Positions 1 through 38,510 of a DNA stretch of 38,510 nucleotides are shown in pieces (the first letter of the stretch is position 1; each line of letters starts with the position of its first letter). The translations under genes were made by a program, and so were the position numbers. This DNA is from Candidatus Onthousia faecigallinarum. Lineage in GTDB: Bacteria; Bacillota_I; Bacilli_A; RF39; UBA660. The DNA is taken from assembly GCA_018716225.1 (NCBI GenBank), contig DVKE01000039.1, forward strand, positions 1 through 38,510, read 5' to 3'. Below the pieces are notes generated by a model. That model did not search any database and was not told the DNA's origin. It saw only the letters and a program-made list of their open reading frames with translations.

Positions 1-54
1 AACCAATTAGATGCTCATCCACAGTTTCAAGAAAGATTTAGAAAATACTGCTAA
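1..54 (+). CDS. 3' end of an unidentified gene, cut by window edge
   Basis: The first 17 codons of the window are an open frame ending in TAA (last residues QERFRKYC). The start lies outside the window. The basic, aromatic tail and the position beside a relaxase and toxin-antitoxin genes would suit a transposase, but no family motif is visible. About 60 bases further on is a 'cttgacacaccc' stretch that could be an insertion-sequence end; no matching partner end is in the window. This is inference only. Confidence 0.35.
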   Translation, partial: NQLDAHPQFQERFRKYC

Positions 55-228
55 TCCTGTGGATAACCTGTTCTTTGACAATTTGTTTATAGAAAATTTT
101 TAGAACTTACACATTTTTCTTGACACACCCACTAATATATAGCATATTCTCATTTTAATTTTATAATATATTTAATGAATATCAATAAGCAAATAATTTA
201 ATATCAATTAATTTTATCATTTACATTT

Positions 229-1512
229 TTATCTACATATATCAAAGTCGCCTGATTTATCATAATCAGAAACATCTTTTACTCTTTCCTTGTAATAATT
301 TGGTGCATTAACATAATCAAATAATTCATCTTGTTTAGTAGTACCTCGTGATATTTTAATAACATCTTCCATATCAAAATATTCATTACCATAATAATTT
401 TTTACTTCAATAGTAGTTTCATCTTTTGCATATTCATTACCGAATTGTAATATCTTTCTAAAGAACTTTTTAATTGCCTCCAATATAACATCAATATAAT
501 TTTTTAATTTGTTATTTTCGGCTGTTAAATTTTGATTCCTAGTAACAAGCGATTTCACTTCTCGTTTAAGATTACTATTTTCCTTTTCTAATGTTTGATG
601 ACTTTTAGTAAATGTATTTACTTCGTTAAATAATTGTTCTATTTTCGGTTGGAATTCCACTACCTTTTTTGTTTCTTTGATAACTTTGTTCATTGAATCA
701 AAAGTTTCTTTTTTTACTTTGACATATTCTTTATCAAAAATAGTATTTTTAGTAGTTTTCATTTTTTCATTTAAATCATTTATTGCTTTATCTAAATTTT
801 TATTAATTATTTGGGTTTTATTCTCATAATAGTGAGTCGTTTTCTTTAACTCTTTTGTTTTTAAGTGTTCTCTATTATTGCCTTTAATACCTCTTTCCAA
901 ATCAAAGCCTGCATCAACAAGTCTTTCATGATATTTATCTTGTAACTGGGATAAGTGTATTTTATCCCTAATATATTGTTTTTTAGATATTGTCCACCTT
1001 TCAGTATTAGTTCTTTTATCTAATTTTTTAACTAATGGAACTACCACACAATGAATATGGGGAGATTTCTCATCTAAGTGAATAGTTGCATGAAGTATTT
1101 GTTCCTTTGTATAACCTAAATCATTATAAACAAATTCCATACAAGTATCTGCCCATTTCATTATGTCTTCTTCACTCATATTATCAAAAAACTTTGGTGA
1201 TGCAGTAAATAATAATTCATCTGCTACACAATTTCTTGAACGATTAACCATTTGAGTATAGTTTCTTTGTCTTTCTTTTCTTTCAGTTTTCATCTTTTCA
1301 TTATGTTGTTTTTCATATTCTTTAGTCAATTCGTGAAATTTTTTAACATATTTATAATTCAATGGAACTAATTGTATATTTTTATAACTATCTTCTATTT
1401 TTATATCAGGATTAGATTTATAGGCTTTCTTTTCTCTTTGATTATGAGATCCAATTTGTGCTAAATCATTTGTAGTCATAATAGGTTCACTTCTAAATAT
1501 TGCATAATTCAT
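229..1512 (-). CDS. MobV/Pre-family relaxase (plasmid mobilization protein)
   Basis: This is a relaxase of the MobV (Pre/Mob) family, which nicks oriT of mobilizable plasmids and leads the strand into the recipient. The N-terminus reads MNYAIFR, then GSHNQREK at about 21-28; the His (H23) matches the position of the catalytic His22 of MobM from pMV158. The metal-binding three-histidine motif is intact as HLDEKSPHIH at about 145-154. The C-terminal half (about 230-350) is charged and helical, probably coiled coil, as is usual. At 427 residues it has normal length and no break. The start follows a good site (aaaggggatgtgatat-ATG). It lies downstream of the toxin-antitoxin pair on the same strand, separated by a terminator. 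No replication gene is seen, which suggests an integrated mobilizable element or a remnant. The family call is firm; whether it is active is unknown. Confidence 0.9.
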   Translation of the reverse strand: MNYAIFRSEPIMTTNDLAQIGSHNQREKKAYKSNPDIKIEDSYKNIQLVPLNYKYVKKFHELTKEYEKQHNEKMKTERKERQRNYTQMVNRSRNCVADELLFTASPKFFDNMSEEDIMKWADTCMEFVYNDLGYTKEQILHATIHLDEKSPHIHCVVVPLVKKLDKRTNTERWTISKKQYIRDKIHLSQLQDKYHERLVDAGFDLERGIKGNNREHLKTKELKKTTHYYENKTQIINKNLDKAINDLNEKMKTTKNTIFDKEYVKVKKETFDSMNKVIKETKKVVEFQPKIEQLFNEVNTFTKSHQTLEKENSNLKREVKSLVTRNQNLTAENNKLKNYIDVILEAIKKFFRKILQFGNEYAKDETTIEVKNYYGNEYFDMEDVIKISRGTTKQDELFDYVNAPNYYKERVKDVSDYDKSGDFDICR

Positions 1513-1541
1513 ATATCACATCCCCTTTCATTTTTGCATAA

Positions 1542-1569
1542 CAAAAAAGATACCATATATATAGGTACC
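1542..1569 (-). terminator. Rho-independent terminator after the toxin gene
   Basis: On the minus strand GGTACC and GGTATC pair (one G-U) around an AT-rich loop and are followed by six T. It sits just after the toxin stop codon and before the relaxase start, so relaxase transcription probably needs readthrough or its own promoter. Confidence 0.6.
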
Positions 1570-1578
1570 TTATAATGT

Positions 1579-2013
1579 TTAAATATCGCTATTTAACAAT
1601 ATTATTTCTTCTTTAGTCATGAAAACTTTTTTATCATCATCTATCCATTCGTTTTTTTTATAATTATCATATCTATCTAAGACTTTTTTTAACTTTATCT
1701 CACTCAATTTTTCGGTTTGTCTTCTTTTTCTTACAAGTTCTGGAAATAATTCTAATTGGATAATATTGTCAATTTGTACAAAACTATCTTTATCGATTAC
1801 TGTCTCTGGCGGATTGTCCTTTTTTATAGTAACATTACCTTTTAAAAGTGTTTTCCACTTTTTTTCTTCTGTTATTGAATCTATGTGTGCAATTTCTAAT
1901 ATATTCTTTTCTTTATCGACATTAACAACTAGCACAGGATGTGCTTGATTTGCTACTACTCCACTATTATTAAATCTTATTTTTAGGGATAATACCTGTC
2001 CTATTTCAATCAT
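1579..2013 (-). CDS. PemK/MazF-like toxin paired with a Panacea antitoxin
   Basis: The 144-residue protein opens with MIEIGQVLSLKI and has a HPVLVVNVD segment at about 25-33, as in the N-terminal beta-barrel of PemK/MazF-type endoribonucleases, where a similar 'RPVLVI' strand is found. The middle is beta-rich; the last 50 residues are charged and helical, and this tail is not typical of MazF (usually about 110-120 residues). The gene starts inside the end of the upstream DUF4065 gene (ATGATTGA overlap, 8 nt), so the two are translationally coupled, which is typical of toxin-antitoxin pairs. The pairing gives more support than the sequence: Panacea antitoxins are known to pair with many unrelated toxins. 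The MazF-like assignment is by motif only and could be wrong; another small effector is possible. Confidence 0.6.
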   Translation of the reverse strand: MIEIGQVLSLKIRFNNSGVVANQAHPVLVVNVDKEKNILEIAHIDSITEEKKWKTLLKGNVTIKKDNPPETVIDKDSFVQIDNIIQLELFPELVRKRRQTEKLSEIKLKKVLDRYDNYKKNEWIDDDKKVFMTKEEIILLNSDI

Positions 2014-2494
2014 TAAGCATCTCTATAAAATCTGCACACATAAGTTTATAATTTTCTTTTTGACTATCAACATCTATCAATTGATCCTGTTTTTTATAAT
2101 AATTATGTTTCTTTAACCATTCTTCATCTTGGTGGGATATATTAATAAGTTCTTCTAATGGAGCATACTTCAAAATACTAAACATTTTTTTAATATATTC
2201 TTTAATAGAAGAATCATTAATATTATATGTCTTTTTATTACTAACAAGGTATCTATAATTGCTCATAACAGAATCTACAATAACACCATTATCATATGCA
2301 TACATGTCATCATTAAATAGTTTTTTATCCGTCATAGCAAAATAAACCATTTGCATTATATGAAGATACTTATTTAGTCTTACATTACCCTCGTAACAAT
2401 CTCTACCATTTAATTTTATTAATTTATTAATAAAAATCTCATTATTTTCATCTAAAGACAAAACATATTTAGCAATATTTTCTGCATTTTCCAT
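2006..2494 (-). CDS. Panacea/DUF4065 (SocA/GepA-like) antitoxin
   Basis: The 162-residue protein matches the DUF4065 (Panacea, also SocA/GepA-like) domain: an N-terminal 'IAKYVLSL' helix, a 'LNKYLHIMQMVYFAM' helix with the usual 'L.KLLYF' position, a 'YAYDNGVIVDSV' segment at about 66-77 (family 'a...GPV...vy') and a helical C-terminus. Proteins of this domain act as antitoxins (PanA) for varied toxins or as proteolytic adaptors. It is the first gene of a two-gene operon. The start is set by an excellent site (taggaggtggaaag-ATG) and a TTGACA-17-TAAAAT promoter with a palindrome inside it, so it may repress its own promoter. The family call is good; the antitoxin role is inferred from the overlapping downstream gene. 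Confidence 0.75.
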   Translation of the reverse strand: MENAENIAKYVLSLDENNEIFINKLIKLNGRDCYEGNVRLNKYLHIMQMVYFAMTDKKLFNDDMYAYDNGVIVDSVMSNYRYLVSNKKTYNINDSSIKEYIKKMFSILKYAPLEELINISHQDEEWLKKHNYYKKQDQLIDVDSQKENYKLMCADFIEMLND

Positions 2495-2558
2495 CTTTCC
2501 ACCTCCTACTATATTAATAATATCATAAAAAGCATCAAAAATACATAATGTGATTTAA

Positions 2559-2587
2559 TATTTTATACATTTTATTTTAAAATGTCA
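2559..2587 (-). promoter_or_regulatory. Promoter of the toxin-antitoxin operon
   Basis: On the minus strand TTGACA (2587-2582) is followed after 17 bases by TAAAAT (2564-2559), about 65 bases before the PanA start. It is a near-consensus sigma-A promoter. Confidence 0.65.
2566..2584. promoter_or_regulatory. Palindrome in the toxin-antitoxin promoter (candidate operator)
   Basis: ACATTTTA-TTT-TAAAATGT is a perfect 8-bp inverted repeat with a 3-base centre. It covers the spacer and part of the -35 box, the expected place for autorepression by the antitoxin or the complex. The palindrome is seen; its function is inferred. Confidence 0.5.
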
Positions 2588-2664
2588 ATAAAAAAGATAT
2601 TTTTTTACAAAGTACTTAAATTCTGTATTACTTGCATTTATAGTCATTCTTTTATTTTTTGGAT

Positions 2665-2724
2665 TTATCCTACTGCTCCGTGACCGGCATCTACAACAAC
2701 CCCTGTAATCGCACGTTCATTCAT
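2665..2724 (-). pseudogene. Remnant of an N-acetylmuramoyl-L-alanine amidase (Amidase_3)
   Basis: A 19-codon frame reads MNERAITGVVVDAGHGAVG and then stops. 'VVVDAGHG' is the hallmark start of the Amidase_3 catalytic domain (family 'VVIDAGHGG'), including the first zinc histidine. It keeps an AGGTGAG ribosome binding site with good spacing (gaggtgagttt-ATG). The rest of the domain (170 residues or more) is missing, and no continuation is seen in the downstream frames. It looks like a deletion scar; a deliberately short peptide is much less likely. Confidence 0.6.
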
Positions 2725-2779
2725 AAACTCACCTCTACCTTAAAATATGTAAAGATAGGCTTTTTTGCTACTATTAAAA

Positions 2780-3460
2780 TCATTTATTAGGAGTAAAAGT
2801 TAATACATTACCAAATATTTCTAATTTACTAGAATCTCTATTATAAATAAGTGCTCCATCATCAAAAATAGCATAAACGTTTTTATTTTTATTGTTAGCA
2901 ACTTCTTGTAATTTTGCTAAATATCTCTTATTGTTTATTGAATGAACATCCATATAAAAAGGATCATCTAACACTCCAAACCCATCATAAAATGCAAAAT
3001 ACTTATAATAATTATTTTTAGCAGTAATAAAATATCTTTTTAATTGTAACTCACTTCCAGCACTCTCACCAATAATTATTCCTTTAAAATATTTAATATA
3101 ATATATTAATTCCGTATCATGCAAAACTTTTTTAAAAAACATTTCAGGATTTCCACCTGGCAAAAGTAAAATATCACTATTTTGAATAATTTCAATAAGA
3201 TCATTTCTAGTATCTTTATAAGGGTTACATACTCTAATATTTTCTTTACGAATACCTAATTTTTTTAATTCAGTATAGTATTTATTATATCTTCTACCAT
3301 CTATCGGAAAATACTCTTTCTCAAATTCTTCACTTGTTATTTCTTTAGGAAAAGCCCATGGAAAAATTGCTACTTTATAATCAGACTTAACAAACTCTTT
3401 TAATCGCTCTACTACAAAATCCATACCAAATTCAATTTTACTAAATAACACACTATACAT
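2780..3460 (-). CDS. Type 1 glutamine amidotransferase-like / peptidase E (S51) family protein
   Basis: The 226-residue protein has the S51 peptidase E fold signature. A 'DILLLPGGNPEMFF' strand-turn at about 96-109 matches the family 'GGN' motif. The nucleophile elbow GESAG has Ser133, and DVH has His173 as probable catalytic histidine. Members cleave Asp-X dipeptides or act as stress-related amidotransferase-like hydrolases; the substrate here is unknown. Length is normal (about 210-230). The start follows a gagatggtgat site. The first codons (ATGTATAGTGTGTTAT) also match an oriT core (separate entry). It sits at the edge of the mobile-like segment and may be cargo. Confidence 0.75.
   Translation of the reverse strand: MYSVLFSKIEFGMDFVVERLKEFVKSDYKVAIFPWAFPKEITSEEFEKEYFPIDGRRYNKYYTELKKLGIRKENIRVCNPYKDTRNDLIEIIQNSDILLLPGGNPEMFFKKVLHDTELIYYIKYFKGIIIGESAGSELQLKRYFITAKNNYYKYFAFYDGFGVLDDPFYMDVHSINNKRYLAKLQEVANNKNKNVYAIFDDGALIYNRDSSKLEIFGNVLTFTPNK
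3445..3458 (-). other. Candidate oriT nick-site core (pMV158/MobV type)
   Basis: The minus strand reads GTATAGTGTGTTAT. As I remember it, the pMV158 oriT core recognised by MobM is AGTATAGTGTG/TTATACTTTA, so 14 bases agree and the orientation relative to the relaxase gene is the same. The outer arms of the palindrome are not conserved here (TTTAG instead of ACTTTA), and the site overlaps the start of the S51-like gene, so chance remains possible. Confidence 0.35.
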
Positions 3461-3859
3461 AATATCACCATCTCTATAACTATTTGAATACTATAACATC
3501 TTTTTACTAACTTTTTTGATTCAGGAATATTTCGTTGCATATTTATTCCCTTTTGTAAAATACTTTCTAAATATAAATCTAAAGGTGACCCACTTTTTTC
3601 TTTCCACAATTCTCTATAACTCTATATAAATTATTTCTTCTTGTAGTACTTATATTACTTAAAAATCTATAATACTAGGTAACCAATCACAATTTTTATT
3701 TCCCCACTCTAAATTCTATAGAATAAATAGTAACAGTCAGTCTATACTTCAATATTCGTTTTAGCATTTAGCACTATTACTTTTGTACGTACATTACAGT
3801 ATTTTGGTAAACGAATGTAAAGATAAATGAAATAAAAGTAAAAAGGATCACAGCCTGTT
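3461..3859. other. Intergenic stretch with no convincing gene
   Basis: Nearly 400 AT-rich bases. A 65-codon minus-strand frame (3609-3412) starting MWKEKSGSPLDLYLES runs into the start of the S51 gene. Its first 35 residues look protein-like but I do not recognise them and see no good ribosome binding site; it may be the scar of a deleted gene. A short palindrome ATTCTATAGAAT lies near 3714-3725. No RNA gene was found. Confidence 0.3.
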
Positions 3860-4642
3860 TTATTTCAATACCACGTTCTCTTCATACTCCCGAAAATAGT
3901 TATCTATCAAAGTAAGTTCTCCATCCTTAACCGAAAATATCGATACTTCGGGAATAGTAATATCATCAGATTTTTCAAGAATTTCATCTCTTGTAAAGAT
4001 AAGTTCCCCATCTTCTATTTCAAAAGTTCCCTTTGACCGTTCTAATTCCTTTCTTTCTCCTTCCTTCGTAAGATCTACATAATAAGCATGCAATTCAGCT
4101 TTCATCTCATACGTATCACCATCCCCACCATCTAAGAAAGTAACAACGAAATAGGGATGCGTTTGATCCACTGCACTAGGATCGCCATTTAATGTATGAT
4201 ATCTCTTTAGTCCTCCTAAAATGGAAGAAATCTCACTTAAATTTTGATTAGAGCAGTAATTACCATAACGCACTTCATAAGAAATCGTATGATACAAGAA
4301 ATGATTCACAACCGTAGCCTTTAAAATGGTAAAGTCATTTTCTTGATCATAATAATAGGTATGATCATTACAAGAAATCTCCTCCAATGTATCTAAGAAG
4401 GATTCCATCTCCTGCTCCAAAACCTTTTGACCTCGAATACTTTTATAAGAATAATGATTCCCATTTTCCTTTTTGAAAAAAGATAACTTCGGAACCCCTA
4501 AGGCAACCGTTTGACTCCCCGTTTCTTCATCATAAATCGTATACTCCACCTCATATCCCAAAGAAACCGTTTTTAAAAGGACAATCAATAGAATAAGGAT
4601 AAGCAACAAAACAACCAAAATAACAATTTTTTTCTTTTTCAT
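3860..4642 (-). CDS. Membrane-anchored protein of unknown function
   Basis: The 260-residue protein has an N-terminal KKKK followed by one strongly hydrophobic helix (about 6-27), then a soluble, mostly beta-rich extracellular domain. No lipobox is seen, so it is probably a single-pass anchor with the domain outside. I do not recognise the family. The track starts it at a GTG four codons upstream, but that GTG lies inside the ribosome binding site (gtgaggtgcgaa-ATG), so the ATG at 4642 is chosen. A TATAAT box at 4667-4662 lies just upstream, so it may be transcribed apart from the transglutaminase-like gene before it. Confidence 0.7.
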   Translation of the reverse strand: MKKKKIVILVVLLLILILLIVLLKTVSLGYEVEYTIYDEETGSQTVALGVPKLSFFKKENGNHYSYKSIRGQKVLEQEMESFLDTLEEISCNDHTYYYDQENDFTILKATVVNHFLYHTISYEVRYGNYCSNQNLSEISSILGGLKRYHTLNGDPSAVDQTHPYFVVTFLDGGDGDTYEMKAELHAYYVDLTKEGERKELERSKGTFEIEDGELIFTRDEILEKSDDITIPEVSIFSVKDGELTLIDNYFREYEENVVLK

Positions 4643-4661
4643 TTCGCACCTCACTACAAAA

Positions 4662-4667
4662 ATTATA
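4662..4667 (-). promoter_or_regulatory. -10 box before the membrane-anchored protein gene
   Basis: TATAAT on the minus strand, about 20 bases upstream of the start codon; the matching -35 (TAGCAT) is poor. The short leader leaves just enough room for the ribosome binding site. Confidence 0.4.
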
Positions 4668-4687
4668 CCCCATAAAAAAAAGAAATG

Positions 4688-6436
4688 CTATACCTTAGCA
4701 CTTCGAACTTCCTCTTTAACAATCTTTTCAACATTCGTACGTTCATATTTATTATCAAAAAACTCAAAAATCTTCTCTCCTTTTGAAACTGTTTCGATTG
4801 TAGGATGAAACCTATCTTTCCTTTCTTTCAAAGCTTCTCGAATCGGTCGAAAATGATCAATTATCTCTTCTTCTGTAGCATCCTTATGTTCTAACTGATA
4901 AATATGGACAAGAGAAGCTAAAATCTTATCTCCACTAACAGAATTCTGATGAAATGAAACACAAAAATCTTTTAATTTTTCTTTTGTCTTTTCCTCTTTC
5001 AAAGAATAATCATATTCACAAGATTTAATAAAATGGCCATGGTCAATTGGTTGTAATAAATAAGGCAATTTTCGAAACAATTGCGCCAAGGTAGGGTTCT
5101 GTAACATTTCATCCAATTCTTTCTTTGTTTTCACATTTAAAAAATCATAAGGACTAAAAGCAAGATCAAAAATATTACTTGCATCTCTTTGCCAAGCAAT
5201 CTCATCAAACGTCATCAAAAGATGATTGTATTTTTCATTTCCCATAGAATCCCAAGTAGGATCACTAACATAAACTCCATCGATACCATACTTCTCATCT
5301 TTCATTTCAACAAAGAGTCTAGCATGAGCATCTTTCATTCCCTCCCCCATAACTCCAACTGACATATAATTCGTTTCTAAACCAAAACGATCACAAAAAG
5401 TTTGCAACAACTTTATATATCCCACGCAAACAATATAATCACTAAACAAAATTTCAGATACTGCTCGAGATTTCATAGGACTCATTCCTTCTTCTTCTTT
5501 TTGATATTTTTTAAAATCCTTCGCAATCTCATATAATTTTGTATATAATTCAAAAGGTGAAAGCTGGTCCTTAATAGCTTTAACCGGTTCTAATAAAGAG
5601 TCTATTCTCTCTTCTATCTGAATAGCCGTTTTTAAAGATACCGTTTCACGATCAATAAACACATGAGAAACAATATTTTTACTTTCTGGTATTTCTTTTA
5701 AAGAGTCAAGATCAATATGAAGAGGATCAATTTTAAGAGTAAGGTAACCCGGTTGAGGAGAAGAAGGATCATCTTTAAAAGCAACCCCCACATACAAAGA
5801 ATCGATGTTCTTTATAAAACTAGCTAAAGGAGTATAGTCATTCACATTAACATCAATAGAGTGTGGTAAACTCTTATTTCTATGTTTTAACACTTCAAAA
5901 ATCTCTTCTAAATCACAACTGTTAACATTAATATAGGAAGCAGTCAATAAACTTTTTAAAGAACGGAACAAACCCGTTCCTACCGTCTCATTCATCCGAT
6001 AAGTAATTCTTGGATCATAGCTGTTAGCAAGCTCTTCTTCTACTCCAGAAGTTATAATTTCTTGAATACTTTTACTTTGACTTAAAATATCAAAAACATT
6101 TTTTTCTAAAGAATAATATTGTAAATCAACCTTAGTAAAATTAGGATTTTGAGCAATTCCATTAGCCGTTTTTTGATTGATAAAATTTTTATCTACAATA
6201 ATTTCTTTTCTTTTCAAAGAAGCAAAAAGAGAAGAAAGTTCTAAATCCACTCCTTCCTTATGCATTTTATAATATTCTTGATTAATATATAAAATATTTC
6301 CGGAAAAAACAGCATCTTGAAGAGCAAAAGGCCTTTTTAAAGAAGTATTAATATAGTGACTAGACACCATGGAAATAGTCTGAAGTCTTTCATCTTTCAA
6401 ACTATCAATCAATACTATATTCCTGTTTCCAACCAA
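4688..6436 (-). CDS. Transglutaminase-like domain protein
   Basis: The 582-residue protein carries a transglutaminase-like papain-fold core: Cys337 in DYIVCVGYIKLLQ, His371 in KDAHARLFVEM and Asp392 in VSDPTWD, in the order and spacing of the Cys-His-Asp triad of bacterial transglutaminase-like enzymes. No signal peptide or membrane segment is seen, so it is probably cytoplasmic. The N-terminal 300 residues and the C-terminal 170 resemble nothing I know. Bacterial members act as proteases or crosslinkers; the substrate is unknown. The start is unclear. The frame begins at TTG (6436) with a weak binding site, while an in-frame ATG 18 bases upstream has a good AGGTGA site but is followed at once by TGA. 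A start-codon region mutation is possible. Confidence 0.7.
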   Translation of the reverse strand: MVGNRNIVLIDSLKDERLQTISMVSSHYINTSLKRPFALQDAVFSGNILYINQEYYKMHKEGVDLELSSLFASLKRKEIIVDKNFINQKTANGIAQNPNFTKVDLQYYSLEKNVFDILSQSKSIQEIITSGVEEELANSYDPRITYRMNETVGTGLFRSLKSLLTASYINVNSCDLEEIFEVLKHRNKSLPHSIDVNVNDYTPLASFIKNIDSLYVGVAFKDDPSSPQPGYLTLKIDPLHIDLDSLKEIPESKNIVSHVFIDRETVSLKTAIQIEERIDSLLEPVKAIKDQLSPFELYTKLYEIAKDFKKYQKEEEGMSPMKSRAVSEILFSDYIVCVGYIKLLQTFCDRFGLETNYMSVGVMGEGMKDAHARLFVEMKDEKYGIDGVYVSDPTWDSMGNEKYNHLLMTFDEIAWQRDASNIFDLAFSPYDFLNVKTKKELDEMLQNPTLAQLFRKLPYLLQPIDHGHFIKSCEYDYSLKEEKTKEKLKDFCVSFHQNSVSGDKILASLVHIYQLEHKDATEEEIIDHFRPIREALKERKDRFHPTIETVSKGEKIFEFFDNKYERTNVEKIVKEEVRSAKV

Positions 6437-6476
6437 ATCATCATATCACATACCAAATTCACCTATGCCCATTATC

Positions 6477-6504
6477 ATTATACTACAAAAAGGGCTAAAG
6501 CAAA
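6477..6504 (-). promoter_or_regulatory. Promoter for the transglutaminase-like gene
   Basis: On the minus strand TTTGCT (6504-6499) lies 16 bases from TATAAT (6482-6477), about 35 bases before the reading frame. The -35 lies in the loop of the terminator-like hairpin at 6491-6512. Confidence 0.45.
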
Positions 6505-6512
6505 AGAGCCCT
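6486..6512 (-). terminator. Terminator-like hairpin between divergent genes
   Basis: On the minus strand AGGGCT and AGCCCT (6 bp) surround a 10-base loop, followed by five T. It lies just upstream of the minus-strand -10 box, where it could stop antisense transcription leaving the glucan synthase gene. No gene that needs it lies upstream on this strand. Confidence 0.35.
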
Positions 6513-6552
6513 CAAATCGATCAAGTTTGACATTTTAAAAACAGCACTTATC

Positions 6553-6561
6553 TGTTATAAT
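6553..6561 (+). promoter_or_regulatory. Extended -10 promoter of the glucan synthase-pgi operon
   Basis: TGTTATAAT is a perfect extended -10 element, 21 bases before the start codon. A TTGACA at 6527-6532 is 23 bases away, too far for a standard -35, so the extended -10 probably does the work. Confidence 0.5.
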
Positions 6562-6582
6562 AATAGCAAGTAGGAGGGTGAG

Positions 6583-9500
6583 ATGTCAGTGAAAACATAT
6601 CAAAAAAATTATCAAAAACAAACAGAATATCTAGAAAGCTATTATCAAAAGCTCGTCTATCAAATCAAACAAAAAGAATTAATCGGCATTACGAACGAAT
6701 GGATTGTCGATAATTATTATATGATCGTAGAAAAAAAGCAAGATTTAAAAGGATTCTTCAAACGAAAGAAAAACTATGAAAATGCTTTTTTTAAACCAGA
6801 TTTATACCCTATTATAAAAAAGGAATTTGAAAAAGAACATTGCCGTTTTCAATTAGATGACATGGCAAAATATCTTAACAAATATCAAAGAGAAGAAAAC
6901 ACCTATTTTTCTTATGATAAATTATCAACGTTTCGTCAGGTAACTTTTTTAATTATCTTAGAAAAGTTAACCGAAGTATGCCAGCAAGAAGAAACAAGAA
7001 AAGAAGAAAAAGAAAAAGCCGAACATCTTTTTGATCAGATCGAAGAAACCAATAAGTGTTATCTTCTTACAAAAGACCTTCTAACCAGTCCTTGTTTCTT
7101 AGAACATTTTTATAATTTAGTAAGAGAAAATGGACAGAAAAGTCTTCCTATCTTAGAATACTTAAATAAATTATTAAAAGAAGAGAACATAAACTTAAAT
7201 GAACAAATGGAAACTTATTATGAGGACCTAGGAAAAACGAGCATTCTGATCTCAAATATTTTCTATTCGATTCAACAATTATCAAAAATTAAAAATGAGA
7301 CTTTATATGCCAAAATTTCTTTTACCGAAAAACTTCTTTGGAAAGATAAAACCTATAAAATTATGAGTGACGAAAGCAAAGAATACTATCGAGAAGAAAT
7401 TAAGAAAAATGCCAAGAAGAAAAAGATGAGTGAATTAGAGTTTGTAGAAAATTTAATGCAGAAAAAAGCGGAAGAAGAGCACATTGGTTTCTTACTCTTT
7501 CCACCAAAAAATATCAAAAGAAGAAATGTTTTATACCTTTCTTTTATTACGATTACAACTTGTCTTTTATCCGCTCTTCTTGCCCCTTATCTAATTCGGC
7601 CGGTCATTCTTAGTTTTCTTTGTCTATTGATACCTGTCAGTGAACTAGTGATTCAACTAACCAATAAAATCATCTTAAAATTCTTTCCTCCCCACCCTTT
7701 AGCAAAAATAGATTTTAAAGATAAAATCAAGGATGAATATCGAACGATGATAGTCATTGTTACGATCCTAAAAGATAAAAAGAAAGTTCAAAAAATGTTC
7801 CGCGACCTAGAAGCCCACTATCTTTTAAGCCCAAAAGAAAATGTTTTCTTTACCCTCTTAGGAGATGCGACTAGTTATAAAGAAGAGCATTACCCTCTTG
7901 ATCAAGAAATTATCGAGGAAGGATTAAAATGTTGTGAAACTTTAAATAAAAAATATAAAGGCGAAATCTTCCACTTTGTCTATCGTAAAAGAAAATATAG
8001 TAAAGGGGAAGAAACGTATCTTGGTTGGGAAAGAAAACGGGGAGCCTTACAAGATTTGAATCAACTTCTCTTAGGACAATTAACCAAAGAAGAACAGGAG
8101 GATTATTTCCAAGCGAATACCATAAAAGAAGATTTGAAGATTAAATATGTTATGCCCCTTGATGCCGATACCAAATTAGGCCTTGGTAGTATTTCAAGGC
8201 TGATCGGTACAATGGCACATCCGATGAATCAACCGGTCTTAAATAAGGAAAGAACCAAAGTCATCCGTGGTTATGGTATGATGCAACCAAAAGTAACCTT
8301 TGATCTTTCTCTAGAAAATCAATCGACATATTCCCAAACCTTTGCTGGTCTAGGTGGTTATGATGTCTACTCTAGTGTCGTACCAGATTTTTATCAAGAT
8401 GTTTTCCAAGAAAGCAATTTCTATGGCAAAGGAATCTATGATTTAGCCGTTTTTAATGAAGTCATTTTAAACAATCATTTCCCCAAAAATAGAATTCTTA
8501 GTCATGACTTATTAGAAGGAAGTTATACAAGATGTGGTTATGTCTCGGATGTAGATTTCTATGATGACTTTCCAAGTAATTTCTTAGTCGACTCCAAAAG
8601 ACAGCACCGTTGGGCTAGAGGTGACATGCAAATACTAGCTTGGGCTTTTAAGAAGAACCCTTTAAATGCCATTCATCGCTTTAAATTTATCGATAATATT
8701 AGGCGAGGACTCCTACCTTTTTTCTTACTATTAATTATTATTTTCGCTTATGCCATCAGCCCTACCGCTCCTCATTATTGGATCCTTTTTGTCATCTTAA
8801 TTCTATTAATTCCTATCTTCTTCTTTATCTTTGAGAAGATTAAATCACAGAATAAACGATCAACCAAAACCAAACAATATCAAAACACTATTGTAGGACT
8901 ACAATCCATTATCTTAAAAATTGTCGCTGACTTCTCTTCTCTTCCTTATCATGCCAGATTATATCTTGATGCTTTTACAAGAGCTCTTTACCGTATGACG
9001 ATCAGCAAAAAGAAATTACTTAGTTGGATAACCTCGGAAGAAGCAGCCAAAAATACGAGCAATACGCTTGATACTTACTTAATTAAATTTCAAAGCAATT
9101 ACTGGTTCTGTCTTATTCTAATTCTTCTTGTTTTATGGTTAAATCCAATCAACATTTTTGCTGTTTTAATGATTTCGATTGTCTTCCTAGCCAGTCCCCT
9201 TTACTTCTATTTAATGGGACAACCTGTAACCGAACGAACAATTCTTCTTTCGAAAAAACAACAAGAAGACTTATTCGACCTCGCGAAAAAAACATGGAGA
9301 TACTTCGATCAAGCTTTAACTCCAGAAAACCATTACTTAATTCCAGACAACTATCAAAAAAACAGAGAAGAAGTATATGATATCAAGACTTCGGCCACTG
9401 ATATCAGTTTCTCGATTCTTTCTGTCATATCGGCTTATAAGTTACAGATCATTTCCAAGAAAAGAGCTTTCTTTCTGCTCGATAATATCTTAACAACCAT

Positions 9501-12500
9501 AGAAGAACTAAAGAAATGGAATGGTCACTTATATAACTGGTACAACATAAAAACCAAAGAACCCATGTTTCCTTATTATGTTTCAACCATCGATAGTGGA
9601 AACTTAATCGCCAGTTTAATTGTCTTAAAAGAGCTTTATCATGACGAACAGGAAGAAGCCTTTGTAAAACGGTGTGAACTTTTAATTCAAAAAGCTGACT
9701 TTAAAAAATTGTTCAGTAAAGAAACCAATACCTTTGCCGTTGGTTATGACAGTTTAGAAGAAAAGAAATCCCCGTTTCACTATGATAAATTCGCGAGTGA
9801 ATCAAGATTAACCAGCTATATTGCTATTGCTAAAGGAGATGTTTCTTATAAACATTGGTTTGCTCTCGATAAATCGTTAACCAAATTTCATCAATACAAA
9901 GGCCTCCTATCTTGGTCAGGAACATCCTTTGAATATTACATGCCCCTTCTATTCATGAATGATTATCCAAATACCCTAATTGATGAAAGTTACTTCTTTG
10001 CAATGTATTGTCAAAAAGAGTATCAAAAAGAAACGTATCCCAATCTCCCTTGGGGTGTGAGTGAAGCCGCTTACAATGTCTTAGATAATGCCAAAAATTA
10101 TAAATACAAAGCTTTTGGAACGCCCTACTTAAAATTCCAAAGCATCGACACCGATCGTAAAGTCATTAGCCCTTATGCTTCTCTTATCGCCTTAACCAAA
10201 AATCCCGAAGAAGTGTATAAAAACTACCAACGTTGGAAAAAAATCAATATGGTAGGAGAATTCGGTTGTTATGAATCTTATGATATTGATGATAAAGAAA
10301 TTATCTATGCCTACTTTGCTCATCACCAAGGGATGATCTTAACAAGTCTTGCCAATTATCTCGGCAACCATACCATTCAAAAGTATTTTCAACAAGATAT
10401 CGAAATTGAAGCCTTTGACATTCTAAACAAAGAAAAACTACAAATCAAGCCAATGATCGATATGAAGATTCGGCGTTATAAAGCCCAAGAATACTTAAAA
10501 GAACCTCTTGAAAACGATGTAAGAGTTTATCGCGAAATCCAACAATATCCCGAAGTATCTGCCCTATCCAATGCACGCTATATGATTTTGATGAACGAAA
10601 GAGGAAATGGTTTCAGCAGATACAAAGATATTCAACTGAACCGTTATCGGAAAATATCCGAACAAGACTATGGCTGCTACCTTTACATCAAAGAAGGCGA
10701 TCATATTTGGTCAAACACCTATGCGCCCGTCAATCAAAAACCAGATCGATATGAAGTAACCTTTGCCCTAGATCGTCTCAAATATCAACGGCTCGATCAT
10801 GACATTGTGACCAACACTGAAATTATCGTAACCCAAAAACACAATGCCGAAGTAAGAAAAATCACCTTTAAAAACCTAGGAGAAGAAACCCATACCCTAG
10901 AATTAACAACCTATCTAGAGCCAATTGTTTGTAACAATAAAAATGATATTAGTCATCGAGTATTTAATAGTATGTTCCTCTCTTCCGAATATGAAGAAAA
11001 CAAGAATGCCCTCATTTTCGAACGAAAAGAGCGCGATAAAAACAACTATTACTTTGTTCACAAATTATGGAGCAAAGAATTTATGCAAGTAAATACCTAT
11101 GAAACGGAACGTTCCAATTTCTTAAATCGCAATGATACTTATGCGAACCCTGCGGGTCTAAAGAAAGACCTTACCAATTATACAGGAGATAACTTAGATC
11201 CTATCGCCTCATTAAGAAATACCCTTACTCTAGAAGGAGGCGCCAAGAAAACGGTCTATATTTTAAATGGCTTTGGTACCAGTAAACAACAAATACTAGA
11301 AATCCTAGAAGACTTGGAACAAGAAGAAGACATCAAAGAAGCTTTCCAATTAGTAACCTTAACGACAGACAAAATGATGAAACAACTAAATGTTACTTCC
11401 GAAGATGTCAATCGGTACAATAAGGCTCTCAATTACTTATATCAAACTACAAAGGTCAGCATGACGGAAGAACGAAGAAAATATCTTACCCAAAATCATT
11501 TATCTCAACAAAATCTATGGCGCTTTGGTATCTCAGGAGATATTCCCATTATCCTAGTAGAAATTGATGATCTTACTTCTCTTGGCCTTACCAAAGAACT
11601 CTTAACCATGTTTGAATATTACAAAAATCGAGGCATTTACGTTGATATGATTCTTTTAAATAGTAAAAACGAAGAACAGGCAGCCATGATCAAAGAAGTC
11701 ATTCAAAATGAATTGTTCTATATTTACTCTTATCAAGATCCTGCTTCTTACAAAGGAACGATCAAAGTGATTGAAGACAATGAAATCACCGAAGAAGAAA
11801 AGAATCTTTTAAGAGGAATTGCCAGACTTTATTTTGATACCAAAAAGAATCATTCTCTAAAAGACTATATCGACTCTTTCCAACTCCAAAACAAAGCAAA
11901 AGTAGAAACAGAACAAGAAAAACGAATTCCCCTTCCTTTAAAAAGAGAAGAATTGATGTTTGATAATGGCTTTGGTGGTTTCCGAAAAGAAGGAAAAGAA
12001 TATATCATCTATAACCGAAATACCCCGATGCCTTGGACCAATGTTCTAGCTAATGAAGATTTTGGTACCATCCTAACAAATACCAACAATGGTTTTACTT
12101 ACGCATTCAACAGTAAAGAATATAAACTTACAGTCTGGACCAATGATACAATGTTAGACGATCCTTCCGAAGGCTTCTATTACAATAAGGCAAGACTTGA
12201 CTTCACCCAATGCACGCACGGCTTTGGCTATAGCATCTTCGAATTGAAAACCCAAGAAAATTATTTCAAAAACACTATTTTCGTACCGAAAAAAGGCAAA
12301 GTTAAAGTAAATCTTTTAACCATCACCTTTAATGAAGATCAAGAATTTGAACTTACTTACTTCATGAATCCTGTCTTAGGAGAAAGTGAAGACACAACCA
12401 TACGCCATTTAATTACCACCTTCGATCAAAACCAAAACGCCCTACTCATTCAAAATGGTTATGCCAAACAATTCCGGGATAACATCGTTTATCTAACTTC

Positions 12501-14175
12501 TTCTGAGGAAATCACTTCTCATATAGACCAACCGGTACAAAAAGGAATTACCATTAAAGTAAAGGGCAAAGCCAAAGAACAGAAAATGATCGCTTTCTTC
12601 CTTGGCTGCAAAACACAAGCAGAACCCTTCTTATTCACAAGCGTTGAAGAAGCGAAAAAAGAAGAAAAAGAAACCAAAGAATACTGGAAAAAAGAATTAT
12701 CAAAAATACAAGTCCAAACAGAGGATGAAAGCTTCAATTACATCATGAATGGTTGGTACCTTTATCAAACTCTTGCTTGTCGAATCCTTGCCCGCTCTGC
12801 TTTCTATCAAGTAGGAGGAGCCTTTGGATTCCGTGATCAATTACAAGATTGTATGAACATTGCCACCACGCATGAAGAATGGACCAAAAAGCAAATCCTA
12901 AACTGTGCCATGCATCAATTTAAGGAAGGAGATGTCCTTCACTGGTGGCATGAAACAAGTCGCTTTGGCCTACGATCTCGCTTTAAAGATGATTATCTCT
13001 GGCTAGTGTATGCAACTTATGAATACTTAGAGAAAACAAACGATACCACGATCTTAGAAGAACAGATTCCTTTCGTCATCGGCCAAGAATTAGGCGAAAA
13101 CGAAGAAGAACGAGGTATGACTTACTACTATAGTGAAGAAAAATATCCCCTAAAAGAACACCTTAAAATCATCATGGAAAAAACGAAACATGAAATGGGC
13201 AACAATGGACTTCCTCTTATGGGCGGAGGAGATTGGAACGATGGAATGAACCATATCGGCATCAAAGGCAAAGGAACGAGTATCTGGTTAGGATTCTTCC
13301 TTTACGAAGTATTAAATCGCTACATTAAAATTTGTCAAAAAACGAAAATTGATGAAATAGAAAGTTACCAAAAACAACAACAAGATTTAAAAGAAGCTCT
13401 TTTAAAAAATGGTTGGGATGAAACCTATTACTTAAGAGCAATCGCGGACGATGGAACCAAAATTGGATCGAAAGAAAGTAAAGAATGTCAGATTGATTTA
13501 ATCTCTCAAAGCTTTGCCATTCTAACCGATATTGCTACCAAAGAACAAGAAAAAACAATCCTACAAGCCGTAAAAGAAAAACTAGTCGATACCAAACACG
13601 GACTCGTAAAACTACTTACTCCCCCTTTCACCCAAAATTGGCATGATATTGGTTATATTCAAAACTATCCAAAAGGAATTAGAGAAAATGGAGGTCAATA
13701 CACTCATGCTGTCGCTTGGTATATTATGGCTTTATCTCACCTCAAAAAAACACAAGAAGCCTATCAAATCTTCTCCATGCTAAACCCGATCGCTCACGCT
13801 CAAACCGAAGAAGACTGTCAAATCTATCAAGTAGAACCTTACGTCATTTCCGCTGACATTTATACCCATAAAATATTCTATGGCAAAGGCGGTTGGACTT
13901 GGTATACTGGTAGTAGTGCTTGGTTCTATAAAGTAGGCTTAGAAGAACTCTTAGGCTTTCAAAAAGAAGGAGACTCTTTAAAAATAACCCCTCATAAAAT
14001 TCCTTTTGACCATTACCAGCTTACTTATCACTATCAGGATACCCTTTATCAAATAGAATTTAAGAAAGACAAACAAGAAGTAATCACCCTCGATCAAAAA
14101 GAAATCAAAGGAAAGATACCACTTACAAATGACAAAAAAGAACACACCATTGTGATCAAAGGAGGAAAAGAATGA
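6583..14175 (+). CDS. Cyclic beta-1,2-glucan synthase-like enzyme (GT84 + glycoamylase + GH94)
   Basis: A 2530-residue membrane enzyme with the domain order of NdvB/ChvB/Cgs. The N-terminal region (1-310) is cytosolic and charged. Membrane helices lie near 316-360, 709-752 and 840-885. Between the first two sets is a GT84 processive glucosyltransferase with DADTK at 527 and QHRWARGD at 674. A glycoamylase-like domain follows, with ESYDIDD and AHHQGM near 1246-1251. Two GH94-type beta-sandwich segments begin near 1327 and 1783, and the C-terminal GH94 (alpha/alpha)6 domain has FRDQLQD (about 2085), GGDWNDGMN (2215-2223) and NWHDIGYI. The known family polymerizes UDP-glucose to beta-1,2-glucan, trims it by phosphorolysis and cyclizes it. 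Length is slightly under the proteobacterial 2800. The site taggagggtgag-ATG sets the start. Its TGA overlaps the pgi ATG. Whether the product is cyclic or linear is not known. Confidence 0.88.
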   Translation: MSVKTYQKNYQKQTEYLESYYQKLVYQIKQKELIGITNEWIVDNYYMIVEKKQDLKGFFKRKKNYENAFFKPDLYPIIKKEFEKEHCRFQLDDMAKYLNKYQREENTYFSYDKLSTFRQVTFLIILEKLTEVCQQEETRKEEKEKAEHLFDQIEETNKCYLLTKDLLTSPCFLEHFYNLVRENGQKSLPILEYLNKLLKEENINLNEQMETYYEDLGKTSILISNIFYSIQQLSKIKNETLYAKISFTEKLLWKDKTYKIMSDESKEYYREEIKKNAKKKKMSELEFVENLMQKKAEEEHIGFLLFPPKNIKRRNVLYLSFITITTCLLSALLAPYLIRPVILSFLCLLIPVSELVIQLTNKIILKFFPPHPLAKIDFKDKIKDEYRTMIVIVTILKDKKKVQKMFRDLEAHYLLSPKENVFFTLLGDATSYKEEHYPLDQEIIEEGLKCCETLNKKYKGEIFHFVYRKRKYSKGEETYLGWERKRGALQDLNQLLLGQLTKEEQEDYFQANTIKEDLKIKYVMPLDADTKLGLGSISRLIGTMAHPMNQPVLNKERTKVIRGYGMMQPKVTFDLSLENQSTYSQTFAGLGGYDVYSSVVPDFYQDVFQESNFYGKGIYDLAVFNEVILNNHFPKNRILSHDLLEGSYTRCGYVSDVDFYDDFPSNFLVDSKRQHRWARGDMQILAWAFKKNPLNAIHRFKFIDNIRRGLLPFFLLLIIIFAYAISPTAPHYWILFVILILLIPIFFFIFEKIKSQNKRSTKTKQYQNTIVGLQSIILKIVADFSSLPYHARLYLDAFTRALYRMTISKKKLLSWITSEEAAKNTSNTLDTYLIKFQSNYWFCLILILLVLWLNPINIFAVLMISIVFLASPLYFYLMGQPVTERTILLSKKQQEDLFDLAKKTWRYFDQALTPENHYLIPDNYQKNREEVYDIKTSATDISFSILSVISAYKLQIISKKRAFFLLDNILTTIEELKKWNGHLYNWYNIKTKEPMFPYYVSTIDSGNLIASLIVLKELYHDEQEEAFVKRCELLIQKADFKKLFSKETNTFAVGYDSLEEKKSPFHYDKFASESRLTSYIAIAKGDVSYKHWFALDKSLTKFHQYKGLLSWSGTSFEYYMPLLFMNDYPNTLIDESYFFAMYCQKEYQKETYPNLPWGVSEAAYNVLDNAKNYKYKAFGTPYLKFQSIDTDRKVISPYASLIALTKNPEEVYKNYQRWKKINMVGEFGCYESYDIDDKEIIYAYFAHHQGMILTSLANYLGNHTIQKYFQQDIEIEAFDILNKEKLQIKPMIDMKIRRYKAQEYLKEPLENDVRVYREIQQYPEVSALSNARYMILMNERGNGFSRYKDIQLNRYRKISEQDYGCYLYIKEGDHIWSNTYAPVNQKPDRYEVTFALDRLKYQRLDHDIVTNTEIIVTQKHNAEVRKITFKNLGEETHTLELTTYLEPIVCNNKNDISHRVFNSMFLSSEYEENKNALIFERKERDKNNYYFVHKLWSKEFMQVNTYETERSNFLNRNDTYANPAGLKKDLTNYTGDNLDPIASLRNTLTLEGGAKKTVYILNGFGTSKQQILEILEDLEQEEDIKEAFQLVTLTTDKMMKQLNVTSEDVNRYNKALNYLYQTTKVSMTEERRKYLTQNHLSQQNLWRFGISGDIPIILVEIDDLTSLGLTKELLTMFEYYKNRGIYVDMILLNSKNEEQAAMIKEVIQNELFYIYSYQDPASYKGTIKVIEDNEITEEEKNLLRGIARLYFDTKKNHSLKDYIDSFQLQNKAKVETEQEKRIPLPLKREELMFDNGFGGFRKEGKEYIIYNRNTPMPWTNVLANEDFGTILTNTNNGFTYAFNSKEYKLTVWTNDTMLDDPSEGFYYNKARLDFTQCTHGFGYSIFELKTQENYFKNTIFVPKKGKVKVNLLTITFNEDQEFELTYFMNPVLGESEDTTIRHLITTFDQNQNALLIQNGYAKQFRDNIVYLTSSEEITSHIDQPVQKGITIKVKGKAKEQKMIAFFLGCKTQAEPFLFTSVEEAKKEEKETKEYWKKELSKIQVQTEDESFNYIMNGWYLYQTLACRILARSAFYQVGGAFGFRDQLQDCMNIATTHEEWTKKQILNCAMHQFKEGDVLHWWHETSRFGLRSRFKDDYLWLVYATYEYLEKTNDTTILEEQIPFVIGQELGENEEERGMTYYYSEEKYPLKEHLKIIMEKTKHEMGNNGLPLMGGGDWNDGMNHIGIKGKGTSIWLGFFLYEVLNRYIKICQKTKIDEIESYQKQQQDLKEALLKNGWDETYYLRAIADDGTKIGSKESKECQIDLISQSFAILTDIATKEQEKTILQAVKEKLVDTKHGLVKLLTPPFTQNWHDIGYIQNYPKGIRENGGQYTHAVAWYIMALSHLKKTQEAYQIFSMLNPIAHAQTEEDCQIYQVEPYVISADIYTHKIFYGKGGWTWYTGSSAWFYKVGLEELLGFQKEGDSLKITPHKIPFDHYQLTYHYQDTLYQIEFKKDKQEVITLDQKEIKGKIPLTNDKKEHTIVIKGGKE

Positions 14176-15362
14176 TAACCTTTAATTTTAAAAGTTTTAC
14201 CCAACAACCAAATTCAATGCCCAAAGAAAGAAAAGAAGCAATAAAAAAGAAATTTCAAACCGAAGACAATAAGAAGGGCTGGTATGACTTAGAACGGCAA
14301 GAAGCAAAAATAAAAGAACTAGAGGAAACCGCCATAGAGATTCGCCAAAACTGTGATATCTTCCTCGTCATTGGCATTGGAGGATCCTTTCTAGGCGCAA
14401 AAGCCCTTTATGAAGCCCTACGAGATCCTTACCAAAAAGAAACACCTGAAATCATCTTCACTGGTACCTCTCTTCCCAATGATAATTTAACCGAATTAAA
14501 ACATTATCTCAAAGGAAAAAGAATGTTTATCAATGTCATTTCCAAATCAGGAAATACCTTAGAAACCATTCTCACCTTTCAAGAACTATTACCCTTATTA
14601 AAAGAAACAGCTCAAGAAGATTGGACCAAAAGAATTATTATTACTACCAATAATCAACAAGGAAAACTATTTGATTTTGCCAATCAATACCAAATCAAAC
14701 GTTTCACTATTGAAGATGATATTGGTGGAAGATTCTCCGTTCTTTCCACCGTAGGACTTCTTCCCCTAGCGGTAGCACAAAAAAATATAAGAGACCTATT
14801 AGAAGGAGCCAAAAAAGCAAGATCCGAAGAAGATCTTGCCTACGCCTACGCTTTCCTTAGAGATCAATTCTATCAACAAGGAAAAGAGCTCGAAGCCTTT
14901 GTCATCTATGATGAAAAATTAAGTTACTTTACCGAATGGCTAAAACAACTATTTGCAGAATCCCAAGGAAAAAAGAACAAAGGACTCTTCCCTGTATCTT
15001 TATTATATAGTAGAGATCTCCATTCCCTAGGACAATACCTCCAAGAAGGAAAGACCCTTCTTTTTGAAACCCATATTCGAGCCATTCAAAAAGACAAAGA
15101 CTATAACACTTTAGAAGAAGAATTACAAAAAAGTGTCTGTGAATCTCATGTAGAAAATCAAATTCCAAGTATTTTAATCACGATGGATCAAAAAAACGAA
15201 TGGAATTTCGGCTACCTTATCTTTTTCTTCTATCTGAGTGCTATGGTAGGATCGTATCTTTTAGACGTACCCTACTATAATCAAAATGGAGTTGAAGTTT
15301 ATAAAAAGAAACTAACCAAAGCCTTAGAAAAAGAAAAAATCACTCTAACATCTCTTGAGTGA
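14172..15362 (+). CDS. pgi: Glucose-6-phosphate isomerase
   Basis: The enzyme interconverts glucose-6-phosphate and fructose-6-phosphate in glycolysis and gluconeogenesis. Seen: GIGGSFLGAK near 73-82, the sugar-phosphate loop NVISKSGNTLET near 120-131, GGRFSVLSTVG near 187-197, LFAESQGKKNKG with the catalytic Glu, RDLHSLGQ with the catalytic His, and QNGVEVYKK with the C-terminal catalytic Lys. At 396 residues it is short for Bacillota (about 450), but all blocks are present. The ATGA overlap with the glucan synthase gene and the binding site inside that gene (aaaggaggaaaaga-ATG) show translational coupling. The pairing links hexose-phosphate balance to glucan making: glucose-1-phosphate released by a GH94 domain and UDP-glucose both feed through glucose-6-phosphate. 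Its 3' end overlaps a convergent gene by 23 bases. Confidence 0.93.
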   Translation: MITFNFKSFTQQPNSMPKERKEAIKKKFQTEDNKKGWYDLERQEAKIKELEETAIEIRQNCDIFLVIGIGGSFLGAKALYEALRDPYQKETPEIIFTGTSLPNDNLTELKHYLKGKRMFINVISKSGNTLETILTFQELLPLLKETAQEDWTKRIIITTNNQQGKLFDFANQYQIKRFTIEDDIGGRFSVLSTVGLLPLAVAQKNIRDLLEGAKKARSEEDLAYAYAFLRDQFYQQGKELEAFVIYDEKLSYFTEWLKQLFAESQGKKNKGLFPVSLLYSRDLHSLGQYLQEGKTLLFETHIRAIQKDKDYNTLEEELQKSVCESHVENQIPSILITMDQKNEWNFGYLIFFFYLSAMVGSYLLDVPYYNQNGVEVYKKKLTKALEKEKITLTSLE

Positions 15363-15537
15363 CCACAATATTATCCGAAGCATAATGCTTAATAGAATCT
15401 TTTTTCGCTAACCAAAAAAGGAAGAAAGAAAGAAGAGCAATCAAAAGAAGCAAAAGCAAAAGAAGAAAATAGCTTTTGTTTTTTTTCTTTGAAACAATAG
15501 TAACGGTATAATATCCTTTCGATTTATTACCGGTCAT
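15340..15537 (-). CDS. Small single-pass membrane protein
   Basis: A 65-residue protein: a basic N-terminus, one leucine-rich membrane helix at about 23-45 and a short polar tail. It has its own strong site (aaggagtggttat-ATG) and an extended -10 box upstream, which supports a real gene although it overlaps the end of pgi in convergent orientation. No family is recognised. Confidence 0.6.
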   Translation of the reverse strand: MTGNKSKGYYTVTIVSKKKNKSYFLLLLLLLLIALLSFFLFWLAKKDSIKHYASDNIVVTQEMLE

Positions 15538-15591
15538 ATAACCACTCCTTACTAAAAAAATAGTACACCTAAAAGAACAGGCATACTAACT

Positions 15592-15600
15592 ATTATAACA
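15592..15600 (-). promoter_or_regulatory. Extended -10 promoter of the small membrane protein gene
   Basis: The minus strand reads TGTTATAAT, followed by a leader of about 50 bases before the start codon. Confidence 0.5.
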
Positions 15601-15650
15601 AAAAAAGAGAAGAAAAAATTAAAAAAACAAAAAACTTTACAAATTCAATG

Positions 15651-16541
15651 TCAACTTTTTCTTTCTTTCACGATATCATCTTGCTCTAATCTTCCAATCA
15701 AAAGAGAAGAATCTAGAAAATGTTTTTTTCGATTTTCGCTTACCTTCTTTTCATCATAATTTGCATAACAATACCGACAAAAATGTCCACAAGTATTATA
15801 AACTCCCACATCAACCATCTGAACACATTCGCAAAATTTATTTTTCCGAGCACTCCACTTTTTCCACTTAGATTTCCCTGTTAAACGATAGGCAAGAGAA
15901 AGATCAACACAACTTCCCTTCGAAAACCCATACTCGGTTAAATTCCTTTTTTCGGCACAAGTTTGTACTTTCACCTGATGTTCTTTTGCAATCATAGAAA
16001 AAGCAATCCCAATCTGTTTATAATCTTCTTCTTTGAACGGAATTGTTTGTAACTCTTTTTGATGATAATTAACATTTTTATAATCATCTAAAAAAGAAAT
16101 AATAAAACAAGAAACAAAAGGGGCAAGAGACGCTACTAATTTCCGAAAAGATCGAATATGATAAGAAACCGTATACTTTTTATTTAAAAAAATAGGATCA
16201 TAACGCACAAAAACATTTTCTCGGCCAATCTTCTTACTCACCTCTTGAAGAGCCAAAATAATTTTTTTCTTATCTGGAACAAAAGGCTCAATATCTTTTC
16301 CATAACCAGTCAAAGTAACTTGCAAAACAAAAGGGACTTTTATTTCATCCAAATGAGAAAGAAGAGGAATAGGATTCTTCGTACAAAAAACAATAGCATC
16401 AACCGAAGAAAAAAAGATTCGACTCACTTGCTTCGGATAAAAAGGATTCCTTACATCAAGATACCCTTCCTTCATCCGCTGAAAAAACCAATCACTATAA
16501 AAGGCAATGATATCCGTTCGGCCACTCGCATTTAAAATCAT
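15651..16541 (-). CDS. DUF1848 family protein (cysteine-rich, radical-SAM-like)
   Basis: The 296-residue protein matches DUF1848 along its whole length: the start MILNASGRTDIIAFYSDWF, an 'LDVRNPFYPKQVSRI' segment and the C-terminal cysteine cluster CECVQMVDVGVYNTCGHFCRYCYAN. The clustered cysteines and the barrel-like order of strands suggest an iron-sulfur, radical-SAM-related protein, but the classic N-terminal CxxxCxxC is absent and the biochemical role of the family is unknown to me. It is the last gene of an operon; its ATG overlaps the TGA of the small membrane protein gene upstream by 4 bases. Confidence 0.85.
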   Translation of the reverse strand: MILNASGRTDIIAFYSDWFFQRMKEGYLDVRNPFYPKQVSRIFFSSVDAIVFCTKNPIPLLSHLDEIKVPFVLQVTLTGYGKDIEPFVPDKKKIILALQEVSKKIGRENVFVRYDPIFLNKKYTVSYHIRSFRKLVASLAPFVSCFIISFLDDYKNVNYHQKELQTIPFKEEDYKQIGIAFSMIAKEHQVKVQTCAEKRNLTEYGFSKGSCVDLSLAYRLTGKSKWKKWSARKNKFCECVQMVDVGVYNTCGHFCRYCYANYDEKKVSENRKKHFLDSSLLIGRLEQDDIVKERKS

Positions 16542-16852
16542 GACTTCTTATCACACTTTTTCCGATTCGTAGACTGATAAGAATTTTTTGCATTCTTCTC
16601 TTCTTTCAAATTTCCTTCTTGCAAACGAGAAGAATTGCCGGTTATCTTTGAAACCTTAGAAGAAGCTAAATTGGAAGGAATCACAGGAGTCGTAATTAAA
16701 GAATCCATTTTCGGATCAATAAAATTTTCCATCTTTTTCGCATACTTCATTCTTTTCCTCGGTTGTTCCTTCTTTTCTAAACGAAGCACAAAAAGGTTTG
16801 TAATAAGACAAAGCAATAAAACAATTCCAAAAAGAAGATATAACTCCCACAT
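16538..16852 (-). CDS. Small membrane-anchored protein of unknown function
   Basis: A 104-residue protein with one N-terminal helix (about 3-24) and a long basic, disordered, Ser/Lys/Asn-rich tail, probably cytoplasmic. It has a clear site (gtgggaggtttgtgtt-ATG), lies 20 bases after pta and overlaps the DUF1848 gene by 4 bases, so it is part of the operon. No family is recognised. Confidence 0.65.
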   Translation of the reverse strand: MWELYLLFGIVLLLCLITNLFVLRLEKKEQPRKRMKYAKKMENFIDPKMDSLITTPVIPSNLASSKVSKITGNSSRLQEGNLKEEKNAKNSYQSTNRKKCDKKS

Positions 16853-16872
16853 AACACAAACCTCCCACTACA

Positions 16873-17877
16873 TTACTTTTCTAATTGATCCGCTTGTAAC
16901 GCCGTAATCACAACCGCACCTACAATATCCTCCGCACTACAACCTCTTGATAAATCATTGATAGGCTTCGCTAACCCTTGCGTGATAGGGCCATAAGCCT
17001 TTGCCAGAGCCAAGCGTTCCGTAATTTTATAAGCAATATTCCCTGCATCCAAATCCGGGAAAATTAACACATTGGCACTTCCTTTTAAAGGACTCGTAGG
17101 AGCCTTTCTCTTGCGTATTTCCGGTATAATTGCTGCATCAAGCTGTAACTCTCCATCCAAAGAAAGAAAAGGATATTTTTCTTTTGCCATCGTAACTGCA
17201 TCCACAACCTTTTGCTGATCCGGACACTTAGAAGACCCATAAGTAGAATGGGATAAAAAAGCAATAACTGGTTCCTTTTCAACCAATAAACGAAAAGTTT
17301 CAGCACTACTATAAGCAATATCCACAAGCTGTTCCGCCGTAGGATTTTGATTCATACCACAATCAGAATAAACAAACACCCCATCGCTACCATACTCTTT
17401 TCTTGGAGTCACCATTAAAAAGAAGGAAGAAGCCGTTTTAACACCAGCCGTCTTAACAATTCGTAAAGCCACTCTTAATGTATCAGCACTAGAATGCACC
17501 GCTCCACTAACCATACCATCCGCATAACCTTTTTTTACTAGCATAGCCCCAAAAGAAGGGCAATCCTTCATCGCCAAAGCTGCTTCTTCCCTTGTAATAT
17601 TTTTATGTTTACGAAGTTCATAATAGGTATCCACAAAATCATCCATCAAAGAACTACCTTCCGGATCCATAAAAGAACAATCCAACAAATCAATTCCATT
17701 TTGTAAAGCAAAAGAAGCAATCTTCTCTTTTTTTCCAATTAAAATAATATCCGCAAGATCCTCTTTTCTAACCATACTAGCAGCCTTTAAAACCCGAACA
17801 TCCTCTGATTCTGGTAACACAATTTTCTTCTTTTCCTTTGTTTTTACACGACTCTTTAATACATCAATAAATTCCAT
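16873..17877 (-). CDS. pta: Phosphate acetyltransferase
   Basis: The enzyme converts acetyl-CoA and phosphate to acetyl phosphate and CoA, the first step of acetate fermentation, in the cytoplasm. The 334 residues match the single-domain PTA_PTB form: KIVLPESEDVRVLKAA at about 18-33, ADGMVSGAVHSSADTLR at about 119-135, YSDCGMNQNPTAEQLVDIA near 170-188, SHSTYGSSKCPD near 210 and PDLDAGNIAYK near 276. The start follows taagaggaggttaataa-ATG. No acetate kinase gene is nearby. It is the second gene of the operon that begins with the cell-wall hydrolase, 14 bases downstream of it. Confidence 0.95.
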   Translation of the reverse strand: MEFIDVLKSRVKTKEKKKIVLPESEDVRVLKAASMVRKEDLADIILIGKKEKIASFALQNGIDLLDCSFMDPEGSSLMDDFVDTYYELRKHKNITREEAALAMKDCPSFGAMLVKKGYADGMVSGAVHSSADTLRVALRIVKTAGVKTASSFFLMVTPRKEYGSDGVFVYSDCGMNQNPTAEQLVDIAYSSAETFRLLVEKEPVIAFLSHSTYGSSKCPDQQKVVDAVTMAKEKYPFLSLDGELQLDAAIIPEIRKRKAPTSPLKGSANVLIFPDLDAGNIAYKITERLALAKAYGPITQGLAKPINDLSRGCSAEDIVGAVVITALQADQLEK

Positions 17878-17891
17878 TTATTAACCTCCTC

Positions 17892-18323
17892 TTAATTTAA
17901 TGGTGGACAAATACCCGGATCCGGTTCATAAAAACAGTGATTTTTAAAGCGTCCTGCCAAAGCTTGATCATACCAAGTAGAAATACAAGAACCTCCTCTA
18001 CTAGGAGCATAAAACCATAAAGCATTGGTAGCAGGATAATAATACTCCCCATTTAAAACACGTTGGGCCAATTCTCGTTCTTTGATAGTTGAACCAGAAG
18101 AAAAAAGAGAGCTATTAATGCCAGCAAAACCACCTGGATTTTGATAAACCATCTGGGTTACTGTATGAATATTGCGGAAAGTATAACAATTCGTTAAAAC
18201 CCGATTCACTCCTACATTCCCTACCATTAACATGCCATAATCTCCTTCTCCAACAGCCTCAGCACGCATAAGCCTAGCTAACAAATCCAATTCCTTACTT
18301 GTATAAGATAATAAATTCGTCAT
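17892..18323 (-). CDS. SleB-like cell-wall hydrolase (Hydrolase_2)
   Basis: The 143-residue protein is a bare SleB/CwlJ-type domain: LLARLMRAEAVGEGDYG at about 13-29 holds the catalytic Glu in the 'RAEA.GE' motif, and 'VGNVGVNRVL', 'NPGGFAGI' and 'ATNALWFYAP' follow in family order. These enzymes are lytic transglycosylase-type or amidase-type peptidoglycan hydrolases. There is no signal peptide or LysM/PG_binding domain, as in CwlJ, so it may need another route to the wall or act after lysis. The site ttaggtgatttt-ATG is good. It heads the pta operon. No other sporulation gene is in the window, so a germination role is only one possibility. Confidence 0.85.
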   Translation of the reverse strand: MTNLLSYTSKELDLLARLMRAEAVGEGDYGMLMVGNVGVNRVLTNCYTFRNIHTVTQMVYQNPGGFAGINSSLFSSGSTIKERELAQRVLNGEYYYPATNALWFYAPSRGGSCISTWYDQALAGRFKNHCFYEPDPGICPPLN

Positions 18324-18362
18324 AAAATCACCTAATATACTATATGATTTTAAAGAAAAGTA

Positions 18363-18391
18363 TTGTCTAGTTTCCTTTTTTTTGCTATAAT
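18363..18391 (+). promoter_or_regulatory. tRNA-Trp promoter
   Basis: TTGTCT, 17 bases, then TATAAT with TGC directly before it (extended -10). The mature tRNA begins 13 bases after the -10 box. Confidence 0.75.
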
Positions 18392-18403
18392 CAAAGCATG
18401 CCT

Positions 18404-18477
18404 AGGGGATTAGTTAAATGGTATAATAGGAGTCTCCAAAACTTTTGTTGGGAGTTCGATTCTCTCATCCCCTGCCA
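18404..18477 (+). tRNA. trnW: tRNA-Trp (anticodon CCA)
   Basis: The cloverleaf folds fully: acceptor AGGGGAT/ATCCCCT, D-stem GTTA/TAAT, anticodon stem GGAGT/ACTTT (two G-U) with loop CTCCAAA giving anticodon CCA, variable loop TGTT, T-stem GGGAG/CTCTC with loop TTCGATT, discriminator G and encoded CCA. The anticodon reads UGG only, in line with TGA being a stop. Confidence 0.97.
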
Positions 18478-18487
18478 TTAGAAATTC

Positions 18488-18510
18488 AAGTAGCATCTGC
18501 TACTTTTTTC
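18488..18510 (+). terminator. Terminator after tRNA-Trp
   Basis: AAGTAGCA-TC-TGCTACTT is an 8-bp hairpin that runs into a T tract. Confidence 0.8.
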
Positions 18511-18599
18511 TTTGTCCAATAATATTTACAAACTCATTATACACAAAAAAAATTGTTTATGCAACGAAACCTTAATTAGGAAAATTTACAATTAAACGT

Positions 18600-18667
18600 A
18601 TGTAAGATGTAAAACTAAATGCAACCCTAAAAATAATAGAAGTTGCATTTAGTTTTACATCTTACAT
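18600..18667. repeat. Perfect 26-bp inverted repeat upstream of the ABC exporter
   Basis: ATGTAAGATGTAAAACTAAATGCAAC at 18600-18625 is repeated exactly in reverse complement at 18642-18667 around a 16-base loop. As RNA it gives a long unbroken hairpin. It is not followed by a T tract, so it is not a standard terminator. It could be a MITE-like element, an operator, a small RNA or the trace of a terminal-inverted-repeat element. No copy is seen elsewhere in the window. Confidence 0.9.
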
Positions 18668-18732
18668 CTTAAAAGACTATGAATTTCCTCGTTAAACCTT
18701 TAGAATTAATAATAGCCAAAAAACTTGATTTT

Positions 18733-18741
18733 TGCTATAAT
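18733..18741 (+). promoter_or_regulatory. Extended -10 promoter of the ABC exporter gene
   Basis: TGCTATAAT, 35 bases before the GTG start, with no good -35. The same TTTTTGCTATAAT string occurs in the tRNA-Trp promoter. Confidence 0.5.
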
Positions 18742-18776
18742 AAGTAATAATAAATTCAAAAAAGAGGTGGTTATTT

Positions 18777-20366
18777 GTGTACTTATTTAAAATCCTAAAT
18801 AAAAAGAAATATGCTCTATTTTTCTTCAATGCCTTTCTAGAAAATATGTGTTTGTATTTAATGCCAATTGTTCTATCTATTTACGTAACAATACCCTTCA
18901 CTCTTGATAAATTCAAAATGTTAATCATATTAACCGTTACCCTGAAAGCTTTTGAAATACTTTTTAATGTAATTTGGAATGTAAAAGCAGAACCATTTTT
19001 AGAAAATACGAAAAAAGACTTGCAGCTAGCTTATTTTAAAAGAGCTTGTAATATGAATATTTCTAAGATTAATAATAGTCATACTGGATTTTTAAAAAAG
19101 CAAATAGATATCTGTTGTGATGAAGGCAATATTTTACTAAATGAACTAATGATGACAGTCAATGGCTTTGTCGTTGCAATTACAATATTTTTAATTCAAG
19201 TTTTTACCCAAAGCTTCTTTTTATTCATTATTTGCATCATCTTTATCATTTTAATTGTAATTTACAATATAGTGATTACAAAATCAAATGTAATAATTCA
19301 AGAAGACTATAATAATAAATATGCCAAATATAATGCTACGAATGTAGATTTTATAGAAAATATCAAAGTAGTTAAAAATTATGATGCCTTTGACTATGCT
19401 GAATCTAAAATAAATAGTAAATTTGATGCTGTTAGAAAACCTTTACGAAAAATATGCACTTATAATTCCTTAAGAAATGATGGTATTAATGCTTTAATTT
19501 ATACAATGTATTCCCTACTTTTAATCAGTTTATTTATAAGCATGAAAAACGGGAATGATATTTTTAGTTATCTTGTTTTCTACACCACTATCTTCCATGG
19601 CCTTAATACCGAATTAAGAAATGTTGGAAGTGGTTTTATCCATTGGAGCAAATTCAAATCAGCGAACAATCAAGTAGAAAAAATTTTAGTAGAAGAAGAA
19701 AAACAGCCTAAGTTTAAGAGCTTCCATAATATCACTTTAAAAGATATTGAATTTAAATATAATAAAAACAGTAAACATAGTATAAAAATACCTAATTTTT
19801 CTATAAATATAAAAGATAAAGTGAGCATCATGGGGGAATCCGGCCAAGGCAAGTCTACCTTTCTTTTTCTATTTTGTAGATTTTATAAGATAGATAATAA
19901 TAAATATTTAGTAAATGGAAAAGCTAGTAATAAAACTCCCGATGTGGCTTACATCTCTCAAGAAACCGATCTTTTTGATTTATCGATTAGAGAAAATCTA
20001 TTACTAGGCAAAAAGATAAGTGATGAAAAATTAAAAGAATATTTAGAAGCGGCCGGACTTCTTGATTGGATAAATAGTTTAGAACATGGTCTTGATACAA
20101 TAGTCGGAGAAAAAGGAATTAGAATATCTACGGGTCAAAAGCAAAGATTAAATATTATTAGAGGAATTTTACTAGATAAAGAGATATACATCTTAGATGA
20201 ACCTACCTCGAACCTAGATGGTTTTTCCGAAGAAAAAATTTATAATATGATAAATAAATACTTAAATGATAAAACACTAATTCTAGTAACTCATCGACCA
20301 AAATTAAAAGATATTTGCAATAAACACTATTACTTTGAAAATAAAGAAATGATTTTAAAAGACTAA
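18777..20366 (+). CDS. ABC transporter with fused membrane and ATPase domains (exporter type)
   Basis: The 529-residue half-transporter has about five to six membrane helices in residues 1-290, as in type IV (exporter) ABC proteins, then an ATPase domain. Walker A GESGQGKST is at 353-361, the Q-loop ISQETDLFDLSIREN starts near 393, the signature is ISTGQKQR at 450-457 (the usual LSGGQ is altered at the first and third positions), Walker B is YILDEPTSNLD at 471-481, and THR is the H-loop. It probably works as a homodimer exporting a peptide, lipid or drug. No substrate gene or partner adjoins it. Translation starts at GTG after aaagaggtggttattt. Its codons are more AT-rich than those of its neighbours, and it lies between the tRNA gene and an empty stretch, which fits recent gain. 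Confidence 0.85.
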   Translation: MYLFKILNKKKYALFFFNAFLENMCLYLMPIVLSIYVTIPFTLDKFKMLIILTVTLKAFEILFNVIWNVKAEPFLENTKKDLQLAYFKRACNMNISKINNSHTGFLKKQIDICCDEGNILLNELMMTVNGFVVAITIFLIQVFTQSFFLFIICIIFIILIVIYNIVITKSNVIIQEDYNNKYAKYNATNVDFIENIKVVKNYDAFDYAESKINSKFDAVRKPLRKICTYNSLRNDGINALIYTMYSLLLISLFISMKNGNDIFSYLVFYTTIFHGLNTELRNVGSGFIHWSKFKSANNQVEKILVEEEKQPKFKSFHNITLKDIEFKYNKNSKHSIKIPNFSINIKDKVSIMGESGQGKSTFLFLFCRFYKIDNNKYLVNGKASNKTPDVAYISQETDLFDLSIRENLLLGKKISDEKLKEYLEAAGLLDWINSLEHGLDTIVGEKGIRISTGQKQRLNIIRGILLDKEIYILDEPTSNLDGFSEEKIYNMINKYLNDKTLILVTHRPKLKDICNKHYYFENKEMILKD

Positions 20367-20741
20367 TTTTACGGGAATAACCTATCCTTGCCTGAAAAAA
20401 AATTCTTACTTCCCCGATAGGTTACACCGTATTTTTTGTTTTTCCCTACTTTGATAATATCAATTGTAAGCGTAAATTTATCCTTACATTAATTTTCAAC
20501 CCAAAAAACTTTCACAATAACATGAACATAATATTTTAAAGATCTCCTTGTATTATTGTATAACTTATGTTCTGAACTTTTATGATTACAGCCCTACTAT
20601 TCTTATTTTTTCTAATTTCGCAATTTAATATTTTTTCTTCTTTATAAGTACTCCGTATACAGGTAGTTCGACAACTTAAGCATTTCTTTTTATTATAGTA
20701 AAGAAATATAACCAAAGGTTTTACCCTATAAAAGAAAAAGA
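20367..20741. other. Gene-free stretch with short inverted repeats
   Basis: Two perfect short inverted repeats are visible: TAACCTATC (20378-20386) with GATAGGTTA (20416-20424), and GAACATAA (20524-20531) with TTATGTTC (20565-20572). The first lies just after the ABC gene and may work as its terminator, although no T tract follows directly. I see no gene, tRNA or clear promoter. Confidence 0.4.
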
Positions 20742-22673
20742 TTAATGAACAAGACCATCTAAGGCATTTCTTAAACTTTCGATAAACTGATCTTTTATAA
20801 TGCGATTAACGACTTTGGAACCCGGAGCCCAGCCCAAAGAGTCGATCTCCTCTCCATAAAATTGATCCAAATGATAAGTCATATTATAAATCACAATACT
20901 AGCATCCGTAGTATCACCCGCTTGAATTAAAGATATTAAAGTTAACACATCATTCTGGGTATCTTCATCATGAAAAAAACGAAACATAGCTTGTTGAAAC
21001 ACAGATTCATCTTTAAAAAAGTTGGCAATTCCTTCCATGAAGAAATTCTGTTGGCCAATATTTTCTTCAATCGCTTCCCAACACCCATTTGCAATACTAC
21101 TTGTCAATCCATCATAACTAATAGAACCAATATCATTTTTTAAATAATTTAAGATACTCGTTAAAATCGATTTAGCATTTTGATCGGTTAAGGTATCAAT
21201 TTGTTCCTGTATTCCCGAGAAATTCATAATAAAAGACATTAAATACTGATAATTGGTATTATATTCATTCGAAAGTAAAAACAAAGAAGGAAAATCAGCA
21301 GCATTGGAAACCAAATCTAAAACGGATATATATTGCCCTGCCTCTGTAACATTTCCCTTTTCATCAAAATAATTTTGATCAAGAGCATCGATAATATGAT
21401 TACTACCTCCCCCTAAAATAATACTTGGTAATTGACGAATATCTTTAACACTATCTTTTTCAATTTCTCTTGCATGCAAGAAAACAAATTTATCTTTTAA
21501 TTCATCGATACTAGTATTAAAAGTAGACACCATATCCCCTTCCCCAGAATAAATTCTTACCTTATCAGAATTTGCTAAATATTGAATCAAATAAGGATGA
21601 TCTTTCCTTTCTCGCATTTCTTCAAAAGTATAAACTTTCTTTTCTTCTTTTTGTTGTTCTGCAAAAGATAGAAAAGGATTAAAAACAGATACCGATTCAA
21701 TAACCTCTTCTAATTTAGGATCTTCTATGCAAGCTTCACTATAAGCTGCTAATTGAATTCCTCCTCCTAAAGAATAACCATTTAATTCTAATTTTACATT
21801 CTCATCTCTAGCTAAGGACGCATATTTTTCAATTAATTCTTTATTATCTCTTAATTGTCCCTCATTGATTTCTTTAAAATAATTAGTTCCTTTAGATGCT
21901 AACTCCGAAAACAGATCTTCCCGACTAAGATCATCATTACGAAAAAGAGGTAAAATATTATTAAAAACCATAGAAAACAGTTCTTCGTCCCCACTAATTT
22001 GTTGAAATAATGTATATATAATAGCTGCATAATCTTCCACCGAAGTTTCATTCGTACAAGAATTCACAATCACATAATTTCCATCTGCATCTTTTAAAAC
22101 AAAAGCATCATAGCCACTTCCTGTACTAGCAATTTCCATAATAGTAGAATTTTTCATTTCTTCACTCAAAGTACTTCCTGCAAAATGGCTGTTCTGTAAT
22201 ACTGCATTTATTTCCGCTATAACCTCAGAAGCATCTTTTTCAATATGTAACTTTTCTAAAATAGTTTTGATCGCTTCTTCATCCGTAATAAGATGTAAGG
22301 TATCATCATCCATACAAATCTCTGATAATTTTTTTCCTTTTAAATACTCTACATATATTTTATAATTTTCTTTCCCCAAATCATTTTTTGTAAAAGTCAT
22401 AATATCAGATAATTTATTTAAATAAATATTATCTTTATCAGAATAAGAATTAAGAGAATAAGGACCATCTTCTGATAAAGTAGCCTTTTGATCATTTTCT
22501 AAAAAGAGAGAAAGATCTAAAACATCAGAAAAAGAAGTGGAATCTTGTTGCTTTTCAATTTTAGAGGAATTAGAAACTAAATTGATTTTATTTACTTTGG
22601 TTGCTGTATTAGAATCTAGTGCTTTTTTGATATTGACTTTACCAACATTAATGACTGATCTTATTTTATCCAT
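20742..22673 (-). CDS. Lipase-like alpha/beta hydrolase
   Basis: The 643-residue protein has a central alpha/beta hydrolase core like class 3 lipases / DUF2974. The nucleophile elbow is NGYSLGGG with Ser301, a candidate acid is Asp380 in YSGEGDMVSTF and a candidate His is His426 in GGGSNHIIDA, all in the right order. A 'DAFVLKDADGNYVIVN' strand pair (about 189-204) precedes the core as in lipases that open with a beta hairpin. The first 100 residues are polar and low in complexity; the last 170 are helical. There is no signal peptide or lipobox, so export would need a non-Sec route, or the enzyme acts inside. The site is aggaggaatagaa-ATG. It is the third gene of an operon with a small protein and a single-pass membrane protein. 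The substrate is unknown. Confidence 0.7.
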   Translation of the reverse strand: MDKIRSVINVGKVNIKKALDSNTATKVNKINLVSNSSKIEKQQDSTSFSDVLDLSLFLENDQKATLSEDGPYSLNSYSDKDNIYLNKLSDIMTFTKNDLGKENYKIYVEYLKGKKLSEICMDDDTLHLITDEEAIKTILEKLHIEKDASEVIAEINAVLQNSHFAGSTLSEEMKNSTIMEIASTGSGYDAFVLKDADGNYVIVNSCTNETSVEDYAAIIYTLFQQISGDEELFSMVFNNILPLFRNDDLSREDLFSELASKGTNYFKEINEGQLRDNKELIEKYASLARDENVKLELNGYSLGGGIQLAAYSEACIEDPKLEEVIESVSVFNPFLSFAEQQKEEKKVYTFEEMRERKDHPYLIQYLANSDKVRIYSGEGDMVSTFNTSIDELKDKFVFLHAREIEKDSVKDIRQLPSIILGGGSNHIIDALDQNYFDEKGNVTEAGQYISVLDLVSNAADFPSLFLLSNEYNTNYQYLMSFIMNFSGIQEQIDTLTDQNAKSILTSILNYLKNDIGSISYDGLTSSIANGCWEAIEENIGQQNFFMEGIANFFKDESVFQQAMFRFFHDEDTQNDVLTLISLIQAGDTTDASIVIYNMTYHLDQFYGEEIDSLGWAPGSKVVNRIIKDQFIESLRNALDGLVH

Positions 22674-22708
22674 TTCTATTCCTCCTATTCTTATAGTTAT
22701 AGAAAGTA

Positions 22709-22951
22709 TTAACTACTCTCAATCTCTTTGTTCCAAAAAGCCAACTGTTTTTGTAAAAATAAATCCATCGCTTTTCGAAACTCTTTTTCATCCTCTAATC
22801 CAACCAAAAGATCTCCTTCTTCTTTGCGAATAGCATAATCTTTTGTATCTTCAATATTAACAAGATAAAGATACTTGATAGAATCTTTTTGAATTTCATC
22901 CATAATGGCATATACTTTTCCATTTTCTAATGTTACAAGCTCTTTTTCCAT
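22709..22951 (-). CDS. Small protein, possibly DUF1292-like
   Basis: An 80-residue acidic protein starting MEKELVTLENGKVYAIMDE, with a 'YLYLVNIEDTKDYAIRK' strand and a charged helix. The layout resembles the DUF1292 family found in Bacillota, but only loosely. It starts 3 bases after the stop of the upstream gene and lies 35 bases before the lipase-like gene, so it belongs to that operon. It could be a chaperone or regulator for the hydrolase; this is a guess from position. Confidence 0.55.
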   Translation of the reverse strand: MEKELVTLENGKVYAIMDEIQKDSIKYLYLVNIEDTKDYAIRKEEGDLLVGLEDEKEFRKAMDLFLQKQLAFWNKEIESS

Positions 22952-22953
22952 TT

Positions 22954-23529
22954 CTATCTTACCTTTCCCTTTTTCTCATTTAGAATATCTGCCATTTCTT
23001 GTTTACTAGCAGCACTCCACTTAGCAATGTCCGGTTGCCCCTTTTCATCCACATAATTTCGATCTAGTAAATAGTGATCGAAAGAATCATAATCAAAAGC
23101 CCCACTTAAAACGTCTTTAAAGTTTTGCTCTGAAGTAACACAATAAAAGCCATATAAGTAGTTTTCATCAATTCCTTTTAACCTTTTAAAATCTTCTGCC
23201 GTATAATGATAATTCCGATCATAACCACTTCCATCATAATCAGTAAAACCATAGTCATCCAAGAGATCGAAAACCCGAATTCCTTGATAAATACTTAATT
23301 CCCCAATGTCATAGCCATCATACTCCATCTGAATCTCTTTGGGTGTCACTTTTTCTTCTTGCTGCTGAGAAGAAAAAAAGAAAGAGGCCGCTAGGGTTGC
23401 TACTAAAGCACTAGTTGTCACCGCAAAACGAACTTGCCGTTTTAATCTTTTGGAAGAAGACTTTTTTTCCTTTCCAATACTATTTTCTTTCACCTTATTA
23501 TAAATTTTTTCCGCTTCGTTTGTTTCCAT
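22954..23529 (-). CDS. Single-pass membrane protein of unknown function
   Basis: A 191-residue protein: a basic cytoplasmic N-terminus (1-33), one helix (about 34-53, FAVTTSALVATLAASFFF) and an acidic, Tyr/Asp-rich outer domain. The layout is like that of proteins with a short inner segment and an outer sensor, but I recognise no family. The ribosome binding site near the ATG is weak (aaggc). A stronger one (aaaggagaaaaa) serves an in-frame GTG that stops after four codons, directly upstream. It heads the three-gene lipase-like operon. Confidence 0.65.
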   Translation of the reverse strand: METNEAEKIYNKVKENSIGKEKKSSSKRLKRQVRFAVTTSALVATLAASFFFSSQQQEEKVTPKEIQMEYDGYDIGELSIYQGIRVFDLLDDYGFTDYDGSGYDRNYHYTAEDFKRLKGIDENYLYGFYCVTSEQNFKDVLSGAFDYDSFDHYLLDRNYVDEKGQPDIAKWSAASKQEMADILNEKKGKVR

Positions 23530-23609
23530 TTTTTTGCCTTAAAAGTTTCTCACTTTTTCTCCTTTCGATCTTTTATCTACTACTATCATATCATATTTTA
23601 TAAAAGATC

Positions 23610-23638
23610 TTAAAGAAAAAGAGTCCTGAAACTCTTTT
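23610..23638 (-). terminator. Terminator after the four-helix membrane protein gene
   Basis: On the minus strand AAAAGAGT-TTCAGG-ACTCTTTT forms an 8-bp hairpin followed by a T-rich run. Confidence 0.65.
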
Positions 23639-23659
23639 CATTTTCTATTAACAACCAAT

Positions 23660-24043
23660 TTATCTCCTACTTTTATCTTTCAATAGAATCGCATACATGA
23701 GAGCAAAGAAAGATCCAATTAATACCAAAAAGAAACCAATATTAAGATAAGCATCTACTTGTGCATTCCCTCGAAAACTGATTAAGTCATTGATTCCATC
23801 AAACAAGGTAATCACAAGATTAAAGATTGGAATCCATAGGAAGAATTTACTATCTTTAAAAAAGAGCAAAAACAATCCAACAAAAGACAAAACGACTACA
23901 ATCATACCGGATTGATCAATGAAGCGATTTGATAACGTTACTTCCCCAGCCTTCATCGTATAAAAAGGCAAAAAAGAACCAAGAATAGCCAAAAGAAAGC
24001 CCATAATCCCCATAAAACAATAATTTTCTTTCAAAAAGCGCAT
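23660..24043 (-). CDS. Four-helix membrane protein of unknown function
   Basis: A 127-residue protein with four hydrophobic helices (about 9-29, 45-63, 67-85 and 99-121), short loops and a basic C-terminus (LLKDKSRR). No motif is recognised. It is a single gene with its own terminator, divergent from the DUF3048 gene. The site gaagggaagtag lies close to the ATG. Confidence 0.65.
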   Translation of the reverse strand: MRFLKENYCFMGIMGFLLAILGSFLPFYTMKAGEVTLSNRFIDQSGMIVVVLSFVGLFLLFFKDSKFFLWIPIFNLVITLFDGINDLISFRGNAQVDAYLNIGFFLVLIGSFFALMYAILLKDKSRR

Positions 24044-24176
24044 TTTTCTACTTCCCTTCTAACTTTATTTCTATGTTTATTTTATAACAATATTTACCTA
24101 GAAGAAACAGTTTTTCACGAAAGAAATGTAAAATAGTGGATAATTATCATAAAAACATGCCTTTTTTGATAGTTTG

Positions 24177-24185
24177 TGATACACT
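24177..24185 (+). promoter_or_regulatory. Extended -10 promoter of the DUF3048 gene
   Basis: TGATACACT, 20 bases before the start codon, with no clear -35. Confidence 0.35.
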
Positions 24186-24204
24186 AAGATCAGAAGGAGG
24201 TAGT

Positions 24205-25305
24205 ATGCGAAAGAAGAATATAGGAGATGTTCGAATTAAGCCAAGAAATCAAAAAAAGAAAAAAATAATTCTTATTACAATTCTTATCCTATTACTTCTT
24301 GCCTTTCTCGCTTGTTTTTTCTTCTTTTACCTGAACAAAGATAAGAATCAAGAAAAAGAGTCCTCTTCGCCAAATCAAATAGAAGAAAAAAAATTAACCA
24401 TCGTTGATGAAGATAGTAATAGGCGCCCAATCGCTATTATGATTGATAATAATGTTGGTACAGCAAATCATGTTGGTCTACAAGATGCTTATATCACATA
24501 TGAAGCGATTGTCGAAGGCGGATTAACCAGAATTATGGCTGTGTTTAAGGATAGAACCACAAATTTGATCGGTCCAGTTAGAAGTTCCCGGCATTATTTC
24601 CTTGATTATGCACTAGAACATGATGCTCTTTATGCCCATTATGGTTGGAGTACTTATGCCGAAAGAGATATAAAAGCTTTAAGCGTAAATAATATCAATG
24701 GTCTTTATGTCGATAGTGCTTATTGGCGAGATTATAATTATGCCGCTCCCCATAATGTTTTTACCAATATTGAAACTCTTTATCAAAGCGCCGAAAAACT
24801 AGGATACAAGACAACATCTAATAATTGGGAAGTACTAAATTATTCCATCGATCCAGTTGATCTAAATTCTTATAACACTTGTAGCGAAGAAGATAACACT
24901 TGTACAAGTGATGTCATATTAGCCAATAACATCACGATTCCTTATTCTTATTATGAAACAAGAAGCTATCAATACGATAGCACAAGAGGAGTATATCTTC
25001 GCTTTATGAATGGAGTGGCTCACCAAGATCGAGACACAAAGCAACAATATTATTATAAAAATATTATTATTGAAAAAGTAAATAATTACAGTCTAGATCA
25101 AGAAGGTCGCCAAGATTTAGATACAACAGGAACAGGAGATGGTTACTACATTACGAACGGTTATGCAAGACCAATTACATGGCATAAAAATAATAGAAGT
25201 GGAAAAACAACTTATACTTATTTAGATGGAACAGAAGTAAAAATCAACGATGGCAATACCTTCATTCAAATAGCGCCAAAACAACAAATTCCAACTTTTG
25301 AATAA
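24205..25305 (+). CDS. DUF3048 (YerB-like) membrane-anchored protein
   Basis: The 366-residue protein has a basic N-terminus, one membrane helix (about 21-44) and an outer DUF3048 domain: RRPIAIMIDNNVGTANHVGL, 'DAYITYEAIVEGGLTRIMAVF' and 'IGPVRSSRHYFLDYA' follow the family closely. The known YerB of Bacillus subtilis is a lipoprotein; here no lipobox is visible, so the helix is the likely anchor. Function is unknown; a role at the envelope is likely. The track start (MDNYHK) has no binding site, whereas the ATG at 24205 has agaaggaggtagt right before it, so 24205 is used. A second gene follows after 54 bases, probably co-transcribed. Confidence 0.88.
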   Translation: MRKKNIGDVRIKPRNQKKKKIILITILILLLLAFLACFFFFYLNKDKNQEKESSSPNQIEEKKLTIVDEDSNRRPIAIMIDNNVGTANHVGLQDAYITYEAIVEGGLTRIMAVFKDRTTNLIGPVRSSRHYFLDYALEHDALYAHYGWSTYAERDIKALSVNNINGLYVDSAYWRDYNYAAPHNVFTNIETLYQSAEKLGYKTTSNNWEVLNYSIDPVDLNSYNTCSEEDNTCTSDVILANNITIPYSYYETRSYQYDSTRGVYLRFMNGVAHQDRDTKQQYYYKNIIIEKVNNYSLDQEGRQDLDTTGTGDGYYITNGYARPITWHKNNRSGKTTYTYLDGTEVKINDGNTFIQIAPKQQIPTFE

Positions 25306-25359
25306 AAGCACATAACAAAAGAAAAAGTAGTAATAAAATGTAGTAGAGGTGTAGTAAAA

Positions 25360-25932
25360 ATGGCAGTATATCAGTGGGTATCATTAGAGCTAGTGGATCC
25401 GCATAATGAAGATGACTTATGGGATCTTGCAACCGTCTTTGAAGAGGTAGATTTAACAAGACATATCGATGACGTTCCAAACAGCCCTTTCATTTTCTTA
25501 ATTCAAGAATATACCAAAAGAGAAAATGAAGAAAGAGATAATGGACTTTTTCACGATAGTAAAGGTGTCATCCTGTTAAGAAGACAAAAAGAAAATAAAG
25601 ATGTCTTAAGCTTATATTGTGAGACAAAGAAAAAAGAAAGAAACAAACATTATATGGATTTTGCTCTTTTCATACTAAATTATAAACAAATTGGCGAAAC
25701 AACAGAACAAGAAAAAGAATTAATAGAATATGAGAAAAAATTACAAAATTATCAAATTATCGCCATTACAGAAGAAAAAGATGAAATTATCAATCACTTA
25801 TTAAAAAGGCGAAGTGATAAATTAATTCACTATCAAGGTAAAAATATTTATCATGTTGGGTTCCCTTATCAAAAAGCAACCACTTATCAAGGAAAAGTCT
25901 TCCAAAAAGAAAACGGACTTACAAGAGTGTAA
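25360..25932 (+). CDS. Protein of unknown function
   Basis: A 190-residue soluble, charged protein starting MAVYQWVSLELVDPHNED. No membrane segment, signal peptide or known motif is seen. The middle (110-160) is rich in Glu and Lys and probably helical. It has a fair site (agaggtgtagtaaaa-ATG) and follows the DUF3048 gene on the same strand. A terminator hairpin overlaps its last codons. Confidence 0.6.
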   Translation: MAVYQWVSLELVDPHNEDDLWDLATVFEEVDLTRHIDDVPNSPFIFLIQEYTKRENEERDNGLFHDSKGVILLRRQKENKDVLSLYCETKKKERNKHYMDFALFILNYKQIGETTEQEKELIEYEKKLQNYQIIAITEEKDEIINHLLKRRSDKLIHYQGKNIYHVGFPYQKATTYQGKVFQKENGLTRV

Positions 25933-25946
25933 GATATCCGTTTTTC
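25911..25946 (+). terminator. Terminator overlapping the end of the unknown gene
   Basis: AAACGGA pairs with TCCGTTT, and CTTAC with GTAAG inside it, followed by TTC and a T-rich run. The hairpin contains the stop codon. Confidence 0.75.
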
Positions 25947-26077
25947 TTTTGCATGATATGATAAACTTAAAAAGCTATAAAATCAAAATGACACATAAAC
26001 TCTACTTCACTTTATAAATAGTGCAAAGTTCATCTACCATTACTAAATATTATAGAATGAAAAATAGTTACTTTCCT

Positions 26078-26716
26078 TTATCTTTTCTGCATTTTCCTTA
26101 ATTGTTTCCGTATCCTTTGCTTTCCTTTATTGGATTCTACTTCTAATAAGGGTAAGTTTTCCCCAATTTGTTGGCCTAAAAAATAATAATCAATTCCATC
26201 TTGTGGAGCAAAAGAAGGATGTTTTAGATAAAAAGATAATCTCTCAAAATCCCCAATCGTTTGAGGAAAAAAGTCGTAATAAGCTATCTCTGCATGAATA
26301 GTATTTTTTAAAATAAATTTTCTCCCCGTGTTAAGATTTTCCATAAAAGGACGATACGTATAATAAAAAGAGCCTGCTTCAATTCTTCCTCCACTAATTT
26401 GACAAATTCTAGCTTTTTTGGCTCTTACTTCCTTTATTCCAGAATAAAAAGAAACAAACTCTCCCCTTGCATTTCTGTTTTCTTCACATAATTTTTCTAT
26501 CTCACAAACAGAAAGGTGAAGAGCTAAAATACTTTTAGTAATATAATTTTTAGGAAGAGTCGCAATAAAATCATGATACAAAGAAAGAAGTTCAGCTTGT
26601 TTTTCTGAATCCGAAAAAGATAGAATCTCATTCAAAGAATACTCTTTCCAATCTTTTATAGGATCTTCTAACATATCCTCTAAAAAACTAAATTCATCTT
26701 CACAAAAAGCTTGCAT
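26078..26716 (-). CDS. Protein of unknown function
   Basis: A 212-residue soluble protein. The acidic N-terminus (FCEDEFSFLEDMLED) is followed by a mostly helical body and a very basic tail (KGKQRIRKQLRKMQKR), which could bind nucleic acid. No known motif is seen. The start has a site (aagggtggtattgtt-ATG). It stands alone, convergent with the unknown gene before it. Confidence 0.6.
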   Translation of the reverse strand: MQAFCEDEFSFLEDMLEDPIKDWKEYSLNEILSFSDSEKQAELLSLYHDFIATLPKNYITKSILALHLSVCEIEKLCEENRNARGEFVSFYSGIKEVRAKKARICQISGGRIEAGSFYYTYRPFMENLNTGRKFILKNTIHAEIAYYDFFPQTIGDFERLSFYLKHPSFAPQDGIDYYFLGQQIGENLPLLEVESNKGKQRIRKQLRKMQKR

Positions 26717-26795
26717 AACAATACCACCCTTACAACTAATATCATACCACTTTTAGCTTTAAAAAGCAAAAAAAGATACTCACCTTAGAGTAACT

Positions 26796-27140
26796 TTACT
26801 TTCTTTTCTTTAACGTTTCATTAATCGAAGTAAGAAGACTAATGATCTCCCCTACTGCATAAATCATACTACAGAAAACAAAACTAATAAGCCAACTAAT
26901 CACCGTAAGGGTTAAATTGTACTCCGTTCTAGTACAAGTGGAAAAAAGATTGGAACTCTCACTACAAGAAGGAAATAAATTCCCTAATACAATACTAACT
27001 ACAAAAAGAAAGACAAACAACCAAAAGGCAAGTTTTTGATAAAAATTGTGATAACGAGGTTTTTGTACCTCATCTTGAATATTTTTTAAATGAGGAAGTT
27101 CTTTTCGTTCTTGATCAATTTCATCAAATAAATCTTTCAT
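26796..27140 (-). CDS. Two-helix membrane protein of unknown function
   Basis: A 114-residue protein with a charged N-terminus, two membrane helices (about 33-54 and 77-100) and a short outer loop with two cysteines (FPSCSESSNLFSTC), which could form a disulfide. It overlaps the gene upstream by 4 bases (ATGA type), so the two are coupled and may form one complex. No family is recognised. Confidence 0.6.
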   Translation of the reverse strand: MKDLFDEIDQERKELPHLKNIQDEVQKPRYHNFYQKLAFWLFVFLFVVSIVLGNLFPSCSESSNLFSTCTRTEYNLTLTVISWLISFVFCSMIYAVGEIISLLTSINETLKKRK

Positions 27141-27955
27141 TTTTCCTCATCTCCTTTAAGACCTTCTTCCTTTTCTGTTTTCTTTTTTCTTGTTTTAGGC
27201 TTTGTTTCTTCATGATCATCTGTAGTTTTTAGAGAAATAGAAGACTCTTCTTTTCTTTTATTTTCCTCTACAACATTAAATTCTTCCTCTTCTTTTGTTT
27301 CTTCTTCTCTATCTTGTTCTTTTTCCTTTTTTTCTTTTTCTTTAAACCGTTTTTCTTTCGTATCCGTATACTCTTTATACAAATAAATATAACGAGCGAA
27401 AAGAACTTGGTACATGACCTCAAGTAAAGAAATAACCACCCCTTCAAAATTACTAGCAGCAATTAAATCTACTATTAAAATAGCAATTAATAAACAACAA
27501 ACAAGATAGAAATACTGTTGATTTTTAATCTCATTTAAAGGGGTGTTTGAAAGTTTCAATTCCTTACCAAAAACAGTATTACAAATAAAAGAGTAAATAA
27601 AGTAAAGGGTAAGTAAAACGGTCAAAGCTAAATTAAGCAAAGAAGCAAGTCCAAAAGACTGAAAAATAGTAAAGACAGAAGCAAAAGAAAGCAATAAATA
27701 AAGAATTGCCATAATAACATTCAAATAATCAAAATATTTTTTTCCAATCTTAAATCTTAAAGCCAAGAAATAAATAAGGGTTATGAAATAAATACTGTTA
27801 TGATTGATAATTGATCGAAAAATTTCCCCAAAACTTAAATGATTTTGAATTGCAAAAGACTGTGAAGCTAAAATAAGAATAATTAATATTCCAATAATAA
27901 CAAGAGAAACAATATTAGGACTATCAAACCAATCCTTTTCTTTTTTTGAACTCAT
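27137..27955 (-). CDS. Multi-helix membrane protein with a charged cytoplasmic tail
   Basis: A 272-residue protein with about six hydrophobic helices in residues 13-190, then about 80 residues of Glu/Lys repeats (EKEKKEKEQDREEETKEEEE) ending in a basic patch, likely disordered or coiled coil. The site ggtggtgataag-ATG is clear. Coupled to the two-helix protein gene by a 4-base overlap. No family is recognised; the helices and tail would suit a scaffold, but that is a guess. Confidence 0.6.
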   Translation of the reverse strand: MSSKKEKDWFDSPNIVSLVIIGILIILILASQSFAIQNHLSFGEIFRSIINHNSIYFITLIYFLALRFKIGKKYFDYLNVIMAILYLLLSFASVFTIFQSFGLASLLNLALTVLLTLYFIYSFICNTVFGKELKLSNTPLNEIKNQQYFYLVCCLLIAILIVDLIAASNFEGVVISLLEVMYQVLFARYIYLYKEYTDTKEKRFKEKEKKEKEQDREEETKEEEEFNVVEENKRKEESSISLKTTDDHEETKPKTRKKKTEKEEGLKGDEEK

Positions 27956-28050
27956 CTTATCACCACCATTCTACTATATTATAACACACTTTAGAAAAAA
28001 AAGAGAAATGTTTCCCAATTACATAAACTTACATAATCTAGAAAATCTTT

Positions 28051-28683
28051 TTAATATTCTATCTCTTTCACAAATTTTTTACTACGAAAAACTTCTTTTG
28101 AAACTACTTCGTATTCTTTTTCTACTTCTTTGATCGAAGTAAACTCTTGATGATATTTTTCATTAAATAAATCTAAAGCCAATTCTTCCTCATAAAAACC
28201 ATCTAAAAGATAGGTCTTATCCTCCATAATATTGTAAACAGTCTTTTTATCGACCTCTCCATCGCGCGTTCCTTGCACCCAAGAACTAACTTCATAGATA
28301 CTATAGGAATTATCCCCAATGTCAGAAGAAGAAATAACATACGATCCACACTGTAAATTAACACTTCGCTTATCTCCATTAAAGGATACTTTAGATTCAT
28401 AGATATTGCAATAATCATCTCCAGAAAAAGGATTTTTAATAGGAGATATCAAGCCATCTTGGATCATTTGATAAAGATAGATATTTTTTTGATTTGTATT
28501 ATTTCGAACATTAACTGCATTTAAAGCCATAATCTTAGCATTATAACAAAACACTTGATATTTTTCGCTATCAACATGAGATAAAATTGTAACTAAAAGA
28601 ATACAGGAAAGAAGCAGACAAACAAAGGCAACTGACAACAATTCATAGGCCCCACGACCACTATTATTTAATCTCGGTTTCAT
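28051..28683 (-). CDS. Pilin-like single-pass membrane protein
   Basis: A 210-residue protein with a short basic N-terminus, then SGRGAYELLSVAFVCLLL leading into one long helix (about 14-38), and a soluble C-terminal domain with several Cys and Tyr. A Gly followed shortly by Glu at the start of the helix recalls type IV pseudopilins, but the Glu is at +3 of the putative cleavage site instead of +5 and no pilus assembly gene is near. The track start is 11 codons further upstream; the ATG at 28683 is preferred because the helix then starts normally, though neither start has a strong site. It overlaps the end of ezrA by 20 bases and so is coupled to it. Confidence 0.5.
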   Translation of the reverse strand: MKPRLNNSGRGAYELLSVAFVCLLLSCILLVTILSHVDSEKYQVFCYNAKIMALNAVNVRNNTNQKNIYLYQMIQDGLISPIKNPFSGDDYCNIYESKVSFNGDKRSVNLQCGSYVISSSDIGDNSYSIYEVSSWVQGTRDGEVDKKTVYNIMEDKTYLLDGFYEEELALDLFNEKYHQEFTSIKEVEKEYEVVSKEVFRSKKFVKEIEY

Positions 28684-30382
28684 AGGCCAATATCTTTCTT
28701 TCAATATTTTCATCAACTAACTTGATGGTTTCAACACATAAATTTAACGAATTCATATAATCACCTTTATAAAATAGATTCGTAGCTTTTTCCAATCCTC
28801 TTCGAATATCTTCATGCAACCCCCGATAACGATTTCCATAAACAATGGCAATCTCACATAACTTCGCTTGCTTAATCATACTAAGCGTCGTGTGATAAAG
28901 TTTTAAAACCAAATCCCTTGCAGTATCAACTCGTGTATTTAATGTTTTTATCACAATTGGTTTTCGAGAAAGTTCCCGAATTACTTCTTGAATCGCTTCA
29001 TTCGCTTCGGAAAGTTCTACAAAATAATGATCACTAATGATCGGAAGTTTATACTCACGCATCCGTTCTTTACATTCTTTTAAGATATTATCAATTTCAT
29101 TTAATTGTTCTCTAGCCCGTTGTTCATCTTCATACATATTTCCAAGAGACTTTAATGCTACATCTAAAGTCGCTTCCACTTGTTTTAAACGAATGGACAA
29201 AGTATCTACTTCTTTATGTACGACGGAATAAGGAGTCGCATGATTTTTCACTTGATCATCCATTTTTTTATAATCATCTTGGATACCTACTAAATCTTTG
29301 TTGACTTCATCAATAATTTTAACATCTTCTTCATTTAAATCATACATGTTTTTAATATCATCTAATTGATCATAAATATCCTTAACTAACTTTCCTGTTT
29401 TCTTTAGTTTTTTAGCAAAGTCAGCAGATGTTTCTTCATATACTTTTCGCGATAATCTTTCTTTTTCAAAATCTACAAAAATACTATCAAGATAATCTAA
29501 AATAGTCTTTAACTCAAACATACAATCTTCAAGATTTAATACTTTAATACGATCAAGAATCGTTTCTACATTCTTACGTGCTTCCTCTAAATTATAATCA
29601 AGATTCATATATTCCAAAGGATACCCTTGCGCTGTCATCTGATCTTTGGTTTCGACAATTTCTTTTAAACGCTGGGGTATCAATTGTTTACACATAAGCA
29701 TTAAATCAGGAACTTCATCAATTACAATACTCATATGATCGATCATCGTATCAAGAGCTTTCACAATATGAACGACTTCTGTATATTCATTTTGATCCAT
29801 AGCTTTTTCAAAATCAAGGAATCTTTTCTCAATATTCTCTAATTGCAATTCGATCGCTTCTGCCATTTCTTCATATAAATTTTTATGTTCTTGATACTCT
29901 TGATTAAGCTTGCGGTATTGTGTCTTTAATTTCGTAATAATACTACGATATTTTTCCTCACTTAAAGTAATCTCTTTAATTTGATCCAATAAATCATTCG
30001 CTTGTTCTCTTACTTTATAAACTTCCATTTCACACTTGGCAATCCGAAATTTAGCAGTTTTATACTCTTTTTTATCGATTAACGTATCAAGTTCGATTAA
30101 CATATCATCAATTTTAGGAAGCTCTTTTGTTTTAATTTCTTCAAATTTATCTTGCCATTTCTGATATTTTTCTTCCATTTTTTCATTTTTGATAATCGGT
30201 TCTAGCTTAGAAAGCTCTAAAAGAACAGGGGTACTTCCAATTAAATTTTTTTCACGTTCCAAATCATTATATATCTTAATATAATAGTTCTTACGATGCT
30301 TTTTAAGTAGTGTAATCACAATAAGGATCAAAATAAAAACAACTACAATTGCTGTGATAAGAAACAAAGTCTGTCCTTTCAT
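28664..30382 (-). CDS. ezrA: Septation ring formation regulator EzrA
   Basis: The 572-residue protein has one N-terminal membrane helix (about 5-25, outside-in) followed by long coiled-coil spectrin-like repeats to the end, the EzrA architecture (Bacillus subtilis EzrA is 562 residues). Family positions are kept in NDLEREKNLIGSTPVLLELSKL and the repeated 'EEKYQKWQDKFEEI' helix. EzrA controls FtsZ ring assembly and links it to wall synthesis at the septum. The track begins 15 codons too early; the ATG at 30382 follows a good site (gtagaggtgatcgatttc-ATG). It is divergent from rpsD and near tyrS, a neighbourhood also seen in Bacillus. Confidence 0.92.
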   Translation of the reverse strand: MKGQTLFLITAIVVVFILILIVITLLKKHRKNYYIKIYNDLEREKNLIGSTPVLLELSKLEPIIKNEKMEEKYQKWQDKFEEIKTKELPKIDDMLIELDTLIDKKEYKTAKFRIAKCEMEVYKVREQANDLLDQIKEITLSEEKYRSIITKLKTQYRKLNQEYQEHKNLYEEMAEAIELQLENIEKRFLDFEKAMDQNEYTEVVHIVKALDTMIDHMSIVIDEVPDLMLMCKQLIPQRLKEIVETKDQMTAQGYPLEYMNLDYNLEEARKNVETILDRIKVLNLEDCMFELKTILDYLDSIFVDFEKERLSRKVYEETSADFAKKLKKTGKLVKDIYDQLDDIKNMYDLNEEDVKIIDEVNKDLVGIQDDYKKMDDQVKNHATPYSVVHKEVDTLSIRLKQVEATLDVALKSLGNMYEDEQRAREQLNEIDNILKECKERMREYKLPIISDHYFVELSEANEAIQEVIRELSRKPIVIKTLNTRVDTARDLVLKLYHTTLSMIKQAKLCEIAIVYGNRYRGLHEDIRRGLEKATNLFYKGDYMNSLNLCVETIKLVDENIERKILAYETEIK

Positions 30383-30454
30383 GAAATCGATCACCTCTAC
30401 TATCATAATAATATCATAAAGTCTCATTTTGATCTAGCTTCTTTTCGAATTTTC

Positions 30455-30483
30455 TTGACAAACAACCGGTTTCATAATAGAAT
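30455..30483 (+). promoter_or_regulatory. Promoter of rpsD
   Basis: TTGACA, 17 bases, TAGAAT: a near-consensus sigma-A promoter about 165 bases before the gene. Confidence 0.8.
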
Positions 30484-30489
30484 AATAAC

Positions 30490-30649
30490 TGCAGATTTAC
30501 TTGAACAGCAATGTTTTACCTTATTCAATGTGTTTTTTGAAAGTTTTTAGTAACTTTTATTTGCTGGAAGGTGAAAAAACAAAACAAAACTCCCTGAATA
30601 AGTGGTGAAAACTTTTCGTCAAGGAAATGCAAAAGAAAGGAGAAAAAGT
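30490..30649 (+). promoter_or_regulatory. rpsD leader, probably S4-binding
   Basis: About 160 untranslated bases precede rpsD. CAGCAA (30506-30511) pairs with TTGCTG (30561-30566), enclosing a smaller structured part, and a second G/A-rich part leads to the ribosome binding site (aaaggagaaaaagt-ATG). In Bacillota, S4 represses its own gene through a pseudoknotted leader of this size. I see the helix but have not proved the pseudoknot. Confidence 0.4.
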
Positions 30650-31252
30650 ATGGCTCGTTATACAGGACCTAGTTACAAACAAGCAAGAAGAGTTGGTTTT
30701 TCTTTAACGGAAACAGGAAAAGAACTTGCAAAAAGACCTTATGGGCCAGGACAACATGGACAAGCGAGAAAAGGAAAACCAAGTGACTATTCTACCCAAT
30801 TAAAAGAAAAGCAAAAAGTACGTTTTATGTATGGAATGAACGAAAGACAATTCCGTAAAACTTTTGAAGAAGCTGCTAAAATGCCTGGAGTACATGGTAC
30901 AAACTTCTTAATTTGTCTTGAATCTCGTCTTGACAACTTAGTTTATCGTCTTGGCTTTGCTACAACCCGTCGGGCAGCAAGACAACTTGTAAACCATGGA
31001 CATATTACCGTAGATGGTAAGAAAGTAGATATTCCTTCTTATCGGGTAAAACCTGGACAAAAAATTGCTTTGAAAGAAAACTCAAAAGATCACAAAGCAG
31101 CCTTAGAAGCTTTATCAAAAGTAAACAAACGAGTAGAATATGTTACCTTCGATGAAAACAAACTAGAAGGTACTTACGTAAGATATCCAGAAAGAAATGA
31201 ACTTAATATGGATATCAACGAAGCACTCATTGTTGAATTCTACAATAAGTAA
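30650..31252 (+). CDS. rpsD: 30S ribosomal protein S4
   Basis: The 200-residue primary 16S rRNA-binding protein starts [19 protein letters not shown] and holds the S4 RNA-binding domain at about 91-150 ([31 protein letters not shown]). The C-terminus [18 protein letters not shown] is the normal S4 end. No zinc-finger cysteines are seen at the N-terminus, so this is the Cys-free form common in Bacillota. The track start 16 codons upstream lacks a binding site; the ATG at 30650 has one and matches the family. It is a single gene with its own promoter, leader and terminator. Confidence 0.98.
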
Positions 31253-31253
31253 A

Positions 31254-31281
31254 ACATCCAAAAAAAGGATGTTTTTCTTTT
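31254..31281 (+). terminator. rpsD terminator
   Basis: ACATCC-AAAAAAA-GGATGT hairpin followed by a long T-rich run directly after the stop codon. Confidence 0.85.
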
Positions 31282-31291
31282 TATTAAAAGA

Positions 31292-31320
31292 CAAAGAATA
31301 CTACGGCAAAACCGTAGTAT
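31292..31320 (-). terminator. Terminator of the tyrS operon
   Basis: ATACTACGG and CCGTAGTAT (9 bp, 5-base loop) on the minus strand, followed by TTCTTTG and more T. The hairpin contains the stop codon of the last gene in the operon. Confidence 0.8.
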
Positions 31321-31675
31321 CTAAAGCCTCTTTTTCTATGATCGATAACACTTCCGCTTCCGCAATAATAAGTCCAACCGAAGAAGCTGGCAACTCTTTT
31401 AAATCATCCAAAAAAGACAAAATATTTTTTTCCACAGTTTCTGTGGATTTTTTCTTTTCTAACCGTTTCTCTCGCTTTATCGCTAATTTCTCACCCACTA
31501 AAAGCATAGCCGTACCAAAAGAAGCGACACTAGAATCTGTATAACAAAAATCAAGTTTTAAAGAAGACATCATTAATTGAAAAAGACGAGCCTCTCGAAT
31601 TCCCTTTTCACTTAAAGGTGGATTTTCTTTAATGGTACAATCAGTTGAAAACTTTTTCTTCAAATACAGTTTCAC
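31301..31675 (-). CDS. Degenerate histidine phosphatase (likely pseudoenzyme)
   Basis: A 124-residue protein with the frame of the histidine phosphatase (phosphoglycerate mutase-like) fold: MKLYL start strand, PPLSEKGIREARLFQ at about 19-33 (family 'pLselGr.QA..l'), a 'DFCYTDSSVASFGTA' strand (family 'iysSpl.Ra.qTa') and a 'VGLIIAEAEVL' strand (family 'vlvVtHg'). Every catalytic position is changed: RHG is KKF, the second Arg is missing and the last His is Glu. It is also shorter than the usual 180-200. The GTG start lies inside the end of the propeller gene (35-base overlap), so it is co-translated. It may be a non-catalytic binding protein or a decaying gene; the open frame favours the first. 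Confidence 0.5.
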   Translation of the reverse strand: MKLYLKKKFSTDCTIKENPPLSEKGIREARLFQLMMSSLKLDFCYTDSSVASFGTAMLLVGEKLAIKREKRLEKKKSTETVEKNILSFLDDLKELPASSVGLIIAEAEVLSIIEKEALDTTVLP

Positions 31676-32975
31676 TTTTCAAAGGAGTTCCTTTCTTATC
31701 ATAAGTTAAGAAGAACGAAACATAGTCTTTGTTGTTGCTACCTAATTCTTTTGAAGAAGTTTGTCCTACAATTAAGTAAGTATCATCAACCGTCAAGATA
31801 TCACTAAAATAAGTATCCCGACTTCCTTCTTCAACCCGCGCAACTTCTGCTTCTCCCTCTTGATTATATTTTACAAAGATACCACTATAACGGAAGACAT
31901 TGTATTGATCCGTTGATTCTTCCTCATCTTTTTTAGCTGTATGACCAATGACCACAATCGAATCTCCATCCATAATCACTTTATTAAAGCGCGCGGAAGT
32001 ATTTTGATCATAGGTCTTCTCATAGATAATATTTCCATCCTGATCATATTTTAAAAGCAAAGCCGAAGTAATCTTATCCACATCATCTGCTTCAATATTT
32101 AAAGTCTTACTACCAACGACCACAAAATCATCCCCATCTTGAGCAATAGAACTAAAACCTATTGTATCGGTATAAGCATAAGACTTAGCAAAAATACGCT
32201 CTCCAGCAAGACTATATTTGGCAATCAAACCATAACGATTTCCATCTTTTCCAACCGCATAAATAGAATCATTTGTTATTACAAAATCATTAAAAATACC
32301 AGATTTCGCTCCTCCATAATTAGCACGCCATACTTCATTACCATTAAAATCATACTTAATAAGAAGGGCGCCTCCCCGATCATCCGTACCTAAAGTCATA
32401 TTTTCAAAAATACTTTGACCAGCTACAATAAAACCATCATCCACTACTTTAACTGTAGTAAACATCGTATCATCTAAAACTTCTACCTTGATCGTTTTCT
32501 CTTGTTTTCCCTCTTTATTATAAAGAACAATTAAACCATCTGTCACATTAAGATCCACTTGCTCTTTCTCATATTGAGCACTACCTACGGCAATATATTG
32601 ACTATCCGTCTCCGCAACATCATAGAAATAAGAATTGTAAGGAGCATCGGTATAAGCAGTTTCAAAAACGATATTTTTTTCTTCATCATACTTGACTAGT
32701 TTTGCCTTTTGATAATCTTTTGTATACTTATTAAAACGACTATGTTTAAAATCACTACTACCGACTCCAAGATAGCCATCACTAATCTGAGCCAAGGAAG
32801 AAAAAGTATCAACCGAAACAACATTTTGATTTCTTTGATAGATTTTTAAGCCAATAAAAACAATTTCCACCACAATAATTAAAACACAAAGAACAATCAC
32901 AAGTTTTAACCACTTTAAAATTGTTTTTTGATCCGGATTCTTTTTCTCTTTTGGTATCATTTTCTTTTTCTTCAT
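31641..32975 (-). CDS. Membrane-anchored beta-propeller-like protein
   Basis: The 444-residue protein has a basic N-terminus, one membrane helix (about 22-47), then seven or so repeats of the form 'ITNDSIYAVGKDGNRYGLIAK' (GxxxVVG...aLLiKYDxxGn), typical of a surface beta-propeller of the delta-60/WD-like sort. It may bind ligands or proteins outside the cell. It starts 31 bases after tyrS with its own site (gaaggtgatagg-ATG) and no terminator between, so it should share the tyrS T-box control. The function and the reason for the link to tyrS are unknown. Confidence 0.7.
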   Translation of the reverse strand: MKKKKMIPKEKKNPDQKTILKWLKLVIVLCVLIIVVEIVFIGLKIYQRNQNVVSVDTFSSLAQISDGYLGVGSSDFKHSRFNKYTKDYQKAKLVKYDEEKNIVFETAYTDAPYNSYFYDVAETDSQYIAVGSAQYEKEQVDLNVTDGLIVLYNKEGKQEKTIKVEVLDDTMFTTVKVVDDGFIVAGQSIFENMTLGTDDRGGALLIKYDFNGNEVWRANYGGAKSGIFNDFVITNDSIYAVGKDGNRYGLIAKYSLAGERIFAKSYAYTDTIGFSSIAQDGDDFVVVGSKTLNIEADDVDKITSALLLKYDQDGNIIYEKTYDQNTSARFNKVIMDGDSIVVIGHTAKKDEEESTDQYNVFRYSGIFVKYNQEGEAEVARVEEGSRDTYFSDILTVDDTYLIVGQTSSKELGSNNKDYVSFFLTYDKKGTPLKSETVFEEKVFN

Positions 32976-33006
32976 CCTATCACCTTCTTACTTATCTTAT
33001 CACAAA

Positions 33007-34242
33007 TTAAGAAAAAATAACAATATAATACTTCTTCTTTCCTCGACGTACCACCAAATATTTTCCTTCGATAGCAAGGGATCTTGTAATCATTAAATGA
33101 ACATCTTCTACCTTTTTTCCATTTAATAGAATACTTCCATTCGAAAGAAACTCTCTCGCTTCTCTTTTACTACTACAAATACCAAACTCAACTAGAAAAT
33201 CAACAATATTTTTTTCTTCATGAAGTTCCTTTCGTGGAAGACCATGAAAAGCCGCCTCAATCTCTTTTCCACTCAAAGAAGATATATCACCCCGGAACAA
33301 AGTATCACTAATCTGAACAGCCTCTAAATAAGCTTCCTCGCCATGCAAGTCCGTAATGATACATTTGGCAAGCATTTTATGCGCTTCCCTTAGTTCGGGA
33401 TGTTCCTTATTTTTCTGATCAAGCTCTTCTATTTCCTCTTTTGTTAAGAAAGTGAAAATCTTTAAATAATCAATTACCATTTCATCATCAACATTAATAA
33501 GATATTGATATAATTCATAACTAGACGTTTTATTGCGATCAAGCCATAAAGCATTCCCTTCACTTTTTCCAAACTTATGACCATATTTATCCAAAACCAA
33601 AGGCATCGTAAATCCATAGGCTTGTTTTCCTAATTTTTTACGAATCAAATCAATTCCCGTGGTAATATTTCCCCATTGGTCACTTCCTTCTACTTGCATA
33701 ATACAATTTTTGGTCTCGAACAAGTGAAGGAAATCATACCCTTGAATCAAAGTATAAGTAAACTCAGCAAAAGTAATTCCACTATCAAGACGTCTCCTGA
33801 TAATATCTTTATCAAGCATATAATTAATATTGATATATTTACCAACATCACGAAGAAAATCAGTTACCTCATATCCTTTAAACCAATCATAGTTATTAAC
33901 AACTTCTGCTTTTCCCTCAAAAATCTTCTCTACTTGCTTTTTAATTCCCTCTAAATTCTTATTTAAGGTTTCTTTCGAAATAATTTCCCGTTCCGCAGTC
34001 GGCCTAGGATCTCCAATTAAACCAGTTGCCCCTCCACATAGCAAGATCGGATGATGTCCAGCTTTCGCAAGACGCTTCGCGGTCACTAAAGAGGAATAAT
34101 GTCCAAGATGAAGACTATCCGCTGTAGGATCGGTTCCCCAATAAAAAGTAATATTCCCACTATTAATCTTATCTGCAATATCATCTCCTGCTGTATCTTT
34201 TACCAAACCCCGCCACTTTAATTCTTCAAATAACGTCATCAT
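33007..34242 (-). CDS. tyrS: Tyrosine-tRNA ligase
   Basis: A class I aminoacyl-tRNA synthetase charging tRNA-Tyr in the cytoplasm. The 411 residues show the HIGH motif as HLGH (45-48), 'YMLDKDIIRRRL' and 'QVEGSDQWGNITTG' of the tyrosine and ATP pocket, KFGKS (223-227, the KMSKS equivalent) and an S4 RNA-binding domain at about 345-405 (FLVEFGICSSKREAREFLSNGSILLNGKKV). Start choice: gggagaattt-ATG at 34242; a second ATG follows directly. A T-box leader precedes it. It heads an operon with the propeller and the degenerate phosphatase. Confidence 0.97.
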   Translation of the reverse strand: MMTLFEELKWRGLVKDTAGDDIADKINSGNITFYWGTDPTADSLHLGHYSSLVTAKRLAKAGHHPILLCGGATGLIGDPRPTAEREIISKETLNKNLEGIKKQVEKIFEGKAEVVNNYDWFKGYEVTDFLRDVGKYININYMLDKDIIRRRLDSGITFAEFTYTLIQGYDFLHLFETKNCIMQVEGSDQWGNITTGIDLIRKKLGKQAYGFTMPLVLDKYGHKFGKSEGNALWLDRNKTSSYELYQYLINVDDEMVIDYLKIFTFLTKEEIEELDQKNKEHPELREAHKMLAKCIITDLHGEEAYLEAVQISDTLFRGDISSLSGKEIEAAFHGLPRKELHEEKNIVDFLVEFGICSSKREAREFLSNGSILLNGKKVEDVHLMITRSLAIEGKYLVVRRGKKKYYIVIFS

Positions 34243-34249
34243 AAATTCT

Positions 34250-34461
34250 CCCTTCTAAAAGAAAAAGCCCCTATTATCTAAGGACGAGTTCCCCCGCGGT
34301 ACCACCTTAGTTCATAGAGACTATGCACTTCCACAAATTAACGCTTTGCCACGCTTTTCTCCCAATGTGTAATTCAAAAAAAGAATTCTCTTAGTTTGCA
34401 CCAACCACTAAGTCTCTAACCAAAAAATCCTTTTTCTACTTTCATTGTTCACCGAAAATCT
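34250..34461 (-). promoter_or_regulatory. T-box riboswitch for tyrS
   Basis: The minus-strand leader has the T-box itself (AAGGTGGTACCGCG), a stem I apical part (AGAGACTTAGTGGTTGGTGCAA, fitting the family AGAG...GGTGNAA pattern) and a terminator, GTCCTTA-GATAA-TAGGGGC followed by TTTTTCTTTT. The probable specifier is UAC in GAAT-TAC-ACA, a tyrosine codon, agreeing with the gene. Uncharged tRNA-Tyr would favour the antiterminator and expression. Confidence 0.92.
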
Positions 34462-34467
34462 ATTCTT

Positions 34468-34495
34468 ATTGTATCATATTTTTAATTTTTTCCAA
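34468..34495 (-). promoter_or_regulatory. Promoter of the tyrS operon
   Basis: TTGGAA, 16 bases, TACAAT, with TGA before the -10 (extended). It overlaps the last codons of the 466-residue gene upstream. Confidence 0.65.
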
Positions 34496-35882
34496 GAGTT
34501 TTTCGTAGAATTTTTCCTTCAAATCTTTGACCTCCCACTTCAACCGAACAAGGAGTATTTTCATTATTCTCTAACAGTTTATTTAATTTATCAGAATCAA
34601 CAGTCGAAAAAGCAAAAACATTTTGATCCTTTAACTGACTAGTTTCCTTCTTATAAAACGCAAGAAAAGAAGAAATATCGACTCCCCGCTTATCCGGCAA
34701 AGAAGAAAAATATTGTTGAACACTATCATCCGAAAGCTCTTTCAAAGGCTTTCCAACAAACCGAAGAAAAGGAATTTTCTGACTGAAAATGGCAACTCTT
34801 TCTTCCAAAGAACAATCCTGTGGCAAATTCAAAAAGTTAAGAATACTCTTCTGTTTCACAGGAGAATAAGCTGGAAAAGAAGAATCTTCTGCAAAAAGAT
34901 AATGCTCTTTTAGCTCACCAACAGACTCATCATATTCTTCTTGATTTAAAAAGTTTAAAACCCCTATTTGATTTTCTTCCTCTAACTGCCAAAACTTCTT
35001 TTCCGCTAACGCATGCATCGCGGCCTCTTCTCTAATCTCTTGTTCCATCAAATAAGAATAAAGAGGCGAATCCTCCGTAAAATTAGGAGCCTGAATTCCT
35101 TGGAAAAAATAAGACAACCTCTCTTTTCTTTTATAATTACAACCATAAAAATCGGCATCCATATGGCACAATAAATTCAAAAGATAAGACTTATCAACAA
35201 TATAGTAAACATCATTAACATAATTTAACTTTGCATTAAAAGGAGAAAAAAACTGTAAAAGATTATGGAAGCGATCTACGGTCAGATTTTGAATCTTTTC
35301 AAGACTCAATTGTTCTAATAAATAAAGCGTATCAACCTGAGGAGAATAAATAGCTTCTTCTAAAATAGAAAACGGCAAAGACAAAGTTCTTCCTGAAAGA
35401 TAAGGAAAAGCAAAAGACATCTTTTCCTCTTTTGTTAACATATCGACCGTTTTTTCCAAAGAAGGATCATCTAATTTTTTGACCAAAGAGAAAGGAATCT
35501 CATCAAAAGCAGAATCCGCATAACGTTGATCCTTATCATAATCCTTTTCATAATATAACTTAGCTAACCGTTCCCATGCCTCTAAATCATCCCCCTTATA
35601 GCGAAAAATCATAATATACTTTTCCTTTTGACTTTTTATAGAAGCTTTTAAAGCCTCAGCTACCTTTTCACAATAATCTGGAAGATAAAGGTCATCCATA
35701 ACTCTTAAACTTTCATTCAAAAAATACAAAGTATTATTACTTAAAATATCTTTTCCTATCTTTCGAAAAGAACGAAAATCACTTTTCGTCATAGAACTAT
35801 TTTCCATTAAAGTCCTTTTTAATTTTCGTAAATATTCAAGCCGATGAATTGGTGGGGATGGTTTCTTTAAAAACATAGACAT
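34482..35882 (-). CDS. Protein of unknown function
   Basis: A 466-residue soluble, mainly helical protein (LKKPSPPIHRLEYLRKLKRTL start). A Phe/Tyr/Leu-rich middle suggests stacked helical repeats, but I could not define a repeat unit. No membrane segment, signal peptide or enzyme motif is visible and I do not recognise it. The site aaaagggtgatact-ATG is good. It lies upstream of the tyrS promoter on the same strand, so readthrough would meet the T-box terminator. Confidence 0.65.
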   Translation of the reverse strand: MSMFLKKPSPPIHRLEYLRKLKRTLMENSSMTKSDFRSFRKIGKDILSNNTLYFLNESLRVMDDLYLPDYCEKVAEALKASIKSQKEKYIMIFRYKGDDLEAWERLAKLYYEKDYDKDQRYADSAFDEIPFSLVKKLDDPSLEKTVDMLTKEEKMSFAFPYLSGRTLSLPFSILEEAIYSPQVDTLYLLEQLSLEKIQNLTVDRFHNLLQFFSPFNAKLNYVNDVYYIVDKSYLLNLLCHMDADFYGCNYKRKERLSYFFQGIQAPNFTEDSPLYSYLMEQEIREEAAMHALAEKKFWQLEEENQIGVLNFLNQEEYDESVGELKEHYLFAEDSSFPAYSPVKQKSILNFLNLPQDCSLEERVAIFSQKIPFLRFVGKPLKELSDDSVQQYFSSLPDKRGVDISSFLAFYKKETSQLKDQNVFAFSTVDSDKLNKLLENNENTPCSVEVGGQRFEGKILRKTLGKN

Positions 35883-36033
35883 AGTATCACCCTTTTTCTG
35901 TAGAAATTATAATACCAGACAATCTATTTTTTATCAACCAAAAATTAGCATAGCAAATCATTTTTTAAAGATTATTTCAATCATTCATCACGTTTTTGGC
36001 AGGACTTTTCTTCTTAACTTACACGTTTTTACC

Positions 36034-36062
36034 AAAAAAAGTGAAAATTTAACTTTTCACTT
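36034..36062 (-). terminator. Terminator of the metal resistance operon
   Basis: AAGTGAAAA-GTTAAA-TTTTCACTT on the minus strand, followed by T. The 9-bp hairpin includes the stop codon of the ATPase gene. Confidence 0.8.
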
Positions 36063-37896
36063 TTAATATTCGTAAAGCATTGATAACCGCTAAAACCGAT
36101 ACTCCAACATCGGCAAATACCGCAGCCCACATACTAGCAAGTCCAAAAGCGCAAAGAAATAAGACAACAATTTTAACCGTAATCGCAAAAATAATATTTT
36201 CTTTTACAATCTTCATTGTTTTTTTGGCAATTTGAATCGCACTTGCTATTTTAGAAGGCTCATCCGTCATAATAACAATATCCGCTGCTTCAATAGCTGC
36301 ATCACTTCCAAGACCCCCCATCGCAACCCCAATATCGGATAAAGCAAGCACCGGTGCATCATTAATTCCATCCCCAAGAAAGAGTAATTTCCCATTCGGT
36401 GTCTTTTCAGTCATTAACTGATCCACTTTTTCTACTTTATCTTGAGGCAATAACTCTGCATAATAAGAATCTAGCTTCAACTCTTTGGCAACTTCTTGAC
36501 TAATTTCCTCTCGATCCCCTGTCAACATCACAATCTTATTAACCTTATTTTCTTTCCAATCTTTCATCGCCCGATAAGAATCTTTTTTAATTTTATCCGC
36601 AATGGTAATGGTACCCACAAATTTTTGGTCAATCGCTACATAAAGAACTGTCCCGATATCTTTACTTTTTTGATACTTAATATGATACTCTTCCATCAAC
36701 TTTTGATTGCCTACCAAAACCTCTTTCGAATCAACAACCGCACGAACACCTTTTCCCTTCCATTCCTTTGTTTTCAAAACTTTCTTCTCATCTATCTTTT
36801 TTCCATAAGCCTCTTTGATCGATAACGCAATAGGATGAAGAGAAAAACATTCTGCATAAGCAGTATATTTTAATAATTCCTCTTTCCTGATACCAACGGC
36901 CTTCACATTTTGAACTTTAAAAACGCCTTCTGTTAAAGTACCAGTTTTATCACAGACAATAATTTCTGTATGAGCAAGAGCTTCTAAATAATTACTACCT
37001 TTCACTAGAACCCCAATTTTAGAAGAGGCCCCAATTCCGGCAAAAAAACTAAGCGGAACCGAAATAACCAAAGCACAAGGACAAGAAACAACCAAAAAGG
37101 ATAAAGCCCGATAAATCCACGTATGAAAATCCGCCTGAAAAACAAGAGGAGGAACCAAAGCCAACACAACCGCAATAAGAACTACAATCGGCGTATAATA
37201 ATGAGCAAACTTACGAATAAAATTCTCAGACTTTGATTTTCGACTACTAGCATTCTCCACTAAATCTAAAATCTTACTTACTGTTGACTCTCCAAATTTT
37301 TTCGTAACCTTAACTTTTAATACCCCTTCATTATTAATACAACCACTTAACACCTCATCATTCTTTGCCACTCTCCACGGAACCGCTTCCCCCGTTAAAG
37401 CAAGCGTATTAAGCATAGAACTACCTTCTACTACAATACCATCCAAAGGAATCTTTTCCCCCGGTTTAATTAAAATAATATCGCCAACCGCAACTTGATT
37501 TGGATCAACTTTTAGAAACTCCCCCTTACGATAAACATTCGCATAATCCGGTCGAATATCCATAAGAGATGCTACTGACTTTCTTGACTCATCCACCGCA
37601 TAATCTTGAAACAATTCCCCTACTTGATACAAAAACATAACCACTACCGCTTCGGGATACTCTCCTATCAAAAAAGCCCCAATCGTCGCAATGGACATTA
37701 AGAAATTCTCATCAAACACCTCGCCCTTAAAAACATTAGAAAAAGCCTTTAAAATAACATCATAACCCACAATAAGATAAGCTACAAAAAATAAAATATT
37801 CTTTCCTATCGTAGGAATCGAAAACAGCATCGCAATCAAAAACAAAACCAAAGACAAAATAATTCTCAATCTAGATCGCTTCATTTCCTCTGTCAT
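36049..37896 (-). CDS. Zn/Cd/Pb-type P1B heavy-metal efflux ATPase
   Basis: A 615-residue P-type ATPase that pumps soft divalent metals out across the membrane. Seen: actuator LTGEAVP (167-173), SCPCALVIS (271-279) with the CPC metal site in a membrane helix, phosphorylation site CDKTGTLTEG (Asp316), an HPIA motif (SLHPIALS) of the nucleotide domain, the hinge FLGDGINDAPVLA, and a conserved Asp in the last helix (FADVGVSVLAVINALR), which points to the Zn/Cd/Pb (CadA/ZntA) subgroup. No N-terminal HMA metal-binding domain is present; the protein starts directly at the first helices. It lies 12 bases after the ArsR-type regulator gene. Metal specificity is inferred, not shown. Confidence 0.92.
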   Translation of the reverse strand: MTEEMKRSRLRIILSLVLFLIAMLFSIPTIGKNILFFVAYLIVGYDVILKAFSNVFKGEVFDENFLMSIATIGAFLIGEYPEAVVVMFLYQVGELFQDYAVDESRKSVASLMDIRPDYANVYRKGEFLKVDPNQVAVGDIILIKPGEKIPLDGIVVEGSSMLNTLALTGEAVPWRVAKNDEVLSGCINNEGVLKVKVTKKFGESTVSKILDLVENASSRKSKSENFIRKFAHYYTPIVVLIAVVLALVPPLVFQADFHTWIYRALSFLVVSCPCALVISVPLSFFAGIGASSKIGVLVKGSNYLEALAHTEIIVCDKTGTLTEGVFKVQNVKAVGIRKEELLKYTAYAECFSLHPIALSIKEAYGKKIDEKKVLKTKEWKGKGVRAVVDSKEVLVGNQKLMEEYHIKYQKSKDIGTVLYVAIDQKFVGTITIADKIKKDSYRAMKDWKENKVNKIVMLTGDREEISQEVAKELKLDSYYAELLPQDKVEKVDQLMTEKTPNGKLLFLGDGINDAPVLALSDIGVAMGGLGSDAAIEAADIVIMTDEPSKIASAIQIAKKTMKIVKENIIFAITVKIVVLFLCAFGLASMWAAVFADVGVSVLAVINALRILKVKS

Positions 37897-37908
37897 ACAA
37901 AAACCTCC

Positions 37909-38274
37909 TTATCTTCCTTTATGATTCATATGCTCTAAACCAATCTCAAATAATCGTTCAATATGCTCATCATCTAACATATAATATACTTCTTTTCCAC
38001 TCCTTCGACACCTTACAACCCCACTTTTTCTTAAAACCGCTAACTGATGAGACACCGAAGACTTCGTCATATTTAAAACATTCGCTAAATCACACACACA
38101 CATCTCTTCTTGATCCAAAGCAAAAAGAATACGACACCTGGTACTATCCCCAATTAACTTAAACAAAGAAGCCAAATGAAGAAAAGTATCATCCTTAGGC
38201 ATCTTCTTTAAAACTTTATCCACCACTTCTTGATGAATCACATTACAATCACAACAAAACTCAGATCGACTCAC
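37909..38274 (-). CDS. ArsR/SmtB-family metal-sensing repressor (CadC-like)
   Basis: A 121-residue winged-helix repressor that releases DNA when metal binds. The recognition helix is MTKSSVSHQLAVLRKSGVV (about 69-87). Two metal sites can be read. The CadC-type alpha3N site has MCVCD (Cys59, Cys61) plus N-terminal Cys7, Cys8 and Cys10 in FCCDC. The CzrA/SmtB-type alpha5 site has Asp102, His104, His115 and His118 (DEH-x10-HMNH). Translation starts at GTG after aggagggataga. It heads the efflux operon, with a palindrome between promoter and start. Confidence 0.9.
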   Translation of the reverse strand: MSRSEFCCDCNVIHQEVVDKVLKKMPKDDTFLHLASLFKLIGDSTRCRILFALDQEEMCVCDLANVLNMTKSSVSHQLAVLRKSGVVRCRRSGKEVYYMLDDEHIERLFEIGLEHMNHKGR

Positions 38275-38295
38275 TCTATCCCTCCTAAAAGCAAT

Positions 38296-38315
38296 AATTG
38301 AATATTAATTCAATT
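38296..38315. promoter_or_regulatory. Operator palindrome of the metal resistance operon
   Basis: AATTGAAT-ATTA-ATTCAATT is a perfect 8-bp inverted repeat just after the -10 box and contains TGAAT/ATTCA half-sites like those of ArsR/SmtB regulators. A second, looser site TGAATGTTTGCTCA lies in the promoter spacer (about 38326-38339). Confidence 0.65.
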
Positions 38316-38317
38316 AT

Positions 38318-38347
38318 ATTATAGTTGAGCAAACATTCATTTGTCAA
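38318..38347 (-). promoter_or_regulatory. Promoter of the metal resistance operon
   Basis: TTGACA, 18 bases, TATAAT on the minus strand. The flanking palindromes suggest direct blocking by the repressor. Confidence 0.75.
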
Positions 38348-38354
38348 GAAAAAA

Positions 38355-38510
38355 TTAATTCTTCCCCTTTATCTTAAAAGAAAACTGTAAAAACCCCGTC
38401 GAAGCCCTTTTCAAATACCCATAATAACTTGCCTTTACCCTCATAAGCTTCTCTTGATCATAAATACTTAAATTCTTTATCTTTCTTTTTATTCTCACCT
38501 TCACCTTATT
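38355..38510 (-). CDS. C-terminal end of a reverse-transcriptase-like protein, cut by window edge
   Basis: The last 51 codons of a minus-strand gene run in from the right edge and end in TAA at 38355. They read a basic stretch (KVKVRIKRKIKNL), then DQEKLMRVKASYYGYLKRAS. 'ASY.G.LK...' near the C-terminus is a common feature of bacterial reverse transcriptases, including diversity-generating retroelement types ('SY.GHLKH.NS'). The catalytic YxDD region would lie outside the window, so the identity rests on this tail alone. The frame is not in the ORF track because it lacks a start inside the window. Confidence 0.5.
   Translation of the reverse strand, partial: NKVKVRIKRKIKNLSIYDQEKLMRVKASYYGYLKRASTGFLQFSFKIKGKN

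Follow-up and report, generated by a model that had tools for sequence, protein, structure and literature searches.

Does a pair of overlapping minus-strand genes in Candidatus Onthousia faecigallinarum encode a toxin–antitoxin operon and, if so, is its toxin of a new kind? The window, by which we mean the whole 38,510-nucleotide stretch of DNA that was analysed, is part of a 1.15-Mb draft genome, and the closest named relatives at the locus are uncultured gut Bacilli. Both open reading frames are present, as are the 8-base overlap of a Panacea gene with a small downstream gene and the HPVLVV motif of the latter (residues 25–30) that had been described in the original prediction. The Panacea gene (panA) precedes the small gene (panT) in the direction of transcription, so that the antitoxin comes first. 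The preferred reading, with a probability of about 0.82, is that the pair is a PanAT-type toxin–antitoxin operon, in which PanA would restrain a MazF-fold, RNA-cutting PanT. The features of the locus are as follows.

2006–2494, minus strand: panA, Panacea (SocA/DUF4065) antitoxin, 162 residues (open reading frame, PF13274, phrog_1281, AlphaFold2 model).
1579–2013, minus strand: panT, candidate toxin with a MazF/PemK fold, 144 residues (AlphaFold2 model, Foldseek, PemK profile, alignment, phrog_13386).
2006–2013, minus strand: overlap of the panA stop and the panT start, ATGATTGA, 8 bases long here and in all close relatives (sequence).
1579–1650, minus strand: C-terminal extension of PanT, about residues 122–144, with the pattern V.MTKEEI..LN (AlphaFold2 model and alignment of 35 members).
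2560–2588, minus strand: candidate operon promoter, TTGACA-17-TAAAAT, upstream of panA (consensus scan, 11/12 match).
1541–1570, minus strand: hairpin with a T run behind it, candidate terminator of the operon (RNA fold −10.3 kcal/mol, z −2.4).

A single promoter had been proposed for both genes. The near-consensus match ahead of panA makes a promoter at 2588–2560 that serves both genes plausible, but promoter-like sites in the scan as a whole were no commoner than in shuffled sequences. The terminator scan did not list the hairpin, whose loop of 9 exceeds the length that the scan allows. With a promoter-like match before panA and a hairpin and T run after panT, the pair looks, as far as its sequence can tell, like its own transcription unit, ending ahead of the next gene. 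That gene, directly downstream and near the contig end, encodes a MobV-family relaxase (229–1512, minus strand; NF041497 above cut-off) and suggests a mobilisable element or a remnant of one. Just upstream of the candidate promoter lies the 5′ fragment of an amidase-like gene (2665–2735, minus strand; MNERAITGVVVDAGHGAVG and then a stop), and a Peptidase S51-like gene is found at 2780–3460 on the same strand (PF03575, 4.2e-7). A short amidase reading frame is also found near PanAT in locus L042; by motif, an amidase neighbour occurs at just one locus besides the fragment in the window.

The adjacency of the MobV gene could be taken to mean that panA and panT overlap merely as chance neighbours beside a mobilisation gene. 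This explanation is refuted by the conservation of the pair, which is kept in dozens of genomes with differing neighbours, and MobV, which adjoins the pair only in the window, was rejected as a part of the system. An order-wide search with the toxin as query gave a match in 28 of 385 genomes, and every intact toxin has a Panacea gene directly upstream (20+ genomes). When 84,980 GTDB species genomes were scanned with the toxin alone, 51 contigs were recovered and PanA was directly upstream in all 51. The hosts are Bacilli, Lachnospiraceae and Oscillospiraceae (both Clostridia), Anaerovibrio and Treponema. Among the 48 distinct pairs recovered, 47 overlap by 1, 4, 8 or 11 bases and one has a 51-base gap, all within the 100-nt spacing of a PanAT locus. 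The neighbouring genes vary from locus to locus; therefore, the pair travels as a unit. It is also found on phage contigs, adjoining terminase genes in one (L202, 3342–4339) and integrase and repressor-like genes in another (L205, 358–1283), with a third copy in L206 (3371–4429). The window PanA and PanT, used singly as queries against plasmid and phage records, gave no match, and viral scans with mixed alignments did not find the pair; the phage copies were found with single family members as queries.

The two proteins also share their history. Pairwise distances among PanA and among PanT sequences correlate with r = 0.95, where shuffles reach at most 0.21, and with 0.91 inside a single clade, no shuffle in either case exceeding 0.33; the main clades are common to the two trees. 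At the sequence level this correlation shows co-inheritance rather than contact, because shared descent alone can yield it.

The upstream gene had been assigned to DUF4065 (Panacea), and the family as a whole upholds this: all 23 aligned PanA members match Pfam SocA_Panacea (PF13274; best 1.3e-14), the window copy alone being below the 25.7-bit cut-off (20 bits, E 0.0013). Window PanA also matches phrog_1281 (1e-12). Its AlphaFold2 model has a pLDDT of 92, and a fold search with this model did not find a solved relative. Residues 69–72 of the window protein read NGVI, where other Panacea proteins have NGPV. Across the PanA clades, the motif occurs as GPV/GPI, GAV, GVV and GMV, with GVI in the window, the glycine always being retained. 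These variants track the partner clade, such that GPV/GPI is found with HPM/HPL toxins, GAV mostly with HPY, GVV/GVI with HPI/HPV, and GMV with RLM.

The partner had been proposed to be MazF/PemK-like, and the fold match, family profiles, gene-order conservation and co-variation all speak for a Panacea antitoxin paired with a toxin of such a fold. In Pfam, NCBIfam and PADLOC, window PanT itself did not match any relevant family. The AlphaFold model of the 144-residue protein, built from 21 homologues, has a pLDDT of 89.9. Comparison of this predicted model with solved structures by Foldseek gave S. aureus MazF (2.7e-5) and B. subtilis YdcE/EndoA (3.9e-5) as the best matches, with MazF-mt3 and Kid also among the top ones; hits 1–18 are all MazF/EndoA/Kid or chains of toxin–antitoxin complexes, with a probability of 1.00. 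TM-scores against MazF are moderate (0.51–0.57 by query length, rmsd about 4 Å). The next fold family behind MazF is CcdB (E 0.044), and the best viral structure matches are PemK-like proteins. At the sequence level, PF02452 (PemK_toxin) is matched by one of 21 family members (1.8e-5) and not by the window protein, and a phage-type relative of 112 residues (L059) matches phrog_1936, a “MazF-like growth inhibitor” (6.7e-7). An hhalign comparison of the PanT profile of all clades with a profile of same-genus PemK proteins gave an E-value of 1.2e-6 (probability 91); the His (HP) clade alone matched weakly (E 0.0013, probability 19), and the PanA control gave 0.36. The assignment of PanT to the MazF fold is good for a modelled protein, its sequence link running mainly through the outer members. 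Window PanT additionally matches phrog_13386 along its length (2.2e-9), as does L059 (1.7e-25).

Other candidate assignments were discarded. A match of the toxin profile to pseudomurein endoisopeptidase in a PDB sequence search (2.9e-6) came from a short repeated helix, no stretch of which passes alone, and it vanished once more sequences entered the profile. Pfam matches of toxin members to PF22353, DUF2004 and PMBR were short or weak.

The C-terminus of PanT had been described as a long charged tail unlike that of MazF. About 23 extra residues are indeed present, but they are predicted to be folded rather than loose and are conserved across both clades, and the preceding residues 105–121 are modelled as the usual MazF C-terminal helix. 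Residues 130–140 form a conserved strand and helix that are mostly confidently folded in the model. The extension, which L059 lacks, could possibly have a role in PanA binding.

The active-site positions set the main clade of PanT apart. In the alignment, H25–P26 of PanT occupies the place of R25–P26 of MazF. Histidine replaces the MazF catalytic arginine in 42 of 42 distinct main-clade members under all three alignment modes, an invariance that is unbiased because the search patterns omitted that position; the clade sizes, in turn, are biased because the GTDB search started from the His clade. Arginine is retained in six outer family members, which belong to sister clades, in all 17 of the PemK proteins that were aligned, and in each of the 39 PemK hits that have a residue at this position. 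The Arg-to-His change is a single evolutionary split rather than a set of repeated events. D45 of PanT falls at the place of MazF T48 in one alignment mode and is shifted in the other two; every main-clade member has H25, D45 and S77. For MazF itself, Arg25 has been proposed to act as the acid/base and Thr48 to stabilise the transition state; the enzyme is crippled by mutation of either residue (PMC7354611, PMC8634880). A more speculative extension of the PanAT reading is that invariant His and Asp, in place of the MazF Arg and Thr, make the main clade a nuclease with a different chemistry or substrate, the Panacea GPV motif having changed in step.

The pair could instead be the same PanAT system with a toxin that is not an RNase, i.e. 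a His/Asp MazF barrel with another target, such as gyrase, the target of the structurally related CcdB, or with another enzyme activity. The uniform replacement of an arginine that the aligned PemK proteins all keep would fit such a change, as would the rank of CcdB directly after MazF. However, the MazF fold matches far better than CcdB (2.7e-5 versus 0.044), H-P lies exactly at the R-P place, the sister clades keep the arginine, and M. tuberculosis MazF4 works with a lysine at this position (PMC7354611), all of which makes a non-RNase toxin unlikely.

The pattern of selection and decay also bears on whether PanT is a toxin at all. Between relatives, dN/dS is about 0.05–0.20 for both genes, indicating purifying selection. 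A broken toxin frame beside an intact PanA was found at six loci (L058, L073, L087, L094, L102 and L107), and the reverse at none: the sole incomplete PanA (L099) ends at a contig edge. This six-event asymmetry has a two-sided probability of about 0.03 if either gene broke equally often, although some frame breaks in metagenome-assembled genomes could be assembly errors. L059 is merely a part-profile alignment and not a frame break, and one genome (G007) has kept PanA without a partner. Loss of the toxin with PanA kept is the expectation for a toxin–antitoxin pair, and the reading frames are suggestive in this respect. The missing catalytic arginine, together with the absence of the GPV proline from window PanA, might otherwise mean that PanT is a regulator of MazF fold without toxicity, or a toxin that has decayed and been kept for another role, PanA being only a domain relic. 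Purifying selection on both genes, the invariance of H25, D45 and S77, the strict pairing, and decay that strikes the toxin and not PanA all run against this idea, which we rate as even less probable than a non-RNase toxin.

For a PanAT operon with a MazF-fold toxin, the following mechanism can be envisaged by analogy with published PanA pairs. PanA, encoded first, would bind PanT directly and block it, as in a type II system; if PanA were lost or out-competed, PanT would be freed and growth would stop. To judge from the fold and from two tested MazF-like PanTs, freed PanT would most likely cut mRNA or other RNA and so halt translation. With an invariant His for the MazF acid/base Arg, possibly paired with Asp for Thr, PanT may differ in its chemistry or in its RNA target. 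The presence of the pair on phage contigs and at scattered chromosomal sites would fit a mobile addiction or phage-exclusion module, the role in defence being conjectural. The assignment offers a likely function for an unannotated protein family, phage family phrog_13386 included. The diverse natural pairs, with their matched variation, lend themselves to the question of how many toxins can be neutralised by a single antitoxin domain, and the Arg-to-His change is a natural test of the freedom of the MazF active site.

The partner had also been suggested to be a possible new type, and this is not supported, since Panacea paired with PemK and MazF-fold toxins has already been published and tested (Kurata et al. 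2022, PMC8832971) and the same genus has a standard PanA–PemK pair. In that work, the antitoxin comes first in most PanATs, and PanT Pse. mor. and PanT Bif. rum., predicted to be EndoA/PemK/MazF-like, specifically inhibit protein synthesis (PMC8832971). Compared by description only, the window pair is like these in its antitoxin-first two-gene operon, its Panacea antitoxin and its toxin with an EndoA/PemK/MazF-like prediction but no domain-database match; it differs in His for the catalytic Arg and in GVI for GPV in the window antitoxin. PanAT systems whose toxin has a MazF fold are therefore of a known kind. What would be new here, judged from alignments within the family and with PemK proteins, is a subfamily whose catalytic position is altered.

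Window PanT resembles the MazF/PemK/Kid mRNA interferases (PF02452) in its predicted fold, N-terminal Gly, R-P/H-P position and C-terminal helix. It differs from them in lacking a Pfam match, in having H25 for R25, possibly D45 for T48, and the C-terminal extension, and in being paired with Panacea rather than MazE/PemI. The same-genus loci, in which PanA overlaps a recognised PemK by 10 bases (L121, 1004–1854; L122, 1034–1857; L128, 1429–2267), likewise have Panacea first and a MazF-family toxin, which shows how ordinary this pairing is; unlike the window toxin, theirs is recognisable as PemK, scoring about 40 bits against PF02452, and has Arg. The PanA–PemK genes of L122 and L128 are followed by a gene that carries a Fic-like HPF.EGN.R motif. 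In L023 (2974–4189), PanA is followed by a 223-residue protein with hydrophobic, membrane-like stretches, possibly a different Panacea partner. Finally, phrog_13386, a phage family to which PHROGs assigns no function, is tied here both to the MazF fold and to Panacea as its partner.

Follow-up and report, generated by a model that had tools for sequence, protein, structure and literature searches.

A reverse transcriptase tail at a contig end points to a diversity-generating retroelement in Candidatus Onthousia, with a group II intron at the YMDD motif of its relatives

Introduction

Diversity-generating retroelements (DGRs) are bacterial machinery that randomises chosen surface proteins, and the mechanism that we propose further below is known for them. 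The DGR of Bordetella phage BPP-1 comprises a reverse transcriptase (RT), Avd, a template repeat (TR) and a variable repeat (VR) in mtd. In Treponema denticola, a single core module serves several remote targets (seven in ATCC35405), with remnant target genes and with gains and losses between strains (PMC4891356). Several VRs were found in 28.6% of the non-redundant DGRs of a survey, mostly together with one TR; the text of this survey makes no mention of introns or Tenericutes (PMC6642488).

DGRs as a kind are already known; new here is the member that we report from Candidatus Onthousia. It resembles the BPP-1 element, whose RT is the best solved relative of its own, in having an Avd-like gene and A-specific changes from TR to VR. 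It differs in being located on a bacterial chromosome, whereas the BPP-1 element is phage-borne, in its target, which is not a tail fibre but a protein that is secreted or surface-located and hydrophobic at its N-terminus, and in an extra small accessory open reading frame (ORF) in Onthousia-type cassettes. With the T. denticola DGR it shares one core module with several remote targets, remnant targets and strain-level gains and losses; the lineage and the target family are different, however, and the assembly studied here holds at least two TR copies and two RT tails. Several VRs per DGR are also the feature that it has in common with the multi-VR elements of the survey.

The end of an RT gene at the right edge of the window

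The window, i.e., the whole stretch of DNA analysed here (38,510 nucleotides), is the complete contig C23 of a 67-contig, 1.15 Mb draft assembly (G000) with 2.7% contamination; its edge at 38,510 is therefore the end of the assembly and not an arbitrary cut. On the minus strand at this edge (38,355–38,510), an open frame and homology together indicate the C-terminal 51 codons and the stop codon of a DGR-type RT, cut by the contig end. The stop codon lies at 38,355–38,357 and the frame is still open at the contig edge; the translation of the tail is NKVKVRIKRKIKNLSIYDQEKLMRVKASYYGYLKRASTGFLQFSFKIKGKN. The ORF listed for this region begins with a GTG at 38,504, which is a product of the contig end only, the true start being further upstream.

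The significance of the tail comes from homology, as the frame length alone is weak: about 18% of the minus-strand positions in this AT-rich window are open for at least 51 codons. The tail aligns without gaps with residues 319–366 of full-length RTs (alignment A2), the full-length RT of locus L030 being 79% identical over 48 amino acids (E 3e-18), and its identity to the C-terminus of RTs in the genus is 66–79%. Matches were found in 19 of the 35 Candidatus Onthousia genomes, the own genome counted, although two of the 19 are weak. The preliminary description had placed the C-terminus of a bacterial RT at this edge, which this homology bears out; that the frame matches an RT C-terminal feature was a good guess, as the RT identity was established via homologues, but the 51-residue tail by itself gave no significant match in our profile searches.

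The RT body, and hence the YxDD motif, was found on no contig of the own assembly. The only other RVT_1 matches in this genome, on contigs C27 and C11, were considered as the missing body and rejected, both adjoining group II ribozyme matches; the flanks of the C11 intron bear no resemblance to the YMDD site discussed below.

Intact cassettes in relatives

We recovered 16 loci with a tail match from public genomes, one from Candidatus Onthousia excrementipullorum and the rest from uncultured Bacilli or Tenericutes. Several of these matches sit within frames of 367–376 amino acids, an intact RT being about 367 residues long. YMDD is present in the orthologous RTs of L030, L028 and L034; the L030 gene (7,047–8,150) matches RVT_1 with an E value of 5.5e-20, and its YMDD starts at residue 254. 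By sequence, the best solved relative of the full RT is 8ub7 (E 3.8e-24), which we take to be the RT of the BPP-1 DGR, and the alignment reaches through the tail region. A viral origin was rejected, the RTs found in IMG/VR being 29–35% identical.

The cassette in relatives runs from a target gene ending in a VR through a TR, a small ORF and an Avd-like gene to the RT. The Avd-like ORF beside the RT matches NCBIfam NF033474 (DivGenRetAVD) with an E value of 1.5e-5, below the family cut-off, and also PHROG 3206, “Avd protein of DGR” (E 8e-9). The accessory ORF between TR and Avd is conserved with a length of about 116–120 amino acids (L030, 6,358–6,717, and orthologues); it has no Pfam, NCBIfam or convincing PHROG match and may bear some likeness to MutS domain I. 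The target gene encodes a product of about 560–590 amino acids without a Pfam match, and its hydrophobic N-terminus appears to resemble TasA/camelysin-type secreted proteins. The AlphaFold model of its C-terminus has a mean pLDDT of 34, which is too low to read a C-type lectin fold.

In 11 TR/VR pairs from these relatives, 205 of 370 template A positions are changed versus 13 of the 658 positions with another base (Fisher p 5e-94, a value that overstates independence because the pairs are related); each pair has one A-to-T change at the 3' border that seems to be fixed. Such A-specific differences are the signature of a DGR. Since YMDD, a neighbouring Avd-like gene and TR/VR pairs with A-specific changes are all found in the intact orthologues, we assign the RT to the DGR type, and among the DGR, retron and abortive-infection systems that the preliminary description had offered it is the first that stands, also with regard to the TRs and VRs of the own genome. 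That the tail comes from the RT of a retron, of an abortive-infection system or of a group II intron is very improbable: the full-length RT does score against group II, retron and DRT models, but weakly, with NCBIfam scores far under the cut-offs (100.6 against 300, 51.6 against 200 and 37 against 235 bits), and the intact loci hold TR/VR pairs and Avd. A retron was rejected individually on the 37 bits to the St85 model, whose cut-off is 235, with neither the tail nor L028 giving an Rfam match, and a group II intron RT on its 100.6 bits against a cut-off of 300, neither L028 nor the surroundings of the tail having a ribozyme domain.

The locus shared with L028

Directly downstream of the tail lies a gene for an ArsR/SmtB-family regulator (37,909–38,274, minus strand; NF033788, E 1.9e-27), followed by its usual partner, a cadmium-family heavy-metal P-type ATPase (36,049–37,896, minus strand; TIGR01512, E 2.7e-152). 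The ArsR gene is outside the retroelement, yet it is the neighbour that places the locus. In L028, with the VR at 1,080, the TR at 1,360, the accessory ORF at 1,722, Avd at 2,032 and the RT at 2,363–3,463, an ArsR gene begins at 3,571, directly behind the full-length RT and in the same orientation, and it is 78% identical to that of the window. Because the order from RT to ArsR is common to both loci and the spacing is similar (about 80 bases in the window versus about 105), the window locus is most likely orthologous to an intact DGR, as judged from gene order. Further along the window, a T-box leader (34,277–34,461, minus strand; Rfam RF00230) lies upstream of a tyrosyl-tRNA synthetase-like gene (33,007–34,242), which is ordinary.

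It is highly probable, in our view, that the tail closes an RT gene belonging to a chromosomal DGR. The rest of the cassette would likely lie in the kilobases beyond 38,510, and the RT of the window would then be full length and active. The order predicted there, on the minus strand toward the window, is a target with a C-terminal VR, the TR, the accessory ORF, the Avd-like gene, the RT and then ArsR.

DGR traces elsewhere in the genome

A second RT tail opens contig C21 and, like that of C23, starts at residue 319. The ends of C23 and C21 share 131 nucleotides of exact identity, which ends 5 bases behind the stop codon, and the two tails differ by 3 bases. The contig most likely ends at 38,510 because the assembler could not separate at least two near-identical RT copies (C23 and C21); in our reading, the assembly broke at the repeated targets and RT copies, and the DGR core fell into the gap. 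That the two tails stem from a single DGR whose position differs between strains, rather than from two copies per cell, would fit with a draft of 67 contigs and 2.7% contamination, with as few as 3 base differences, and with an identity that stops 5 bases after the stop codon; two RT tails per assembly are, however, also seen in G010 and G030, both of which are drafts too, and we regard such a strain mixture as rather unlikely.

Two TR copies are present in the own genome, at C62:1,500–1,640 and C14:1–140, with 3 differences between them; possibly, they are orphan templates or remnants. The window itself contains neither a TR nor a VR. No RT was seen behind either copy (L074:1,500–1,762 for C62 and L075:1–305 for C14). 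At least four VRs with A-biased changes were found, on contigs C6, C31, C19 and C7. In the first three, 56 of 101 A positions are changed relative to the TR versus 23 of 184 others (p 2e-14); this bias is not exclusive, and the C7 VR is similar with more non-A changes. The non-A differences from the two own TRs (7–9 each in C6, C31 and C19, and 15 in C7) suggest that the assembly may lack the true template of these VRs. The own genome holds 31 matches to the target protein, many of them truncated at contig ends, and the weaker ones, which cover the N-terminal half only, need not be DGR targets. The VR on C62 was also considered as a derivative of the adjacent TR, which the TR/VR comparison ruled out.

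The tail may alternatively be a scar, i.e., about 50 terminal RT codons that survived the deletion of the cassette, as in L037, which would still make it part of the DGR family. L037 (genome G015) has an orphan RT tail (residues 314–366) in mid-contig, at 6,408–6,566, and the sequence upstream, joined to it directly, matches the stretch ahead of the L033 DGR with 90% identity; the whole cassette was apparently deleted there and the tail left behind. A common start at residue 319 in C23 and C21 and two own TR copies that no RT follows would agree with such a deletion. Against it, the tail frame of the window is intact with its conserved residues kept, a complete cassette precedes the equivalent ArsR neighbour in L028, and a common end base of C23 and C21 is just what an unresolved repeat extending upstream would produce; we therefore hold a scar to be doubtful and retain an RT gene continuing beyond the contig end. 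As a side observation, the orphan tail of L037 adjoins the start of an unrelated frame, MPKISIIVPVYY.

By analogy with known DGRs, the RT and Avd of the Onthousia locus would copy the TR RNA into cDNA, with the RT misincorporating opposite template A, and the cDNA would then replace the VR at the 3' end of target genes. The predicted outcome is a surface-protein C-terminus in which mostly AAY codons are changed, and in the own genome such VRs would be carried by several dispersed target genes. Gut bacteria with small genomes would, across a genus, have a hypermutation system directed at their surface proteins. The locus also suggests why DGRs vanish from draft genomes, as repeated targets and the RT break the assembly.

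A group II intron inside the YMDD motif of relatives

A group II intron of 1.9 kb, which itself encodes an RT, interrupts the RT of L033 and L038 at residue 256, within YMDD (L033, 5,893–7,812; L038, 3,836–5,752; Rfam RF02005 and RF00029). The 3' part of the intron followed by the remainder of the RT is found in L029 (1–76) and L035 (103–176), i.e., four relatives have an intron-interrupted RT in all. The junction is inside the second Asp codon of YMDD. In silico removal of the intron restored an RT of 368 amino acids in L038; after the same removal, the frame of L033 is still broken at residue 294. The same 5' junction is also seen in two further genera (L092 and L093), in other RT genes, and the intron site is common to DGR-type RTs in three genera of the family. 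A limited literature search yielded no earlier description of an intron within a DGR RT, and the intron in these relatives is a more unusual feature than the DGR itself.

A further-reaching and rather unlikely reading is a lineage-wide chromosomal DGR of gut Bacilli with many targets, in which a group II intron repeatedly lands in the RT exactly at the YMDD catalytic codon, so that splicing would gate mutagenesis; the RT of the window may be one of these, with its intron lost in the gap. Regulation of the RT by intron splicing is our conjecture. The intron at the active-site codon of these RTs is an example, open to testing, of a retroelement that parasitises a second one and possibly regulates it. 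The RT of L036, in turn, has YMDG in place of YMDD, together with a frame break.
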